In this document: positions 1 to 64,000 of the stretch, in pieces
How positions within the stretch are numbered: position 1 is the stretch's first letter
Layout of the letters: the number at the start of each line of letters is the position of its first letter
Assembly (NCBI RefSeq): GCF_021184045.1
Contig: NZ_CP073710.1
Location: forward strand, 1,312,685-1,376,684
DNA length: 64,000 nucleotides
DNA from: Methanococcoides orientis
GTDB taxonomy: Archaea; Halobacteriota; Methanosarcinia; Methanosarcinales; Methanosarcinaceae
Direction of reading: 5' to 3'
Position numbers and translations under genes: made by a program
The notes under the pieces: generated by a model
What the model saw: only the letters and a program-made list of their open reading frames with translations
Told to the model about the DNA's origin: nothing
The model's database searches: none

Positions 1-903
1 GTAACTATCTTCTACACAGCACCTACCGCAATACGGACATTCATGAAGTGGGGAGATGACATTCCTGCAAAGTACGACCTCTCATCCCTGCGACTGCTTG
101 GAAGTGTTGGAGAGCCAATCAACCCGAAAGCCTGGCTATGGTACTACGAGATCATCGGCAACTCCAACTGCCCCATTGTGGATACATGGTGGCAGACCGA
201 AACAGGAATGATCATGATAAGTCCCCTACCCGGACTCACAACAATGAAACCAGGTACTGCAACCAGACCATTCCCCGGAATAAAGGCTTCTATACTTGAT
301 GAGGAAGGTAATGAAGTACCTGAGGGTGAAGGTGGATACCTTGCCATTGAGAGACCATGGCCCAGTATGATCAGAACAATAAACGGGGATGAACAGAGAT
401 TCCTTGATACCTACTGGAGCAAGTGGGGTACAGATCGATACCTTGCAGGAGATGGTGCACGCAGAGACAAGGACGGGTACTTCTGGGTACTTGGACGTCT
501 GGACGATGTCATCAAGGTTTCCGGCCACAGGCTCGGTACAATGGAGATCGAAAGCTCACTTGTATCACATAAGGCAGTTGCAGAAGCTGCAGTTGATGGA
601 AAGACCGATGAGATAAAGGGAGAGGTAGTCGTTGCTTACGTGATCCTTGAATCAGATGCACAGGCCAGTGATGAGCTTAAACAGGAATTAAAGGAACATG
701 TCGTGGATGAGATCGGTGCCATAGCACGTCCGAAACAGATCATATTCACAGATGAAGTTCCAAAGACAAGAAGCGGTAAGATCATGAGGCGTGTCCTGAA
801 AGCAATTACCAATGACACAGAGGTAGGAGATATTACAACCCTCCAGAACCCTGCTGTGGTCGAGGAACTTAAAAGAAAGGTTAATGAGCTAAGGGAACAT
901 TGA
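1..903 (+). CDS. acs: Acetyl-CoA synthetase (AMP-forming), C-terminal part, 5' truncated by window
   Basis: The reading frame is open from base 1 and gives the last 300 residues of an AMP-forming acetyl-CoA synthetase, which activates acetate to acetyl-CoA through acetyl-AMP in the cytoplasm. Visible are the adenylate-binding motif TWWQTETG (about residues 62-69 of the fragment), the hinge region [15 protein letters not shown] (about 165-180), and the C-terminal RSGKIMRR, whose lysine (about 260) is the conserved catalytic residue and a target of acetylation in this family. About half of the protein lies outside the window. pyrF follows 52 bp downstream on the same strand. The motifs make a propionyl-CoA synthetase unlikely but do not exclude it. 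Confidence 0.95.
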
Positions 904-955
904 AGCCGTTAGTAACCTAATACTTGTTCCAAAACCAGGATACAGGAGATGCCCT

Positions 956-1603
956 ATGGAAAAGAAAAATTGCTTGATCCTTGCCCTCGATGTCACAGAC
1001 AGGGAAAATGCCCTGCGTATCGCTAATGAAGTATCTGAATATGTGGATTCCATAAAGGTCGGATATCCACTTGTACTTGGAGAAGGACTGGGCATCGTTA
1101 AAGAATTAGCCGAGCTTGCCCCTGTTATTGCTGATTTTAAAGTTGCTGACATCCCCAATACCGACCGCCTTATCTGCGAACAGGTATTCAAAGCCGGAGC
1201 TGACGCGGTCATTACACACGGATTTACAGGGCGTGACAGCCTGGACTCCTGTGTAAAGGTCGCAGAGGAATATGGCAGGGACGTCTACGTCGTAACAGAA
1301 ATGAGCCACCCCGGTGGTGTGGAATTCTTCCGCCCTGTTGCAGAGACCATTGCCCAGATGGCCGCAGATGCCGGAGCTACAGGTGTTGTTGCACCAGCCA
1401 CAAGACCTGAAAGGGTCAGGGATATCCGCAAGATCATCGGTAATGATCTGCATATAATCTCACCTGGCGTAGGTGCACAGGGTGGCAGTGCTGCCGATGT
1501 TATCAATGCAGGTGCTGACTGGGTGATCGTAGGACGTAGTATCTATAACTCAGATTCACCTGCTGATGCTGCCATGAAAATATGCAATGATATGAAATGC
1601 TGA
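956..1603 (+). CDS. pyrF: Orotidine 5'-phosphate decarboxylase
   Basis: This 215-aa protein decarboxylates OMP to UMP, the last step of de novo pyrimidine synthesis. It has the family signature [10 protein letters not shown], giving the catalytic D60-x-K62-x-x-D65 triad, and the phosphate-binding motifs SPGVGAQGG and VGRSIY near the C-terminus; the length is normal for archaeal PyrF. The ATG follows a GGAGAT ribosome site. The partner pyrE is elsewhere in the window (43.6 kb), so the pathway is scattered. A long imperfect hairpin begins at the stop codon. Confidence 0.96.
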
Positions 1604-1675
1604 TCTGTTATTGCCTATGATGATTAACTTTTCTGAGCAATGATGAACCCTATGAGTACTGAGGCAAAACAGATC
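1602..1675 (+). other. Imperfect long-range hairpin at the pyrF 3' end
   Basis: GATCTGT (1602-1608) pairs with ACAGATC (1669-1675), and TTGCC (1611-1615) with GGCAA (1663-1667), with small bulges between and a 47-nt apical loop. It overlaps the pyrF stop codon. It could be a 3' processing or termination structure or part of the leader of the next gene. No oligo-T follows directly, so it is not a classic terminator. Confidence 0.3.
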
Positions 1676-1769
1676 TGTCTGATATAAAGTCAATATATTC
1701 AGAACCAGCCATTAATAGATAACAAACATAAGCAATTACTGAAATTGTTGCACAAAGAGTAGTGGTTAG

Positions 1770-2870
1770 ACGGAACACAAAATACTTTTTGAAACCTCTG
1801 CAGGGGAACTTGCATACCTGCAGGATAATTCTTTGGTAGTAAAACTTCCAGAAGGAAGAAGGACACTCACAACTTCGTGGCTCAACGGAGGATACAGTGA
1901 GGAGATGGAAGCGGTCTTCAATCACATGATACCACACCGAAGCCATGGTGCTGGTGACCTTGAGGGCGGAAGTGTTCCCGAATACCTCAGGATAGTTGCA
2001 GGCAGACTTGGACTTGAGCCCAACAAGGCATCAGGGATGCTTACAACAGCAAGAATGGAGAATGCCGTTGTTGTTTCTGATTCATTCAGGGGTCTTGAGG
2101 TCACAGCAATTATAACAGGCGGAGTTGAAATAAACGGTGGCCGTGCTGGAGATCCTTCATCTTATTATCAGGAAGATGAAAGGTTCGAACCAGTTGGCGG
2201 TACGATAAACATTATTTTGTTAATAGGAGCAGACCTGCCAGCATATTCAATGGCAAGGTCACTGATGACCGCAACCGAAGCAAAGAGTGCAGCATTGCAG
2301 CAGCTTATGGCACCCAGTCGTTATTCAAGCGGAATAGCAACAGGGACAGGAACTGATATGATAACTGTTGTTGCAGACACCACCAGTAAGTTAAAGCTTA
2401 CAGATTCCGGAAAGCACTCTAAATTAGGAGAACTGATCGGAAAATGTGTTCTTGAAGCCGTAACAAAAGCTGTTGGGATCCAATCGGACATAAAACCGAT
2501 CACCCAGCGTGATATGCTGGTAAGACTTGACCGTTTCGGTATCGATGAAGCAAGATACTGGAAAGTAGCATCAACTCTGGAGGGGGAGAACAAGAAGCCC
2601 GGATTCATAGACCAACTTCGTAAGACATCACGAAACCCGGCACTTGTAGCTGCAACTGTTTCCGTGCTCCATATCATCGATGAAATATCATGGGGACTCA
2701 TTCCGGAAAATGCCGGCAGAAAGGCTGCTTTTGCTATCATGAGAGAACTCCCAAAGGTACTGGACATGGATCTAGAGGTCCCTGCAGATGAACTTTTGAA
2801 TGAGTACGATAGCATTCTTGATAACTGGATAGTTGTCACCTCCTGGATCGTGAAGAATAACATTTCCTGA
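1770..2870 (+). CDS. cbiZ: Adenosylcobinamide amidohydrolase (CbiZ); start codon unclear
   Basis: CbiZ cleaves the aminopropanol side chain of adenosylcobinamide to adenosylcobyric acid, the archaeal route for salvaging cobinamide. Family features are TSWLNGGYSEE, GGRAGDPSSYYQ, MTATEAKSAALQQLM, ATGTGTD and DSGKHSKLGELIG. The first in-frame canonical start is TTG at 1833 (345 aa), but it falls after a stretch that still reads as protein (KILFETSAGELAYLQD). The frame opens just after a TAG at 1767 with ACG at 1770 and contains no ATG, GTG or TTG before 1833. The 5' end given here is therefore the open-frame limit with a possible ACG start. The C-terminal ~130 residues extend beyond the conserved core. 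Confidence 0.85.
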   Translation, partial: TEHKILFETSAGELAYLQDNSLVVKLPEGRRTLTTSWLNGGYSEEMEAVFNHMIPHRSHGAGDLEGGSVPEYLRIVAGRLGLEPNKASGMLTTARMENAVVVSDSFRGLEVTAIITGGVEINGGRAGDPSSYYQEDERFEPVGGTINIILLIGADLPAYSMARSLMTATEAKSAALQQLMAPSRYSSGIATGTGTDMITVVADTTSKLKLTDSGKHSKLGELIGKCVLEAVTKAVGIQSDIKPITQRDMLVRLDRFGIDEARYWKVASTLEGENKKPGFIDQLRKTSRNPALVAATVSVLHIIDEISWGLIPENAGRKAAFAIMRELPKVLDMDLEVPADELLNEYDSILDNWIVVTSWIVKNNIS

Positions 2871-2990
2871 TCATCTTTTATGGAAATCTGTGTGGTCTTG
2901 GTAGCTCAGGCTTTATCTATACGAAACCTTTATCCATAGAATACCATCCAGTATAACAAAAACATACACATCAAATATGGAGTCCTTATC

Positions 2991-3854
2991 ATGAAAATAC
3001 GAGAGCTTATAATCCAACACTGTGACAACACTGAGAATAAAGGAAATGGACTTCTGATCCATACAGGACATCCTGCCGAACCCATCGAAACCCCCGAACT
3101 GTTCAGCTATCTGGATTTCCTTTCTGATGAACCTTCAAGGAAGATCTGGTACAGCGATGATTATCGGATGATAGTAACTGAGATCGATGGGGAGCTTACA
3201 GTCTACGAGCATGTAAGACTGTCAAACTACAGGATACAGTTACTTGACCTACGTGAAAAATACGGAGAAAAGGAAGAGAAAGACCTTACAGAACTTGCGG
3301 ATATATTCTCTTTCGTTAGCTATGAACATAGAAATAGTACAAGGAAATCAGGAGTTCCATATATAACTCATCCAATGGACGTAGCATCCATACTGATAAA
3401 AGAGAATGCACCATCGGAACTTATTTTTGCAGGATTGCTCCATGACATCGTTGAAGATACGGAAGTTAACATTGTAACCATAAGAAGAAGATATGGACCT
3501 GTAGTAGGTGATTATGTGGAAGCTGTTACCGAACCGGAAGAGCTCAGGCAAGCTGCAGGAGGGGACAGAGCACAGACCTGGAAAGAAAGAAAAGAGTATA
3601 CCATCAAAAGGATAAGCAGAGCAAATTCCGAGATAAGACTTCTAGCATGTGCGGACAAGCTTGCCAACATCAGGGACCTTATCAGTGATATAAAGCAGGA
3701 AGGAGAGGAGTTCTGGGATAAGTTCAATGCACCAAAGAGCGAGCAGGAATGGTACTACCGTTCAATGCTGGAAGTTTTTGCTACCGGTCCGCAAAATATC
3801 ACAGACACCCGTGCATACCGTGATTACAAAGATTGTGTAGATGAGCTGTTCTGA
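2991..3854 (+). CDS. HD-domain hydrolase of the SpoT/MESH1 type
   Basis: This 287-aa protein has an unrecognised ~100-residue N-terminal part and a C-terminal HD phosphohydrolase domain of the RelA/SpoT/MESH1 type. H113 (SYEHRN), H127 (ITHPMDV) and H151-D152 (GLLHDIVED) are the expected metal ligands. Relatives remove the 3'-pyrophosphate of (p)ppGpp or dephosphorylate NADPH. No synthetase or TGS/ACT domain is present, so it is a stand-alone hydrolase. The physiological substrate in a methanogen is not known and ppGpp hydrolysis is inferred. It is monocistronic, and a TATA-like ACGAAACCTTTATCC lies about 70 bp upstream. Confidence 0.8.
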   Translation: MKIRELIIQHCDNTENKGNGLLIHTGHPAEPIETPELFSYLDFLSDEPSRKIWYSDDYRMIVTEIDGELTVYEHVRLSNYRIQLLDLREKYGEKEEKDLTELADIFSFVSYEHRNSTRKSGVPYITHPMDVASILIKENAPSELIFAGLLHDIVEDTEVNIVTIRRRYGPVVGDYVEAVTEPEELRQAAGGDRAQTWKERKEYTIKRISRANSEIRLLACADKLANIRDLISDIKQEGEEFWDKFNAPKSEQEWYYRSMLEVFATGPQNITDTRAYRDYKDCVDELF

Positions 3855-3901
3855 ACAGCTTCCTTATAAAAATAGACTCTTTTTAATGCCAGGCTGCCTT
3901 T

Positions 3902-4411
3902 TCAGGCAGTTCTGGCACTTTGGTCCAATGCCATCAGGAACTCATGGACCTTTTGTGAACCAATGAGCAAGTGTTTCCCGTTAGTGAACTCGAGCATGAC
4001 GCCATCGTTACCGCTTATGTTGTAAGCTTTACCATTTTTTCCATAGCGTATGCCCCAGCCACCATAATCCCGAAGTGCACTGTAATGAACTGCTTTATAG
4101 CTGGCAATGTCGGTGTAGCCAAATTTTTTGAATGACAGGTGGAATGGGAAGAAACGAACATAAACACCATCGCTGCGCACTTCAGTCACCAGCTTCATGG
4201 AGAATATGAATACAGGGAACAGGAAACCAAAGATGATAGTCAGAAAGATCATGGTGGTATCCGATGCAGGATTACTGCCAAAGGGATGACCAAGTACCAG
4301 TTGCTGGTAAGCCCCATAGAGTGCCATAACTGCGGGGATAAGTACCAGCGAGGTTACCCAGAATTGCCTGAACTTCTGTACTTCCCTGAATGTAGGACTG
4401 TTGTTAAGCAT
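3902..4411 (-). CDS. Small membrane protein, DUF6141-like
   Basis: This 169-aa protein has two predicted transmembrane segments (about 18-40 and 52-74) followed by a soluble ~95-residue beta-rich tail containing YKAVHYSALRDYGGWGIRYG. The layout matches small PH-like membrane proteins of the DUF6141 type found in archaea and bacteria; no biochemical role is known. It is convergent with the HD hydrolase and preceded by a perfect 10-bp inverted repeat at its promoter. The family call is from memory of the FREVQKFRQFW start and the GGWGIR motif. Confidence 0.7.
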   Translation of the reverse strand: MLNNSPTFREVQKFRQFWVTSLVLIPAVMALYGAYQQLVLGHPFGSNPASDTTMIFLTIIFGFLFPVFIFSMKLVTEVRSDGVYVRFFPFHLSFKKFGYTDIASYKAVHYSALRDYGGWGIRYGKNGKAYNISGNDGVMLEFTNGKHLLIGSQKVHEFLMALDQSARTA

Positions 4412-4427
4412 ATTAATTCCCGCGTGT

Positions 4428-4461
4428 GACTATATTTATATTAGCATTTCTAAATATAGTC
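4428..4461 (-). promoter_or_regulatory. Candidate operator: 10-bp perfect inverted repeat around a TATA box
   Basis: GACTATATTT (4428-4437) and AAATATAGTC (4452-4461) are exact reverse complements separated by 14 bp. They start 17 bp upstream of the DUF6141-like start codon, and the interior contains a TATA-like element on the minus strand. Binding of a dimeric regulator here would block TBP/TFB. The regulator is unknown. Confidence 0.45.
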
Positions 4462-4660
4462 AATCGCATAAATATTTATTGTATGATAGGAGCGAGAATG
4501 ATAAAAGACTCCTAAAAGACGGCTTAACTAAAATATTTCAAGCCCAATAAAAACAAGAAATTATTATATCGTACCACACTGAGTAAGAACAAAAACCTTC
4601 GAACAGGCGGATGCGAGAAATTGCACCTATTCTAAAAAACGATACTTAGAAAGAACTAAA

Positions 4661-6064
4661 ATGCCCTCAGACATTACCATCCCGATGTTGCTACTGTCGG
4701 TGCTCATCGGATATGTACTCGGTATATTCTCAGGACTTGTCCCGGGAATACACACGAACAACTTTGCCCTGATGTTGGTAGCACTCTCCCCCATGCTTAT
4801 GGACAGCGGAATCCTGCCAACATACATAGCCACAGCAATCCTGGCAAACTCCCTGTCACATACATTTCATGACATTATACCCGCTGTATATCTTGGAGCA
4901 CCAAATGACGATATGGCGCTGGCAGTACTTCCCGGACACAGGTTGCTGCTCGAAGGTTTCGGCTCGGAGGCCATAAGCCTCTCAGCGCTGGGAAGCGCAG
5001 GTTCAGTAGCATTCTCATTAATCATTGCAGTTCCCCTTGCATTTGCTTTCAGCAAGATCTACCCGACACTACAGAACTACCTTGGATTGCTCCTCCTGCT
5101 CATATCCATAAGCCTTATACTGAGCGAGAAAGGTGAATACATCATCAACCAGGGCTCCTTTGTAAAATACAAGTACAAAGCATACGCACTCATCCTCTTC
5201 GTTCTGACCGGATTCCTTGGCCTGTTCGCATTCCGGATGGAAGCCTCAATGCATCCACTGATCGACTTCGGAGCTCCATCAATACTTCTCCCGCTTCTCA
5301 GCGGACTTTTTGGTGCATCCCAGTTGCTCATAAGCCTGTTGTCAGGCTCACACATCCCACCCCAGAGATATTCAAGGATCGAGCTGCCTGCAAAAAGAAT
5401 TGTTCGGGGAGTGATCACCGGCAGTGCAGCCGGTTCCATCGTTGCGTGGTTACCAGGAATATCTTCATCCATTGCAGCAGTACTTGCAAGACTGTTCATC
5501 AAAAGCGATTTTGACAGGAAAAAGGACAGTAAGGATAGGGATAACGAGTATGAGGATGAAGATGCCTGTGAAGGATACTACCGATATGACGATGATGAGT
5601 TCTACCGGGATGAGACCATGGAAAGCTCAAAGGAATTCATCGTTTCGGTTTCCGGCGTCAACACTGCCAATGCGATCTTCGGTCTGTTCGCCCTCGCAGT
5701 GATAGGTAAAACAAGAAGCGGAGCAATGGTTGCCGTAGACGAGCTTCTGGATGCTGCCAGCCTGACCGCCCAGGACCTCATCCTGTTCCTGCTGGTCATC
5801 GCCACCACAGCACTATTGTCATACATCTCAACAATAGCCATCGGAAACAACATTCACAGATTGCTTGCAAAACTCGATTATTCAATGATCTGCATCACCG
5901 TGCTTCTGGGTCTCGCACTGATGAGCCTGCTGTTCACCGGCTTCTTTGGTCTGCTCATCTTTGTGATCGCGATCCCCCTTGGCATGTCTGCCTCATTCAT
6001 GAAGATCAGGAAGTCGCATGCGATGGGAGTGATACTGTTGCCGGTGATCTTGTACTTTTTGTGA
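4661..6064 (+). CDS. TctA/DUF112-family membrane permease
   Basis: This 467-aa polytopic membrane protein opens with a GLVPGIHTNN motif, the glycine/proline-rich signature of the TctA (DUF112) family of tripartite tricarboxylate transporter large subunits. A second half-repeat begins near GSAAGSIVAWLPGISSS (about 247-263). About ten or more hydrophobic segments are visible. No TctB or periplasmic TctC partner is adjacent, as is usual for the archaeal stand-alone members, so substrate and energy coupling are unknown. A very acidic, tyrosine-rich cytoplasmic loop (about 285-325) sits between the two halves. The ATG at 4661 is the first good start. Confidence 0.8.
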   Translation: MPSDITIPMLLLSVLIGYVLGIFSGLVPGIHTNNFALMLVALSPMLMDSGILPTYIATAILANSLSHTFHDIIPAVYLGAPNDDMALAVLPGHRLLLEGFGSEAISLSALGSAGSVAFSLIIAVPLAFAFSKIYPTLQNYLGLLLLLISISLILSEKGEYIINQGSFVKYKYKAYALILFVLTGFLGLFAFRMEASMHPLIDFGAPSILLPLLSGLFGASQLLISLLSGSHIPPQRYSRIELPAKRIVRGVITGSAAGSIVAWLPGISSSIAAVLARLFIKSDFDRKKDSKDRDNEYEDEDACEGYYRYDDDEFYRDETMESSKEFIVSVSGVNTANAIFGLFALAVIGKTRSGAMVAVDELLDAASLTAQDLILFLLVIATTALLSYISTIAIGNNIHRLLAKLDYSMICITVLLGLALMSLLFTGFFGLLIFVIAIPLGMSASFMKIRKSHAMGVILLPVILYFL

Positions 6065-6257
6065 GCTACAGGAGAAACTATTGAGCTTCAATGGCAGATC
6101 TCACAATTGGCAGTGTGACAGAGTTGCCTTCAATGAGAGGTTTTTCGGAGAAAGGGTAGACAAATTTATGTCAAATAGTAGGCTGCCACTTTGGATCATA
6201 AAAAGGAAAAATCAGGAAACATCACATGATGCCCCTGTAACACAAATTTGATGTGAA

Positions 6258-6599
6258 TTAGCAGCTCACACACAACGGACAGCCAAAGTGCTTGTAGATC
6301 TTTTCTTCGTATTCGCGAGTAGATATATCAGGCCATTTATCTTCTGAAAAACCCGGTGCATTCTCCAGTGTGGAACTAGCAACATCCAGAATAAAACTGT
6401 GCTTTTCCCCTAATTTGAAAACTCCCCAGGGAATACCAACGTATCCATCTCTACTTTTAAGCGACACAATGACGTATGGAATACAATTTTGTTCCAGGTC
6501 TATCATAAAGTCTACGAAATTCCCAATTTCTTTTCCTTCTGCATCCTTAATAGGATCTCTGGCTATGGTCTCTACAGATAACATCTTAGGTTTTGCCAT
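6258..6599 (-). CDS. PRC-barrel domain protein
   Basis: This 113-aa protein is a single PRC-barrel beta-domain (IARDPIKDAEGKEIGNF, then IPYVIVSLKSRDGYVGIPW), a small fold used in RNA processing (RimM) and photosynthetic or regulatory adaptors. Archaeal stand-alone copies have no assigned function. The C-terminus ends in CPLCVSC, a cysteine-rich tail that could bind metal or form disulfides. It is divergently transcribed from the MIP18-type gene that follows, sharing a ~115-bp promoter region. Confidence 0.8.
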   Translation of the reverse strand: MAKPKMLSVETIARDPIKDAEGKEIGNFVDFMIDLEQNCIPYVIVSLKSRDGYVGIPWGVFKLGEKHSFILDVASSTLENAPGFSEDKWPDISTREYEEKIYKHFGCPLCVSC

Positions 6600-6715
6600 A
6601 CTCGAATTACCCCCGTTAACAATTCAGCGGGCATTTATCATGCCCAGAATAATAATGTGAGATAAAACTATTTAGGTGTTGCTACAATATCTAAAAATAC
6701 AAGGAGTGGTTTAAC

Positions 6716-6991
6716 ATGGTCACTAAAGAAGACGTAATGGAAGTTCTTAAGAGCTGCTATGATCCAGAGATTCCGATCAATATCGTGGACCTTGGGCTGA
6801 TTTACAACGTAGATGTTGAAGACGAGGAAGTCCATATCAAAATGACCCTGACAACACCCGGCTGCCCGATGGGTGCAATGATCCTGGATAATGTCAGGCA
6901 GAAGGTTGAATCGATTGACGGTATAAAGAAGGCAGAAGTCGAATTAGTATGGGAACCTCCATGGACACCTGATCGGATATCAAAAAAGTGA
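6716..6991 (+). CDS. MIP18/DUF59-family Fe-S assembly protein
   Basis: This 91-aa protein consists of one MIP18 (DUF59, PaaD/SufT-like) domain: DPEIPINIVDLGLIYNV, then LTTPGCPMGAMI with the conserved cysteine. Members help deliver or assemble iron-sulfur clusters on target proteins. The C-terminal VWEPPWTPDRIS is typical of the family. The ATG follows an AAGGAGTGG ribosome site. It is monocistronic and followed by a ~600-bp gap. Its clients are unknown. Confidence 0.88.
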   Translation: MVTKEDVMEVLKSCYDPEIPINIVDLGLIYNVDVEDEEVHIKMTLTTPGCPMGAMILDNVRQKVESIDGIKKAEVELVWEPPWTPDRISKK

Positions 6992-7600
6992 AGAACGACT
7001 GAGAATGAAATATTGAAATAATATTACTTAGTTGCTGTATGGTGCGATTTCCGACTTGTATCATATTCTTGAAGCAGCTGCTCTGCCATAGAAGCAGATG
7101 TAAGCAGATGATACCAGGAATTGGTATTGCAAATCGGACTGTTTAATTATTTCAAACACTAATATATTCCTCTTCGAGTACTCCAGATGGACATATTTAT
7201 ATACTTGTGTAGTGTTTAGTCGATTCAGCGAGTTCTTTAAGGGCTGTACCCCCACCCCCCACAACTAACTTTTTTGCTCTTTTAGAACTCATTTCAATCT
7301 TCTGTTTCTTCATAATCTTGTACCTTTATTCCAATCATTAACATGTCAAATATATTTTTTTTAAGTGCTCAAATATAAATAAAAACACATACATTGATAT
7401 TGTAGAGTTCTTTAAGAAACATTCCTCTTAATATACCACGCCTGGTGTACTATTCTTAAAGAGCTCGGTGGTAGTATCCTGTTTTTTTGTGACCGTTCTA
7501 ATCAAGACGTAACCATGCTACCAGTATTCTCGAAATTCAGGGAGCGCTCAACCATAAAAAGCATATACCCCGATCAATGATAACTATTGAAGAATAAATA
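6992..7600. other. 609-bp intergenic region without a convincing gene
   Basis: No gene with a ribosome site or recognisable family is seen. The left part holds short AGCAGATG repeats and a C-rich run near 7248-7260. The sequence AGTTCTTTAAG occurs at about 7230 and again at 7407. The second copy forms one arm of the structured element at 7405-7466, which is followed by a T-run. The rest is AT-rich and probably contains the superoxide reductase promoter. Confidence 0.5.
7405..7488 (+). ncRNA. Candidate structured RNA or leader element upstream of superoxide reductase
   Basis: GAGTTCTTTAAGAA (7405-7418) pairs with TTCTTAAAGAGCTC (7453-7466), 13 of 14 positions Watson-Crick. Inside, TATACCA (7432-7438) pairs with TGGTGTA (7443-7449), giving a two-tier hairpin. 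TACCAC (7434-7439) can alternatively pair with GTGGTA (7468-7473), which precedes a run of seven T (7482-7488). Two exclusive folds next to a T-run resemble an attenuator. Expression and strand are not shown by sequence alone. Confidence 0.3.
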
Positions 7601-7981
7601 ATGAAAGGAGTGAAATTTTTGATTTTTGGAGATTTAGTCAAAGGAAAGGACATTGAAGCAGAAAGCGCAATGAAGGAGAAACATGTACCTACAATCGAGA
7701 TCCTTGAAGGTCATGGGGGAACAGATGCAGACCTTGTTCGAGTGATCGTAGGTAAAGAGACCGCACATCCAAACACCGTTGAACATCACATTGCATGGGT
7801 AGAGCTTTATGGCAAGAAAGATGGCGGCGAAGTCGTTAACCTCGGAAGAGTCAACTTCAGCCCGGGAAACACAAAACCTGACTGCTGGTTCAAGCTTGAG
7901 AACATTGGTGAATACAGGGGATTCTGTGCTCTTGGATATTGTAACATCCACGGCCTGTGGGAAAATTGTGTTGAAGTATGA
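7601..7981 (+). CDS. Superoxide reductase (neelaredoxin type)
   Basis: This class II superoxide reductase reduces superoxide to peroxide at a His4Cys iron centre without making oxygen. All ligands are visible (numbered from the ATG at 7601): H28 (EKHVP), H56 (AHPN), H62 (EHHIAW), and C114 and H117 (GYCNIHG). It lacks the N-terminal desulforedoxin domain of class I enzymes. The start is ambiguous: AAGGAGTG at 7603-7610 would serve a TTG at 7619, giving an N-terminus (IFGDLVKG) closer to other neelaredoxins. The electron donor is probably rubredoxin, not encoded nearby. A candidate leader element lies ~110 bp upstream. Confidence 0.93.
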   Translation: MKGVKFLIFGDLVKGKDIEAESAMKEKHVPTIEILEGHGGTDADLVRVIVGKETAHPNTVEHHIAWVELYGKKDGGEVVNLGRVNFSPGNTKPDCWFKLENIGEYRGFCALGYCNIHGLWENCVEV

Positions 7982-8036
7982 TCGGGTTTAATGCCTGATC
8001 AACATTTTTTACTTCAAATTTTCAGCTTCATTTAAT

Positions 8037-8711
8037 TTATTCAATTTTAAGCGCATCCACAGGACATTTTTGAACACACTTCATGCAACTGATGCAGGCA
8101 GTATCCCTGACAACATCTTTTTTTGAAACATCGATCCACATCGGACACACACTATCACATATCCCGCATGAATTACAGAGAGAGTTATCACGACTGATCT
8201 TCCTGATCTTGACAAGGTTCGTTAATGAAGCTGTTGCGCCTTCTTTGCAGAAATACCTGCATGCGGCCCTGTCCACAAAAAAAGAAAGAAGTATCGAAAC
8301 CGACATGATCAGTAGCAGACCATCTACAACCACAGATTCCATTATGGAATCATTAATGAACTGAAATTCATGCAGCAACACCGCAGTCACCAGGAAAAGC
8401 AATACTACATATCGGAAATATAAAAGCGAACCATGGAACCTTTTCGGGACCAAAGTGTTGTATCTTTTACCAAGGACCTTTTTCCCCATGGAGCCGATGA
8501 TGTTCTGGAACATGCCCCTTGGGCACATCCAGCCACAATAGACCGGACCGAATAGCAGAGCAATAGGAACGGATAGGAGAACAACATAGAATGTTGACTG
8601 CGAACCAAAATAGATGAAGATCGCAAGACCAATAAGCTGAAGGCTCAGCCTGAACCTCTCAACCTTTTCTGAATTCTGCAACCTTGATATGATATTTCCT
8701 GTGGATCTCAA
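8037..8711 (-). CDS. Membrane 4Fe-4S protein, NapH/YccM-like
   Basis: This 224-aa protein has about four membrane segments and a C-terminal double ferredoxin domain: CNSCGICDSVCP and CISCMKCVQKCP. Two further cysteine motifs, CGWMCPRGMF and CRYFCKEG, are hallmarks of NapH/YccM/NosR-type membrane ferredoxins that pass electrons across or along the membrane. The partner is unknown and no reductase is adjacent. It is divergent from the PEBP lipoprotein. The N-terminus is short and hydrophilic before the first membrane helix. Confidence 0.85.
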   Translation of the reverse strand: MRSTGNIISRLQNSEKVERFRLSLQLIGLAIFIYFGSQSTFYVVLLSVPIALLFGPVYCGWMCPRGMFQNIIGSMGKKVLGKRYNTLVPKRFHGSLLYFRYVVLLFLVTAVLLHEFQFINDSIMESVVVDGLLLIMSVSILLSFFVDRAACRYFCKEGATASLTNLVKIRKISRDNSLCNSCGICDSVCPMWIDVSKKDVVRDTACISCMKCVQKCPVDALKIE

Positions 8712-8823
8712 TAGTATTGCTCCGGGCGATCGTTAGGGATGTGTCGAACAATTACGCAAAAAACGCCTATTCAATATATAGTTTATTAAAGAACCAAGCA
8801 AATGTAGGATAGGGGTAATTGAA

Positions 8824-9387
8824 ATGCGTACATTTATGAATATCGTTGCATTAGCTGCAATAATACTGATCATAGCAATATCAGGCTGTACAACCACAGA
8901 TACTGAACCGGAACCGATACCCGATATCATTGAGAACGATATCGAGAATTCATTCACAATCTCTACCAGCGCCTTTGAGAACAACGGAGAGATCCCCTCA
9001 CGCTACACCTGCGAAGGGGATAATATAAATCCGGAACTTATTCCCGGCATCCTGCCTGAAGATGCCAAAAGCCTTGTGCTGATAGTTGATGATCCCGATG
9101 CTCCGAGAGGGACATTCACTCACTGGATAATATGGAACATTGAACCGGGGTCGATCATCAACGAGGACACAATTCCAGGAGTACAGGGACTTAACGACTT
9201 TAAGACCACGGACTATGCCGGACCATGCCCACCTTCAGGAACACACAGGTACTTTTTCAGGATCTATGCACTTGACACCATGCTTGACCTGGAATCAGGT
9301 TCCACAAGACCAACTCTGGAACAGGCAATGCAGGATCATATCATTGCAGAAGCTGAGCTAATGGGAACTTACTCCAGAGAATACTGA
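8824..9387 (+). CDS. PEBP/YbhB-family lipoprotein
   Basis: This 187-aa secreted lipoprotein has a hydrophobic signal ending in a lipobox with C22 (AISGC), an acidic linker, and then a phosphatidylethanolamine-binding-protein fold. Family motifs are LVLIVDDPDAPRGTFTHWI and GPCPPSGTHRYFF. Bacterial YbhB/YbcL proteins bind small ligands, but no enzymatic role is established. The lipobox implies anchoring to the outer face of the cytoplasmic membrane. The ATG follows GGGGTAATTGAA. It appears monocistronic. Confidence 0.88.
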   Translation: MRTFMNIVALAAIILIIAISGCTTTDTEPEPIPDIIENDIENSFTISTSAFENNGEIPSRYTCEGDNINPELIPGILPEDAKSLVLIVDDPDAPRGTFTHWIIWNIEPGSIINEDTIPGVQGLNDFKTTDYAGPCPPSGTHRYFFRIYALDTMLDLESGSTRPTLEQAMQDHIIAEAELMGTYSREY

Positions 9388-9452
9388 AGAAGAAAAAAAG
9401 GACAAGATGGAGGATTAAAGAGGGGAACAAAATTGTATTGAACCGTGAGTGG

Positions 9453-9815
9453 TTATTCCAGCAGTTCAGTATCCTCATGAGAATAAGCCGGGGAGCAGCA
9501 ACACAGGATCTTCATATCCTCAGCTCCGGTATTTTCGATCTTGTGAGCAACACCCGGATCGATCATTATGGTGTCACCGACACCAACCCCGAACACCTCA
9601 TTTCCCAGAGTCATGAGACCGCTTCCAGTTGTTATATGGTAGATCTCCTCAGATTCGTGGTGTTGGTGTTCAAGCGTCTTGCATCCCACAGGAACGATTG
9701 CCTCTGCAAGGCTCTGCTTTTGGCTGCCACCGATATTTGGATGCATCAATTCACGTATTGTCGAGCCATCCTTTGTGATGAATGGTTCGACCTGTGAGTA
9801 CTCAGTTCTCTTCAT
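9453..9815 (-). CDS. Cupin-domain protein
   Basis: This 120-aa single cupin barrel has the metal-binding motif ending HQHHESEEIYHI and the second motif DPGVAHKIENTG. Such small cupins bind a metal and are often isomerases or sensors; the substrate cannot be inferred. Its start overlaps the end of the CooC-type ATPase gene by 14 bp on the same strand, so the two are likely co-transcribed and translationally coupled, which may hint at a role in metal handling. Confidence 0.85.
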   Translation of the reverse strand: MKRTEYSQVEPFITKDGSTIRELMHPNIGGSQKQSLAEAIVPVGCKTLEHQHHESEEIYHITTGSGLMTLGNEVFGVGVGDTIMIDPGVAHKIENTGAEDMKILCCCSPAYSHEDTELLE

Positions 9816-10578
9816 CCTTGCTGAAGTTTGCGATCATTTCAAGCATCTTTTCCTTAATTTCCACAAAGGAAGCAATGCTCTCGCTGCCTGCATCAATTGG
9901 AGACTTGCCTTCAAAATCAGCATTCATAAGGTCAGGAGAGAACGGAATCTCGCCAAGGACAGGAATTCCGAGCTCAGCAAGTTTTGGCTTGACATCAGCA
10001 GAAGTTCCTTTGTTGACAACCGCAGCAAGGTTCTTCACACCGATACCTCCTGCAAGTTCCTTGATCCTTCCGGCAGTCTCAATGGACCGCATGCCGGGCT
10101 CCACCACGATGATCATTAGATCGATACCGCGTGTCGTTCCGCGACCAAGGTGCTCTATACCAGCTTCCATGTCCATGATCAGTGCACTGCTATCCTTCAA
10201 TACAACATGGCGAAGCAGTGCTCTCAAAAATGCAGATGCAGGACACATACAACCGCTTCCCCCACGCTCTACTGTACCCATTACCAGCATCCTGACGCCA
10301 TCGGGACCGATTACGCCGAACTTGTCCACAATATCGTCCACTTTTGGATTGTACTTGAACATGCCACCAACCTCACCGGCACGCTCGTCGATAATCTCCT
10401 TGTACTCCGTGAGCGGACGTGGTGGTTCAGCTATACCCAGTGAAGATGCAAGGTTCATATCCGAATCAGCGTCAATGGCAAGTACCTCGTAACCGTCTCT
10501 GGCAAGCAGCCTCGCCAGAGTTCCGGATAGAGTTGTCTTGCCAACACCCCCTTTACCTGTAACCGCGATTTTTACCAT
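9802..10578 (-). CDS. CooC-type nickel-insertion ATPase
   Basis: This 258-aa MinD/CooC-family P-loop ATPase has a deviant Walker A GKGGVGKT (8-15), signature DADSD (36-40) and the C110-M-C112 motif (GGSGCMCP), which in CooC binds nickel or zinc at the dimer interface. CooC drives ATP-dependent Ni insertion into carbon monoxide dehydrogenase. CODH/ACS itself is not in the window, so the client is inferred. It is transcribed ahead of an overlapping cupin gene and divergently from the cation efflux gene, with a ~177-bp shared promoter region. Confidence 0.88.
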   Translation of the reverse strand: MVKIAVTGKGGVGKTTLSGTLARLLARDGYEVLAIDADSDMNLASSLGIAEPPRPLTEYKEIIDERAGEVGGMFKYNPKVDDIVDKFGVIGPDGVRMLVMGTVERGGSGCMCPASAFLRALLRHVVLKDSSALIMDMEAGIEHLGRGTTRGIDLMIIVVEPGMRSIETAGRIKELAGGIGVKNLAAVVNKGTSADVKPKLAELGIPVLGEIPFSPDLMNADFEGKSPIDAGSESIASFVEIKEKMLEMIANFSKDEEN

Positions 10579-10755
10579 TAATAAACCCTCATTGATATTC
10601 CATAATATTACTGCACATCATCTTTTTATCTTGATTTTTTCTGTTTGTCGTTTGTATATTGTATAAATTACATATGTGATATAATTATTTAAACAGGTCT
10701 GAAAGTTCAACATAACTATATATGCCACGTCAAAGATATTGTTGGAAAGATTGCC

Positions 10756-11625
10756 ATGGATGAACGTTCGAAGAAGATACAGCAGATACTGGTAATTATA
10801 TTAGTCCTGAATCTGATAGTAGCTTTTGCAAAGATAATCTATGGTACATTCACTGACACGCTCAGCATGAAATCCGATGGTTACCATTCCCTTTTTGACG
10901 GGATATCGAACATCGTCGGAATCGTTGCTATTTTTGTTGCAGCAAAACCTCCTGACAGGACACATCCTTACGGACACCAGAAGTTCGAAACCCTTGCGTC
11001 TATCGTCATTGCAGTGCTGATAATCTTCGTCGGGTTCGAGATAATCCATAATTCCATATCAAGGTTCACATCAGACATACAACCCACAGTAACCGGCCTG
11101 AGCTTTATTGTCATGATAAGCACAATGGCTGTTAATCTGATGGTAACCGAATATGAAAGGAGAAAAGGCGAATCACTTAACAGCGAAATACTGCTGGCCG
11201 ATTCCATCCACACCAGAAGTGACATATTCGTTTCACTATCAGTACTCGTAGCACTTGTAGCAATAGAAGCAGGCTATCCGATAATCGACCCACTTATATC
11301 ACTGATAATAGCAGCCGTTATCGTCAGGGCCGGTATCAAAATAATAATGACAAGTTCCAATACATTATGTGACGCAGCCCAGCTTGAAGAAGAAGTGATC
11401 TGTTCACTTGCCTATGAGATAGACGGAGTTCGTGATTGCCACAAGATCAGGACCAGAGGGTGTAAAGGCGATATACATATCGACCTTCACATCATGGTAT
11501 TACCTGAAATGACCGTTTCCGAAGCTCATGCGATCTCACATCGGGTCATGGACTATCTTAAAGAAGAACTGGAAGGTGTAACCGAAGTATTGGTTCACAT
11601 CGACCCATTTAAGGAAAAAAAATAA
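10756..11625 (+). CDS. Cation diffusion facilitator (CDF) transporter
   Basis: This 289-aa CDF-family efflux protein has six predicted membrane helices and a cytoplasmic C-terminal domain. The metal-site residues are in DGYHSLFDG (D41, H44, D48) in TM2 and ADSIHTRSD in TM5. The C-terminal ferredoxin-like domain ends with VLVHIDP. These proteins exchange Zn, Mn or Fe for protons. The DxxH/D arrangement in TM2 differs from the pure Zn type, so metal specificity is open. aroC follows 26 bp downstream and may be co-transcribed. Confidence 0.92.
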   Translation: MDERSKKIQQILVIILVLNLIVAFAKIIYGTFTDTLSMKSDGYHSLFDGISNIVGIVAIFVAAKPPDRTHPYGHQKFETLASIVIAVLIIFVGFEIIHNSISRFTSDIQPTVTGLSFIVMISTMAVNLMVTEYERRKGESLNSEILLADSIHTRSDIFVSLSVLVALVAIEAGYPIIDPLISLIIAAVIVRAGIKIIMTSSNTLCDAAQLEEEVICSLAYEIDGVRDCHKIRTRGCKGDIHIDLHIMVLPEMTVSEAHAISHRVMDYLKEELEGVTEVLVHIDPFKEKK

Positions 11626-11651
11626 AATAACATCAAATGGAATTGATCAAC

Positions 11652-12749
11652 ATGCCCGGAAACACCTTTGGACACTCATTCAGGATCACAACCTGGGGAG
11701 AATCACATGGAAAAGCATTGGGAGTCGTTGTAGACGGAGTTCCCGCAGGACTTCCCCTTGAGCCGCAGATGATCCAGAAAGAACTGGACAGGCGACGCCC
11801 CGGACAGAGCCAGGTATCCACCCCGCGCTCCGAAACGGATAGCGTTGAGATACTTTCAGGTATTTTCGAAGGCAAGACTACCGGCACACCAATTTCCATG
11901 ATGGTATGGAACAAGGATGCAAGATCAAGTTCTTACGACAATATCAAAAACCTTGCAAGGCCGGGACATGCTGATTACCCATACATGAAAAAGTACGGCA
12001 TTCGCGACTACCGTGGTGGCGGACGTTCATCGGCTCGTGAGACCATTGGCAGAGTAGCCGCCGGTGCTATCGCAAAACAAATACTTGCAAAATACGGGAT
12101 AGAGATAATTGCCCACGTCATATCACTTGGCACAGTATGTGCAAGACCAATGCCCCTGGATGCTATCAGGGAAGACCTGGAAAAGACACCTGTAAGGTGT
12201 GCAGACCTGGAAGCTGCAGCGAAGATGCTAAAAGAGGTCGAAGCAGCAAGAGAAGAGCATGACAGCATTGGAGGCGTGGTTGAGATCATTGCAACCGGCG
12301 TTCCGGCAGGCATAGGTGAGCCGGTCTTTGACAAGCTGGATGCCGATATTGCAAAAGCCATGATGAGCATCGGTGCGGTCAAAGCTGTTGAGATAGGTGC
12401 AGGCTATGAAGCCTCACAGATGAAAGGTAGCCAGATGAACGATCCTTTTGTCATGGAAGATGCAATGGTAGAGACTAAGACCAACAATGCAGGCGGAATC
12501 CTCGGTGGATTATCGACGGGAATGCCAATTGTCTGTCGCACTAGTGTCAAACCAACACCATCCATTTCACAGCCGCAGCAAACCGTGGACATGAAAGAAA
12601 TGAAGGACACTGAGATCAACATCCAGGGACGACATGATCCGACGATTCCACCAAGAATGGTACCTGTTGCAGAAGCCATGATGGCACTGGTTATCGTTGA
12701 CCATATGATCAGAAGTGGTCACATTCATCCAAATTCGATGTTGAAGTGA
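11652..12749 (+). CDS. aroC: Chorismate synthase
   Basis: This FMN-dependent enzyme converts EPSP to chorismate, the end of the shikimate pathway. Signatures are [15 protein letters not shown] near the N-terminus, [10 protein letters not shown], and RHDPTIPPR near the C-terminus. I prefer ATG 11652 (365 aa, beginning [10 protein letters not shown]) over ATG 11637. The family usually starts one or two residues before GNTFG, and TTGATCAAC, which matches the archaeal anti-Shine-Dalgarno, sits directly before it. It is convergent with dapL, with hairpins in between. Confidence 0.96.
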
Positions 12750-12842
12750 TAAGTATTTTAGTTAACCAAAAAATAAACCCCAATTAATTAAACATTAAAT
12801 TGATCAAACGATCATAAACTGATCATCAAACGAATCAATACG

Positions 12843-12862
12843 CCAACCAAACCTTTGGTTGG
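12843..12862 (+). terminator. Perfect 9-bp hairpin downstream of aroC
   Basis: CCAACCAAA and TTTGGTTGG are exact complements around a 2-nt centre. They lie ~95 bp after the aroC stop, between convergent aroC and dapL. There is no strong T-run immediately after it on either strand, so it may be a 3'-end stabiliser rather than a terminator. Confidence 0.4.
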
Positions 12863-12897
12863 TCCAAAGTTCATAAACAACTAAAAAGGAAGAAATG

Positions 12898-12919
12898 ATG
12901 CCACCGACTTCGGCGGCAT
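12898..12919 (-). terminator. Terminator-like hairpin for dapL
   Basis: Read on the minus strand this is a 9-bp stem (one G-U pair) with loop AAGT, followed by a pyrimidine-rich tail containing five T. It starts ~30 bp after the dapL stop. On the plus strand the G-U becomes an A-C mismatch, which supports minus-strand function. Confidence 0.6.
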
Positions 12920-12949
12920 TACTCATTTTGATATAGCTTTGATCTGACC

Positions 12950-14107
12950 TTAAATGGTCAGTTTTTCCATTCTTCCAACAGCTTCTTCGAGGCGGTCAGC
13001 GGACTGTGTAAGAGCAAATCTCACATAGCCTTCCCCGTATTCACCAAAGCCGACACCAGGTGTTGCTACAATTCCTGCTTCCTCGAGCAAGAGCTTGGAG
13101 AATCCGATGGAATCATACCCATCAGGCACTGGTACCCACATGTAGAATGTTGCCTTTGGTGCCTTTGCATCAAGACCAATGCCCCTTAAGCCTTTAAGGA
13201 GTACATCGCGTCTCTCCTCATACATAGTGTTCATATCTGCGACACACTGCTGTGAGCTTGAGAGTGCTGTGATGCCTGCCCTCTGGATAGCATCGAATGC
13301 ACCTGAATCGATATTGGACTTAGCCTTTCCAAATCCTGTGATGAGGTCCTTGTTACCAACAGCGAATGCAAGTCTCCAGCCAGTCATGTTGTAGGTCTTG
13401 GACATGGAATAAAGTTCCATTCCCACATCCATTGCACCATCTACGCTAAGGAAGCTTGGTGCCTTGTAATCATCATAGACCATCTCAGAGTAAGCATTGT
13501 CGTGAACTACAACAACATCGTTCTCTTTCGCGAATTCCACGACCTCTTCAAAGAACTTGACATCAGCAGTTGCAGATGTTGGGTTGTTCGGGTAGTTCAG
13601 GAACATGAGCTTAGCCCTTGCAAGTTTGTCCTTAGGAATTGCCTCAAGGTCAGGAAGGAAACCATTCTCCTCAAGGAGAGGCATGATGTGTGCTTCACCG
13701 CCTGCGAACTGTGTTCCGATCTTGTAAACAGGGTATGCAGGATCAGGGACAAGTGCCACATCACCAGGGTTGATGAATGCAAGAGGAATGTGTGCAACAC
13801 CTTCCTTTGAACCGATAAGTGTGAGGGTCTCTGTTGCAGCATCAAGCTCAAGGCCGCGGGATTCCTTGCACCAGTCTGCCACTGCTTCCCTGAACTCCAT
13901 CATACCGGTGTATGAAGGATACCTGTGGGTTGCAGGATCTTTTACTGCATCACACATTGAATCGACAATGTGGGATGGGGTTGGCTGGTCAGGGTCGCCC
14001 ACTCCGAGGTCGATAACATCGACACCTTTTGCTTTCTGTGCTGCCTTTGCTTCATCGATAGTTGCAAATAAATAAGGAGGTAATGCGTTGATTCTGTCTG
14101 CGTACAT
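12950..14107 (-). CDS. dapL: LL-diaminopimelate aminotransferase
   Basis: This 385-aa PLP-dependent aminotransferase forms LL-diaminopimelate from tetrahydrodipicolinate in one step, the lysine route used by methanogens. PLP lysine is K237 in [19 protein letters not shown] (171-177), a family motif, and [12 protein letters not shown] near the N-terminus are present. The sequence belongs to the shorter archaeal/clostridial DapL2-like group; a related broad aminotransferase cannot be excluded from sequence alone. It is monocistronic with a terminator-like hairpin after it. Confidence 0.9.
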
Positions 14108-14211
14108 ATGTTCACCTTGGTTTAAATTAATATGATCTCTTAGGTATTGTAGCGCTTCTATTGCTACAAACCTATTTAAAAATCATGGGTGACCGGAAAA
14201 TAGGGTCACCT

Positions 14212-15060
14212 TCATTGATCATCTTTTTCCACAGTGTGCAGCTCATCCCCTTTATCGCGTAAAAGGTCCACATCCATAAACTCAGCTGATTCCGGAAGTG
14301 ACAGTTCAAACCCTGCAGTCTGGTCGATATAGACAGTCCCATTAAGAATAGTATAATCAAGTACATGCCCACCTTTTTCCCGGTCAGTGTCAATGAAATG
14401 GAAATGGTAACCCGGCACATTTATACCTTCAACATAATAAGGCAGCCAGAAACCTACAATGCTACCCTCAACATCCTCAAGCTCGAATACAGCTTGTTCT
14501 ACAGCAATCACATCGACCAGCAGAGGATATGGCTCTTCCTGGGCAGGAACACTGCGGACTTTCATATGCTCAAAAGTGCCGTCAATTCGGATGGCGTACA
14601 TCAGGTTCTTTGAAGGAAGTGATTCACCTACCAATAAAGCAACTTCAGAAGAGTTGGAGGGACCATTCAGTACGATGGCCTCATCCGTCTCAAAATAAGT
14701 TACAGCGGCAAAGGGCGTAGTGACCGAATCATCCACAGAATAAGCATAGCCATCGGTCTTCATCTGGTAGACCTCACCATCAATAACGATCATCTCTCCA
14801 TCTAAAGCGTCGAATGTTCCAAGACCAAGGTCCCCTTGTTCTTTCAGTTCACCCATGCTCAACTGCCCATCATATAAACCTTCAAGCAAGGCATCAATGG
14901 TCGATACCTGATAAAGGACATCATTATGCAATTCGCTTTGGTTAATATTCGGAGTGTCTGGAGTATTCGATGTAGCCGGAGCATCATCAACACAGCCGGA
15001 TAAAGCTAACATTCCGGATACAAGCAATAAACAAATAAATAATTGAAATGGCTTTTTCAT
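14212..15060 (-). CDS. Acetolactate decarboxylase, lipoprotein form
   Basis: This 282-aa protein has an N-terminal signal and lipobox (LALSGC, C23), then an acetolactate decarboxylase domain (LYQVSTIDALLEGLYDG; GTFDALDGEM). Zinc ligands H219, H221 and H232 (GYHFHF...GGH) are intact, as is the downstream conserved region. The enzyme converts 2-acetolactate to acetoin. The lipoprotein signal places it outside the cytoplasmic membrane, where no acetolactate is expected to be made. No acetolactate synthase is adjacent. Physiological role is unclear. Confidence 0.88.
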   Translation of the reverse strand: MKKPFQLFICLLLVSGMLALSGCVDDAPATSNTPDTPNINQSELHNDVLYQVSTIDALLEGLYDGQLSMGELKEQGDLGLGTFDALDGEMIVIDGEVYQMKTDGYAYSVDDSVTTPFAAVTYFETDEAIVLNGPSNSSEVALLVGESLPSKNLMYAIRIDGTFEHMKVRSVPAQEEPYPLLVDVIAVEQAVFELEDVEGSIVGFWLPYYVEGINVPGYHFHFIDTDREKGGHVLDYTILNGTVYIDQTAGFELSLPESAEFMDVDLLRDKGDELHTVEKDDQ

Positions 15061-15163
15061 TTTTTTACCTCATTGACTATAACATAATTAATATGTTTAT
15101 AAATAATTGATCAAAACGTAATAGTTGTTTGGGTCTTGAAGCCTGAATAATGAACTGAAACAT

Positions 15164-15298
15164 ATGAAAGTGCATCACAAAATAACTTCTGATTCTAAAA
15201 AATGGATTTACAATATCAAAAACAATTGTAGAGAGGAAAGTTGGAGTGTGGCAAAATTATTAGATCAAAAATACAACATGATCAGTGGAAATGCGTAA
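15164..15298 (+). CDS. Possible 44-aa small protein or relic
   Basis: ATG to TAA gives 44 residues rich in lysine and tryptophan (SKKWIYNIK, EESWSVAKLLDQ). The composition looks protein-like, but there is no clear ribosome site and I recognise no family. It may be a remnant of a larger gene or chance. Confidence 0.2.
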   Translation: MKVHHKITSDSKKWIYNIKNNCREESWSVAKLLDQKYNMISGNA

Positions 15299-15351
15299 TG
15301 TATATAAAGAATATGCATTCATTAATAAAATGAAAAGAGCTAAAACTACTT

Positions 15352-15380
15352 GTTTGGTATAGCACCAAACTATATAAGAA
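15352..15380 (+). promoter_or_regulatory. Promoter of the zinc-importer operon with palindromic candidate operator
   Basis: GTTTGGT (15352-15358) and ACCAAAC (15364-15370) are perfect complements with a 5-bp spacer. They are immediately followed by the TATA box TATATAAG (15371-15378), 42 bp before the first gene. The repeat covers the BRE position, so a bound metalloregulator (DtxR/MntR-like or similar) would block TFB. Regulation by metal is inferred from the operon content. Confidence 0.55.
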
Positions 15381-15419
15381 CAAAAAAAGCCGAAACGATC
15401 CCCACTTCAAGAGGATAGC

Positions 15420-16358
15420 ATGAACAAAAATATCAAACTCATATTAAGTATCTTCACTTTATTGGTAGCCGTATCCACATCAGGTTGCATCGACCAGACA
15501 GAAGAGAACTCCAGCCAGGACAATGCTATCGTTGTTGCAGTAAGCATACTGCCGCAGCAGGAATTTGTAGAAAAAATCGCAGGAGACAGGGTAAATGTCG
15601 TTGTCCTGATACCCCCGGGAGCAAGTCCTGCCACCCACGAACCAACCACCGGCCAACTGAGGGATGTAGCAGATGCAAGAGCATATTTTACAGTGGGATC
15701 AGGATTACCTTTTGAGAACGTCTGGCTTGAGAAGATAGAAACGATAAATGAGGACATGCTGATAGTGGATTGCTCAGAAGGGATCCAGATCATTGAAATG
15801 CATGAAGAAGAGCATGAAGAAGAACAAAACGCTGAGGAAAACGAAGCAGAAGCCGGCCACGATCATGGAGGAGTTGACCCTCACGTATGGACATCTCCGA
15901 TGAATGCTAAGATAATGGTAGAGAACACATACCTTGGCCTTATCGAGATCGATCCTGATAACAGCGAATTCTACTTGCAGAACAAAGAAGCTTACCTTAA
16001 AGAACTGGACGAAGCTGATGCCACAATAAGGGACACCCTTGGCGAAGAAGGTGGCAGTTTCATGACATATCACCCTTCCTGGAACTATTTTGCAACTGAA
16101 TATGGACTCGATATGATAACTATCGAAGAAGAAGGGAAGGAGCCAAGCCCAAGGGATATGCAAAGGCTTATCGATGAAGCCGAAGAGAAAAATATCAAAG
16201 TGATATTTGTGCAGGCACAGTTCAGCACACAGAGCGCTGAGGCAATAGCATCCGAAATTGGTGGCGAAGTTGTAACTGTGGATCCGCTGGCAAAAGATTA
16301 CATCGACAATCTTGCCATTATCACCGAAGCATTTTCGCATGGCATTACAAAGGAATGA
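15420..16358 (+). CDS. Zinc/manganese ABC transporter substrate-binding lipoprotein
   Basis: This 312-aa cluster 9 (ZnuA/TroA-like) solute-binding protein has signal and lipobox C23 (STSGC). The backbone of the fold is visible: PQQEFVEKIAG, PPGASPATHEP (first metal His), VDPHVWTSP (second His), TYHPSWNYFA (third His) and a C-terminal VDPL acid. An acidic, histidine-containing loop (about 124-145) is characteristic of zinc-specific members. It is the first gene of a three-gene operon, overlapping the ATPase gene by ATGA. Confidence 0.93.
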   Translation: MNKNIKLILSIFTLLVAVSTSGCIDQTEENSSQDNAIVVAVSILPQQEFVEKIAGDRVNVVVLIPPGASPATHEPTTGQLRDVADARAYFTVGSGLPFENVWLEKIETINEDMLIVDCSEGIQIIEMHEEEHEEEQNAEENEAEAGHDHGGVDPHVWTSPMNAKIMVENTYLGLIEIDPDNSEFYLQNKEAYLKELDEADATIRDTLGEEGGSFMTYHPSWNYFATEYGLDMITIEEEGKEPSPRDMQRLIDEAEEKNIKVIFVQAQFSTQSAEAIASEIGGEVVTVDPLAKDYIDNLAIITEAFSHGITKE

Positions 16359-17116
16359 GGGATCAAATGGCAGAAGTGATCAGTCTTAAGGATGTATGGG
16401 TAAAATATGACAAGCTCACCGTACTGGAAAATGTAAACCTGACCGTTGATGAAGGGGACTTCCTGGGAATCATAGGACCTAACGGCGGTGGGAAAAGTAC
16501 CTTGTTAAAGGTCATCCTGGGATTGATAAAGCCACAAAAAGGAGAAGTGAAAGTTCTCGGGAAAAGTCCGAAGAAGGAACATCAGTTGATAGGATATGTG
16601 CCACAGTATGGCCCCTCTAACATTGATTTTCCCATCAGTGTATGGGAAGTCGTACTTATGGGACGCATGGGAACAAAAAGATTGTTCCAGCATTACAATG
16701 ACGAGGACCTCAAAGCAACACATAAAGCACTCGAAATTGTTGACATGTTGGAATTTCGCGACAGACAGATAGGAGAGCTTTCAGGTGGTCAGCGCCAGAG
16801 AGTATTCATCGCACGTTCTCTTGTAAGCGACCCAAAAGTCCTTCTTTTAGATGAACCGGTAACAGGCATCGATACCCGCATGCAGAAAGAGTTCTACGAA
16901 CTACTGGAGAAGCTTAAGTCAGAAGTGACCATTATCATGGTATCCCACGACCTGAGCGCAGTGTCGGTACTTGTTGATAAGATCGCCTGCCTTAACGGGA
17001 AACTACACTACCACGGCTCAAAGGAGCTTATCCCTGACGATATTGAACAATCATATGGGTGTCCAGTGGAACTTATCGCACACGGAGTACCACACAGGGT
17101 ATTACATAAACATTGA
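16355..17116 (+). CDS. Zinc/manganese ABC transporter ATP-binding protein
   Basis: This 253-aa ABC ATPase has Walker [10 protein letters not shown], signature LSGGQRQR, Walker B VLLLDEP and the switch histidine in MVSHD. It energises the importer formed with the adjacent lipoprotein and permease. The ATG at 16355 overlaps the previous stop; ATG 16367 (MAEVISLKD) is an alternative, with GAGGGATC six bases upstream. The C-terminal ~30 residues ([18 protein letters not shown]) are histidine-rich. Confidence 0.94.
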
Positions 17117-17127
17117 GAGGAACTTCA

Positions 17128-17955
17128 ATGATAGAGCTTTTACAATACGAGTTCATGACAAATGCCATCTTTGCAGGATTGCTGGCAAGTATCGCATGTG
17201 GCATAATCGGTGTTTATGTTGTGGTAAAGAAGATCGTGTTCATCAGTGGCGGTATCGCACACGCCTCCTTTGGAGGTATTGGTATCAGCTACTTCCTCGG
17301 GATCAACCCAATATTCGGTGTTCTCCCCTTCAGCCTTTTCTCAGCCCTGACAATGGGAACCATCAGTAAAAGATCGGATGTTCCGGAAGACACTATTATT
17401 GGAATTCTCTGGTCTCTTGGAATGGCGATAGGGATCATATTCATCGGATGGACGCCTGGTTATGCACCTGACCTTATGACATACCTGTTCGGGAATATAT
17501 TGACCGTTCCAGGTTCGGATATCTATCTGATGCTGGCACTCGATGCAGTGATCATAGGTACTGTATATGTACTTTATAAAGAGTTCATGGCACTGTGTTA
17601 TGATGAGGAGTTCTCAAAAGTATCAGGAGTTCCTACGGAAAAATTATACCTTTTGTTACTATGCCTCATTGCACTAACAGTAGTAGTGATGATACGCGTG
17701 GTCGGACTTATACTTGTAATAGCCCTTCTTACGATCCCTGCAGCATTGAGCCGACAATATACCAGCAACATGAAGATCATGATGTACCTCTCCATACTGT
17801 TCGGTGCTACATTCACCATAACCGGATTATTATTATCATACTATTTTGATATCGCATCAGGAGCTACAATAATCATTGTAATGGCTACTGCATACCTTTT
17901 GAACATATTATTGCAAAAATGGAAACGCATTTCAGGGAATCAGTTTGATAGCTGA
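17128..17955 (+). CDS. Zinc/manganese ABC transporter permease
   Basis: This permease of the ABC-3 (ZnuB/TroB) family has about eight membrane helices, with the family motif [12 protein letters not shown] early and the cytoplasmic coupling region around [23 protein letters not shown] 17128 is chosen because GAGAGG lies seven bases upstream; an upstream TTG (17113) would overlap the ATPase gene. It closes the importer operon and a ~350-bp gap follows. Confidence 0.93.
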
Positions 17956-18308
17956 TACCAAATGATCAAAGGAATGTCGAATACAGATAGACGATCTTGG
18001 AACTATTGCAAATATATTTGAAACACATGGTTTAAAAATTGTAAAAATTTATCAAGGGGGTCGAAAAACATCATTCACACCACCATTGTACCAGTTACTA
18101 CAATATAGCATAGTCCATCAAATTTTTAATTATATAGCAAATTTTTATTATAACATCGTTTTTGCTTACTATCATATATGTTAAAATTGCTAACTTAAAG
18201 TAGCTAAAATAAAAATATGTGTGACAATGTGTGGCTAAATATCACAAAAGTGAATATACAGTTTAGAAACGTTAATATTGCATTATCCGCTTTTAAGAAT
18301 GGAGTCAC
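17956..18308. other. Intergenic region upstream of the first dCache kinase, 353 bp
   Basis: Strongly AT-rich, no ORF of note. It contains ATTGCTAAC (near 18187) and further GCTAA elements (near 18213 and 18234). ATTGCTAAC also occurs, inverted, upstream of the paralogous kinase at 56.7 kb. TATA-like sequences are abundant, so the promoter cannot be fixed. Confidence 0.5.
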
Positions 18309-20507
18309 ATGAATTGGATGCAGATCCCATTAAGATCTAAACTTGTTCTTGCTGCTGTTGCAGGAGTTCTTCTTGTAATGGTACTGGCAACTTCTATCAC
18401 GATCACAACTCAGATCTTAGTACAGGAAGAGCTTACACACAAACAAGCTACTGAGATCACAAAGAGCTATGCGAACAAGTTCGATGGGGATATGCGGTCC
18501 GATCTTGCAATTGCTCGTTCTATCAGTCTTACATTGGGTGAATACAATTCATCTGATAGGGATGAGATCGACAGGGTTTTACATTCGATCCTGGAAAACA
18601 ACCCACACCTTTTGGGAACTTATGTATGCTATGAGCCAAATGCTTTTGATGGCAGGGACAATGAATTTGCGAGCATTGAAGGTTACGACAGAGAGGGCAG
18701 ATTCGCAACATACTGGAACAAGATCAACGGAAATATTCAAAAGGACCACTTGATAGATTGCGAAAGTTATGATTACTACATTTATCCAAAGGTCTTCAAA
18801 GACGATATTATCAGTGACCCATACTACTACGAAGGCGTATTCATAATCAGCTATAGTTCACCCATAATAAAAGATGGAGAGTTCATAGGAATAGCCGGAG
18901 TTGATGTCTCATTGGACTATATGGATGAGATTGTAAGCCAGGTCACAGCATTCGATACAGGATATGCCATCATGACCGGCAGTTCAGGACTTATACTCTC
19001 CCAGCCTTATAACAAGGACTGGATAGGAAATAAGACGATCTATGATTATGAGAACGAGGGTTTCTCTAAAGCAGCAGACGATATAAAGTATAAGAAAAGT
19101 GGTTATGTCAATACGATCGACCCGGTTACAGGGAAAGAGGTCGTCGTATTCTACGAACCTATCGAGTCAAAGAACTACGGATTCTTCCTCATAATTCCAA
19201 AAGATGAAATGCTTGAAGGTACTTTTGCATTAAGGGATAAACTGATCGGCATCGGCATCCTTTCAATATTCTTCACCAGTATTGCAGCATACCTTACTTC
19301 ACGAACTGTAACCGGATCCATAGACGATATTGTAAACGATTTCAAAGAAATGGCTGATTCTATCGCTGATGGAGAATTGAACATCAGAGCCAATACAAAT
19401 ATTGACGAGGATTTCAAGAAGATACCTGACGGTCTCAACAATATCCTCGACGGAGTTGTGGTTCCCATACATGAAACTACGAGGGTTGCAGTTGAACTTT
19501 CAAAAGGTCATTTGGATGCTCGATTCGAAGGTGATACCGAAGGAGAATTCAAGCAACTTGCGCAATCGATCAATTATTTTGCCAAACTATTGGATGTTAT
19601 CATAACCGAATCCAATGAAGTCCTTGTAGCGATGGAAAAAGAAGACTTTTCACGAAGAGTACATTTCCACGGACATGGTGACCTGAAAGTACTTACAGAA
19701 GGTATCGACCAAACACGCCTGGCACTACAGCAAGCAAGCATCGATCGCCAGATAGCTGAACAGGAACTTAAGGAGTATGCACGGAAACTGGAACAGTCCA
19801 ATGAGCTTAAAGACATGTTCACCGACATTATGCGCCACGATCTGTTAAACCCTGCAAGTGTCATAAAAGGATTCACTGAGCTTCTTCTTATGACCGAGGA
19901 GGACGATCAGACAAAACGATTGCTTGGGAGAATTTTGGATAGCAATAATAATCTCATTGAAATGATACAATCTGCAGCAGAGTTTGCCAAGGTGGAAAGC
20001 TCCGATGAGCTTGAACTCAAGGTACAGGATATAACCAGCATCATCGAGCATTCAATTGACATACTGACAACACAGGCCGGCAACAAGGAAATAGTTATCG
20101 AGTTCAATGAAAAGAAACCACATCATGTACTGGCCAACCCAATTATTGAAACTGTGTTCACCAACCTGATCTCAAATGCGATCAAGTACAGTCCTGAGAA
20201 AACCGAAGTTATCGTAGAGATCAAAGAAAGCGATGATCTCACAGAAATTACGATCACTGATTTTGGAGAGGGAATTAAGGATGAGCATAAAACAACTGTC
20301 TTTGATCGCTTTAAGAGAGTGAATAAAACAGGAGTAAGGGGATCAGGACTTGGGCTTGCCATCGTCAAAAGGACCATTGAGCTTCATGAAGGAGATGTTG
20401 GTGTGAGAGATAACCCTTCAGGAAAAGGTTCCGTATTCTTTGTGAAGTTAAAAAGATACGACGATGAGCACGAAGAACATAGAGATAAAACTGCCAAAAC
20501 TTATTAA
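18309..20507 (+). CDS. Sensor histidine kinase, dCache sensor with HAMP-like linkers
   Basis: This 732-aa membrane kinase has TM1 (about 10-32), an extracellular double-Cache domain (about 40-305, with YEPNAFDGRD and GIAGVDVSLDYMDEIV), TM2 (about 312-332), then HAMP-like segments (EMADSIADGELNIRA; ELSKGHLDARFEG). These are followed by a coiled coil, a HisKA-like domain with H510 (IMRHDLLNPASVIKGF) and a HATPase domain (GSGLGLAIVKR). The H-box is the variant HDLLNP rather than HELRTP. No response regulator is adjacent. The sensor half is closely similar to the protein at 56.7 kb. Ligand unknown. Confidence 0.92.
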   Translation: MNWMQIPLRSKLVLAAVAGVLLVMVLATSITITTQILVQEELTHKQATEITKSYANKFDGDMRSDLAIARSISLTLGEYNSSDRDEIDRVLHSILENNPHLLGTYVCYEPNAFDGRDNEFASIEGYDREGRFATYWNKINGNIQKDHLIDCESYDYYIYPKVFKDDIISDPYYYEGVFIISYSSPIIKDGEFIGIAGVDVSLDYMDEIVSQVTAFDTGYAIMTGSSGLILSQPYNKDWIGNKTIYDYENEGFSKAADDIKYKKSGYVNTIDPVTGKEVVVFYEPIESKNYGFFLIIPKDEMLEGTFALRDKLIGIGILSIFFTSIAAYLTSRTVTGSIDDIVNDFKEMADSIADGELNIRANTNIDEDFKKIPDGLNNILDGVVVPIHETTRVAVELSKGHLDARFEGDTEGEFKQLAQSINYFAKLLDVIITESNEVLVAMEKEDFSRRVHFHGHGDLKVLTEGIDQTRLALQQASIDRQIAEQELKEYARKLEQSNELKDMFTDIMRHDLLNPASVIKGFTELLLMTEEDDQTKRLLGRILDSNNNLIEMIQSAAEFAKVESSDELELKVQDITSIIEHSIDILTTQAGNKEIVIEFNEKKPHHVLANPIIETVFTNLISNAIKYSPEKTEVIVEIKESDDLTEITITDFGEGIKDEHKTTVFDRFKRVNKTGVRGSGLGLAIVKRTIELHEGDVGVRDNPSGKGSVFFVKLKRYDDEHEEHRDKTAKTY

Positions 20508-20655
20508 TTCGAGCAAGATCAACTTAATTATGGGATAAGTTGTAGCTATTCAAGCGGATCTCCACATAATTTGATCATCCTTTCTACGAAGATCGATGTC
20601 CTGTAACCACTAGCATTAGCTTCAACAGATAATTGACGATATGCGGGGAGATGTT

Positions 20656-22551
20656 ATGAAAGGTTTGCCAGACAAACTGCTCAACAACATGTATAAGGGA
20701 ATATGGGCTGTTGACATCAACAACAAATTCATCTATTTCAATGAAGGAATGGAAGAAATAACCGGCCTTCCACGCGATAAGATCATTGGAGCAGATCTAA
20801 ACTACTTCATGGAACTGGCACACCTCAGTGTAGGAGATGAAGGACACTTCAGGGAATTGGCACTTCGTGTAAAAGATACACTGAAACCTTCCCGTTACCA
20901 CTCATTACAATTTCTGACACCAGAAGGGAAGCTTAGTATACAGAGCGGGCATATTTTTCCAATGGTAAACGAAGATGGCAAATATTCAGGAATAATATGT
21001 ACTGTGGAAAGCTTTTCAGAGCAAAAGATCCGGGAAAAGACCTTCAAAGATATGTTAAGCTCAAAGAAAAAACTTGAAGACATCTACAAGAACAGCCCTG
21101 TAATAGCATTCCTCTGGACAGCAGAAAAGGACTGGCCGGTCGAATTCGTTTCAGATAACATATCACAGTTCGGGTACACCCCCGAAGACTTTACTTCCGG
21201 CAAGCTGATATACGGAGATATAATACACCCGGATGATCTTGATTTTGTGCGTAATGACGTGACACAGCTTGAAATTGAAGGAAGGCAGTTCTTTTCAAAG
21301 GAATACAGAATACTAACCAAATCCGGCGAAGTAAGATGGGTAGCTGAAAGGTCACTGCTTGTATTTGATGAGGAAAATAAACCATCTTATTACCAGGGCA
21401 TCATGATCGACATCACCGAGCGTAAACTCGCCGAGGAAGCCCTTCTTAAAAGCGAGAAAAAGTACAGGTTCATTTTCGAGAACTCACCACTTGGAATCTT
21501 TAATTTCGATGAAGACGCGAACATAACCCATTGTAATGACAATATTGCAAAGATCATGGGTGTGCCAAAGGACAAGATCATTGGGATGAACATGATAAGT
21601 GACATCGATGACGAGGAGATGAAAGAAGCTGTCAGGGCGATCTTCTCTAGAAAGTCCGGGCATTATGAGGGAAAGTACAGGAACCCGTTAAGCAGAAAGA
21701 CCACACCAATAAAAGCAGATTATAGCCCGAACATCTCAGATGACGGAAAACTGCTTGGTGGCGTCGGTATCGTCGAAGATATCACCGCCCGTGTAGAAGC
21801 AGAAGAAGCAATGATAAAATATGCAGAAGACCTTGCAGCTGCCAATGAGGAACTCAAGTCCCTGGACAAAATGAAGGATGAGTTCCTGTCCAACGTAAGT
21901 CATGAGCTTAAAACACCTCTTACCTCGATCAAAGGTTACACCGAACTTATCTCCGAAGAATCTCTGGGGCCATTGACAGATAAGCAGAAAGAAGTGGAAA
22001 CCACCGTACTTCGAAATGCTGAAAGACTGAAGAGACTGGTAGATTCACTACTGTACATAAGCAAAGTACACTCAGGTACCGTGAAGTACATTTTCGAACC
22101 AACGTCGATTGCCGAGATCATTGAGATGACACTTCAGGATCTGAAAATACAGATCGAGCAGAAAGGGCTTACAGTGGAGAAGAAGATCCCGGATAAACTA
22201 CCCCTGATAAATGGCGATAAGGACAAGCTCACAGATACGTTCACCAATATTGTTGACAATGCCATCAAGTTCACACCCGAAGGAGGAACACTGACCTTCG
22301 CCGTGCAAGAGGAAGAGAGATACCTGCACATCATCCTGAAGGACACCGGCATAGGCATCCCACCAGACCTTATCCCAATGCTCTTCAGGCGTTTCTACCA
22401 GATCGATGCTACAAGGAAACGCAAATACGGAGGTACCGGTCTGGGGCTGTACATCTGCAGAGAGATCGTCGCAGCCCACGACGGTAAGATATGGGCAGAG
22501 AGCGAAGGAGAGAACAAGGGAACGAGGATACATATCCAACTGCCTAAATGA
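20656..22551 (+). CDS. PAS-domain sensor histidine kinase
   Basis: This 631-aa cytoplasmic kinase has no membrane segment. It carries three PAS domains (about 10-130, 135-255 and 265-385; the boundary motifs are DITERKLAEE and DITARVEAEE), a HisKA domain with H416 (SNVSHELKTPLTSIKGY) and a HATPase domain (DTGIGIPPD, GGTGLGLYICREIV). ATG 20656 is chosen because GGGGAG lies ahead at normal spacing; ATG 20641 lacks a site. It follows the dCache kinase by ~150 bp and may act with it, but there is no receiver protein nearby. Confidence 0.93.
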   Translation: MKGLPDKLLNNMYKGIWAVDINNKFIYFNEGMEEITGLPRDKIIGADLNYFMELAHLSVGDEGHFRELALRVKDTLKPSRYHSLQFLTPEGKLSIQSGHIFPMVNEDGKYSGIICTVESFSEQKIREKTFKDMLSSKKKLEDIYKNSPVIAFLWTAEKDWPVEFVSDNISQFGYTPEDFTSGKLIYGDIIHPDDLDFVRNDVTQLEIEGRQFFSKEYRILTKSGEVRWVAERSLLVFDEENKPSYYQGIMIDITERKLAEEALLKSEKKYRFIFENSPLGIFNFDEDANITHCNDNIAKIMGVPKDKIIGMNMISDIDDEEMKEAVRAIFSRKSGHYEGKYRNPLSRKTTPIKADYSPNISDDGKLLGGVGIVEDITARVEAEEAMIKYAEDLAAANEELKSLDKMKDEFLSNVSHELKTPLTSIKGYTELISEESLGPLTDKQKEVETTVLRNAERLKRLVDSLLYISKVHSGTVKYIFEPTSIAEIIEMTLQDLKIQIEQKGLTVEKKIPDKLPLINGDKDKLTDTFTNIVDNAIKFTPEGGTLTFAVQEEERYLHIILKDTGIGIPPDLIPMLFRRFYQIDATRKRKYGGTGLGLYICREIVAAHDGKIWAESEGENKGTRIHIQLPK

Positions 22552-22744
22552 TCACAATTTTCAGCCTTAAGCTTATGATTCTTCTTATTTTACATAATCC
22601 CATTTTACCATATTTTGTTTAATATATTCTGATCAGTGGACTCCGGAATGTATGAGGGAAACCGATTCGTTTTTAAGTCTTTGTGGCATACCACGCTACA
22701 TAACCTGACAAATATATAGATAATAGATCATCCCGAGGTATTTA

Positions 22745-24220
22745 ATGAGCGATATTTTAAGAAGAGGACGACTGGCGTCCGTCCCTGATGAAGAGATCAT
22801 AGAGTACACCTCATCAATGAGCGCTGACAAATGGATATTCAATTCTGATGTCCTTGTAGACCTTGCACACACGGTCATGCTCAAAGAGAGAAATGTGATA
22901 AAAGCAGAGGACTGCCAGAAAATACTGGAAGGACTTCTGAAAATAAGAGAGGAAGGTATCGAGAAACTCGACCACACTTATGAGGATATTCACATCTCCC
23001 TTGAATCAAGGCTCATTGACATGGCAGGAGAAGATGTCGGCGGACGTATGCACTCCGGAAGGTCACGCAACGATGAGGTTGCTACCTGCATCAGACTTAC
23101 GCTCAGGGATGAACTGCTGTTGATCATGGAAGACCTGATCAACCTTCGCAACACACTGATAGATGTATCTTCAGAAAATGTCGATACTCTTATGCCGGGT
23201 TTCACCCACCTGCAGCACGCACAGCCAACCACTCTGGCACACCACCTGACAGCGCATGCAAATGCCATAGGTCGTGATTTCGAGCGTACAAGGGACTGCT
23301 ACTCACGTGTGAACATGAGCCCGCTTGGTGCTGCAGCTTTTGCATCCACAGGCTTTGATCTGGACAGAGAAAGAACAAGAATGCTCCTCGGTTTTGACGG
23401 TATCGTTGAGAACTCCATGGATGCCGTCAGCTCACGCGATTTCCTGATAGAGACAGCAGCAGTTTTCGCAAATCTCATGATAAACCTGAGCAAGATGGCC
23501 GAGGAACTTGTGATATGGTCCACCTCCGAATTCGCATTCATTGAACTGGATGACAGGTATGCATCCACTTCATCCATCATGCCACAGAAAAAGAACCCAG
23601 ACACTGCCGAACTGCTGAGAGGAAAGAGCGGTGTTGCCATCGGTTCACTCATGTCACTGTTATCAATCTGCAAAGCATTGCCGTTAAGCTATAACCGCGA
23701 CCTGCAGGAAGCAACACCGAACATCTGGCGCTCCCTGAAGACAACAAGAACATCCGTCAGAGTCATGGCCGGAATGATAGCAACCATGAAGATCAACAAG
23801 GAGAACATGGCAGGCCTGGCAACAGCAGGTTTCACAACTGCAACCGAGCTTGCAGATACCATGGTGCGTGTCTGTGACATCCCGTTCAGAACCGCACATC
23901 AGATAGTTGGCGTGCTTGCACGGGGAAATGGTGAACCTACACTTGGAGAGATCGATGCTGTCGCCCACAATGTCATTGGAGAAAGCTTAAGCGGAAGAGG
24001 ACTTACCGAGCAGATGGTAAACGAGGCACTCGACCCGATAATGAACGTCAGCAAGCGAACTGTAACAGGTGGACCATCACCGGACGCCATGCAGCAGTTA
24101 ATCAGCAATTGCAGGACAAGATCAACAGAGGATGAGAACAGCCTCAACGAACTGAAGGCTAGTGTTGACAGCGCCATGGAAGCACTTTTCAGCGTCGTAG
24201 ATGACTGCATGAGTGACTGA
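22745..24220 (+). CDS. argH: Argininosuccinate lyase
   Basis: This 491-aa member of the fumarase/aspartase superfamily splits argininosuccinate to arginine and fumarate. The signature SSIMPQKKNPD (about 276-286) with its catalytic serine is intact, and MHSGRSRNDEVAT and HLQHAQPTTLAHH match the other conserved blocks. The ATG follows a GAGGTATTTA site. argF is elsewhere in the window (48.4 kb); argG is not seen. gatD follows 46 bp downstream and could share the transcript. Confidence 0.96.
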   Translation: MSDILRRGRLASVPDEEIIEYTSSMSADKWIFNSDVLVDLAHTVMLKERNVIKAEDCQKILEGLLKIREEGIEKLDHTYEDIHISLESRLIDMAGEDVGGRMHSGRSRNDEVATCIRLTLRDELLLIMEDLINLRNTLIDVSSENVDTLMPGFTHLQHAQPTTLAHHLTAHANAIGRDFERTRDCYSRVNMSPLGAAAFASTGFDLDRERTRMLLGFDGIVENSMDAVSSRDFLIETAAVFANLMINLSKMAEELVIWSTSEFAFIELDDRYASTSSIMPQKKNPDTAELLRGKSGVAIGSLMSLLSICKALPLSYNRDLQEATPNIWRSLKTTRTSVRVMAGMIATMKINKENMAGLATAGFTTATELADTMVRVCDIPFRTAHQIVGVLARGNGEPTLGEIDAVAHNVIGESLSGRGLTEQMVNEALDPIMNVSKRTVTGGPSPDAMQQLISNCRTRSTEDENSLNELKASVDSAMEALFSVVDDCMSD

Positions 24221-24266
24221 GGAATTAGCTGAAAATTACGAACGATCATATTGATGAGGGATGATG

Positions 24267-25517
24267 ATGGAATTTGAACTTGGTGACAGAATAAGGATAG
24301 AGAAGGACGGAAATATTTACGAGGGTATCGTAATGCCAACCACTACAGATCATGTCGTGGTCAAGATGGTCAGTGGGTACAATGCAGGCATTGACCCTGA
24401 AGGCGCAACGATAACACTGCTTGAGAAAGCTGACCCGAATAAAGCAGTGAAGAAAGAGAAAGCTACAAAAGCAAAGCCATCAAAGAAACTCCCAAAGGTC
24501 ACCATCCTCTCCACCGGCGGAACGATTGCCAGCAAAGTGGACTACCGCACAGGCGCGGTCACCGCACAGTTCTCTGCTGACGATATCGTGGATGCCATCC
24601 CGGAGATCACAGAGATCGCAAACATCAGCGGAAGGGTCGTTTACAACATCCTGTCCGAGAACATGAAGACCGAATACTGGACCGAACTCGCCCAGGCTGT
24701 CGCCGAAGAGATAGAGAACGGTGCTGACGGTATCATCGTTGCCCACGGAACCGACACCATGATGTACTCCGCAGCAGCCCTGTCATTCATGCTCAAGACC
24801 CCGGTACCAATCGTCTTCGTGGGTTCCCAGCGCAGTGCTGACAGACCCAGCAGTGATAATGCAATGAATGCCATCTGTGCCACAAAGGTCGCAGTCAGTG
24901 ACATCGCCGAAGTATGCGTGGTCATGCACGACACCGCCTGCGATGACCGCTGTGCGATCCATTACGGCACTAAGGTAAGGAAGATGCACACATCCAGAAG
25001 GGATGCATTCCAGTCCATCAATTCCAATCCTATCGGCTATGTGGACTATTCTACAAAGAAGATCGAGACGGTCATGCCATACACTAAACGCGGCACCCAC
25101 GAGATCGAAGTTAAAGCCACCCTTGAACCAAAATGCGCCCTGGTGAAGTTCGTACCCGGTGCCGACTCAGATATTCTCTCATACTACATTAACTCCGGCT
25201 ACAAGGGTATCGTCATCGAAGGAACCGGGCTGGGCCATGTTTCCACGGACTGGATCCCGAACATCGAGCGTGCCACAGAAGCAGGCATCCCGGTCGTCAT
25301 GACATCACAGTGTCTCAACGGACGTGTGTGTGACCGTGTCTACGATACAGGAAGAGATATCCTTAAAGCCGGTGCAATCGAAGGCGAAGACATGCTTCCA
25401 GAGGTCGCTCTGGTGAAGCTTATGTGGGCACTTGGACAGGGCGGAGATCTGGAAGAGATTGATTCTGTTATGGCCACAAGTGTTGAGAACGAGATAACGG
25501 AGTGTACGTTGAAGTGA
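24267..25517 (+). CDS. gatD: Glu-tRNA(Gln) amidotransferase subunit D
   Basis: GatD is the asparaginase-like subunit of the archaeal GatDE amidotransferase. It frees ammonia from an amide donor so that GatE can convert Glu-tRNA(Gln) to Gln-tRNA(Gln). An N-terminal small beta-domain (about 1-75) with a lysine-rich linker precedes the asparaginase fold ([27 protein letters not shown]). Three in-frame ATGs stand at 24261-24269; the third is best spaced from GAGGG. gatE is not within the window. The GTDT and GGTIAS active-site threonines are both present. Confidence 0.95.
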
Positions 25518-25606
25518 GGGAATTGCTTCAACTGCTTATTTTTTAATGTAAATTTAATTTAAAAAGAGTATATTTGGTGCAGTTATGCACCATCCTTTTC
25601 TTAATT

Positions 25607-26101
25607 TTAGAATCTGACATCGAGGTCAGCAATAATCTGCTGTGTGGCAACGTCAATGAACTTAACATCTCTGGACTCACCAGAAAAGATGTCACTCACA
25701 TCCCCAGCGGTAATTTCAGCATCCAGGATTTCAGTTGTTCCAACTGCAAAACCGCCAATGTCAGCTTCATTGAAAATGCATATGGTTTCACCGGATTTGA
25801 ACTTCAAATCCTCATCAGTTGTCAGCAATGATACATCAACTACTTCACCGCCAACCATCATTTTGGTGTTTGTGGCAGCCAGACTAAGTTCATCTCCACC
25901 CTGATGTTTGAGCATGATAACGTTGTATCCAGTTGCTGAATCTTCAATTGCATTGACATTTGACACTGGTACTGCAGCAGGTGCTCCCATCCCAAGTGCA
26001 TACGCTGCAAGAACGGCAGCAATGATTATACCGATTGCAACCATCATGATTTCGGCAATAACTGGTGATACTGCATCTTCATTTACTTTTATGTTAAACA
26101 T
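25607..26101 (-). CDS. Archaeal class III (type IV-like) pilin
   Basis: This 164-aa protein with a short leader (MFNIKVNE) is followed by DAVSPVIAEIMMVAIGIIIAAVLAAYALGMG, the DUF1628/Pilin_N hydrophobic helix that packs in the fibre core. The leader is processed by a prepilin peptidase before assembly. The remaining ~120 residues are a beta-rich head. It is paralogous to the gene 110 bp upstream, sharing motifs such as HQGGDE, KFIDVASQQ/KFIDVATQQ and DLDVRF. No pilus motor genes are adjacent. Confidence 0.85.
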   Translation of the reverse strand: MFNIKVNEDAVSPVIAEIMMVAIGIIIAAVLAAYALGMGAPAAVPVSNVNAIEDSATGYNVIMLKHQGGDELSLAATNTKMMVGGEVVDVSLLTTDEDLKFKSGETICIFNEADIGGFAVGTTEILDAEITAGDVSDIFSGESRDVKFIDVATQQIIADLDVRF

Positions 26102-26211
26102 ATGAATAACCCCATTTTGACATAATAAAAATGATTATGTTGCTCCAATTGAAGACTTGATAGAAATAAAAGAAAAAAGAATGGTGCGATTAAGCACCAT
26201 GATTATTGAAT

Positions 26212-26697
26212 TTAGAATCTTACATCAAGGTCGCCGACCATCTGCTGGCTGGCAACGTCGATGAACTTAACGGCAAGTGTATCTCCCTGTGAAACACCTT
26301 TGACATTTTCGTCAAGTGTAGCAGCTGTCATGTTATCGCCAGTACCAAGGTAAGTAGTATTACTGTAAGTGTACAAGTACAGGACCTCTCCAGCTTCAAA
26401 CCTCAAAGAACCTTCATCTGACGTACCGAGGGTAACAGCATCGCCATTAGCGGTAATTTTTGAGGTTGTTGCATCAAGTATAACTTCATCTCCACCCTGG
26501 TGTTCAATCATTACGACACTATATGTGCTATCAGTAGTTGCACTTGCCCTAAGACTAGCCTGTGGTGCCATCTCGGACGGTCCCATTCCAAACACGAATG
26601 CTGCGATAACAGCAGCAAGGATCACAGTGATTGCGACCATCAGGATTACACCGATGACCGGAGACACTGCATCTTCATTTCTGTTCATTTTAAACAA
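26212..26697 (-). CDS. Archaeal class III (type IV-like) pilin, paralog; TTG start preferred
   Basis: This protein is about 161 aa with leader MFKMNRNE, then DAVSPVIGVILMVAITVILAAVIAA, and a head related to the neighbouring pilin. A TTG at 26697 is preferred over ATG 26688 and GTG 26712. GGAGG sits nine bases before TTG, and the resulting leader aligns residue for residue in length with that of the downstream paralog. The pair ends in the same KFIDVASQQMVGDLDVRF-like tail, suggesting recent duplication. It probably forms pseudopili or adhesion fibres with the neighbour. Confidence 0.83.
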   Translation of the reverse strand: MFKMNRNEDAVSPVIGVILMVAITVILAAVIAAFVFGMGPSEMAPQASLRASATTDSTYSVVMIEHQGGDEVILDATTSKITANGDAVTLGTSDEGSLRFEAGEVLYLYTYSNTTYLGTGDNMTAATLDENVKGVSQGDTLAVKFIDVASQQMVGDLDVRF

Positions 26698-26729
26698 ATT
26701 ATATTCCTCCACATTTATATAGACTAGGT

Positions 26730-26936
26730 TTAATTAATACTTTTCTGTTGCTTCTTCTGTACTACTTTCTCTAGCTTGTGAGTCCACATCTCATCACTCA
26801 TTTCAGTGTACTCGCACTCAAGATAGTGCTGAACCGCTGTACTCAGGGCATCCTTTGTAGAGGGTTCTTTGGTCTTCTTTTTAAGTGCATCAAGCTGTTC
26901 CTCAGTAAGTACAGTTTGTGCATGTACTATTTTCAT
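26730..26936 (-). CDS. DUF5371-like small protein
   Basis: This 68-aa lysine-rich protein (MKIVHAQTVLTEEQLDALKKK, then STKDALSTAVQHYLEC) resembles the ribbon-helix-helix-like DUF5371 family confined to methanogens; function unknown. GGAGA lies eight bases before the ATG. It is upstream of the pilin pair on the same strand, ending 33 bp before the preferred pilin start, so it may be co-transcribed and could regulate it; that is an inference from position only. TCATGAGAAC occurs at its start codon and again 28 bp upstream. Confidence 0.75.
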   Translation of the reverse strand: MKIVHAQTVLTEEQLDALKKKTKEPSTKDALSTAVQHYLECEYTEMSDEMWTHKLEKVVQKKQQKSIN

Positions 26937-27251
26937 GAGAACTGTCTCCTGATAAGATAATCATGAGAACATACACAAAACCGTTCCCATCATAATAATT
27001 ATTATAATGACATGATATATAAAACCGTTTCGCCGAAAAATATCAGAAAAATAATGCCCAATTAATAGATATGAAGAATAAATATAATAACTATTGCATA
27101 TTGCCAAACCGGCAGATAAACAAAAACAAAATCAGAAGAACAATATAAAGAGCAGGATCAAATTAGTGGGAAAACTGCAACAAAATTAGATGCAACAAAA
27201 TAAAAAATAAAAAACTCCTTTGGAAGGAGTTTTTGATCTGATATAAAGGAC
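26937..27251. other. Intergenic region between DUF5371 gene and purP, 315 bp
   Basis: Contains the DUF5371 promoter: the direct repeat TCATGAGAAC at 26933-26942 and 26961-26970, a palindromic TAATAATTATTA near 26993 and TATA-like ATATAAAA near 27016. At the purP end is a strong hairpin (27210-27234). The middle is A-rich and otherwise featureless. Confidence 0.55.
27210..27234 (-). terminator. Strong terminator hairpin for purP
   Basis: AAAAACTCCTT and AAGGAGTTTTT form an 11-bp perfect stem around a 3-nt loop, ending in a T-run on both strands, so it can act bidirectionally. It lies ~18 bp after the purP stop codon. Confidence 0.75.
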
Positions 27252-28409
27252 TTATGTGATGATCTTGTCGAGCTGACCGGACTCTATCGCACGGCGGACC
27301 TCGAGTGCTACGCGTCTTCCGGTACTCATTGGCTTGCGCCAGAGAGTGTTGCCGTATGGGTGCCCTACGGACATGTGAACGTTAGTGCCGCCACCTACCC
27401 TTGGGGCAACATCATATATGTAGAAGTTCAGGTCCTTGTCAATGCAGGTCTGGAGACAGAATGGACCGATAACTCCAGGGTCATAATATTCCTTGGATGC
27501 CTTAATGTATGCCTCTGAGAGCTTGAAAACTTCCTCAAGGAGAGATTCACGAAGTGTTGCGGAATTGTGTCCACAGACTGTGTACTCAGGAGTAAGCTGG
27601 TGCTCTGCAAGGGTCATCTGCTGTGGTGCAGGAAGCCTTACATGACCATCAAGGCTTGTCTCGAACCTCCAGTCGATACCGAGGAGCTCGGTCTTGTTCA
27701 TCTCTTCTTCTATAGGAGAGTAGAACAGATCGAAGTTGAACACAGGACCAATTATGTAGCGCTCGATCCTTGCATCTTTAAGAGCTTCTCTTGTGATAAC
27801 GCCCTGCCTGATAAGTGACTCGGATTTTTCCACGTATTCGCTGTAGGTTCCTGCTGTGAAGAAACCTCGCTCGAGCGTCTTGACCGCATGAGGGAGCTTT
27901 ACCATTACGAGCTCATCGATGTCTTCCGGATCGGCGATACGCTCAGGGAAGGGAAGACCTGCCTTTTCCAGAAGCCAGTAGTAGTCCTGGTCAAGACCTC
28001 TTTCCTCACTGCGGAGCATGTTCCTGCTACCGACCATCGGGACACGGAAGTCGTTCTCTACCGCATCGATGTCACAGTATGAGGTAAAAGACCTGTTAGG
28101 AACGAAAAGAATGTTGTCGTCAATGAGCTTCTGCTGGTTCTCCGGGCGCAGGATCTCATCGAACCTGTCATAAACAGCATAGTCATCAACGATACCGCGT
28201 ACAACATTGTTGTCAGCGTCCCTCTTGGACTTGAAGTACTCGGTGTAGGTCTTTTCACGTCCGGCCTGGCATATCGCAAAGGTCTCAAAACCTTCCTCGA
28301 TAGCGCCGTCATAAACATCCAGACCTGAATGGGAAGCAACCGCTCCGATCTTGATATTATCAGTGTAATAGCTTTCAGCAATCTCAATAATCTCTTTCCT
28401 GTCGATCAT
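27252..28409 (-). CDS. purP: Formate-dependent AICAR ligase (PurP)
   Basis: PurP makes FAICAR from AICAR, formate and ATP, the folate-independent purine step of methanogens. The 385-aa sequence has the DUF1246 N-terminal domain (GAVASHSGLDVYDGAIEEGF; ICQAGREKTY) and the DUF1297 ATP-grasp domain (VMVKLPHA, YDVAPRVGGGTNVHMSVGHP). GGAG precedes the ATG. A PurP paralog of uncertain role exists in some archaea, so this copy could be the divergent one. It is followed by a strong terminator. Confidence 0.9.
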   Translation of the reverse strand: MIDRKEIIEIAESYYTDNIKIGAVASHSGLDVYDGAIEEGFETFAICQAGREKTYTEYFKSKRDADNNVVRGIVDDYAVYDRFDEILRPENQQKLIDDNILFVPNRSFTSYCDIDAVENDFRVPMVGSRNMLRSEERGLDQDYYWLLEKAGLPFPERIADPEDIDELVMVKLPHAVKTLERGFFTAGTYSEYVEKSESLIRQGVITREALKDARIERYIIGPVFNFDLFYSPIEEEMNKTELLGIDWRFETSLDGHVRLPAPQQMTLAEHQLTPEYTVCGHNSATLRESLLEEVFKLSEAYIKASKEYYDPGVIGPFCLQTCIDKDLNFYIYDVAPRVGGGTNVHMSVGHPYGNTLWRKPMSTGRRVALEVRRAIESGQLDKIIT

Positions 28410-28524
28410 CCTTTGTTCTCCGGGTTTTTGTGATACAATAGTTAAGTGGTTATAAAAGACTTATTATCGCATATCAGATAAGTTCCTTCATTGCAATGGC
28501 AAAAACAGCGAAATTGATGAAAAC

Positions 28525-28556
28525 AAATAAAGAAAAAGAAAAAAATTTCAAAAATG
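28525..28556 (-). terminator. Oligo-T tract downstream of the SpoIIM-like gene
   Basis: On the minus strand this stretch is a long T-rich run (plus-strand AAATAAAGAAAAAGAAAAAA). It starts ~60 bp after the stop, the usual form of archaeal intrinsic termination without a hairpin. Confidence 0.4.
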
Positions 28557-28614
28557 CAATAAGTTGCAAAACAGCTCACTACGAAAAACGCCCGGAAAGC
28601 AACTCAAGATATGA

Positions 28615-29349
28615 TCAGATGATTCCTGTGTACAGACCGATAATCACAGGCGTAATAAATGTCTCAATTCCAGCTGCCAGCAAAAGCATAGGCATGATAA
28701 AGCGGAAGAACACATTTATCCCCTTCTTGAATTCACCTTTAATATCTACATACCTGCCTGCAAGGGCATTCAGGACATTGATACCCATCCTCACACCCAT
28801 GGCTGCTGAGATCAGTATCATCGGAAGCTCAATGATGCCATGAGGCAGGATACCCAGGAATATATAGGTGAACCCGTTCTCCTGAGATTCAAGGTAGGTC
28901 ACAACTCCAAGAATGTAGCCATTGGAGACCACGAACAACAGGGGAATCAGACCAAAGGCCAGTCCCAGGACAAATGCCATCAGGCTCTTGATCGCATTGT
29001 TAAAGAAAATGAACAGCATGATCTCTAACGGAGTCATGCTCATGATAAGTTCAACAAGCCCTTCCAGGCCCTCCAGAGCAATATCAGATGATGCAGGATT
29101 CAATGCGGTGTAGAAATAACCGGCAATGCCAGATAATATGAAAAGCACGACAACTAAGGAGATCTCAGGTATCAATCCGGAAATGTAGTTGTGCACATTG
29201 CACAAGCCACTTTCACAGACAGGTGCACCCTTACTTTCAAAGACCGGATCATCGGAATCATCCAGTACAGTATCGTTCATCGAAGTCTCATCAGTTGTAG
29301 CATCATCCATCGAAGTCCCATCAGTTGTAGTATCATCCATTACCATCAT
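28615..29349 (-). CDS. SpoIIM/DUF95-family membrane protein with repetitive acidic N-terminus
   Basis: This protein has about 244 aa with four to five membrane helices. The SpoIIM/DUF95 core is clear (FFNNAIKSLMAFVLGLAFGLIPL; GILPHGIIELPMIL), a family with no settled function outside sporulation. I choose ATG 29349 because it forms an ATGA overlap with the DUF63 stop and follows TTGGAAT. ATG 29382 would overlap by 37 bp. The N-terminal ~40 residues are a Thr/Asp-rich repeat encoded by a 30-bp tandem duplication, followed by a segment with two cysteines (CESGLCNVHNY). Confidence 0.8.
   Translation of the reverse strand: MMVMDDTTTDGTSMDDATTDETSMNDTVLDDSDDPVFESKGAPVCESGLCNVHNYISGLIPEISLVVVLFILSGIAGYFYTALNPASSDIALEGLEGLVELIMSMTPLEIMLFIFFNNAIKSLMAFVLGLAFGLIPLLFVVSNGYILGVVTYLESQENGFTYIFLGILPHGIIELPMILISAAMGVRMGINVLNALAGRYVDIKGEFKKGINVFFRFIMPMLLLAAGIETFITPVIIGLYTGII
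29281..29340 (-). repeat. Two tandem 30-bp repeats in the SpoIIM-like gene
   Basis: Units 29281-29310 and 29311-29340 are identical at 28 of 30 positions and encode 10-residue blocks (MDDATTDETS type). A more degenerate third unit lies at about 29251-29280. Being in frame, unit number could vary between strains without breaking the gene. Confidence 0.85.
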
Positions 29350-30197
29350 ATTCCAAGAGTCATACGGATAGTGTTCCTGCATGCAGGGGACAGACCCAGT
29401 ATTATGATCACCATCTTTACAAATGTCCTAAGATTCCTTGACTCTTCATCTGCAGTGAACTGGGTATCCAGGAGATATATCACAGGCAGGAATATAGCCA
29501 GTTTCAGAGGATACATCACCAGAGCAGTGCCTGTCAGATCAATAAGATAGGCAGGTACAACATGTTTTTCATAATAACCAAGGGTATCAACTCCAATAAA
29601 GGTTGAGGATGCATCAAGCAGATGTGCCCAGATGATCATCAGATTGAGATGGTCATTTATGTAAGGCCAGCCGACCTTTTCCAGCAGGAAATAGATAGCA
29701 CCTGCAAATAGTGTTCCTGAGGAAACAATCGCAATAAGACTGAACGGACGCTCTATATCTTCCACAACAAGAAGAGCTATTATGTTCAGTACGAACCAGC
29801 CAAGTCCCAGTAATGCAAAGGACCGGTTCCAGTCAGTGACCTTGCCTGATGAATAAAGCCATCTTGAGAAAAGAAGGCATATTACAGTACCAACGAACAC
29901 CACAAAATAGATGTTAGGGGTTATGAACAGATAACTAAGAGGAGGGTCAAAGATACCGGCATCCTCCATAACTCTCAGGGAAGAACCTGCCAGCACAAAG
30001 GGAATAATAGAGAAAACAAATCTTTCATCCACCTTAACATTCCACTTGTCGAGCATTTTTGCCACTGCAAATACACAGATACCAAGGATCAGTGCCCATG
30101 TGAGAGTATTTACAGGATTATATCCACTATCCTGGAAAATAGGATCGAGATAGTACTCATTAACAAATTGCAAAATTTTATCTACGAACGGACACAT
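29346..30197 (-). CDS. DUF63-family membrane protein
   Basis: This 283-aa integral membrane protein has about seven helices. Motifs such as NPVNTLTWALILG, AGSSLRVMEDAGIF, HLLDASSTFIGVDTLGYYEKH and TGTALVMYPLKLA define DUF63, an archaeal family seen in euryarchaea with no known activity. The polar HxxD/DxxG pattern in membrane helices suggests an intramembrane active or metal site; that is inference. It overlaps the SpoIIM-like gene by four bases, so the two are likely translated together. GTGAT precedes the ATG. Confidence 0.88.
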   Translation of the reverse strand: MCPFVDKILQFVNEYYLDPIFQDSGYNPVNTLTWALILGICVFAVAKMLDKWNVKVDERFVFSIIPFVLAGSSLRVMEDAGIFDPPLSYLFITPNIYFVVFVGTVICLLFSRWLYSSGKVTDWNRSFALLGLGWFVLNIIALLVVEDIERPFSLIAIVSSGTLFAGAIYFLLEKVGWPYINDHLNLMIIWAHLLDASSTFIGVDTLGYYEKHVVPAYLIDLTGTALVMYPLKLAIFLPVIYLLDTQFTADEESRNLRTFVKMVIIILGLSPACRNTIRMTLGI

Positions 30198-30289
30198 TGA
30201 TTATCACTTGACAGAGTTATAGGAACAACCTAATAACACTAATACTTATTAATATATGGTTTCAGGAATATCAGAAAAACCATACACAT

Positions 30290-31363
30290 ATGGACGTGAC
30301 GCAGGATATGAACGCACAGAAGAAATGGATGCAACTCCCAAGAGATGTCGTGGTCGGACATGGCGTCATCGATGATGTTAAGAATGTCTGCGCAGATCTC
30401 AAACTTGTTGACAATGCATTGATAGTCACAGGTAAGAGCACAAGGAAGATAGCTGGCGACATTGTCCATGATTCACTGGTTGACAGTGGCCAGAACGTGG
30501 AAATGATCGTTTCTGAAGCTGCTTCCATGAAAGAGGTTGACAGGGTAAGAAGACAGGCGGTCGATTCAGACGTGGAATACCTGCTTGGGGTCGGCAGCGG
30601 GAAATCCATAGATGTTGCAAAGCTTGCAGCAACCGAGATCGAAGTACCATTCATAAGTGTGCCAACAGCTGCATCACATGATGGTATAGTCTCATCCAGA
30701 GCGTCCATAAAAGATGGTACAAAAACAGCATCCATCCAGGCAAATGCACCCATGGCAGTAGTAGCTGATACCGAGATCATTGCAAATGCACCTTACCGGC
30801 TGCTTGCATCCGGCTGTGGAGATATAATTTCCAACTGTACTGCAGTTCTGGACTGGCAACTTGCAAATCGCCTGCAGAATGTGCCATTCAGCGAATATGC
30901 TGCAGCGCTTTCAAGCATGACAGCACAAATACTGATCGATTCTGCAGATACTATAAAACCGGAACTGGAAAGTTCTGTGCGTATGGTGGTCAAGGCACTT
31001 GTATCAAGTGGTGTTGCAATGAGCATTGCAGGCTCATCAAGACCGGCATCAGGATCCGAGCACATGTTCAGTCATGCACTTAATAAGGTAGCACCCATAC
31101 CGGCACTTCACGGTGAACAGTGCGGTGTTGGAACAATAATGATGATGTACCTGCATGGCGGTGACTGGAAGAGGATACGCGATGCACTCAAGATCATAAA
31201 CGCTCCGGTAACAGCAGAGGAGATGGGAATTGAAGATAAGTATATATTAGAAGCACTTGTACTCTCACATACCATCCGTCCCGAAAGATATACAATACTT
31301 GCCACAGGCCTGACACCTGATGCTGCCGAGATAGTTGCGAGGAAAACAAAAGTAATATCCTAA
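30290..31363 (+). CDS. egsA: sn-Glycerol-1-phosphate dehydrogenase
   Basis: This enzyme reduces DHAP with NAD(P)H to sn-glycerol-1-phosphate, the stereo-defining step of archaeal lipids. The 357-aa protein shows the GGGSGKSxD-like nucleotide motif ([14 protein letters not shown]), [14 protein letters not shown] and the zinc-ligand histidines in [11 protein letters not shown] and [13 protein letters not shown] 30308 is an alternative start ([13 protein letters not shown]). carS, which acts later in the same pathway, is also in this window. Divergent from DUF63. Confidence 0.95.
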
Positions 31364-31480
31364 AAAGCTACAAAAAGCAGAGCAGATAGGATAAGCAATA
31401 TTATCGGAACATGGGGACACAATACTTACAATAAATACTTACATACATTATTACAGTTTCATAATACACAAGGTGATTAG

Positions 31481-31933
31481 ATGGAGGACATGGATACCGC
31501 TATAACACTCATTGGAACCAGGCTTGCAAAGGAAGGCGAAGAGTTCTTTTTCGAAGGTGAAGCACCCGAATGCGAACAGTGCAAGTTGAAGAACACATGC
31601 ATGGGTCTTGAAAAAGGAAGAAAGTACAGGATAGTCAAGGTCAGGAACCAGACCACTCATGAGTGCTTTGTCCATGATACCGGCGCATTGGTAGTAGACG
31701 TTATCAAAGCACCTATAATTGCAGCGATTGATTCCAAAAAGGCGATCAAAGGCGCAACTATCCGATATCAGGTTCCTAATTGCGATGGTGAACTGGATTC
31801 TGAGACATATGACCTCTGTCATCCAAAAGGCCTCCGTAATGGGGACAAATGCACCATCAACAAAGTGATGGAGAATGTGGATATCGAATCAGAACAACCA
31901 GGTTCACTTAAAAAAGTAGAACTACTGCTCTGA
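31481..31933 (+). CDS. UPF0179-family protein
   Basis: This 150-aa euryarchaeal protein of unknown function has cysteines C31, C34 and C40 (CEQCKLKNTC) plus two in the C-terminal half (VPNCDGELD, DLCHPKG), suggesting a zinc or Fe-S site. The ATG follows AAGGTGATTAG, one of the best ribosome sites in the window. A DUF2150 gene follows ~80 bp downstream on the same strand. Confidence 0.88.
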   Translation: MEDMDTAITLIGTRLAKEGEEFFFEGEAPECEQCKLKNTCMGLEKGRKYRIVKVRNQTTHECFVHDTGALVVDVIKAPIIAAIDSKKAIKGATIRYQVPNCDGELDSETYDLCHPKGLRNGDKCTINKVMENVDIESEQPGSLKKVELLL

Positions 31934-32014
31934 AACGGTTCGAATGTCTTTTATATGAATACTGGAAACATGTCCTAAATAAACCTAAAAATGACAATAA
32001 AACGAGGTATCAAG

Positions 32015-32635
32015 ATGCCAGAATCTCATGAAAAGATCGAACATGAATTTTATACAACCGACCGCTGGAACAACTGGCTTAAACAGGTAAAGGAAAGCGG
32101 GTTCGAATTTAAGGAAGAAGAAAGCTCTGAAAAGGAAGGGGCTGTTTTTGTGAATATGACAGATGATGTCATTCTCGCATGCCTCAAGGTAATTGCAAAG
32201 TATGAGAGCAATGCACTTCCTGCAGAAGACGCCATGGCAATTCTTGATGATATCAAGGAGATAGCACTGACAGAGGTCGAACCAATATCCGAAGATATTG
32301 ACCTAATGATCGAATCCCTTCAGACATCACTCATGGGAAGTTTTGCTGGATTTGAATGTTACATTAGCAAAGACTTCGACAAGGAAACAGATATCGGCGA
32401 ACTTATCAACGCAGCAGTTGAATCAGAAGAAGCAGAAGAGATTGATTCTGCAATTTTCTGCGTAGCCCAGGTAGGAGCACTTGTGCTTGACGGCAAAAAA
32501 CTTCCTGAATCTTCAATGGAAGAACTCCCATACGGACTTGTTGCAGAATGGCTCGATGGCATTGATTCTATCGAAGCCGCAATGATAGGGTCTGACAGCT
32601 ATAAAGAAGATGATGGCGAATACGACGACGCCTGA
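32015..32635 (+). CDS. DUF2150-family protein
   Basis: This very acidic, largely helical ~206-aa protein is of a methanogen/haloarchaeal unknown family (DUF2150). Recognisable parts are YTTDRWNNWLKQV near the N-terminus and a central LIESLQTSLMGSFAGFECYI. There are no membrane segments. ATG 32015 is chosen because GAGGT lies six bases upstream; ATG 31991 has no site. Acidic C-terminal tail (EDDGEYDDA). Confidence 0.85.
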   Translation: MPESHEKIEHEFYTTDRWNNWLKQVKESGFEFKEEESSEKEGAVFVNMTDDVILACLKVIAKYESNALPAEDAMAILDDIKEIALTEVEPISEDIDLMIESLQTSLMGSFAGFECYISKDFDKETDIGELINAAVESEEAEEIDSAIFCVAQVGALVLDGKKLPESSMEELPYGLVAEWLDGIDSIEAAMIGSDSYKEDDGEYDDA

Positions 32636-32754
32636 TCTTTTTAATCTTTTATTTTTCATGTTTTTTAAGTGATCATTCTGTTGGTTGTTTCTTTTATCGT
32701 TGTTTACTTATTATTGCATAGTTATTTTTCGTTCAGTTTAACAGTTGGACAATA

Positions 32755-32772
32755 ATCGATAAGTAGATCGAT
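32755..32772 (+). promoter_or_regulatory. Inverted repeat in the cfb operon upstream region
   Basis: ATCGAT (32755-32760) and ATCGAT (32767-32772) flank a 6-bp spacer ~145 bp before cfbA. The likely TATA is at about 32822-32838. A nickel-responsive operator is possible but the site is short and may be chance. Confidence 0.25.
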
Positions 32773-32916
32773 CATTACTAAGCCAGTCACCCAGATGGCC
32801 AACGGATGGAATCCGAATTGTTTTTATGTAATTAAATTATCTATGGAGTAACACAAATGGTGTACAAACGTATGAACACCGTTAACATCAAAATTAAAAT
32901 ATCAGAGGTAATAAAA

Positions 32917-33312
32917 ATGAGCGAAAAGATCGGAATCTTGGCTATTGGACACGGAAGCAGACTGCCTTACAACAAGGAAGTTGTTACAGAGATCGCAGAC
33001 ACCATTGCAAAAAAACACCCAGAATATGTTATCAAAACAGGCTTCATGGAGAACTGCGGTCCATCCGTAGAAGAAGGACTCGCATCTTTTGAAGGCACAG
33101 GTGTTACAAAGATCGCAGCAGTTCCAGTATTCCTTGCCTCCGGCGTACATATCACAGAAGATATCCCTGAGATCCTCAAGCTTGACCCTGAGACAAGCGA
33201 GGGTAAATTTACAGTAGATGGAAAGGAAGTTCCTGTCGTCTATGGTAAACCACTGGGTCACCACGAACTCCTTGCAGAACTTGTGTTCGAAAGAGCAGCA
33301 GAAGTACTGTAA
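32917..33312 (+). CDS. cfbA: Sirohydrochlorin nickelochelatase
   Basis: CfbA inserts Ni(II) into sirohydrochlorin, the first committed step of coenzyme F430 synthesis. This is the short (131-aa) CbiX-type homodimeric chelatase, with metal-site histidines H12 ([10 protein letters not shown]) and H78 (ASGVHITED). I start at ATG 32917, which has GAGGT at normal spacing and the expected [14 protein letters not shown] beginning; an upstream ATG (32857) adds a basic stretch without a site. First gene of the cfbA-E-D-C-B operon. Confidence 0.96.
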
Positions 33313-33330
33313 ATAATAAACTCACAGAAT

Positions 33331-34725
33331 ATGACTGCAGGTCAGAGGGATGCTGTCGTGCTCGACCTGACGCACGCCGGCATACCAATTGCAAAAGAAA
33401 TGGTGCGACTTGGATACAATGTTCGTGCCATTGATGTCTACGACACACTGGAAAGATCAACAATTTCTGACCTGCAGCAGATATTCCCTGTTCTTTCTTC
33501 AAATGAAACTTTTGAACTTAATCCTGCAGAAATAGTAGTTGCACCTGTGCACCTAAATCCCGAATACCATGTACTGAAAAGTGCAAAGGAAAAAGGGAAC
33601 AATGTCGTCACCCATCATACGATGGTAGGAAAGCTTATTCTGGAAAGCGGCAGGCTGTCGGGTTCAAAGGTCATCGAGCTTACCGGTACAAAAGCCAAGA
33701 CCAGTACAGCTTCGATCCTTGCAGACATCCTTTCACGAAGTATGGATGTTGTGCTCCACACATCAAGAGGACTGGAACACTGGAACGACGGTGTTGCAAC
33801 CATCATTCACAAAGGCCTAAGCATAGCTCCCGGGAGCATTCTTTCTGCCATCGGGAAAATAGAAGAGGCGAAGATAAAACCGGAAGTGTTCATCTTTGAG
33901 ACATCCATAGGCGGCACAGGATGTGCTGATATTGGTGTTATAACATCCCTTGAACAGGATTATGGAATCGCAAATAATACTGGCCTTGCAAGCGATGCCA
34001 AACTACAAATGCTGAACAACGCAAAGGATGGAAGCCTTGCAGCCATCAACCTCAGCGCTGAAAAAGCACTCCAAAGAGCTGCAGATAAGGATCTTAAAGT
34101 GATCACATTTAGTGATGAAAAACGACCCAGTGATGCTAATAAGATAAATGCAGATGTGAATCTTGAGATAAAGGGCAATAGTGTTGTCATTTCCACAACG
34201 GATCGAACAATAGAAGCGATCATGGAGGATGGATTCGACATCTCTGCATATACAACTGCACTATGCGCTGCTGCTGCCATATCACTTTCAATGGGAATTG
34301 AGAAAAACGATATCATTGATACATTCCGGAATTTCAGAGGCCTTACAGGAAGAATGGTAAAAGGAGAACTTGAAGACAGGATATTGATAGACAATTCAAA
34401 TTCAGGCATGGATATCCGATCTGTAAAAAGAGCTCTTGATTATGCTTCCGGTATCCCCTCAGATAATAACGATAGAAACATTGTCATGGTTCTGGGAGAA
34501 GAAGCTGAACAGGTGTGTGAAGGCCTTCCACCTGAAGATGTATCTGACTTCTTACTGAAAAACGGAAAATCTCTGGACAGAGTTGTATTGGTAGGAACCC
34601 GAATGCTTGATATAAAATATGATGACGCATATTATGCAGGATCATTTGAGGACGGGCTATCCACAGCTTTGCAATATACCAGTTTTGGCGATATAATTAT
34701 ATTATGTGTTAAATGTTTCAGATAA
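33331..34725 (+). CDS. cfbE: Coenzyme F430 synthase (Mur ligase family)
   Basis: CfbE is the MurC/D-like ligase that closes the carbocyclic F ring of seco-F430 with ATP, giving coenzyme F430. The 464-aa protein has a Rossmann-like N-terminus, the ATP loop GTKAKTS (119-125) and the C-terminal ligase domain (GLTGRMVKGELEDRILIDNSNSG). It starts 18 bp after cfbA. Placement of cfbE second, before cfbD, matches Methanosarcinales operons as I recall them. Confidence 0.94.
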   Translation: MTAGQRDAVVLDLTHAGIPIAKEMVRLGYNVRAIDVYDTLERSTISDLQQIFPVLSSNETFELNPAEIVVAPVHLNPEYHVLKSAKEKGNNVVTHHTMVGKLILESGRLSGSKVIELTGTKAKTSTASILADILSRSMDVVLHTSRGLEHWNDGVATIIHKGLSIAPGSILSAIGKIEEAKIKPEVFIFETSIGGTGCADIGVITSLEQDYGIANNTGLASDAKLQMLNNAKDGSLAAINLSAEKALQRAADKDLKVITFSDEKRPSDANKINADVNLEIKGNSVVISTTDRTIEAIMEDGFDISAYTTALCAAAAISLSMGIEKNDIIDTFRNFRGLTGRMVKGELEDRILIDNSNSGMDIRSVKRALDYASGIPSDNNDRNIVMVLGEEAEQVCEGLPPEDVSDFLLKNGKSLDRVVLVGTRMLDIKYDDAYYAGSFEDGLSTALQYTSFGDIIILCVKCFR

Positions 34726-34754
34726 AACGAATCAATGAAAAATGAGGAACTGTC

Positions 34755-35870
34755 ATGGACAACAAGAATATTTCGATCATACACCCACGACCAAGCTCCA
34801 TCGTGGCCGCATTGTATACTTTGAGGGACCTGAACGTTGACGTTGCAATACTTCACGGCCCACCAGGATGCTCTTTCAAGCATGCAAGACTGCTGGAAGA
34901 GGACGGCATACATGTTGTAACAACGGCCCTTGATGAAAGCGGTTTCGTTTTCGGAGGACACGATGCACTTGTCAACATACTCCACAAGGTAAATGACATG
35001 TTCCACCCCAAGCTCATAGGCGTTGTGGGAACCTGTGCAAGCATGATCATAGGCGAGGAAATGCGCGAGCCTGTGATGGAAGCAAATCTTGATGTACCAG
35101 TCATTGAAGTGGAAGTTCATGCAGGATACAGGAACAACACCAAAGGTGTGCTCTTCGCACTGGAATCTGCCCTTGATGCAGGAATCATCGACAGGGAAGA
35201 ATTCAGCAGACAACAGCATCTTCTGGAAGAAGCAACCAATGTAGAACTTCGCCACGGTGCTGCAAGTAAGGAATACCTTGCACCATCCCGCGGAGATGTG
35301 AAGTACAAAGTTGCACAGAGGATCATCGAGCTGCTTAAGGAAGGAAAGCGCGGGATCACCATCATGAACGCCAAGAAAGAGACAGGATACATGTTCGCAG
35401 ATATCACACTTGCTGTGAACGAGGTCGCTGAAAAACTTGGCAAAGCTGACAATATAATCAATATGTCCAACACCGATGTTGGTCTTGGACTTCCAAGGGT
35501 ACGCCACCATGCAGAATGCATCATGAAGGACTTTGAGGAAAAGGGTCTGAATGTCCATGAGATCATTGGCGGGCTGGACGAGTATCCAGTAGCAGGGGCT
35601 ACCATCGACAAACTAATAGAAGAGAAGTACAGCGACTATGACTTTGCTGTAATCAGCGGAGTCCCACACGCCATACCAATGGACCACCTCGCCGGCATGG
35701 AGATCATTTCCGTCACCAACGGACCAAGGCAGGTACTTCCTCTCAAGGAACTTGGACATGAACATGTGCTCGTGGAGATCGACCTGCATCCAAAGACACT
35801 TGGTGTCAATCATATCGTCGAGTCAGAGTTTGGAGCCACATTAAGGGAAGTTGCAAAAGAATCACTTTAA
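34755..35870 (+). CDS. cfbD: Ni-sirohydrochlorin a,c-diamide reductive cyclase, catalytic subunit
   Basis: CfbD is a NifD-type protein which with CfbC performs the six-electron reduction and lactam ring closure of Ni-sirohydrochlorin a,c-diamide. Cysteines C39 (GPPGCSFKH) and C94 (GTCASMIIG) are likely Fe-S cluster ligands at the subunit interface. The 371-aa length is short compared with NifD (about 480), as expected for this minimal nitrogenase-like system. GAGG precedes the ATG, and cfbC follows after 15 bp. Confidence 0.96.
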
Positions 35871-35885
35871 ACGGAGCATTCACAG

Positions 35886-36680
35886 ATGAACGTACATAAA
35901 AGAATAGCCATCTATGGAAAAGGCGGTATCGGTAAGTCCAGCACCGCATCCAACGTTGCAGCTGCCTGTGCAGATGAAGGATACAAGGTAATGATCATCG
36001 GCTGTGACCCAAAGAGCGACTCATCCATCACATTGCTGGGAGGCAAACGCATCCCAACCATTCTTGACCTTCTGCGTGACGGGGTCGATGTGAAAGAAGA
36101 AGATGTTGTCTTCAAAGGCTATAAAGGCGTACAATGTGTCGAGGTCGGCGGTCCTGAACCAGGTATCGGATGTGCCGGACGCGGTATTATCGTTGCCATA
36201 CAGACACTTAAAAAGATATCAAGATCACTTAACGAAATGGACCTCATAATCTATGACGTCCCCGGAGATATCGTATGTGGCGGCTTTGTCGCACCTATAC
36301 GCAAAGGACTTGTGAAGGAAGCCTACGTCCTGACATCCGGCGAATACATGCCACTCTATGCAGCGAACAATATCTGCAGGGGACTTGCAAAGATCAACAC
36401 CCCACTTAGCGGTATCATCTGCAACTCCCGCAGTGTCAGCCGTGAAGAGGAGATCGTCACAAAGTTCGCAGCAGAGATCGGAAGCGAGCTTATGGCATTC
36501 ATTCCAAAGGAGCAGATCGTGCAGGACTGTGAGAGAGATGGTTTCTCGGTAATGGAAAAAGCACCTGATTCCAATGTAGCACAGGTCTATCGCAAACTCG
36601 CAAGGACCATCATGGAAAGGGACAGCTCGGTCATGCCTGAAGCCCTTGACGATGATCGCCTACGAGAACTTACGAAGTAA
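35886..36680 (+). CDS. cfbC: Ni-sirohydrochlorin a,c-diamide reductive cyclase, ATPase/reductase subunit
   Basis: This NifH-type protein of 264 aa has Walker A GKGGIGKS (11-18), the 4Fe-4S cysteines C96 (GIGCAGRG) and C131 (DIVCGGF), and switch region DPKSDSS. It delivers electrons to CfbD with ATP hydrolysis. It can be told from a true NifH by context: no nifDK are nearby and it sits in the F430 operon. GGAG precedes the ATG. Confidence 0.97.
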
Positions 36681-36694
36681 AAAGAGAACATCTC

Positions 36695-38167
36695 ATGCCA
36701 ACAGAAACAGCGGACAGAAAGATGGACATACCAAGGATCCTACTGGCAGCCGACAGGTCATCTTCAGGCAAGACCACCATCACAGCAGGACTGCTTGCAG
36801 CCCTTACTTCCAGAGGCTATAGTGTACAACCATTCAAGGTTGCCCTTGACTATATTGATCCCAGCTACCACTCGGAGATCACAGGTCGAAGGGCACGCAA
36901 CCTTGACGGCTACCTCATGGAAGAGGAAGGGGTCCTTGACGTATTCACACATGCCTGTGAGTTCGACGGGAAAGCCGATATTGCTGTTATCGAAGGTGTG
37001 AGAGGACTTTTCGAAGGACTGGAAAGCCTTGGAGATACGGGAAGCACTGCCCAGATAGCCAAGATGCTAAAGTGCCCGGTCATACTGATAATCAATGCCC
37101 GCAGTATCACACGTTCTGCAGCCGCCCTTGTGAACGGCTACAAGAACTTCGACCCTGACGTCAACATCGTTGGTGTGATACTGAACAACATCGGCGGCAT
37201 GAGGCATGCCAGCAAAGCAAAGGAAGCTGTGGAACACTTCACAGGCCTCCCTGTGCTGGGAATAATCCCAAGGGACAATGCAATGCAGATATCCATGCGT
37301 CATCTGGGACTTGTTCCGGCCATTGAGGAGAGGCGACGGATAAATGATCTTGATGAGCGTATCGCTGCCATTGAGAAGAGGGTATCTGAAGGCATAGACA
37401 TTGATAAAGTGCTTGAGCTTGCAAGACAGGCTGAGGCTGTGGAAAAACCGGAAAGTACCGTGTTCACATCACGCAAACTTAAAGGTGAAGCTCCCATAGT
37501 CGGAATTGCACTTGATGAGGCATTCAATTTCTACTATCACAATAATATTGAACTCCTGGAACTTGCAGGAGCCAGGATCGAGTATTTCAGCCCCATTCAT
37601 GATAAGCACCTGCCTGATATCGATGCCCTGTATCTTGGAGGCGGATATCCCGAACTTTTCGCTTCCGAGCTGGAAGCCAACGAGAGCATGAGACAGGATA
37701 TCAAACAGGCATCCGAGAACGGACTCCCAATATACGGGGAGTGCGGTGGTCTGATGTATCTTACAGAACGTATTACCACCGGCGTCAAGGGCAAGGGAAC
37801 ATACCACATGGCAGAAATGCCTGAGTCCACACATGAAATGGTGGGAGCACTACCAGGACATTCACTTATGGGCCACAAACGTGTGGTCAGCTACAATATC
37901 GGAGCACTTGATGTGGATACGATCATCGGCAAGTGCGGAAATTCTTTCATCGGCCATGAGTTCCACCATTCAGAGGTAACTGAGCTGCCATCCGATGCAA
38001 AGTTCGCGATAAAGCTTTCACGCGGAACCGGGATCAAGGACGGATGGGATGGCCTTATCAAAAATAATACATTTGGAGCATATGCCCATCTGGAAGCATC
38101 ATCATACAGGGAATTTGCCACATCTTTTGTGGACTCAGCAGCAAAATACAGGAGTGAAAAAGCTTGA
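36695..38167 (+). CDS. cfbB: Ni-sirohydrochlorin a,c-diamide synthase
   Basis: CfbB amidates the a and c acetate side chains of Ni-sirohydrochlorin using glutamine and ATP, the second pathway step though encoded last. The 490-aa CbiA-type protein has the P-loop domain (ADRSSSGKTT, about 20-28) and a class I glutamine amidotransferase domain with nucleophile C350 (YGECGGLMY) and the EFHHSE triad region. It could formally be CbiA, but operon position decides for CfbB. Its TGA overlaps the TTG start of endA. Confidence 0.93.
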   Translation: MPTETADRKMDIPRILLAADRSSSGKTTITAGLLAALTSRGYSVQPFKVALDYIDPSYHSEITGRRARNLDGYLMEEEGVLDVFTHACEFDGKADIAVIEGVRGLFEGLESLGDTGSTAQIAKMLKCPVILIINARSITRSAAALVNGYKNFDPDVNIVGVILNNIGGMRHASKAKEAVEHFTGLPVLGIIPRDNAMQISMRHLGLVPAIEERRRINDLDERIAAIEKRVSEGIDIDKVLELARQAEAVEKPESTVFTSRKLKGEAPIVGIALDEAFNFYYHNNIELLELAGARIEYFSPIHDKHLPDIDALYLGGGYPELFASELEANESMRQDIKQASENGLPIYGECGGLMYLTERITTGVKGKGTYHMAEMPESTHEMVGALPGHSLMGHKRVVSYNIGALDVDTIIGKCGNSFIGHEFHHSEVTELPSDAKFAIKLSRGTGIKDGWDGLIKNNTFGAYAHLEASSYREFATSFVDSAAKYRSEKA

Positions 38168-39219
38168 GAGCAGAGATAATCAAAGACCGTGTACTTGTAG
38201 AGAAAAAGGCAATAAACGAACTTTACAATACAGGATACTACGGCAGGCCCAAGGACAACGGGCTGGAACTTACACTTATTGAAGCTGCATATCTTGCATA
38301 CCGCGGGAAGATCGAAGTTGAGAATGATGGCAAAGTGCTTGATTTTGCCGGATTTTTCAAAAAGGCTTCAACCCTGCAGCCAGCATTCGAGCTAAAGTAC
38401 ATTGTTTACAAGGACATAAGGGAAAGAGGATTCTACGTCCAGCCCGGAGTTACTGATTTCCGAGTCTACCCACGTGGAAGCCATCCCGGAAAAGGCGCTG
38501 CAAAACAGTTCGTCTATGTCAGGTCTGAAAGGGTGCCAATGCCACTCAAGGACCTACTCCGATCACTGAACGCAGCTGAAAATGTCCGCAAGCAGATGAT
38601 ACTCGCAATAGTGGATGAAGAGAGTGACATCACCTTCTATGAGGTAAAGAGACCAAGAATAAAAGGAGGAATGGGAGATACACTTTACCCGGACATCAAT
38701 ACAGATGCCACGTTCCTCGAGGACAGGGTCATTGTATGGGACGAGGATGCATCCACAACACTCTTTGAAAATGGTTTCTACGGCAAGCCGCTTGATAAAC
38801 AAAGACTCCAGCTTTCACTTGTGGAATCACGCTACCTGATGGAGAACGGCGTGATCAATATCACAGACCGTCAGGATACGGAACTGGATAGCGAGTCATT
38901 CACAGAGATCGCTTCGAAGATCGAGCCGGAGTTTCTCCTGAAGAACAGTGTGTACACCGACCTTCGTGAGAAGGGAGTTGTTCCAAAAACAGGATTCAAG
39001 TTCGGTAGCCATTTCCGTGTTTATGCACAGGTTGAATCCCCTGCAAAGATACCTCACTCGGAATATCTGGTACATTCAATTCCTTCAGACCATGAGTTCA
39101 GACTTCCTGTAATGTCAAGAGCTGTACGCCTTGCCAACAGTGTCAGGAAAAGCATGCTGTATGCGATCCCTACCGATGAAGGCATTGACTACATCGATAT
39201 TGGAAGAGTGAAGATGTGA
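38164..39219 (+). CDS. endA: tRNA-splicing endonuclease, two-repeat alpha2 type; TTG start
   Basis: This 351-aa EndA is made of two tandem endonuclease repeats, the homodimeric form that cuts bulge-helix-bulge introns in pre-tRNA. The C-terminal repeat carries the catalytic triad Y287, H298 (IPHSEYL) and K329 (VRKSML). The N-terminal repeat keeps the fold (DFRVYPRGSHPG) with its own conserved loop. Translation starts at TTG within a TTGA overlap with the cfbB stop, so it is coupled to the F430 operon. The only tRNA in this window has no intron. Confidence 0.94.
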   Translation: MRAEIIKDRVLVEKKAINELYNTGYYGRPKDNGLELTLIEAAYLAYRGKIEVENDGKVLDFAGFFKKASTLQPAFELKYIVYKDIRERGFYVQPGVTDFRVYPRGSHPGKGAAKQFVYVRSERVPMPLKDLLRSLNAAENVRKQMILAIVDEESDITFYEVKRPRIKGGMGDTLYPDINTDATFLEDRVIVWDEDASTTLFENGFYGKPLDKQRLQLSLVESRYLMENGVINITDRQDTELDSESFTEIASKIEPEFLLKNSVYTDLREKGVVPKTGFKFGSHFRVYAQVESPAKIPHSEYLVHSIPSDHEFRLPVMSRAVRLANSVRKSMLYAIPTDEGIDYIDIGRVKM

Positions 39220-39280
39220 TCCTACCCAGGATCACTTTTCCAAAATAACATTTATTAACTACCTCTTTGAATTATTTAGC

Positions 39281-39985
39281 ATGGAAGTACTTTATCTGAA
39301 AGACTGTTACATCAGGGAATTCGAAGCAACTGTGGCGAGTGTGAAGGATGATAAATTCGTGACCCTTGACACAACTGCATTCTATCCAAAATCCGGAGGT
39401 CAACCGAATGATGCCGGAGTTCTAATCAGCGATGGAAAGGAATACAATGTCGTTTTCGTCGGGAAGTTCGATGGTCAGATCAGCCACGAGGTCAGTGAGC
39501 CAGGACTCAAAGAAGGAGATAAAGTAAAGGGAGTCATCGACTGGGACAGGCGCACCCTTTTCATGAACTACCATACCGCATCCCATATCCTCAGCGCCAT
39601 CATTCACAATGAGACCGGTGCAAAGATCTCAGGAAACCAGATCGCAGAGGAGAAGACACGAGTGGACTTCAACTTGGAGAACTTTGACAGAGAGCAGATC
39701 GGTTCATACGAAGCAAAGGTCAATGAGGTCATCGACAGAGCAATTGATGTGAAGATAGACATCCTTCCGAGAGAGGAAGCACTTACTATCCCCTCAGTTG
39801 TTAAGCTCAAGGACGCATTCCCTCCGGAGATAGAAGAGATACGCGTGATCAGAATTCCTGATGTTGATGACCAGGCATGTGGAGGAACACACGTGAAAAA
39901 TACGGGAGAGATCCCGCATATAGAGATCTTCAAGGCAGAGAATAAAGGAAAGAACAACAGGCGAATCTACTTCAGATTCACCTGA
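39281..39985 (+). CDS. Alanyl-tRNA editing protein (AlaX-M type)
   Basis: This 234-aa stand-alone relative of the AlaRS editing domain hydrolyses Ser- or Gly-mischarged tRNA(Ala). The zinc site is visible as HTASH (about 99-103) and CGGTHVKNTGEI near residue 206; the N-terminal beta-barrel contains TAFYPKSGGQPND. The length fits AlaX-M, which has the glycine motif. It follows endA by ~60 bp and could share its transcript, forming a tRNA-quality pair. Confidence 0.92.
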   Translation: MEVLYLKDCYIREFEATVASVKDDKFVTLDTTAFYPKSGGQPNDAGVLISDGKEYNVVFVGKFDGQISHEVSEPGLKEGDKVKGVIDWDRRTLFMNYHTASHILSAIIHNETGAKISGNQIAEEKTRVDFNLENFDREQIGSYEAKVNEVIDRAIDVKIDILPREEALTIPSVVKLKDAFPPEIEEIRVIRIPDVDDQACGGTHVKNTGEIPHIEIFKAENKGKNNRRIYFRFT

Positions 39986-40043
39986 TCTTATTTTTAAGCG
40001 ACCTTATTTCTTTTTTAAATTTACATTCCCGATCGTATTGACA

Positions 40044-41111
40044 TTAAGACTCGTTTTCCTCGAAGTACCTTCTCACAAGCAGCACAAGACTTGAACCAAG
40101 CAGTACCAGCAGGAAGATCGCAATAACCATACCTTCGAGAGTAAAGTCCTGCCACGAATGCACCGAGACCCACATCCCACTGCGGGTAACGAATGTTGCG
40201 AATATGACCAGTATGAAAGATGCAACTGCGAGCATCGGAGCAAGGAACCTGTATTCCCCGTGCTTGACCCTTGTCTGAGAATGCAGATAAGCAGTCGCTG
40301 TTATCCAGGGAATCAGTGACGATGTCTCAACAGGGTCCCATGTCCAGTACCATGCACCCCATCCGAGGACCTCATATGCCCAGAAACCGCCAAGTCCAAT
40401 ACCTGCTGTAAGGAAAAGCCATGCCAGACGCATCCAGTCACGTGATATCTTTACCCATTTCTCATCGTCGATGAGCAACGTAGCAAGAGCAGCGGCAAAT
40501 GGAATGGTGAAAGCTGCATAGCCAAGGAACAACACAGGAGGATGGACTGCCATCCATGGATTTCTCAGAAGCGGGTTCATACCCTGCCCGTCCACAAGCG
40601 GGTATGCTGAGACAAATGGGTTCCAGTTGGAAATGTCAACGTATGCACCTACGCCCCCATAATACATGGAGAACGGATTCTTCAATACCAGCAACATCAG
40701 GAAGACTGTAACGATGCACAGACATATTGCACGTGTGATGTTCATTAGCCTGGTGTCTGACAGCTCTTTTGTGTGGCCTGTATACTGCATTGCCAGAAGC
40801 ATCAGCAGGGTGAACCATGTCCAAAGCAGGAATGAACCTTCCTGGCCTGCCCACAATGCGGAAAGACGATAGACAAATTCAAGGTCGATACTTGAATGCA
40901 TGTAAACATAAACGTAGGATGCTGATACCGTTAGCAGATAGTAGGTAAGCATCAGGATAGCGAGTGTGATGGCGGATGCACATCCAATTTCAAGCTTTCT
41001 GGAAAGTGAACCGGCATGAGCACTATTTGTACGCAGGTGGATGACTGAATATATCGCCGAGCCGGCACCAAGAATAAAGGCAATCCATATGAGGATCATT
41101 CCAAAGTTCAT
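40044..41111 (-). CDS. CcmF-type cytochrome c assembly protein, N-terminal half (CcsA/CcmF family)
   Basis: This 355-aa polytopic membrane protein has about nine helices. The tryptophan-rich heme-handling loop WGAWYWTWDPVETSS with nearby conserved histidines (WMAVHPPVLFLGY; HSQTRVKHG) identifies the CcmF/CcsA heme-handling family. It corresponds to the first half of bacterial CcmF; the second half is the overlapping upstream gene (ATGA). Together they probably ligate heme to apocytochrome c outside the membrane, needed for multiheme cytochromes of Methanosarcinales. Confidence 0.85.
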   Translation of the reverse strand: MNFGMILIWIAFILGAGSAIYSVIHLRTNSAHAGSLSRKLEIGCASAITLAILMLTYYLLTVSASYVYVYMHSSIDLEFVYRLSALWAGQEGSFLLWTWFTLLMLLAMQYTGHTKELSDTRLMNITRAICLCIVTVFLMLLVLKNPFSMYYGGVGAYVDISNWNPFVSAYPLVDGQGMNPLLRNPWMAVHPPVLFLGYAAFTIPFAAALATLLIDDEKWVKISRDWMRLAWLFLTAGIGLGGFWAYEVLGWGAWYWTWDPVETSSLIPWITATAYLHSQTRVKHGEYRFLAPMLAVASFILVIFATFVTRSGMWVSVHSWQDFTLEGMVIAIFLLVLLGSSLVLLVRRYFEENES

Positions 41112-42094
41112 TTCTTACCCCCCTTAGGGCGTTCTGAACCCTTGTTTCTTTTTCCTTTTATCTTAGCCACAGAAGTTGTGGCCTTTCCATCAACTGAATA
41201 ATCGATAAGTCCAAGAACAGCTATGCCTGCGAGCATCAGGAAGAGGCCACCCCAGATGAATGTGATGAATGGCACGGTCCTCACATATATGCTGACCTCA
41301 CCACTGGTCTCGTTTACCGCTTTGGGGGCGATGAAAAGTTCCTCGAATACGCCACGATCCACATAGGTGCTTGTGTACGTCTGGCCCCATTTGAAATCAG
41401 TGATATATTTGATCTGTCCGCTATCAAAATAAGCGCCTTTTTTGTAAACATCGAAATCCACATAGGTTGCATAGGAAGAACCCGGATACTGCTTATACTG
41501 TGAGCCTTCGAAAGCGGAATCCATTCCGGTAACCGATATCATATAGTTCTGCCCTTCGAACTAGCCGGCAGAATCCATGGAAACCACAGCAGAACCATCT
41601 ACCTTCAAATTGCTGCTGGCAACGATCCCTATGAGTATCAGAATTATCCCAAGATGGATAACATGTGCACTGACACCTCGCAGTTTCATTGCACGTGAGT
41701 CACTCTGGAGAGACATATATATCTTATAAAATGTAGCGACCAGAGCCATGCTTACCACAGGCACGGCAACATCAAGAGGAAGGTTTCCGAAAGGAGATAG
41801 AAAAGCAAATGCTATGGAGATTGCAACTGTGAAACCACCAACGAACAAAGTTCTCTTCGCATCGAAATAACCATAAAGCAAGCCCATCGTAAGCAGTACT
41901 ACCAACGCTGCTGTGGGAAGAGCACTCCTGTTGTTAAAATATTCAGCACTCATGCCCATCTCGACGCCTGTGGTCAGCCTGACTATCAGTGGTGTTAACA
42001 TGCCCACAGTTATAAGAGCAGCAAGGAGCAGCATGGTCAATACCGCTGCCAGCATTATATTACTGCTGTTTACGAGGTCTTTGCTTTTTTTCAT
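41108..42094 (-). CDS. CcmF C-terminal-half protein with in-frame UAG (probable pyrrolysine)
   Basis: The frame runs from ATG 42094 to TGA 41108-41110, 328 residues if the UAG at 41561-41563 is decoded, which becomes residue 178. Upstream of it are four to five membrane helices and the CcmF-like segment VSAHVIHLGIILILIGIVASS. Downstream is a beta-rich exterior domain (FEGQNYMISVTGMDS...) and a final membrane helix plus a basic tail. Neither half is a complete protein, and no start with a ribosome site is seen just after the UAG. It overlaps the next gene by ATGA. If UAG is a true stop this is a pseudogene. Confidence 0.8.
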
Positions 42095-42242
42095 GAAATT
42101 CACAATCGTTACGTCTGTTCAAATATGTATCGGTACTGACATTAAAAAAACAGGATCAATAATGATAAAATCGTGATGATATTTTGATAGGGGGCTGATA
42201 GAATATTGATAACATGCTGATCTCTGAAAAAGAAATGTTGAA

Positions 42243-42261
42243 AGGCGGTATGACCCCGCCT
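42243..42261 (-). terminator. Terminator-like hairpin after rubrerythrin
   Basis: AGGCGG and CCGCCT form a 6-bp GC stem with a 7-nt loop ~20 bp after the rubrerythrin stop, followed on the minus strand by a T-rich stretch. Confidence 0.5.
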
Positions 42262-42280
42262 CATAGAAAATGCATGTTCT

Positions 42281-42772
42281 TTAATCCACTTTACTGAACT
42301 TTGAATGTACAGCTCCGCAGATCGGACACCTTTCAGGTGCTTCACCTTCTACGGTATATCCGCAGACCTCACAGACATAGTAATCAGTATCTTCGTTGTC
42401 ATCCATATTGTCCAGTGCTTTCTGATATAGCTCAGCATGGACCTTCTCGACCTGATTCGCCAGATCAAAGCTACGGACAGCTTTCTTGTTGCCTTCTTTC
42501 TCTGCTTCCTCAATAAAGGCAGGATACATTTCGCTGAATTCCATAGTCTCACCAGCTATTGCTTCCTGAAGATTTTCCTCAGTGCTCTTTACATCGCCCA
42601 GAACCCTCAGATGATTGTGAGCATGTACTGTTTCTGCAGCAGCTGCAGCCCTGAACAGTTTGGCGATCTTCGTGAAGCCTTCTTTATCAGCCATTTTTGC
42701 AAAAGCAAGGTACTTCCTGTTTGCCATTGATTCACCGGCAAACGCTTCTTTCAGATTTTCGATGGTACTCAT
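42281..42772 (-). CDS. Rubrerythrin
   Basis: This 163-aa peroxide-reducing diiron protein has an N-terminal ferritin-like domain (LKEAFAGESMANRKYLAFA; AEAAAAETVHAHNH-type helices with ExxH) and a C-terminal rubredoxin domain (YVCEVCGYTVEG, CPICGAVHS). It protects against peroxide together with superoxide reductase. The start is ATG 42772, preceded by GGAGT; an upstream in-frame codon at 42817 lacks a site. Divergent from carS across a purine-rich spacer. Confidence 0.95.
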   Translation of the reverse strand: MSTIENLKEAFAGESMANRKYLAFAKMADKEGFTKIAKLFRAAAAAETVHAHNHLRVLGDVKSTEENLQEAIAGETMEFSEMYPAFIEEAEKEGNKKAVRSFDLANQVEKVHAELYQKALDNMDDNEDTDYYVCEVCGYTVEGEAPERCPICGAVHSKFSKVD

Positions 42773-42836
42773 GAGATTACTCCTTTTTTTACTATATTGA
42801 AAGATAACTGTGCACATATCAAATATATGATTAATG

Positions 42837-42951
42837 GAAGGAAGAATGTAAAGAAGAGTAGATGAGTGAGGGAAAGTAAAGGGAAGAAGAGAGGAAAGAG
42901 AAAAGAGAGGAATAAAAGTAGATCGAGAAGAAATAAAAGTGGATATTATAG
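42837..42951. other. Purine-rich tract between divergent rubrerythrin and carS promoters
   Basis: About 115 bp in which the plus strand is nearly all A and G, including an uninterrupted 35-nt purine run at 42878-42912. TATA-like elements flank it on both sides (about 42822 for rubrerythrin, about 42958 for carS). Such tracts can bend or form triplex DNA and resist nucleosomes; function here is unknown. Confidence 0.6.
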
Positions 42952-43005
42952 TTGGTTTTATATATCAATGAAGCAGATTAGAGCAAAATATAATGAGTTG
43001 ATAAC

Positions 43006-43566
43006 ACGATCGAGCTAATTGTTCTTGCAATATGGTTAATGCTTCCTGCATATCTTCCGAATCCTTTTGCAGCTGTCTTTGGAGGCGGCAGGCCTATCGA
43101 CGGAGGAAAAACAATGTCTGATGGCAGGCGCATCCTTGGAGATGGAAAGACCTTCCGCGGTTTCTTTGCAGGCCTTATATGCGGTACTCTTGCAGGACTA
43201 TTACAGATGCGACTGATCGAAAGCTATCCTGTAATATTGGGAGCACAACTACCAACATTCGGAACAGGTGGACTGAACTCGACCATCGTTGTATTCGCGC
43301 TTGCTTTTGGCTCCCTTTTCGGAGATATGTTCATGAGCTTCTTCAAGCGCCGTATGGGATTAAAACGTGGAGCTCCGCTACCTGTTGTAGACCAGCTTGA
43401 TTTCGTCATGGGAGCATTGTTATTTGCCTACCTTGCATCCCCATACTGGTTCTCCGAACAGTTCACATTCACGATCATATTGGTTATACTGATCATCACA
43501 CCCCTGCTTCACCTTGTGACGAATGTTATAGGATATTTTATGGGTGTCAAGAAAGAACCATGGTAA
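43006..43566 (+). CDS. carS: CDP-archaeol synthase; probable ACG start
   Basis: CarS couples CTP to unsaturated archaeol phosphate, making CDP-archaeol for archaeal membrane lipids. It is an integral membrane protein with the family motifs LPAYLPNPFAAVFGGGRPIDGGKT and DGRRILGDGKTFRG, and a C-terminal DQLDFVMGALLFAY. The first ATG (43039) cuts into the first membrane helix. The frame continues upstream as IELIVLAIWLM without ATG/GTG/TTG. GAGTTGATAAC, identical to the 11 bases before the argF ATG, immediately precedes ACG 43006, so I place the start there (186 aa). Confidence 0.85.
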   Translation, partial: TIELIVLAIWLMLPAYLPNPFAAVFGGGRPIDGGKTMSDGRRILGDGKTFRGFFAGLICGTLAGLLQMRLIESYPVILGAQLPTFGTGGLNSTIVVFALAFGSLFGDMFMSFFKRRMGLKRGAPLPVVDQLDFVMGALLFAYLASPYWFSEQFTFTIILVILIITPLLHLVTNVIGYFMGVKKEPW

Positions 43567-43591
43567 ATACCAGAAAAAGGAAAGGATCACA

Positions 43592-44137
43592 ATGACAACA
43601 TCATCAAATGACAAAGAAGAGCTTATAGATGCACTCAAAGCCTGTGGGGCTGTTAAGTTCGGAGACTTTACCCTTGCATCAGGAAAGAAGAGCAAATATT
43701 ATATCGACATCAAAAAGGCCAGTTCCGACCCCGGCACATTGAAGATCATTGCAAAACAGGCAGCTTCACTGATCAAGGCAATGGACATCGATATCGTCGG
43801 AGGTGTTGCACTGGGAGGCGTTCCAATCGCCACAGCCGTATCCCTTGAGACAAATATGCCACTCCTGCTAATACGTAAATCTGCCAAAGAGTATGGTACC
43901 GGCGGCAGGTTCGTAGGAGATGTTACAGAAGGCGACAGGATCATCCTGCTAGAAGACGTGACCACCAGCGGCGGTTCCGTTCTTGAGGCAATTGGTGCTG
44001 TACGTGAAGCCGGATGCATCATTGACAAAGTGATCACTGTAGTGGACCGTGAAGATGGTGCAACAGAGAACCTCAATGAGATTGATGTTGAGCTAATCCC
44101 TCTTGTGCGTGCAAGTGACCTGCTTGCTGGCAATTAA
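43592..44137 (+). CDS. pyrE: Orotate phosphoribosyltransferase
   Basis: This 181-aa enzyme makes OMP from orotate and PRPP in pyrimidine synthesis, the step before PyrF. The PRPP loop ILLEDVTTSGGSV and the N-terminal FTLASGKKSKYYIDIKKA are diagnostic. ATG 43592 is preceded by AGGATCAC, a near-perfect ribosome site. It lies 25 bp after carS, so the two are probably one transcript, ending in a hairpin and T-run. Confidence 0.95.
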   Translation: MTTSSNDKEELIDALKACGAVKFGDFTLASGKKSKYYIDIKKASSDPGTLKIIAKQAASLIKAMDIDIVGGVALGGVPIATAVSLETNMPLLLIRKSAKEYGTGGRFVGDVTEGDRIILLEDVTTSGGSVLEAIGAVREAGCIIDKVITVVDREDGATENLNEIDVELIPLVRASDLLAGN

Positions 44138-44147
44138 AACGATATAA

Positions 44148-44186
44148 TGCAGCAGTAAAGTTGTGCTGCTGCAACGAACTTTTTTT
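44148..44186 (+). terminator. Terminator after pyrE
   Basis: TGCAGCAG (44148-44155) pairs with CTGCTGCA (44166-44173) in an 8-bp perfect stem, followed by seven T at 44180-44186, just after the pyrE stop. Confidence 0.75.
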
Positions 44187-44219
44187 ACTTACATTATAAA
44201 TACCTTAATCCACATAGCC

Positions 44220-44280
44220 TATAGAGGAGTGGGCTTAGAAGTATTCATTTTGAAGTATCAAAGTGGAAACTACCTCTATA
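44220..44280 (+). promoter_or_regulatory. Hcp upstream region with 8-bp inverted repeat
   Basis: TATAGAGG (44220-44227) and CCTCTATA (44273-44280) are exact complements 45 bp apart; between them GAAGTAT occurs twice. CTATAAATA at 44277 can serve as TATA box for hcp, so the repeat may be an operator looping over the promoter. The regulator is unknown. Confidence 0.3.
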
Positions 44281-44379
44281 AATATCAGTATCTCAAATAT
44301 ATCGGCACCGACCACAATTTTGAGTTAATGAGCATCACTACATACGTACCTACCGACCTACAAAAATCAAGGTGATAAA

Positions 44380-45999
44380 ATGTTCTGTTACCAGTGTGAA
44401 GAAACAATGAACGGAGAAGGCTGCACAAAGAACGGCATGTGCGGTAAAAAAGGTGAGGTCTCTGACCTTCAGGACGATCTTATCTATGTGCTTAAGAGTG
44501 TTGCATTCTACAACCAGAAAGCAAGAAAGGCAAAGATATCTGAAGAGAGCACTGATGATTTCATGCTCGATGCGCTGTTCTCCACCATAACGAATACCGA
44601 TTTCAGGGCGACCGGAATTCAGGACCGCATTGACAGAGGATTCGAGCTTCAGGCTGAGATCAGACAGAAACTTCTGGATAACAATGCACTTGATGAGAGC
44701 GATCTTCCCGAGATCGCAACATTAAGCCCGGAAAACCTCAAGGACAGGGATACCGGCATACTTGCAACAGAGAACGAAGATATCCGATCATTAAGAGAAC
44801 TGTTGATCTTTGGTATCAAAGGAATTGCAGCATATGCACATCATGCGATGATGCTTGAGCAGACCAATAAAAAAGTTAATTCATTCATAGAAGAGGGGCT
44901 TTTGGCAACTATGGATGACAGCCTGACCGATAAGAACCTCGTCTCACTTGTCCTGAGATGCGGAGAAAAAGGGTTTGATGCAATGGCGGCACTTGACACG
45001 GCAAACACCAATGCATTCGGAAATCCGGAACCTACAGAGGTCAATATCGGAACAAGAGACAAGCCGGGAATTCTCATCAGCGGACATGATCTGAATGACC
45101 TGAAACAACTATTGGATCAAACCGAGGGAACAGGCGTCGATGTCTATACTCACGGCGAGATGCTGCCTGCAAACTCATATCCTGAATTTAAGAAATACGA
45201 ACACCTTGTCGGAAACTATGGAGGCTCATGGTGGCACCAGAAGCAGGAGTTCGAGAGCTTCAACGGACCTATACTGCTGACAAGTAACTGTATAGTCCCT
45301 CCAAAGAAGACCTACATTGACAGAATATACACTACCGGTTCTGTTGGTTTTGATGGTGTCAAACACCTCGTGGCTGAAGACGGTAAGAAGGATTTTTCAG
45401 CGATAATCGAACAGGCAAAGACCTGTGAACCTCCGGTACAACTGGAAGAAGGTACCATCATGGGCGGCTTTGCTTACAATTCCGTATTGTCTAATGCAGA
45501 CAAGATCGTTGATGCCGTCAAAGCAGGCAAGATAAAGAAGTTCATTGTCATGGCAGGATGTGACGGTCGCCACAAGGACAGGCAGTACTACACTGACTTT
45601 GCAGAAGCACTACCAAAGGATACGGTCATACTTACCGCCGGATGTGCAAAATATCGATACAATAAGCTTAACCTTGGAGACATTGACGGCATTCCAAGGG
45701 TACTGGATGCAGGACAGTGTAATGATTCATTTTCACTGGTCATCATTGCACAGGGGCTTATGGCCAGACTTGGATTTATAGATGTTAACGAAGCACCGAT
45801 CTCGTACAATATCGCATGGTACGAACAAAAGGCGGTCCTTGTGTTGCTTGCCCTCCTGAGGATGGGAATACAGGATATTGTCCTTGGCCCAAAACTACCT
45901 GCATTTGTCTCACCTAATGTTCTCAAGGTGCTAGTGGATGAGTTCAACATATCACCCAACACCACCGTAGAAGAGGACATGGAGAGACTCTTAAAATAA
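44380..45999 (+). CDS. hcp: Hydroxylamine reductase / hybrid-cluster protein
   Basis: Hcp carries a cubane and a hybrid Fe-S-O cluster and acts on hydroxylamine or as NO reductase in nitrosative stress. The N-terminal cysteines are C3, C6, C15 and C21 ([13 protein letters not shown]...GMC). Hybrid-cluster regions are seen as [39 protein letters not shown] and AGQCNDSFS. Length 539 aa is normal. AAGGTGAT stands at ideal spacing before the ATG. A small cupin follows 27 bp downstream. Confidence 0.96.
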
Positions 46000-46026
46000 A
46001 CATTCATCAATGGAGACGAGGAAATT

Positions 46027-46341
46027 ATGAAAATTATAGATCTAGAGAAAGCACCTGAGAAAGAGAACCCCCACAACGTACTTGCTAAAGGACTCTTTGA
46101 TACCGATCAGGTACAGGTCGTACACCTTGAGCTTAAACCCGGAGAGTCACTGAAGTTACACAAGACACCAATGAACGTGTTCTTCTATGTACTCGAAGGA
46201 ACCGGCATTGTTGTGATCGGCGATGAGGAAGAAACTGTTTCAAAGGACATGCTTATCGAAAGTCCAAAAGCCATCCCTCACTTGCTGAGGAATGAAAGTG
46301 ACAGCCTTTTCCGATTCCTCGTTGTGAAACTGAAAGAGTGA
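46027..46341 (+). CDS. Small cupin-domain protein
   Basis: This 104-aa single cupin domain (LELKPGESLKLHKTPMNVFF; FYVLEGTGIVVIGDEEE; ESPKAIPHLLRNESD) has a probable metal site using H from LHKTP and H from IPHLL. It is probably co-transcribed with hcp (27 bp gap, GACGAGGAAATT ribosome site), so a role in nitrosative or redox response is possible; that is inference. A hairpin and T-run follow. Confidence 0.85.
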   Translation: MKIIDLEKAPEKENPHNVLAKGLFDTDQVQVVHLELKPGESLKLHKTPMNVFFYVLEGTGIVVIGDEEETVSKDMLIESPKAIPHLLRNESDSLFRFLVVKLKE

Positions 46342-46358
46342 ACGAACTACAGTAAAGA

Positions 46359-46400
46359 GGTTGCATCCACAACAAGGATGCTTCCTGCAACCACTTTTTC
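46359..46400 (+). terminator. Terminator-like structure after hcp-cupin
   Basis: GCATCC (46363-46368) pairs with GGATGC (46376-46381) and, alternatively, GGTTGCA (46359-46365) with TGCAACC (46386-46392); a T-rich tail follows from 46395. It lies ~20 bp after the cupin stop. Confidence 0.6.
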
Positions 46401-46421
46401 TTCTTTTTTACCTGTTTATTA

Positions 46422-46826
46422 TCAGACCGTGATCTCGCCTATGCTTAGAGTGCCATCATATATCTCGATACTCGGATCGTTCCAAAGATGATAATTTATC
46501 GTCATGTTTTTAGTGACATTATTATCCAATGTAGCATACACCGTGTATCTGTCCTCAGCCCATGCAAAAACTGAACGGGGTACCATATACAGTGGCTTTG
46601 GATGTGACCAGTGTTCATCCGGATCCAGATTCCTTGAATCATTAAAGATAGAAGTATTGTCAGGGCCGATGATCTCAACAGCTACTGTATGTGAAACATT
46701 ATCATAATTAGAAACTGAGAACAAAGGAGTTGGAGAACCGGCAATAAAAAAGGTGAACCAGAAAGGGAATGATATGACAACTAAAAAAAGCAGAATAAAG
46801 ATCACCAATGTTTTGCGGGAAATCAT
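46422..46826 (-). CDS. Membrane-anchored exported protein, unrecognised
   Basis: This 134-aa protein has one N-terminal membrane helix (about 7-30) and then a ~100-residue exterior beta-rich domain (SVSNYDNVSHTVAVEIIGPDN; VFAWAEDRYTVYATLDNN) resembling an Ig-like or carbohydrate-binding fold. I do not recognise a family. N-glycosylation-type NxT/S sequons are frequent. It is convergent with the hcp-cupin unit and has no partner gene. Confidence 0.65.
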   Translation of the reverse strand: MISRKTLVIFILLFLVVISFPFWFTFFIAGSPTPLFSVSNYDNVSHTVAVEIIGPDNTSIFNDSRNLDPDEHWSHPKPLYMVPRSVFAWAEDRYTVYATLDNNVTKNMTINYHLWNDPSIEIYDGTLSIGEITV

Positions 46827-47107
46827 TTTATCATCACTCCATAATCAATAGAAAGTAATTGTATGTCAAAGTATAAAAATATATAAAGAAACGGTCGGTT
46901 TTTTAGAATTGCACAGGAATCAAATCTAAAAAATATAAGATTTCATTGTTTAGTACGAAACCATGTCGGAAACTATTTATTTAATACAAAGAAAACTAGC
47001 TCCCTTAACATATCTAAATAAACAGATCAACATTATTTTTCAATAATATAATAAAATAAATTTATTATTAATATCAATACATTTTTTGATCAAATGAGGT
47101 TATACAG

Positions 47108-48409
47108 ATGAATGTTCTAATCGTTGGTGGCGGCGGCAGAGAAAATGCTATCGCAGATGCTGTTGCAAGAAGTGAACGCAATCCCACTATGTTCTCAGTT
47201 ATGGCAAAGAAGAATCCGGGAATTGCCAGCTTGTGCGAAGATGTCCTTTTAGTTAAAGAGACAGAAGTGGAAAAGGTAGTCGAGTACGCAATATCAAAGA
47301 ACATCGAAGTCGCTTTTATCGGACCGGAAGCACCTCTTGCAGCCGGTCTTGCCGATGCCCTTGAGAATGCAGGGATCGGAGCGGTCGGACCCAGAAAGGA
47401 TGTCGCACGCATCGAGTTCGACAAGGCATGGGCACGCAATTTTATGAGGGATAACAACATCGATGGCTGTCCTGCATTCAAGGTATTCTCCAGTGAAGAA
47501 GGACTTGAGGAATACATTGAGGAATTGGGCAACGTTGCTATCAAGCCAGCAGGACTTACAGGCGGCAAGGGTGTCAAGGTCATGGGCGACCAGTTACCTG
47601 ACACAAAGGCTGCTTTTGAATATTCAAAGTCATTGCTCGATGGTGACAATGTCGTTGTGGAAGAGAACCTGATAGGCGAGGAGTTCACATTACAGGCATT
47701 TGTTGACGGAAAGAACCTTGCATTCACACCATGTGTGCAGGACCACAAACGTGCCTTTGAGAACGACCTCGGACCAAACACCGGTGGAATGGGATCCTAT
47801 TCCAGCGCTGATGAGCTTCTTCCTTTCATGAACGTCGATGATATCGAGCCTGCAAGGGAGATCATGAAGGCAACCGTGAAAGCCCTTCATGAAGCAACAG
47901 GCACACCATTCAAGGGAATCCTTTACGGCCAGTTCATCCTTACAAAGGACGGACCAAAGGTAATCGAGTTCAATGCCAGATTTGGTGACCCTGAAGCAAT
48001 GAACGTGCTTCCACTGCTCGATACCGACATGGTTGATGTCATGTCTGCAGTTGCCAATGGAACACTTGATGAGCTGGATGTGAAATTCGCTCACAAGGCA
48101 ACAGTTTGCAAGTATGCAGTACCTGCAGGATATCCTGATGAGCCAACAAAGGACAAGGAAGTTATCGTTGGCGATATCGGTGATGCGATATTATTCTATT
48201 CAAGCGTATATGAAAAGGATGGAAAAGTTTACACCACCGGCTCCAGAGCTGTAGCTGTCGTGGGTATCGAAGACACCATCGACAAAGCTGAGAAGATCGC
48301 ACAGAATGCACTTGAGAACATTATTGGAGACCTTCATTTCAGAAGTGATATTGGAAAGCCTGAGCTTATCCAGAGAAGAATAGACCACATGGAAGAAATC
48401 CGTGGTTAA
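47108..48409 (+). CDS. purD: Phosphoribosylamine-glycine ligase
   Basis: This 433-aa ATP-grasp enzyme joins phosphoribosylamine and glycine to GAR in purine synthesis. Visible are the N-terminal [16 protein letters not shown], the ATP-grasp core ([29 protein letters not shown]) and the metal-binding [16 protein letters not shown] precedes the ATG. argF follows after 22 bp. The long AT-rich upstream (280 bp) has several TATA candidates. Confidence 0.96.
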
Positions 48410-48431
48410 CTCTCGAAACTGAGTTGATAAC

Positions 48432-49337
48432 ATGAAACATTTACTATCAATGACCGACCTGACATCCGATGAGATCATCGAGATCCTTGATATGGCAGAA
48501 GACCTCAAGGAGAAGAGGGTACGCGGAAAGGTCACAGACCTGCTTAAGAACAAAAGCCTTGCGATGATATTCGAAAAGTCATCCACAAGGACAAGAGTAT
48601 CATTCGAAGTTGCAATGAGCGACCTTGGAGGACACTCCATTTACCTTAATTCAAGGGATATACAGATCGGACGCGGCGAAACCGTTTCAGATACTGCCCA
48701 GGTGCTTTCCCGCTATGTTGCAGGGATCACTGCAAGGGTGAACAGCCACAAGACCGTCGAGGATCTTGCTGCTCATTCACAGGTACCGGTCATTAACGCA
48801 CTTTCCGACCTTGAACACCCATGCCAGATACTGGCGGATTTCCTGACCATCCGTGAATACAAGAACAGCCTTAAAGGATTGAAGTTCGCATGGATCGGTG
48901 ACGGTAACAACGTATGTAATTCACTTATTCTCGGCTGTGCTCTCGTTGGCATGGAGATCGCTGTTGCATGTCCTGAAGGCTACGAGCCAAATGCAGACAT
49001 CGTAGCAAAGGGAAGAGAACTTGGTGGAAATATCAACGTCACGAACGATCCGCAGGAAGCCGCAAGGGATGCAGATGTATTGTATACCGATGTGTGGGTT
49101 TCCATGGGTGATGAGGAAGAAAGGGATAAAAGGCTCAGCGACCTTGCAGACTATCAGATCAATTCCGAACTGGTCGGTCTCTCAAAACACAATGTGATCG
49201 TAATGCATTGCCTGCCTGCACACAGAGGCGAGGAGATCTCAGCAGAGGTCATGGAAGGACCTCATTCCGTGGTATTTGACCAGGCAGAGAACCGCCTGCA
49301 CGCACAGAAGGCTCTTATACTGAAACTGATGGCATAA
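48432..49337 (+). CDS. argF: Ornithine carbamoyltransferase
   Basis: This enzyme makes citrulline from ornithine and carbamoyl phosphate in arginine synthesis. The carbamoyl-phosphate motif STRTR (51-55), HPCQILADF and the ornithine-site HCLPAHRG identify it; length 301 aa is standard. The ATG is preceded by GAGTTGATAAC, the same 11-mer that precedes the proposed ACG start of carS. Likely co-transcribed with purD. Confidence 0.96.
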
Positions 49338-49724
49338 TATGCCATCCACATTTTATTTTTTCTTCCATTGAGAAGGCTTCGTCCAATTTTAAAGCCGTTG
49401 TCCATTTTGAGACCTTATTCAATTTTACGCATCAGTCGCCGATTAAAAGTGGATTATACTATATATGAATGACAACAATCTATAAATTAGATCAAGAGTC
49501 CTGTTTCTTCTTCTCTTGATCGACTCCTTTATTGACTCTTTTGAAGACCGGGGTATTCAAGACAACCTCCAAAGCTCTTTTGAAAACTCCCCCCGGATCT
49601 TTTTTCAATACAATAATAAATAATTTATAATCTACCTGATATAGACCAACAAATTTCATAACATCCTAAATCGAGGAAAATACATATTATCAATGTTGCT
49701 CATATATGTATATTGGTGATCAAG
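49338..49724. other. Intergenic region, 387 bp, with a candidate small RNA
   Basis: No larger gene seen. TATACTATATATG near 49455-49467 could be a promoter for the structured stretch 49490-49610 (listed separately). A second TATA-like element, TTTATAATC, at about 49624 probably serves the following small gene. Confidence 0.5.
49490..49610 (+). ncRNA. Candidate small RNA with own TATA box and T-run
   Basis: A perfect hairpin GATCAAGAG (49490-49498)/CTCTTGATC (49513-49521) starts about 25-30 bp after TATA-like TATACTATATATG. CCGGGG (about 49548) can pair with CCCCGG (about 49593), and six T follow. CTCTTTTGAA occurs twice. This layout suggests a ~120-nt RNA, but it may equally be a leader; no coding potential is evident. 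Confidence 0.3.
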
Positions 49725-49919
49725 ATGTGGACATTCTCAAAATTAAGTAAAGAAAATATGGATGCAATTAGTGCTGCAGAAGGAAAACTTGGTATAACAC
49801 TTATCGCTTTCTCTGATGAAGATATCAAGTATGCAGAACTCGATGACGAAGGTGTCAAAGAAGTAAAAGAACTGGAAAAGAAATTGGGTCTTTCTCTTGT
49901 AGCTCTTGAAACAGACTAA
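49725..49919 (+). CDS. Small acidic protein, unrecognised (64 aa)
   Basis: The ATG is preceded by GGTGATC, a perfect match to the archaeal anti-Shine-Dalgarno, so translation is well supported. The 64-residue acidic, likely alpha/beta protein (MWTFSKLSKENMDAISAAEG, LGITLIAFSDEDIKYAEL, LGLSLVALETD) contains a near repeat: LGITLIAFSD and LGLSLVALET. No family recognised. It stands alone between argF and the tRNA. Confidence 0.7.
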   Translation: MWTFSKLSKENMDAISAAEGKLGITLIAFSDEDIKYAELDDEGVKEVKELEKKLGLSLVALETD

Positions 49920-50131
49920 AAGTGGACGTAACACCCTACACTCCCTCTTTTTCTTTTTTTCTCAATATCAAAGGTCTAATTCTTTAAAAAAAACTCTATT
50001 TCTAGAAATCATAAAGAAAAGAACAGTTGTTCTACATTCTATTACTGATTGCAGGCAATCAAATCAAGCCAACAGGTTTCCATAACCACAACGCTTAATA
50101 ATGAAAAACACTACTATTGGCTAACCACGTT

Positions 50132-50219
50132 GCGAGGGTTGCCCAGCCAGGCCAAAGGCGCTAGGTTCAGAGCCTAGTCTCGTAGGAGTACAAGGGTTCG
50201 AATCCCTTCTCTCGCACCA
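50132..50219 (+). tRNA. tRNA-Leu (anticodon CAG)
   Basis: Acceptor GCGAGGG pairs with CTCTCGC, followed by an encoded ACCA end (50216-50219). The anticodon stem CTAGG/CCTAG encloses TTCAGAG, giving anticodon CAG. A long variable arm (class II) follows, then the T-arm AGGGTTCGAATCCCT. No intron. A TATA-like CTTAATAATG lies about 35 bp upstream. Confidence 0.93.
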
Positions 50220-50387
50220 ATTCTTTTAAGCTGTTTTATTGCCAATAGTATATTTGTCAGATGTTTTACCTATCCAAGAGATCTTTCTGCTTTTTTGGAA
50301 CAAGCTGATAAAAAAAGATATAAAAATTGATGTTCTAAAAATAGTGGCTAGAGTATTGAATGATTTTTTTTCTATGGAAGGTCACAA

Positions 50388-50978
50388 ATGAAGCTAGAGT
50401 GGAGCAGAAACAATATTATCTTTAACTATTGTAATGAAGCAGACCTAAAAGAGATAGCAGAAATGCTTTCAAAAGAAAGTGTGTGCAAGTACATGTTCTT
50501 CGGACCAAATACAGAAGAAGATACAATTTCCTATTTTTCACCACTTATCAACTCAATAGAGGAATCTTTAAAAGAAGACAAGATACCGCACATCAATGTC
50601 TTCACGATCAGGGAAAAGGATACTGGTAATTTCATAGGTCAATGTGCCTTGTTCCCGATAGAGTTCACCAATGGGAATTACCTCATTGGATACCAGATTG
50701 ACGATATCCAATGGAGGAAAGGGTATGGAAGTGCTGCCTGTGAGTTTCTGGTATATTATGCATTAAATGTACTAGATGCATTCAGGATTACAGGAGATTG
50801 TACAGAAGGGAACGTTGCCTCTGAAAAAACAATGAGAAGATCAGGTTTTCAGTCGGAAGGAAGACAAAGAAAATACTGGTCGCATAAGGGTAAATGGTAT
50901 GACAGACTCCTTTTTGGTTTATTGAAAGAAGATGTTTCCAAAGAGAGAATGGAAGCATTGAAAGCCAAATACAAATGA
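50388..50978 (+). CDS. GNAT-family N-acetyltransferase
   Basis: This 196-aa RimJ/RimL-like GNAT has a core seen in IGYQIDDIQWRKGYGSAACEFLVYYAL (Q/RxxGxG/A acetyl-CoA loop), AFRITGDCTEGNVASEKTM and the terminal GFQSEGRQRKYW. Such proteins acetylate ribosomal protein termini or small amines. AAGGTCAC precedes the ATG. The substrate cannot be inferred, and there is no neighbour with linked function. Confidence 0.88.
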   Translation: MKLEWSRNNIIFNYCNEADLKEIAEMLSKESVCKYMFFGPNTEEDTISYFSPLINSIEESLKEDKIPHINVFTIREKDTGNFIGQCALFPIEFTNGNYLIGYQIDDIQWRKGYGSAACEFLVYYALNVLDAFRITGDCTEGNVASEKTMRRSGFQSEGRQRKYWSHKGKWYDRLLFGLLKEDVSKERMEALKAKYK

Positions 50979-51142
50979 TCGTGAGTAACATGGAATCAAA
51001 AGTATCCTGAGATCAAGCCGAGCCAAAGACAATACTTCAGGGACATGCCAAAACCAGCAAAAAACCGATATTACTATTAGTAATTAAATGCAATTGTTTT
51101 ATATAGCATTAGGAATAACTTATAGTTACAGGTGATAATACA

Positions 51143-51322
51143 ATGAGTCGTGTAACTGGTCTAAATCCCCCTTCGTTTACGGTTGTCGCAGGAAAGCTTG
51201 CAGAAAGGGTCTTTAATGCTATTTTTGTTAGTGGGGAACATTCCATGTCCAAGGGTCTCTACAGTTGCTCGGCCGGTTCCTGTAAATCTTCAGTTGCAGA
51301 GAACATAGTTGATGGAAATTAA
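51143..51322 (+). CDS. Small protein of 59 aa, unrecognised, with strong ribosome site
   Basis: ATG 51143 follows AGGTGATAATACA, a strong ribosome site, and TATA-like sequence lies ~40 bp upstream, so expression is plausible. The product is basic with a CSAGSC motif near residue 42-47 that could bind metal or form a disulfide; the N-terminal part (LNPPSFTVVAGKLAERVFNAIF) may be an amphipathic helix. No family recognised. Confidence 0.45.
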   Translation: MSRVTGLNPPSFTVVAGKLAERVFNAIFVSGEHSMSKGLYSCSAGSCKSSVAENIVDGN

Positions 51323-51524
51323 GGGATACAAAGCCCACCATCGAAATTATGCCCAGGAGTTTTCACATATTGCATTATTTCTTGCTCAATGGCCTGAAAT
51401 AATGAGAGCACTCCTTGAGCCCACCAGTTTCAGTATCAATGAACTTCTGAGAAGAAGCCCTTCAGAAGATCGCATGATAGAACAAGATCTTGTCCTTTAC
51501 ATCCAGCCTACTCGTGTGGAATGA
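51312..51524 (+). CDS. Possible small protein (70 aa), overlapping previous ORF
   Basis: An ORF with protein-like composition (YAQEFSHIALFLAQWPEIMRALLEPTSF; SINELLRRSPSEDRM) starts within the last codons of the 59-aa gene. No ribosome site is obvious apart from coupling. It may be a second small gene of the same transcript or a remnant. Confidence 0.3.
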   Translation: MEIKGYKAHHRNYAQEFSHIALFLAQWPEIMRALLEPTSFSINELLRRSPSEDRMIEQDLVLYIQPTRVE

Positions 51525-51662
51525 CTAAAGAAAATACTCTCGATGAAGCCGTTGCTCCATAGGTGTACCTTTTTACCGTTTTCAAGATCCGGAATATGCA
51601 TATGATTATATAAAGGTGGATAGTACTAGTGGATTCTTCAAAAACGAAAATGAGTGAATTAA

Positions 51663-52196
51663 ATGGTAAAAATAAAAGGACACGAGATCGATACCATCAT
51701 AATAAAGAGTGCTGGCAATCGAAGAGCTATGCAATTTAAGAATAATATTATTACTGTTTTAAGAAAGATCGGCATTAACGAAAATGATATTGATATTCCT
51801 CTCGAACGTCTTGCGATGAAAAAAGCTAAAGCTTCTGCAACCTGGTATCTATCAGACCATCGGATGCATTACAGTCATAACCTGCAAAATAAATATGTAG
51901 AAAATCTTCATATTCTATCCAGGGTCATTGAGATCGAAGTAAATCGGGTCCTTTCTGAAGAAAAAACACTTTCTGATTTTATATTAGAATTTAAAGAAGA
52001 TTCCGATGTTTATAATAAGCGGATAGAGGCACGAGAATTTTTTGATTGTGACCATGATGAAACCGATTTTGAGATCATTAATAAAAAATACAAGTTGATG
52101 GCAAAAGAATTGCACCCGGATATGCCGACTGGGGACACTGAGAAATTCAAGAAGCTAAATATTGCACACAAGATACTGAAGAGAGAATTGACATAA
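51663..52196 (+). CDS. Protein with C-terminal J-domain
   Basis: This 177-aa protein has an N-terminal ~115 residues that are basic and unrecognised, and a C-terminal J-domain: helix I/II region ETDFEIINKKYKLMAKEL, the HPD tripeptide at about 151-153, and helix III EKFKKLNIAHKILKREL. J-domains recruit and stimulate Hsp70 (DnaK). Having it at the C-terminus is the reverse of canonical DnaJ, so this is a specialised co-chaperone; its client is unknown. DnaK is not in the window. Confidence 0.7.
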   Translation: MVKIKGHEIDTIIIKSAGNRRAMQFKNNIITVLRKIGINENDIDIPLERLAMKKAKASATWYLSDHRMHYSHNLQNKYVENLHILSRVIEIEVNRVLSEEKTLSDFILEFKEDSDVYNKRIEAREFFDCDHDETDFEIINKKYKLMAKELHPDMPTGDTEKFKKLNIAHKILKRELT

Positions 52197-52638
52197 GATC
52201 TCTTCAACTTCAAATTATTCACAAATGTTTCAATTATTATTGTTTAATTATGCGGCTATCTCCAATCTTGCCACTTCAACGGATATAAAGTAGATCAATG
52301 CCCTTCTTTCTCAAAAGCTCGGCCTTGATATCTTCCAATAATTATATATTAAATCACACACATTTTTTTTAGCGGGGAAATGCAATTCGGGGTATTGCAG
52401 ATTTTCTGGATCAATACAGTATTGACGTTAATCTTTATGCTGAAATTCATACTGAGATCTATGCTGAAATATTGACGAATGGACATGATACAGAAATCGC
52501 AACCTATCAGAAAGGTAATGACCAGCACATTTGCTATTACCGGCCTATTGCACCCTGCAAGCAAACTGGACAAGCAGCTTCAATAAGGTACTAATTAAGA
52601 TCTGAATATTTCATAGATAACAATGGGAGTGAAGATAA
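52197..52638. other. 442-bp region upstream of the phasin-like gene, holding a duplicated leader
   Basis: No complete gene. From 52284 to about 52618 the sequence is clearly related to 59282-59594. It includes a conserved TATA-like TATATATTAAAT (52343-52354) and hairpin TGCAAT/ATTGCA (52381-52399). On the plus strand a long frame lacking a start runs from 52373 to 52592; it is frameshifted in the other copy. Confidence 0.6.
52284..52618 (+). repeat. Duplicated ~330-bp segment, copy 1
   Basis: Aligns with 59282-59594 over its whole length with scattered substitutions and short indels; the best block (TATATATTAAAT through the TGCAAT hairpin to ATTTTCTGGA) is close to identical. It ends about 20 bp before the start codon of the phasin-like gene. 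A second block, TATTGCACCC plus GCAAGCAAAC, is conserved near the 3' end. Confidence 0.8.
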
Positions 52639-52980
52639 ATGGACAAGATGAAGAAAATGGGTCTGTTAGGAGCAACAGCTTTGATAGGTGCAGGACTGGC
52701 AGCACTATCTGAAGAGAAGATCAAGGAATTAGTCAAAGAAAAGATCGAAGAAGGCACAATGAGCAAAGAAGAAGGAAAGATGCTCGTTGAAGACCTTGTG
52801 AGTGAAACAAAAAAGCAGAAGATTAATCTGGAAAAGAACATCATTGAAAAGCTACACTGTACGATCAAAATGGCTGATCAGGAACTGGAAAGCCTTTCAG
52901 ATAAGATCCAGGAAATGAAGATCAAGGAACTTGAATCTGAGCTTGACAAGATGAAAAGCATGAGGAAGGCTAAAAATTAA
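52639..52980 (+). CDS. Phasin-like coiled-coil protein
   Basis: This 113-aa protein has a short hydrophobic N-terminus ([18 protein letters not shown]), then [31 protein letters not shown], the pattern of the PhaF/phasin-like regulator family, and a long C-terminal coiled coil (about 60-110). Such proteins associate with granules or membranes; no PHA genes are seen here. GGGAGTGAAGATAA is the ribosome site. Its upstream region is the duplicated segment. Confidence 0.65.
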
Positions 52981-53110
52981 ATTATCCACTGATAGTAGAT
53001 CGGCATTAAAGCCACTTACTCTTTCTTTTTTTAATTTATCCCTATTTAGCATTGATATTGTTCGTATCATACTACTAATTCGATCTATTTCAGAAAACCG
53101 GAGGAATATA

Positions 53111-53686
53111 ATGAAAGTTGTAGCATTCAACGGAAGTCCCAGAAAAGAAGGGAACACATCACACCTTGTCGGACATGTACTGGAAGAACTTGAAAAAGAA
53201 GGAATTGAAACTGAAATGGTACAGATTGGTGGTAATGCTGTTCGTGGCTGTACCGCCTGCATGAAATGTTTTGATAAAAAGGACAAGCGTTGTGTCATTG
53301 AGAATGACATTGTCAATGAGTGTATTGAAAAGATGATCGAAGCCGATGGTATAATAATTGCAAGCCCCACATATTTTGCAGACCTGAGTGCAGAAACAAA
53401 AGCACTGATCGAAAGAGCCGGATTTGTTGGTAAAGCAAACGGAGAGCTTTTCAAACGTAAGGTCGGAGCAGCGGTCGTGGCTGTAAGAAGAGCAGGCGCA
53501 CTCCATGCTTTTGATTCTATCAACCATTTCTTCACGATATCTGAAATGATAATCCCGGGTTCTAGCTACTGGAATGTAGGAATAGGCCTCACACCGGGAG
53601 ATGTGGAGTCAGACGAAGAAGGAGTTCAGACCATGGAGACTCTTGGTAAGAACATGTCATGGCTAATGGAAAAGATAAGAGATTGA
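53111..53686 (+). CDS. Iron-sulfur flavoprotein (Isf family)
   Basis: This 191-aa flavodoxin-like protein has FMN phosphate loop [12 protein letters not shown] and the compact 4Fe-4S motif C47, C50, C53, C61 ([16 protein letters not shown]). Isf proteins of Methanosarcina transfer electrons from ferredoxin and can reduce O2 or H2O2, and so contribute to oxygen tolerance. CGGAGGAATATA is a strong ribosome site. It ends with a terminator hairpin. Confidence 0.92.
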
Positions 53687-53720
53687 AAGTCTACAAAACA
53701 GATGTTCTTTTTATGGCATC

Positions 53721-53749
53721 ATGGGGAATGTTTTCCCATCGTCTTTTTT
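53721..53749 (+). terminator. Terminator after the iron-sulfur flavoprotein gene
   Basis: ATGGGGAA (53721-53728) pairs with TTTCCCAT (53732-53739), one G-U pair, followed by six T at 53744-53749, 35 bp after the stop. Confidence 0.7.
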
Positions 53750-53861
53750 AAGTAATATATTGAAATTTATACATACAGTCATCATGTTTATATGTTGTCA
53801 AATATATAAAAATGTGTAGCATATATTCTTTTGACAGGGAATAAAGCAGGAGGAAAATATT

Positions 53862-55574
53862 ATGGGATGGTTTGATGTCGTTGCAGGTGTTTGTACAGGC
53901 GGATTATATACTCTTGGAAAAGCTGCTTACCAGGCAGGTAATGCTGCAGAGTCTGCCGGAGATGCAGCAGAACAAGCAGGACTGGCAATCGCGGTCATTG
54001 GTTCAACAATTGAAGCTGTGGGAGAACAGCTGGAATCAACACTTAAAGAAGCAGAAGAGCTGCTGACAATAAAAAGAATGACCCCAAGGGATGAAGATGA
54101 TCTCTGGGATGAAGAAAAGGACAGGCTGAGTGCACTTCGACAGGAAGAGACACGTCTTGTGAACAAGCTTACCGAAATGGGAGTCGAAGACACAAACGAT
54201 TTCAGCTTTGATTTCTGGGACATGATCAGTGATATGCAGAATGTCATTAAGAAGTTCCAGATAATGGCAAGACTTGCAACTGTCAGGAAAGAGATCCATG
54301 ACATATTCTATCAGGAACCGGGCGTCCTTGCCAACAGTATTTATAATGCCAAAGAAGCACTTGAGCGCTTCAATACCATTGAACAGCCAATGATCGAGGA
54401 CATACTGGATTCCCTTGATGACAACCTGGAGGTCAGCGAGGAAGTGCTTCAGGAAGTCAAAAAACTTTTTATTACGAAAAAGAAGGTTCCGGTTGCGATC
54501 ACAGAACTCAGCCCCAGCATACAGGCCCATCTGGAAATGCTCCAGAAGGACAAGCAGTATTATCAAGGCCTGATCACCAGAAAGGACACGGTCACTGCCC
54601 AGCTTTCAAATGTCATCGAGCAGTTCCCGGAGAAGAAGTTCGATATAAACATGGGGTCCATTGGTATCGCCGGAGCACACATCCATGCAGGAGATATTGT
54701 ACATGAAGGGACTCATGTAGGAAACCTCGGAGACATAGTAGCAGAAAAGCCATACAAGGATGATATTGTCAGGGAAGAAGATCGAAACGATATTAGAAGT
54801 GCAGGTACGGATATCAGGCACGAAAGAATAAGTGACGAGGAACTCATCGAAGAGGAAGAACCACACCGATCCGACATTGAAAGAGCAGGTACAGCGATCA
54901 GGCATGAAAGGATAACTGACAATCATTTCATCAGAAGAGCAGAGAGAACCTCCGGAACAGACATTGACAGGGAAATTTCAAGAGACATGGCCGTAGAAGA
55001 ACGTGAAATGCGTTCAGCAGCAGCCACTTACACTCCCGAGGCAGCAAAAGCCACAATGGAGAACATGCATAAATTCAACATGGCTGTTGCGAAATCTCCT
55101 AAATACTCAATGCTCACCATGCAGCCACACGGTGCTAGGATATCTGCATCCCTTAGCACAAAATTCGATGGATACCAGAGAAATTACGACCTCCTAAAGG
55201 CTCAAAAGACCTTCTACTACAGGCAGTCCCTGAAGCTTGAGAGGAAATATGAACTACTGGCAAACAAGTGGGTGGAAGAGCCCGGAATAATCCCGAAGAC
55301 GCTGGACGAACTTCACGGAGTGCTGGAAAATGTCAGGACAGAAGAGCAACCACGCATAGATCAGCTCCTTGACAACCTGAACGCGAACCTGACAGAGTCC
55401 CAAGAGACCCTTTCAAAAGCAAATGACACAATGGATTCCGTCCAGAATGCTCTGTCATTCCTGGATATGGATACCAGAAAGATCAAGCTGGGTGTCATGG
55501 TCATTGGCGGACTGGTCGTGCTCAACCTTTTAGTTGGACTGATAGTGCTGATCCGTATGGCACTTGGGTTCTAA
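53862..55574 (+). CDS. Large coiled-coil protein with internal duplication and C-terminal membrane anchor, unrecognised
   Basis: A 570-aa protein with AGGAGG ribosome site. An Ala/Gly-rich amphipathic N-terminus (about 10-50) leads into helical bundle 1 (about 75-205, ending EPGVLANSIYNAKEALERF...IEQPMIEDILDSLDDNL). The middle (about 255-385) is charged, with a repeated block near RSAGTDIRHERISDEE and ERAGTAIRHERITDNH. Helical bundle 2 (about 430-530) repeats the bundle-1 motif as EPGIIPKTLDELHGVL...EEQPRIDQLLDNLNANL. A single membrane helix (about 545-566) ends the protein. Tail-anchored topology facing the cytoplasm is inferred. No family recognised; it stands alone downstream of Isf. Confidence 0.7.
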   Translation: MGWFDVVAGVCTGGLYTLGKAAYQAGNAAESAGDAAEQAGLAIAVIGSTIEAVGEQLESTLKEAEELLTIKRMTPRDEDDLWDEEKDRLSALRQEETRLVNKLTEMGVEDTNDFSFDFWDMISDMQNVIKKFQIMARLATVRKEIHDIFYQEPGVLANSIYNAKEALERFNTIEQPMIEDILDSLDDNLEVSEEVLQEVKKLFITKKKVPVAITELSPSIQAHLEMLQKDKQYYQGLITRKDTVTAQLSNVIEQFPEKKFDINMGSIGIAGAHIHAGDIVHEGTHVGNLGDIVAEKPYKDDIVREEDRNDIRSAGTDIRHERISDEELIEEEEPHRSDIERAGTAIRHERITDNHFIRRAERTSGTDIDREISRDMAVEEREMRSAAATYTPEAAKATMENMHKFNMAVAKSPKYSMLTMQPHGARISASLSTKFDGYQRNYDLLKAQKTFYYRQSLKLERKYELLANKWVEEPGIIPKTLDELHGVLENVRTEEQPRIDQLLDNLNANLTESQETLSKANDTMDSVQNALSFLDMDTRKIKLGVMVIGGLVVLNLLVGLIVLIRMALGF

Positions 55575-55604
55575 GACTTTTTGTGGATTAATGCCGGGTG
55601 GTTT

Positions 55605-56345
55605 TTAGCCATCCGCTTTTCCATAAGGGCACACGAGGTTGCAGATGGTGCATGATACAGAACCAAAATTGGAAATCTGTTGAAAGTGTTTTGCCCACTT
55701 ATCTTCGAGATCCTTGTCAAATTTATGCGCCACCACGCACCTATCGCGGATCACCTTCTCCCCGGGAGCTACTCCCTGAGAAGGACCTGGAATTATAGCC
55801 TGATATGGACAACTTTTGACACATATTGACCTTTCCTGACAGCGTGGTTGCTCTGCACAGAGATCATGAACATATGGCTCGTCCGGCTCGAGTTCTGCAT
55901 CGGTCAATACTGCTATCCATCGAACTCTTGGACCATACTCAGAAGTTATTACCTGAGTATTGTGTCCGATAAAACCTAATCCTGCAAGGTGTGCTGCTAC
56001 CTTTATGTGTACATCATGGCTTGGTGTGGCATTATAGCCCATATCTTTAAGCCAGGATACGAGCCTCCAGGCACGAGCTTCGGTTACTTCATAATAAAGG
56101 ATGTGACATTCAGCATTTTCAGCCGATGATGACCCAGCATTCTATATGGCAGCATTCATCCCGTTATCATTTATAGCCATACCCAGAACAAACAGAGATC
56201 TTGCATCCGACATGACCTCAGATGGTCGCATAAGTCCGCGCCCGGATGGAAATTCAACTTTTTCCAGCTTATTGATGTCTGAAACACCAAAGAGCTGGAA
56301 ACCCTCGGATAAAGCCTTTTTTGAAATCGATCCCTTGAGGTCCAT
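55605..56345 (-). CDS. 4Fe-4S protein, QueG/DUF1730-like, with in-frame UAG (probable pyrrolysine)
   Basis: The frame runs from ATG 56345 to TAA 55605-55607, 246 residues if UAG 56142-56144 is read, as residue 68. The first 67 residues (LFGVSDINKLEKVEFP, LFVLGMAIND) and the rest (HDVHIKVAAHLAGLGFIGHN; SEYGPRVRWIAVLTD) align with the organisation of the Fe-S protein at 62307. Cluster motifs are CQERSICVKSCP and CTICNLVCPYG. Without read-through the N-terminal and Fe-S parts would be separate. Function unknown; it is related to epoxyqueuosine reductase but lacks its C-terminal HEAT region. Confidence 0.8.
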
Positions 56346-56703
56346 GAGTTTGATAGAAGGGATTCAAAATTATAAATGTGTTCATTATAGAATTTGTTTG
56401 GGTTGTTGTAAATTAGATGTCTAATTTAGAGTATTAAATACATTCTAATCAACTGAGATCTTGTCCTTGTTGCCATCCTGTTTCTCATTACATCTCTTGT
56501 GATTATCGTTCTCTGAATGAAGTATATAATAATAAGGGAAGAGGGGGAAGAAAAACAGGAGCTTGAAGCTGTTTTATCTGAGTAGATATTAGAAAAAAAG
56601 TATATTTACATAGCTAAATTGTTAGCAATGTATATATATAAGCAAATCGTTAGCCCACCAAAGTTCATATTTGCTAAAAATCATAAAATCCGAGTTTATT
56701 GAA
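56346..56703. other. Intergenic region between the UAG-containing gene and the third kinase, 358 bp
   Basis: Contains a 9+2+9 palindrome (56409-56428) upstream of the minus-strand gene, TATA-like TTTATAAT on the minus strand near 56375, and a purine-rich stretch (56538-56566). Toward the kinase it has ATTGTTAGCAAT and other TTAGC/GCTAA elements around 56612-56660. Confidence 0.5.
56409..56428 (-). promoter_or_regulatory. Candidate operator palindrome TAAATTAGA-tg-TCTAATTTA
   Basis: A perfect 9-bp inverted repeat with a 2-bp centre, 64 bp upstream of the minus-strand 4Fe-4S gene and just upstream of its likely TATA box. The size and symmetry are typical of a dimeric winged-helix regulator site. 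The regulator is unknown. Confidence 0.45.
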
Positions 56704-58992
56704 ATGGAATCGAGTAATATATCGCTGGGGAAAAAAGTATTTTTATATGTGACGTTAGGTGCTTTTTTAGTCCTATCTGTATCTGCAATAGTTAGTATTT
56801 CTACAGTAACAGATCAACAGGAGGAAATGGCATATCAGCAATCCATAGAAATGACCAAGAACTATGCGAATTATTTCGATGGCAATGCAAGAACAAACCA
56901 AGGTATTGTTAAAACGATCTCAACATCAATGAGCAATTACGATTCAGCTGAAAGGGATGAGGTGAACGATATGCTAAAAGGCATACTTCTGGAAAACCCC
57001 CAGCTGGTTGGAGTTTATGTTGGCTATGAACCCAATGCCTTTGATGGAAGAGATTCTGAATTTATAGGAACGGAAGGCCATGATGAAACCGGAAGGTTTG
57101 TACCATACTGGAACACGATAAACGGCTCGATCGGTGTTGAGCCTCTTGAAGATTATGAGATATTAGAATATTACCAGCTTCCAAAGAAACTCAAACAAAC
57201 CGTGGCAATAGAACCTTACTTTTATCAGGGAATACTGATGGTGAGCTATGATTCTCCGATTATCAGAAATGGTGAGTTCGTTGGAATTGGCGGGGTTGAT
57301 GTGTCGCTAGAATATTTTGATGAGATCGTTTCTAATGTTACTGCTTTTGAGACCGGTTATACTTTTGTTACAAGTAACAGCGGTACACTGTTGTCTCATC
57401 CGGAGCATAAGGAATGGATCGGGACAAAGACGCTAAATGACTTTGGTATTCCAGAGATATCAGAGATGGCAACCGACATCAAAGAAGGGAAAAGTGGATA
57501 CATCGAAACAATGGACCCTGACACCGGCAGAGAAATTGTGATGTTCTATGAACCTATTAATGAAGGGACCTATAGTTTTGTACTCTGTGCTCCAAAAGAT
57601 GAGATGCTTGCAGGAGTAACGATTTTGAGGAATCGCCTCATATTTATGTCGCTATTTTCAATTATTCTAGTGGGCGGGATCGCTTATATGATCTCACGGT
57701 CAACAGACCAGACCATAAAAAAGATGCTAAATGATTTTAAATTGATATCCGATAATGCATTAACTGGAAATTTTGATACAAGGGCTGATACCGATGTACA
57801 GGTTGATTTTAAGAAGATTCCCCTGGGCCTCAATCAAATGTTGGATAATATGAGCAAGCTTACAAATAGCAATGAAAAAGCAATGCTTGCTTTGCAGAGA
57901 TCGGAATCTAAATTCAAATCATTTTTTAATAATTCTAATGATCCAATTATAATATACGATTCAGAAGGTACCATATTGGAAGTGAACGAAGTTGCTTGTG
58001 AATTCACAGGTTACAGCCGGGATGAAATGCTGAGTATGACATTAAAGGATCTGGATTCATCTGAATATGCATCAAAAGTATCCGATAGTATCAAACAATT
58101 GCACGAGGATGGACATGCTATATTTGAAAGCATGGCTATCCGTAAGGACGGTACCCCCATCCCTATAGAAACAAGCAACCGTATTATTGAGTATGCTGGC
58201 AAGCCAGCCATAATCTCCACTGCAAGAGATATTAGAGAGCATCAGAATGCAGTGGAAGCAATGCTAAAAGCAAAACTCGCTGCCGAAGATGCAAGCCGGG
58301 CCAAGTCGGAGTTCATATCTAATATAAGCCATGAGCTAAGAACTCCTCTTACTTTGATCATCGGATTCTCGGACATACTCTCCAGTGAAAATTACGGCTC
58401 TTTGAATGAAGATCAGAAGAAATACATATCTAATGTTCTTAGACATGGAAACCACCTTTTGGAGCTGATCAATGATCTACTGGACCTCTCAAATATCGAA
58501 AGCGGAAAGATGGAATTTGATATTAATGAATTCTTTGTATCCGATGCTATTGATGAAGTAGAAGCATTGATGATACCCATTGCATCAAAGAAGGACATTA
58601 ACCTGACATGTAACATCGACATTGAAATGCCTGCCATAAAAGCAGACATACTAAAATTCAAACAGATCCTTTACAACCTCGTGAGCAATGCCATTAAGTT
58701 CACAGATGAAAAAGGATCAGTGACAATTGAAGGAAAAATGTCAGAGGACTTTGTGCATATTTCTGTAAAGGACAGTGGTATCGGTATTTCACCAGAGGAT
58801 CAGGATAAACTGTTCAACCATTTCTATCAGGTGGATTCTTCAACTACCAGAGACTATGAGGGCACCGGCCTTGGCCTTGCACTTGTCAAGAAGTTTGTTG
58901 AAATGCATGATGGTGAGATCTGGGTCGAAAGTGAAGTTGGAAATGGAAGTACCTTCACATTCGCAATTCCTATTGAGAGCAAAGTGCAATAA
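56704..58992 (+). CDS. Sensor histidine kinase, dCache sensor plus PAS
   Basis: A kinase of about 762 aa: TM1 (about 12-34), extracellular double-Cache (about 45-310) closely matching the kinase at 18309 (YEPNAFDGRD; GIGGVDVSLEYFDEIV), TM2 (about 315-335), a HAMP-like linker, one PAS domain (about 395-515), HisKA with H543 (SNISHELRTPLTLIIGF) and HATPase (GTGLGLALVKKFV). ATG 56704 is preferred to TTG 56671. No receiver or regulator gene is nearby. The shared sensor implies the same stimulus as its paralog but a different output module. Confidence 0.92.
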   Translation: MESSNISLGKKVFLYVTLGAFLVLSVSAIVSISTVTDQQEEMAYQQSIEMTKNYANYFDGNARTNQGIVKTISTSMSNYDSAERDEVNDMLKGILLENPQLVGVYVGYEPNAFDGRDSEFIGTEGHDETGRFVPYWNTINGSIGVEPLEDYEILEYYQLPKKLKQTVAIEPYFYQGILMVSYDSPIIRNGEFVGIGGVDVSLEYFDEIVSNVTAFETGYTFVTSNSGTLLSHPEHKEWIGTKTLNDFGIPEISEMATDIKEGKSGYIETMDPDTGREIVMFYEPINEGTYSFVLCAPKDEMLAGVTILRNRLIFMSLFSIILVGGIAYMISRSTDQTIKKMLNDFKLISDNALTGNFDTRADTDVQVDFKKIPLGLNQMLDNMSKLTNSNEKAMLALQRSESKFKSFFNNSNDPIIIYDSEGTILEVNEVACEFTGYSRDEMLSMTLKDLDSSEYASKVSDSIKQLHEDGHAIFESMAIRKDGTPIPIETSNRIIEYAGKPAIISTARDIREHQNAVEAMLKAKLAAEDASRAKSEFISNISHELRTPLTLIIGFSDILSSENYGSLNEDQKKYISNVLRHGNHLLELINDLLDLSNIESGKMEFDINEFFVSDAIDEVEALMIPIASKKDINLTCNIDIEMPAIKADILKFKQILYNLVSNAIKFTDEKGSVTIEGKMSEDFVHISVKDSGIGISPEDQDKLFNHFYQVDSSTTRDYEGTGLGLALVKKFVEMHDGEIWVESEVGNGSTFTFAIPIESKVQ

Positions 58993-59138
58993 GATCCTAT
59001 TCAGAAGTATTAGTGATATTATCACCGGTTATAAAAAAACTCTCATATTGATATCAGTAATATCACTAGATCTTCTATTGCTACCGATAGCCTTTAGCTA
59101 TGCAAAACCTGTTGATGCCATTGATCTTACCGTGTAAG

Positions 59139-59336
59139 TTATACATTTACACTAATCCTGTTACTCCATCCTTCCAATATCCCCCGGACATGAGTATTCA
59201 AATTAAGCGGATGATCACTTTTGGCATTCTGCTTCATATAATCTAACGTACCCTTAGAGAACCCCATATTCTTCCATTCAGTATAAAGCATGTCAATGAC
59301 CTTCTTCCTCAACAGATCCACCTTGAGGACGTCCAA
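59139..59336 (-). pseudogene. Gene relic, possibly the 3' end of a cas1
   Basis: The minus strand reads LLRKKVIDMLYTEWKNMGFS and continues GTLDYMKQNAKSDHPLNLNTHV...LEGW before a TAA. This recalls, from memory, the C-terminal tail of a group of archaeal Cas1 integrases (GFSKGTLHYMKQNA-type), but I cannot verify it. Upstream the frame runs into the duplicated segment and then a stop, so only the tail remains. In copy 1 the corresponding part (LLRKKGIDLLYIR) ends at a stop. No CRISPR array or other cas genes are seen. Confidence 0.4.
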
Positions 59337-59594
59337 TAAATATATATTAAATTGAACACATTTTTTTATTGGGGAAATGCAATTTGGGGTATTGCAGATT
59401 TTCTGGACCAATACAATATTGATGTTTTACTTATGCTGAAATATTGACGAAGATAAATGATTCAGAAGATCAGTATCTGGCAGAAAGGTTATGCCCATTT
59501 CATGTGCTATGCCCAACCTATTGCACCCCTGCAAGCAAACCGGACAAGTAGCTTCAATAAAGCATTGCGTGGAACATAAATATTTCATATGTGA
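59282..59594 (+). repeat. Duplicated ~330-bp segment, copy 2
   Basis: Partner of 52284-52618. The TATA-like TATATATTAAAT is at 59341-59352 and the TGCAAT/ATTGCA hairpin at 59378-59396, where the loop differs only in one base. It lacks about 25 bp present in copy 1 after ATATTGATGTT. It leads into the zinc-ribbon gene. Confidence 0.8.
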
Positions 59595-59611
59595 TAAAGG
59601 GAGGGAAACAA

Positions 59612-59767
59612 ATGAAAAAAATAGATTTCAAAGGGCCAAGAGATATGCACAAATCAAAATGTACTAACTGCGGTCAGGAAACACACGTACCTTTCGTACC
59701 GGACCCAGAAAGACCGGTATACTGCAAGGAATGCTTCCAGAAACACAAACCACCTAAAAAAGACTAA
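59612..59767 (+). CDS. Small CxxC-CxxC zinc-ribbon protein (51 aa)
   Basis: ATG 59612 follows GGGAGGGAAACA. The 51-aa basic protein has two CxxC pairs, CTNC (17-20) and CKEC (38-41), spaced as a zinc ribbon, with VPFVPDPERPVY between and a lysine-rich tail. Similar short proteins are common in methanogens (CxxC-x17-CxxC type) and are presumed nucleic-acid or zinc binding. It is too short for usual gene callers. Its leader is the duplicated segment also found before the phasin-like gene. Confidence 0.75.
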   Translation: MKKIDFKGPRDMHKSKCTNCGQETHVPFVPDPERPVYCKECFQKHKPPKKD

Positions 59768-59912
59768 GTGGATGTGAATGACAATCTTTTTTAGAAGCTC
59801 AAAGTGAAATGTGCGATTAGATAGAACATTTCTAAAAGCAACATAAATCTTCTTTTTTTTGATTTTCTGCATCACAAACATCCATAAAATAAAATCAAAA
59901 GTTTTATCAACA

Positions 59913-59932
59913 TTATGCATTATAATGCATAA
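59913..59932 (+). promoter_or_regulatory. 20-bp perfect palindrome just before the DUF134 gene
   Basis: TTATGCATTATAATGCATAA is its own reverse complement over all 20 bases and ends two bases before the ATG at 59935. It would cover the transcription start or ribosome-binding region. Since the gene encodes a helix-turn-helix protein, autoregulation is likely but inferred. Confidence 0.6.
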
Positions 59933-59934
59933 CT

Positions 59935-60450
59935 ATGGGACGCCCGAGAAAAAGAAGAATGGTTAATTTCGACCACAATGTAAGGCATTTCAAACCATCA
60001 GGCACTTGCCTGAAAGATCTGGAAGAGGTCAACATAACTATTGATGAACTGGAAACCCTTAGGCTGAGCTATCTTGAAAAGATGAAGCAGGACAGTGCTG
60101 CCCAAACTATGGAAATACACCAGTCCACCTTTCAAAGGACGCTCCAGAGAACACTGCAAAAGATCGCAGATGCTCTTGTACATGGAAAATCAATTCGAGT
60201 AGAAGGAGGAGACTATACAATGCCAGGAAAGGACGGAACAGGATCGATGGGCCAGGGACCAGTCGGAGGACAGAATCAAGGTCAGGGTCGGGGACAAAGA
60301 GGCTTCCGCGGTGGAAAGGGAGCAGGAACTGCCGGACCCGGAGGAGAATGCAAGTGCCCGAGCTGTGGTTATGAACAAACTCACCAGCCAGGGGTTCCCT
60401 GTGCACAGATGACCTGTCCGGAATGTGGAAAGCCCATGGTCAGGAAATGA
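59935..60450 (+). CDS. DUF134 (UPF0251) DNA-binding protein with C-terminal metal site
   Basis: This 171-aa protein has N-terminal basic MGRPRKRRMV, then a sigma-region-4-like helix-turn-helix (about 35-82; DELETLRLSYLEKM, STFQRTLQRTLQKIADALV), as in the DUF134 family. A glycine/glutamine-rich linker (about 95-136) leads to a C-terminal cysteine cluster CKCPSCGYEQ...CAQMTCPECGKPM. Some relatives lie near Fe-Mo or redox genes. Probably a metal- or redox-sensing regulator; the target may be its own promoter palindrome. The radical SAM gene follows 43 bp downstream. Confidence 0.85.
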   Translation: MGRPRKRRMVNFDHNVRHFKPSGTCLKDLEEVNITIDELETLRLSYLEKMKQDSAAQTMEIHQSTFQRTLQRTLQKIADALVHGKSIRVEGGDYTMPGKDGTGSMGQGPVGGQNQGQGRGQRGFRGGKGAGTAGPGGECKCPSCGYEQTHQPGVPCAQMTCPECGKPMVRK

Positions 60451-60493
60451 TCAGGCAGAGAAACAAACTGAAGGACCTCACAGGAAAACCGGG

Positions 60494-61498
60494 ATGAAAT
60501 CAACAAATGTGATCAAAATGAAGTCAAGGATCATCTACGGCCCGATCCTTTCAAGGAGGCTTGGAAGGTCGCTTGGGATCGATATTATCAAAAAGGGCGA
60601 GTTCAGGAAGAACTGCAATTTTGACTGTGTCTACTGTCAGCTTGGACATGTGGAATGGAAGATATCGACCCTTTCAGACGTTACCGATTCTGTAACAACT
60701 GAAGAAGTGATCGATGGCATCACTAACTACCACAAGAAAGTGGATGATCTTGACTACATCACATTTTCAGGAACATGTGAACCTACACTGAACCTGGAAC
60801 TGGGAAACATGATCGAGCAGATCAGACAGATCAGCGATGTTCCCATTTCTGTGATCACGAACTCTTCCCTCGTTAGCAGGGAGGAGGTCAGAAAAAATCT
60901 TTCGAAAGCAGACCTTGTGGTCGCTACCCTGGCCTCAGGAAATGAAGATACATTTCAGGCGATCAACAGGCCAGCGGGAGGGATCGAACTTCAGGACATC
61001 ATCGAAGGACTCCGGAAACTGCAGAAGATGAAGGGGCCGAAACTCTCCATCGAGGTCATGCTTCTGGACTCAGATAACGACTATCCTGTCAATTCAAGCG
61101 ACGAGGAGGTCGGTAAGCTCATCGAGGTCCTAAAGTACATCGATCCGGACGAGATCGAAGTGCTGACCACAACCCGACCTCCGGCTGAAGATTTTATCGT
61201 ACCTGTTCCTGAGATAAGGCTCAAGGAGATCGCAAAAAGGTTTGATGAGGAGCTGGGAAGGGAAAGAGTAAGACTTGTGCTTAAGGGACTCAAGAGAAAG
61301 CGGTCGAACATACAGCATGAGAACCTCGTAGATGAGGTCTATGATCTTATACTCCGCAGGCCCTGTACATTTGAGCAGGTGGTGCAGTCGCTGGATATTG
61401 ATAAGGAGGAACTTGCCCCGATAATTGAAGGACTGGTCGGGGAACAGAAGATCATTGAGATCTTATCTGAGAACGGGACTTACTATCGCCCAACATAA
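60494..61498 (+). CDS. Radical SAM protein
   Basis: A radical SAM enzyme of about 334 aa with the CX3CX2C cluster site C41, C45, C48 (CNFDCVYC), a preceding GPILSRRLGRSLGID and SGTCEPTLN in the SAM-binding region. A C-terminal winged-helix-like part (about 275-334) is present. The family (COG0731-like, wyosine/uncharacterised radical SAM) has no firm function here. ATG 60494 is chosen because upstream starts (GTG 60425) would run into the DUF134 gene; ATG 60518 is also possible. Likely co-transcribed with DUF134. Confidence 0.85.
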   Translation: MKSTNVIKMKSRIIYGPILSRRLGRSLGIDIIKKGEFRKNCNFDCVYCQLGHVEWKISTLSDVTDSVTTEEVIDGITNYHKKVDDLDYITFSGTCEPTLNLELGNMIEQIRQISDVPISVITNSSLVSREEVRKNLSKADLVVATLASGNEDTFQAINRPAGGIELQDIIEGLRKLQKMKGPKLSIEVMLLDSDNDYPVNSSDEEVGKLIEVLKYIDPDEIEVLTTTRPPAEDFIVPVPEIRLKEIAKRFDEELGRERVRLVLKGLKRKRSNIQHENLVDEVYDLILRRPCTFEQVVQSLDIDKEELAPIIEGLVGEQKIIEILSENGTYYRPT

Positions 61499-61538
61499 CT
61501 TACTCAGCTTTTTATAATTTTTCGGAAGATATTGTTTT

Positions 61539-61648
61539 CCTCCGAGTATTTGCATTCTACACACTCCATGCACTGAACCTTTTAGTCACAATATCCTCTT
61601 TTCCTTCTAAAATATGTAAATAAAACAAATCGCTCCATGACTCGGAGG
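61539..61648. other. Widely spaced 8-bp inverted repeat
   Basis: CCTCCGAG (61539-61546) and CTCGGAGG (61641-61648) are exact complements 94 bp apart in the gap before the carbonic anhydrase gene. It may mark a structured leader or untranslated RNA, or be chance. Confidence 0.2.
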
Positions 61649-61745
61649 TCGTATACTATTACTCCAACTAATTTGCTCCAATCCATAGGACTAAATATCC
61701 CAACACTCCACAAATATAATAGAACGATTTGATCAGGTGAGAAAA

Positions 61746-62261
61746 ATGCTATTAAAATTCAAGGACAAGGAACCAATCGTTGCTGAAACTGCATTCATCG
61801 CAAAATCCGCAGACATCATCGGAGACGTGGTTATAGGTGAGAACTCAAGCATCTGGTTCAATGCGGTCCTCCGGGCAGACATGGATAAAATAAAGATAGG
61901 AAACCGCACAAGCATCCAGGACAATTCAGTTATCCACACCGACCCCGCAACTCCAACCGAGATAGGGGACGATGTGACCGTGGGTCACGGGGCAGTCCTG
62001 CATAGCTGTAAGATCGGAGACAATGTTCTCATAGGCATGAACTCCACAGTGCTTGACGGTGTCGAGATCGGAGAGAATTCCATCGTTGGTGCCAATGCAC
62101 TTGTTCCACCAGGCAAGAAATTCCCGCCTAACAGCGTTATCACAGGAGTTCCCGGGAAAGTAAGAAGGGAAGCCACACCTGAGGATGCTGTAATGATAAG
62201 GGAAAATGCAGCAGAATATGTGAAGCTGGCAGCGGAATATAGGAAGCAGAAGAAGAACTGA
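61746..62261 (+). CDS. Gamma-class carbonic anhydrase-like protein
   Basis: This 171-aa left-handed beta-helix protein is made of hexapeptide repeats (IIGDVVIGENSSIWFNAVLR; IGDDVTVGHGAVLHSC). The three zinc-type histidines are in VIHTD, VGHG and LHSC. It is related to Cam/CamH of Methanosarcina; it lacks the long N-terminal signal of secreted Cam, so it is a cytoplasmic CamH-like form. ATG 61746 is used with GGTGAG upstream. Activity toward CO2 is plausible but many homologs are untested. Confidence 0.9.
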   Translation: MLLKFKDKEPIVAETAFIAKSADIIGDVVIGENSSIWFNAVLRADMDKIKIGNRTSIQDNSVIHTDPATPTEIGDDVTVGHGAVLHSCKIGDNVLIGMNSTVLDGVEIGENSIVGANALVPPGKKFPPNSVITGVPGKVRREATPEDAVMIRENAAEYVKLAAEYRKQKKN

Positions 62262-62306
62262 TCGATCATCACATCTCCATTAATTGATTAAAAGGATTGA
62301 GGTTAC

Positions 62307-63113
62307 ATGGAAAAACAACAATTGAAAGAAGTCCTTCTGGAAAAATGCAGGGAAATGGAGATCCCGCTGGTCGGGGTGGCCAATGTTGAGCGCTGGGAAA
62401 AGCCCCTGTTCCATCCATGGATACCTGAAGAATTCCATCCTCAGTCCATCTACCCTGAAGCAAGATCTGCGATAGTCATAGGACTACCAGTGACACTCCC
62501 GGTGCTGGAGACATCTCCATCGATATACTACCGCGAGCTCTACAAGACAGTGAACAGCCTGCTGGACCAGTACACCTACCGACTGTCAAACTTCCTTACT
62601 GAGAAAGGCTATTCTTCTATCTTCGTTCCAAGGGATGGATACGGCTCTATCAAGGTACTTCTGGATAATCCCGTTGCTTTCTTTTCACACCGACATGCTG
62701 CAGTCCTTGCAGGTCTTGGAAACTTCGGAGTCAACAATACCATCCTGACTCCAGAATACGGCCCCAGGATACGATTCGGTACTATTTTCACCACTGCTGA
62801 ACTTGAACCGGACAACATCATGGAAAAGCAGCTATGCAACCATTGCATGCGTTGTGTCAGGATGTGTCCGTCAAATGCACTTGCGGAAAAGAACTATCCC
62901 GAAGGGATCACTGACAAGAAAGCATGTGCATCCTTTAGCGATGAGCTGAATAAACGAGAGATTTCACCTTGCGGGATATGTATAAAGGTCTGTCCGATCG
63001 GAGAGGATCGCAAAACCTACGGAAGGGAAAATGCTTCAATGTATAAAAAGAAGGATGAGTTCAAGAAGTATCACAATGCATGGGAACATGTACGTTCTTA
63101 TGGTGGAAAATAA
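62307..63113 (+). CDS. 4Fe-4S protein, QueG/DUF1730-like
   Basis: A 268-aa protein related to the N-terminal part of epoxyqueuosine reductase, with a double ferredoxin domain: CNHCMRCVRMCP and CGICIKVCPIG. The region HRHAAVLAGLGNFGVNNTIL corresponds to HIKVAAHLAGLGFIGHNTQV in the UAG-containing paralog at 55.6 kb. It lacks the C-terminal repeats of QueG. Electron-transfer function in corrinoid or other reductive activation is possible but unproven. Confidence 0.85.
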   Translation: MEKQQLKEVLLEKCREMEIPLVGVANVERWEKPLFHPWIPEEFHPQSIYPEARSAIVIGLPVTLPVLETSPSIYYRELYKTVNSLLDQYTYRLSNFLTEKGYSSIFVPRDGYGSIKVLLDNPVAFFSHRHAAVLAGLGNFGVNNTILTPEYGPRIRFGTIFTTAELEPDNIMEKQLCNHCMRCVRMCPSNALAEKNYPEGITDKKACASFSDELNKREISPCGICIKVCPIGEDRKTYGRENASMYKKKDEFKKYHNAWEHVRSYGGK

Positions 63114-63192
63114 CCGGCAACATGTGCTCCGGGTGAGAAACAAAACATAAAAAAATAGAAGTTAAAAGTTAAAAATCAAAAGCTAAAAAGGA

Positions 63193-63492
63193 TTAAAGGA
63201 CGTCCTTTAAAGCATTTGCAGCGGTATAGACACTTCCCACACCGCAGATGTAATGGGTGATCTTTACTGCCTGCATAACCTCTTCTTTTGTAGCTCCTGC
63301 TTCCATTGCCTGTACTGCAAGGGATGTTACGCCGTTCACAGCGCCTTTTGATGCATCAAGTGCCATTGCCATAAGGAGCTTGTATTTTAATGGGATGCCA
63401 TCTTCTTCAAAAGAAGTTATACGTGTATCCTCAAGAAGCTGGAAAAAGTCTGCATCGGAATCTATTATGACCTGAAGTGGATTTTCTGACAT
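63193..63492 (-). CDS. Carboxymuconolactone decarboxylase/AhpD-like protein
   Basis: This 99-aa all-helical protein of the CMD/AhpD fold has YKLLMAMALDASKGAVNGVTSL and AGATKEEVMQAVKIT. Only one cysteine remains (YICGVGSV), so the CxxC redox pair of AhpD is absent and peroxidase-partner activity is unlikely. Function unknown. It is convergent with the Fe-S gene. Confidence 0.85.
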   Translation of the reverse strand: MSENPLQVIIDSDADFFQLLEDTRITSFEEDGIPLKYKLLMAMALDASKGAVNGVTSLAVQAMEAGATKEEVMQAVKITHYICGVGSVYTAANALKDVL

Positions 63493-63556
63493 TTTATGAT
63501 CACCTTCATTTTAAGACTGACAGGAATATATATGAATTTGTTCATAATCAAAATGG

Positions 63557-64000
63557 ATGAAAAAGTTTCCCTTTACTGAAAAGACGGAGAACATCCACCG
63601 GAATAACGGAGAAAGCGGTTCCTTCTGGGAGGATAGGAAAGACCGTCACCATTGCGGTATCGACATTTATGCACCTGAAGGTGAACCTGTTATTGCTATT
63701 GAGAGTGGGGAAGTAATTGACGTCGGTATAATGACATCACCCGAAAGGATATCTTACTGGAATGAAACACATTACATCATCATCAGAAACCATTCCGGAC
63801 TTTTCTGCAAATATGGAGAACTTGGTTCTTCGAACGTAAAGGTAGGAGATACTGTTGAAGCCGGGCAGCTGATCGGATATGTCGGTACTGTGCTGAACAG
63901 TGACAAAATTGACGGGAATGCTCCCGAATACATTCAGAAGCTAAAAGATAAAAATCCCAGCATGCTCCACTTTGAGCTGTGGGAAAATGATCCTGTCGTT
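63557..64000 (+). CDS. M23-family (LytM-like) metallopeptidase, 3' truncated by window
   Basis: The frame from ATG 63557 is open to the window end (148 residues). It has the zinc-binding HCGIDIYAPEGEPVIA (HxxxD) and LHFELWEND (HxH-like second motif), the hallmarks of M23 peptidases, with SGEVIDVG and NHSGLFCKYGELG between. No signal peptide is visible in the given start. In archaea without murein such proteins are of unclear role, perhaps acting on pseudopeptides or as inactive scaffolds. Confidence 0.8.
   Translation, partial: MKKFPFTEKTENIHRNNGESGSFWEDRKDRHHCGIDIYAPEGEPVIAIESGEVIDVGIMTSPERISYWNETHYIIIRNHSGLFCKYGELGSSNVKVGDTVEAGQLIGYVGTVLNSDKIDGNAPEYIQKLKDKNPSMLHFELWENDPVV

Follow-up and report, generated by a model that had tools for sequence, protein, structure and literature searches.

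An in-frame UAG codon in the cytochrome c assembly gene ccmF1 of Methanococcoides orientis, very probably read as pyrrolysine

The gene ccmF1 of Methanococcoides orientis, which codes for the C-terminal half of CcmF, the split cytochrome c heme lyase of archaea, carries an in-frame UAG at codon 178. On the comparative evidence gathered in this study, it is very probable that this UAG is a sense codon, that pyrrolysine (Pyl) is inserted there via tRNA-Pyl, PylS and PylBCD, and that the frame is read on to a TGA. In the mechanism we propose, PylBCD would make pyrrolysine, PylS would charge tRNA-Pyl, which has a CUA anticodon, and this tRNA would insert Pyl at codon 178 by plain decoding. The ribosome would then read on through 150 codons specifying the extracytoplasmic beta domain and the last membrane helix, up to the TGA, whose overlap with the start of ccmF2 would make translational coupling of both halves possible. 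The window, the 64,000-nucleotide stretch of DNA analysed here, falls within one contig of 2,494,162 bases and has ccmF1 on its minus strand. The first-pass annotation of the window had given no strand. The features are as follows.

41108..42094, minus strand: ccmF1 (CcmF C-terminal half), 328 residues with the UAG counted as one residue; ATG at 42094, TGA at 41110-41108
41561..41563, minus strand: in-frame UAG, codon 178, a putative Pyl codon from codon comparison with relatives
41564..42094, minus strand: ccmF1 upstream segment, 177 codons; membrane helices and the start of the extracytoplasmic strand region
41111..41560, minus strand: ccmF1 downstream segment, 150 codons; extracytoplasmic beta domain and last membrane helix
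41108..41111, minus strand: ATGA, overlap of the ccmF1 stop and the ccmF2 start, kept in 11/11 genomes
40044..41111, minus strand: ccmF2 (CcmF N-terminal half, Cytochrom_C_asm domain; Pfam PF01578, 5e-33; NCBIfam nrfE/CcmF, 6e-55)

Minus-strand translation with TAG as O gives 177 codons, the UAG at 41563-41561, 150 further codons and the TGA, which bears out the position and extent of the read-through frame proposed in the first-pass annotation. Under the standard code the gene falls apart into a 180-aa ORF, starting at an upstream GTG, and a distinct 144-aa ORF starting at ATG 41542. The read-through product has a single Pfam match, CcmF_C (PF16327), over residues 15-294 (58 bits, 1e-15), and no methyltransferase domain among its Pfam matches; scored apart, its halves reach 29 and 20 bits. 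The CcmF_C domain, in a gene adjoining that of the Cytochrom_C_asm half, identifies it as CcmF1. In the structure model (mean pLDDT 82), predicted helices precede the UAG at residues 10-42, 50-73, 79-99, 105-129 and 134-162, strands follow it at 184-275 and the last helix spans 277-304. The claim that CcmF-type features flank the codon on both sides holds for the domain match as well as for the model, in which residue 178 belongs to a short strand where the beta domain is entered. The nearest solved structure is that of the heme lyase CcmF, entry 6zmq.

The length of the open frame is a weaker argument. From base composition, the probability of 150 open codons behind a stop is about 2e-3, but at least 150 open codons also follow 18 of 363 TAA- or TGA-ended ORFs of at least 100 aa in a 464-kb sample (the window plus twenty spread 20-kb stretches), so the figure is not compelling by itself. 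What makes the case for read-through decisive is homology and conservation.

Homologues of ccmF1 were found in 79 of the 112 family genomes. When 80 copies were aligned, the UAG column held Thr in 23, Ser in 20, UAG and His in 8 each, Ala in 5, Gln in 4 and Phe in 3, with rarer residues making up the rest (Glu, Asn and Asp twice each; Lys, Ile and Tyr once each). The alignment with homologues, which the first-pass annotation had put forward as a check, thus sets 72 sense sequences against 8 with UAG, and both flanks align gap-free across the 80 genes. The UAG substitutes for a sense codon, with no indel. All eight UAGs in the gene body fall in this single column, any others in the alignment being in upstream leaders or at the frame end. 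One related genome (G110) has a second CcmF-like gene (L081, minus strand), which is fused and full-length and only ~25% identical to ccmF1. No match to the local sequence turned up when viral contigs were scanned.

Within Methanococcoides, 7 of the 10 genomes with the gene have UAG at codon 178 and the other three have CAT (His); one of the carriers, G002, is presumably M. burtonii. In the named collection, the closest ccmF1-bearing relatives are filed under Methanococcoides, with M. vulcani SLH 33 at 90% identity. This genome, which comes from an independent collection and is probably of the same species as our G010, has the same ccmF1 UAG. The eighth UAG belongs to G032, a genome of another genus, g9, which we take to be Methanohalophilus (L080, plus strand, frame from 895, frame codon 188), where the product reads PVOFENLDYNIIVTGM.

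Among the Methanococcoides copies, dN/dS is 0.04-0.15 beyond the UAG in all pairs and 0.03-0.15 before it, with dS at ~1.5-2.8 between the two deepest groups, which indicates strong purifying selection on both flanks of the codon. Such values would not be expected of a pseudogene or of a dead downstream piece. The ATGA overlap was claimed correctly: the distal stop runs into the ATG of ccmF2 in all 11 genomes (ten Methanococcoides and G032), with the UAG present or absent. A nonsense mutation or a sequencing error is accordingly the least probable account of the codon, to the point of being refuted by conservation. In its favour, some residual cytochrome c does form without ccmF1 in Methanosarcina acetivorans (PMC9084895), but the identical codon stands in eight separately assembled genomes and purifying selection continues downstream of it. 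Because relatives have kept the UAG while its surroundings changed, its reading as Pyl is almost certain.

The UAG might also stop translation, with the second half restarting at ATG 41542, nine codons on, and CcmF being made in three pieces. An ATG stands nine codons past the UAG in 6 of the 7 Methanococcoides carriers (the window genome and five relatives), and a weak GAAGGG stretch lies upstream of ATG 41542. However, G002 has ATA instead and the g9 genome has no ATG there either, though both carry the UAG. A restart would lose the strand segment FEGQNY with its invariant Y184, and the gene is continuous in relatives without UAG. We rejected this start on account of the two carriers that lack the ATG, and consider a three-piece CcmF very unlikely.

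The genome has the means to read UAG as Pyl. One cluster (L036) holds pylS, pylB, pylC and pylD, recognized by NCBIfam equivalogs, together with a tRNA-Pyl with anticodon CUA (cta in ARAGORN), so that pylTSBCD, for which a search of the genome had been suggested, is present with its genes adjacent. The PylS equivalog match reaches 707 bits, and PylC was identified by TIGR03909, PF21360 giving no match. PylS scored above the curated cut-off in 13 of 13 genomes tested, all UAG carriers included. There is one full-length copy of aRF1 in the genome, and a search for a second release factor returned, beyond this copy, only two partial matches.

In the 464-kb sample, UAG terminates 4 of 259 ORFs of at least 200 aa (~1.5%) against 30% expected by composition. 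Inspected singly, the UAG-ended ORFs include two plausible genes besides ccmF1; the remainder, judged by eye only, look like antisense or spurious frames. One of the two (L060:17686-18855, plus strand) is FrhB/FdhB-like and also has a YHS domain; its in-frame UAG, residue 345, is spanned by an FrhB_FdhB_C match at 213-364, and the gene is a second Pyl candidate. The third candidate (L069:6236-13174, minus strand) is a gene for a surface-type protein of 2,147 residues; its in-frame UAG is residue 2148, and a PGF-pre-PGF domain and the last membrane segment lie after or across it. The further in-frame UAGs inspected in the window were rejected, as they fall in 5′ leaders before true starts or in antisense frames, which leaves ccmF1 as the sole case of an internal UAG found there.

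Given a complete pylTSBCD set, one aRF1, the depletion of UAG and two more genes with UAG inside a domain-spanning frame, Pyl is the best reading of the ccmF1 codon, and these observations fit UAG being a sense codon in M. orientis. The first-pass proposal of a Pyl codon is supported in this respect and by the sense codons of the homologues; that the inserted residue is Pyl itself, and that the main product is full-length CcmF1, we infer. Coupling of ccmF1 and ccmF2 in translation is likewise presumed from the overlap of the TGA with the ccmF2 start. A 177-residue product without the beta domain could also be formed. UAG is said, in a 2025 report, to mean Pyl genome-wide in certain archaea, Methanococcoides included; as here, the code described there has UAG almost absent as a terminator and several UAG-containing genes.

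A separate observation concerns pylB (L036:6129-7184, minus strand; C1, about 2364.1-2365.2 kb), which has a UAG end just ahead of the pylC ATG (TAGGATGACGACG), and the same end in 5 of 5 readable Methanococcoides genomes. Were UAG read without exception, PylB would be extended by ~43 residues, translated from pylC sequence in another frame. Since such an extension would overlap pylC in the wrong frame, UAG may still act as a stop in places, and the pylB codon is possibly a feedback switch or a true leftover UAG stop.

UAG 178 might instead be an ambiguous, regulated codon. The share of CcmF1 made at full length, and of ccmF2 coupled to it, would then track the level of charged tRNA-Pyl and tie the maturation of cytochrome c to methylamine-dependent growth. 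The single aRF1 could compete for the codon, and a review holds that Pyl insertion needs no cis element and has been proposed as competing with termination (PMC8211752). The start of ccmF2 at the distal stop fits such a scheme, as does the reduced rather than absent cytochrome c of M. acetivorans without CcmF1 (PMC9084895). However, UAG almost never serves as a terminator, which speaks for a fixed sense meaning, and in the three species with CAT no regulation can depend on it. No local mRNA structure beyond that of shuffled sequences was found after the UAG (z +0.86 and -0.09). We regard an ambiguous codon as unlikely; if partial termination were true, CcmF1 and perhaps coupled ccmF2 would hinge on Pyl supply.

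The history of the codon was read from a ccmF1 tree built without the UAG column. G032 groups with sense-codon relatives with full support, and the UAG pattern amounts to three changes on the tree. The likeliest history would be that UAG arose once at the root of Methanococcoides, gave way to CAT in the three-species clade and arose separately in G032, while an alternative with three UAG gains is equally short. A second gain at the same column has a probability of ~1/330 if all columns are taken as equal and of 1/53 if columns as variable or more are counted. The apparent parallel gain is suggestive of a preference for this site, though no proof of it. Selection might even favour Pyl here, its electrophilic side chain, placed at the base of the extracytoplasmic domain, aiding the handling of heme or apocytochrome, or its use tying CcmF1/CcmF2 synthesis to Pyl supply. 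The parallel UAG in Methanococcoides and g9 is what would be expected from this, and we think it a quite improbable explanation; if true, it would give pyrrolysine a function outside methylamine methyl transfer.

At residue 178, in the extracytoplasmic part of CcmF1, Pyl is most likely tolerated as a replacement and neither required nor catalytic. The importance of this residue for heme and cytochrome assembly, at which the first-pass annotation hinted, is unsupported: the column ranks 280th of 332 in conservation, i.e., among the more variable ones, and holds His in the three-species clade. This variability and the apparent reversion to His make it probable that Pyl is tolerated. A catalytic role is unlikely since, in addition, the residue lies outside the catalytic half; in M. 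acetivorans, the heme ligands and the WWD motif are in CcmF2 (PMC9084895).

The same split halves as in M. orientis are known from M. acetivorans as CcmF1 and CcmF2 (MA3305/MA3304), where loss of ccmF1 lowers holo-cytochrome c strongly without abolishing it; the role of CcmF1 in cytochrome c maturation has been described in M. acetivorans only (PMC9084895). The methyltransferases MtmB, MtbB and MttB of Methanosarcinaceae share with ccmF1 an in-frame UAG and Pyl insertion through PylS and tRNA-Pyl. These enzymes invariably have Pyl, as an active-site residue (PMC8211752), whereas ccmF1 encodes a membrane heme-lyase half without a methyltransferase domain, and its site is variable. A further known case is a CobN-like read-through ORF of M. 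acetivorans with an in-frame UAG (PMC1242214). For this ORF and similar non-methyltransferase UAG genes of Pyl archaea, as for ccmF1, homologues show varied sense residues and Pyl appears to be tolerated. What sets ccmF1 apart is that its UAG has been kept through most of the genus and turns up again, in g9, at the very same column. The ccmF1 copies of presumed Methanosarcina type carry Thr (ACT) at the column where M. orientis has UAG.

Pyrrolysine, the 22nd amino acid, has been discussed mostly for methylamine methyltransferases. That ccmF1 encodes a new Pyl protein, one of cytochrome c assembly and not a methylamine enzyme, is well supported by the comparisons made here, and its unusual point would be the parallel gain. 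Standard pipelines would split ccmF1 in two or label it as a pseudogene, an annotation trap for a gene of this kind. CcmF1 is a conserved membrane protein that serves cytochrome c assembly, and its full-length form would be impossible without reading of UAG. The genus has cultured species, which makes it possible to test if UAG there is simply a sense codon and if Pyl supply bears on electron transfer through cytochromes c.

Follow-up and report, generated by a model that had tools for sequence, protein, structure and literature searches.

An in-frame UAG codon probably read as pyrrolysine in a divergent reductive-dehalogenase/QueG-like gene of Methanococcoides orientis

Introduction

Does an in-frame UAG in an iron-sulphur protein gene of Methanococcoides orientis end the protein, mark the gene as a decaying relic, or specify pyrrolysine (Pyl)? 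The question arises in a stretch of 64,000 nucleotides, here called the window (G000:C1:1312685-1376684), of the one-contig source genome G000, which has 2,494,162 bases. A first-pass annotation had reported the UAG in a QueG-like 4Fe-4S protein and had taken an intact paralog in the window as an internal comparison. It had also argued that two UAG cases within one window make pseudogene decay less likely than decoding. We have examined the frame, its relatives, the stop codons used in the genome and the constraint on both sides of the UAG.

Results

A single frame interrupted by UAG

The UAG is real: the plus-strand letters CTA are TAG on the minus strand, a strand that the first-pass annotation had not given. 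The minus frame reads M...AAI-UAG-NAG...GKADG-UAA, with 67 codons before the UAG and 178 after it, and no further stop or frameshift was seen inside it. Both sides of the UAG are homologous to one continuous protein in a single frame (Table 1). A sequencing error can be dismissed, because the independently assembled genome G002, from a second Methanococcoides species, has UAG at the same codon. Beyond the terminal UAA, a reading by eye (KPPGINPQKV) is still similar to the ortholog tail. An Rfam search of the window returned one tRNA only.

Table 1. Features of the UAG-containing locus, in window coordinates
Feature	Position	Strand	Remark
Whole frame of 246 codons, counting UAG as sense; divergent double 4Fe-4S protein of reductive-dehalogenase/QueG-like type	55605..56345	minus	
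In-frame UAG, codon 68	56142..56144	minus	Ser/Ala/Asn in orthologs; common to G002
Portion upstream of UAG, codons 1-67	56145..56345	minus	dN/dS 0.08 vs G002
Portion downstream of UAG, codons 69-246 and UAA	55605..56141	minus	dN/dS 0.17 vs G002
UAA removing conserved C-terminal tail	55605..55607	minus	tail in orthologs: IIPxKRG
Insertion site in G002, boundary of codons 5/6	56322..56330		element not in window
Distant paralog, intact	62307..63113	plus	27% identity

Relatives are continuous through the site

Relatives were sought among 111 genomes of the family Methanosarcinaceae. Twenty uninterrupted full-length relatives, 58-69% identical, were found in other genomes of the family; none of the 20 terminates at the UAG site, and Ser, Ala or Asn fills the UAG column in the 17 that were aligned. 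The G002 copy, 96% identical to that of G000, carries the same UAG, so that the codon is present in 2 of 22 full-length copies and is not conserved at an active-site position across orthologs. Beside the UAG, two residues are missing from the UAG-bearing copies in the ortholog alignment.

The paralog proposed as an internal comparison is a true homologue (E 5e-19) but a weak control. It was rejected for this purpose, being too distant (27% identity) and gapped beside residue 68, and is therefore uninformative on the residue expected there. Conserved neighbour genes were sought around the intact orthologs and none was shared, thus giving no hint on function.

UAG is hardly used as a stop

The genes for tRNA-Pyl (CUA), pylS, pylB, pylC and pylD form one cluster, and the four Pyl proteins all score over their curated cut-offs. 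The two outcomes that had been named in advance as speaking against decoding, namely orthologs ending at the UAG and a missing Pyl system, were therefore both negative.

Stop codons were counted in evenly spaced stretches totalling 464 kb of G000, on gene-like ORFs that had 80 aa or more and passed a score threshold of 0.05. The 358 ORFs ended in TAA (165), TGA (190) and TAG (3). By the same method, TAG ended 1 of 145 gene-like ORFs in G037, 2 of 101 in G061 and 15 of 129 in G004, which belongs to another genus of the same family. The three TAG-ended ORFs of G000 are pylB, a repeat protein that continues in kind past its TAG, and a CcmF-like UAG case in the window, which likewise continues into similar sequence. 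The pylB match (L060:9128-10420, minus, directly before pylC) runs to the end of the PylB profile, for which reason its TAG is taken as a genuine stop, the only convincing one in the 464-kb sample. A genuine TAG stop has likewise been reported for pylB of M. acetivorans (PMC2933860), and feedback on Pyl supply is a possible role for it. Given that TAG stops are near-absent, a UAG in any translated message is likely to be read through, and the best explanation is that this Methanococcoides genome in effect assigns UAG to pyrrolysine as a sense codon. A PYLIS-like mRNA element is not required, according to a review (PMC8211752).

The CcmF C-terminal-like gene (window 41108-42103, minus) keeps its UAG at the same place in seven Methanococcoides genomes and has His there in two others, in an alignment from which the G058 row was left out. 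As evidence for UAG decoding, this case outranks the codon-68 gene. In G002, a UvrD-type helicase/nuclease of 1018 aa (L092:2163-5219) carries a UAG at a position held by Gln in eight relatives and by Glu in one. The earlier argument from two UAG cases in one window thus came to the right outcome, although the stop count in the genome sample and the orthologs were needed to carry it.

As separate observations, two PAS/histidine-kinase genes of G002 (L092:12636-14588 and L100:6010-8319) have an in-frame UAG with domains intact on both sides, and an in-frame TAG lies in a DUF3987-like ORF of the genome that holds the window (L048:10371-11696).

The encoded protein

Profile searches matched PceA, a second tetrachloroethene dehalogenase and QueG, and Foldseek with a structure model matched QueG and PceA. 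The score is 75.6 bits for TIGR02486 (reductive dehalogenase) against a cut-off of 160.35, and 45.6 bits for TIGR00276 (QueG) against a cut-off of 200; the assignment is therefore made at superfamily level only. The earlier label of QueG-like holds as a statement about the superfamily, but the protein is slightly nearer to the reductive dehalogenases. The fold and the two 4Fe-4S cysteine sets place it in the QueG/RDH superfamily, in a model of low confidence after residue 160, and it would be expected to bind B12. All eight ortholog cysteines are kept in G000, as are Y84 and R142, which align with the catalytic residues Tyr246 and Arg305 of PceA. The helix that bears Y84 is invariant among orthologs. 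While sharing with PceA and QueG the fold (by model and profile) and the double 4Fe-4S motif, and with PceA the conserved Tyr and Arg positions, this protein and its relatives are shorter (246-260 aa) and fall below both cut-offs, and the QueG catalytic Asp was not identified in them.

The residue aligned with PceA Tyr246 follows the UAG by 16 residues; the UAG lies in a corrinoid-type fold and is common to two species. These features would suit a Pyl side chain with a role at or close to the active site, like that in the methylamine methyltransferases. We regard such a role as highly improbable, given that 20 full-length relatives do without the UAG, with Ser, Ala or Asn where aligned, that the site falls in a variable loop of low model confidence, and that the copies with UAG have an eroded motif around it. 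The model, whose confidence is low around residue 68, is too poor to place Pyl. A more specific version, in which Pyl beside a corrinoid active site was recruited on loss of the adjoining conserved loop and now supports a Pyl-dependent reductive-dehalogenase-like reaction, is more doubtful still.

Both sides of the UAG are constrained

Constraint was tested on one species pair, G000 and G002, over codons 6-246. The two differ at 22 positions in 723 nt, 19 of them transitions, with no indels. Upstream of the UAG there are seven synonymous and two non-synonymous differences. Downstream there are eight and five, a pattern of selection on the far side that, with 13 differences, has modest power. 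The dN/dS ratios of the two parts are given in Table 1; in intact neighbour genes of the same pair, dN/dS is 0.05-0.21 and dS 0.09-0.33. In neutral simulations with a transition bias of 13, P was 0.005 for the upstream part, 0.017 for the downstream part and 0.00024 for both combined. At the local dS of 0.10-0.12, about 72-87 differences would be expected under neutrality. Since the UAG is common to both species, it most simply predates their split, and the far part would then have been selected as protein with the UAG already present.

Alternatively, the UAG might terminate translation and the locus make two polypeptides, one a peptide of 67 residues and the other a C-terminal Fe-S fragment begun at an internal start such as M102, where an ORF of 145 aa with constrained codons begins at an ATG. 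A Shine-Dalgarno sequence was sought before M102 and none was found, and a start there would omit the invariant Y84 helix. Codons 69-101, which such a fragment would leave out, are conserved too, with 3 changes in 99 nt, and the upstream half is likewise constrained. With all orthologs made as a single chain, in a genome where TAG is hardly a stop, we consider two separate products extremely unlikely.

Signs of erosion

The gene is missing from 5 of 11 genomes of the genus. In G063 only a disrupted remnant is left, a clear pseudogene whose N-terminal half has given way to one end of a TnpB-type element (so named from its sequence) and whose remainder is frame-shifted by a short duplicated stretch, about 21 bp long. 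In G002 a transposon-like insertion of 2.96 kb, bounded by inverted ends of 23 nt and accompanied by a 9-nt target duplication, separates codons 5 and 6; it happens to bring, at its inner end, GAGG and an in-frame ATG. G000 itself differs at 29 of 131 columns that are invariant in the orthologs, and the differences cluster at residues 57-82, around the UAG, and at 221-231. No Shine-Dalgarno sequence is visible before ATG1 in G000, while the orthologs have one; some 30 nt upstream of ATG1 lies a TTTATAAT box that could serve a leaderless message. The relatives thus show a gene that can be dispensed with and that sometimes decays.

Among repeats and mobile elements, the transposon-like unit with 23-nt inverted ends (L035:7391-10347) encodes a NosD-like repeat protein along with a second protein of 336 aa, and carries repeats like TTGACCACAAAGT near its ends; no transposase was recognised in it by eye. 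Window positions 52331-52586 and 59280-59560 resemble copies of a dispersed repeat, in that each matches the G002 counterpart of the other at 75-80% identity.

These signs of erosion give some weight to a relic, decaying and essentially unexpressed, in which several changes, the UAG among them, have accumulated; on translation the UAG would still give Pyl, but nothing would depend on it. The outright pseudogene in G063, the interrupted 5' end in G002 and, in G000, the tail lost to UAA, the missing Shine-Dalgarno sequence and the eroded conserved loop all fit such a history. The 22 differences between G000 and G002, far below the neutral number, mostly silent and free of indels (combined P about 2e-4), argue against it. 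Neither frame-breaking indels nor a dN/dS near 1 is found over codons 6-246 of this pair, whereas the G063 copy is a pseudogene by that standard. We therefore hold the relic to be rather unlikely, if the most serious of the alternatives. The first-pass annotation was right that decay is less likely than decoding, but decay is not a remote prospect here, in view of the G063 pseudogene, the G002 insertion and the loss of the tail and of any visible Shine-Dalgarno sequence in G000.

Discussion

Decoding of the UAG is likelier than termination because the Pyl system is present, TAG stops are rare, the orthologs are continuous and the far side is constrained. The account that we favour, and consider probable, is that UAG 68 is decoded as pyrrolysine and arose by near-neutral drift, as in Thg1. 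Position 68, Ser or Ala in most relatives, would have held an ordinary codon that drifted to UAG before the sister species split, and tRNA-Pyl (CUA), charged by PylRS, would read it to give the full 246-residue protein. Residue 68 is predicted to lie in a loop that is not conserved and that immediately precedes the helix with the predicted active-site Y84; Pyl there would most likely be tolerated and not used. We infer that the mRNA is made and translated, that the inserted residue is Pyl and that Pyl has no role. Translation of UAG 68 is likely, the importance of the protein to the cell is uncertain, and it is unlikely that Pyl performs chemistry in this protein.

In Thg1, the tRNA-His guanylyltransferase of Methanosarcina acetivorans, Pyl has been physically observed and is non-essential (Heinemann et al. 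2009, reviewed in PMC2933860). Both are non-methyltransferase genes of Pyl-decoding methanogens with an in-frame UAG that is missing from orthologs, and an origin by neutral drift fits. In Thg1, however, Pyl was seen in the protein, whereas here it is predicted from the DNA sequence, in an accessory gene that is eroding in relatives.

Like the genes for the methylamine methyltransferases MtmB, MtbB and MttB, the present gene carries its UAG in the setting of a corrinoid-linked enzyme, in an organism of similar kind. In those enzymes Pyl is conserved and belongs to the active site, whereas the UAG is not conserved here. Their fold, moreover, is different from that of this protein.

Some archaea reportedly use TAG genome-wide as pyrrolysine, as described in 2025. 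The present genome resembles them in that TAG stops are almost absent from the 464-kb sample and UAG occurs inside ordinary genes; it differs in that our count, a reading of nucleotide sequence, covers part of the genome.

Annotation by the standard code would wrongly split such UAG-containing genes. The result from the genome sample, in which TAG is barely a stop and UAG lies within the conserved CcmF-like gene and, in the genus, a helicase, outweighs what the codon-68 gene can say alone. Taken together, our results add an archaeal case in which UAG probably serves as an ordinary, drifting sense codon outside the methylamine methyltransferases.
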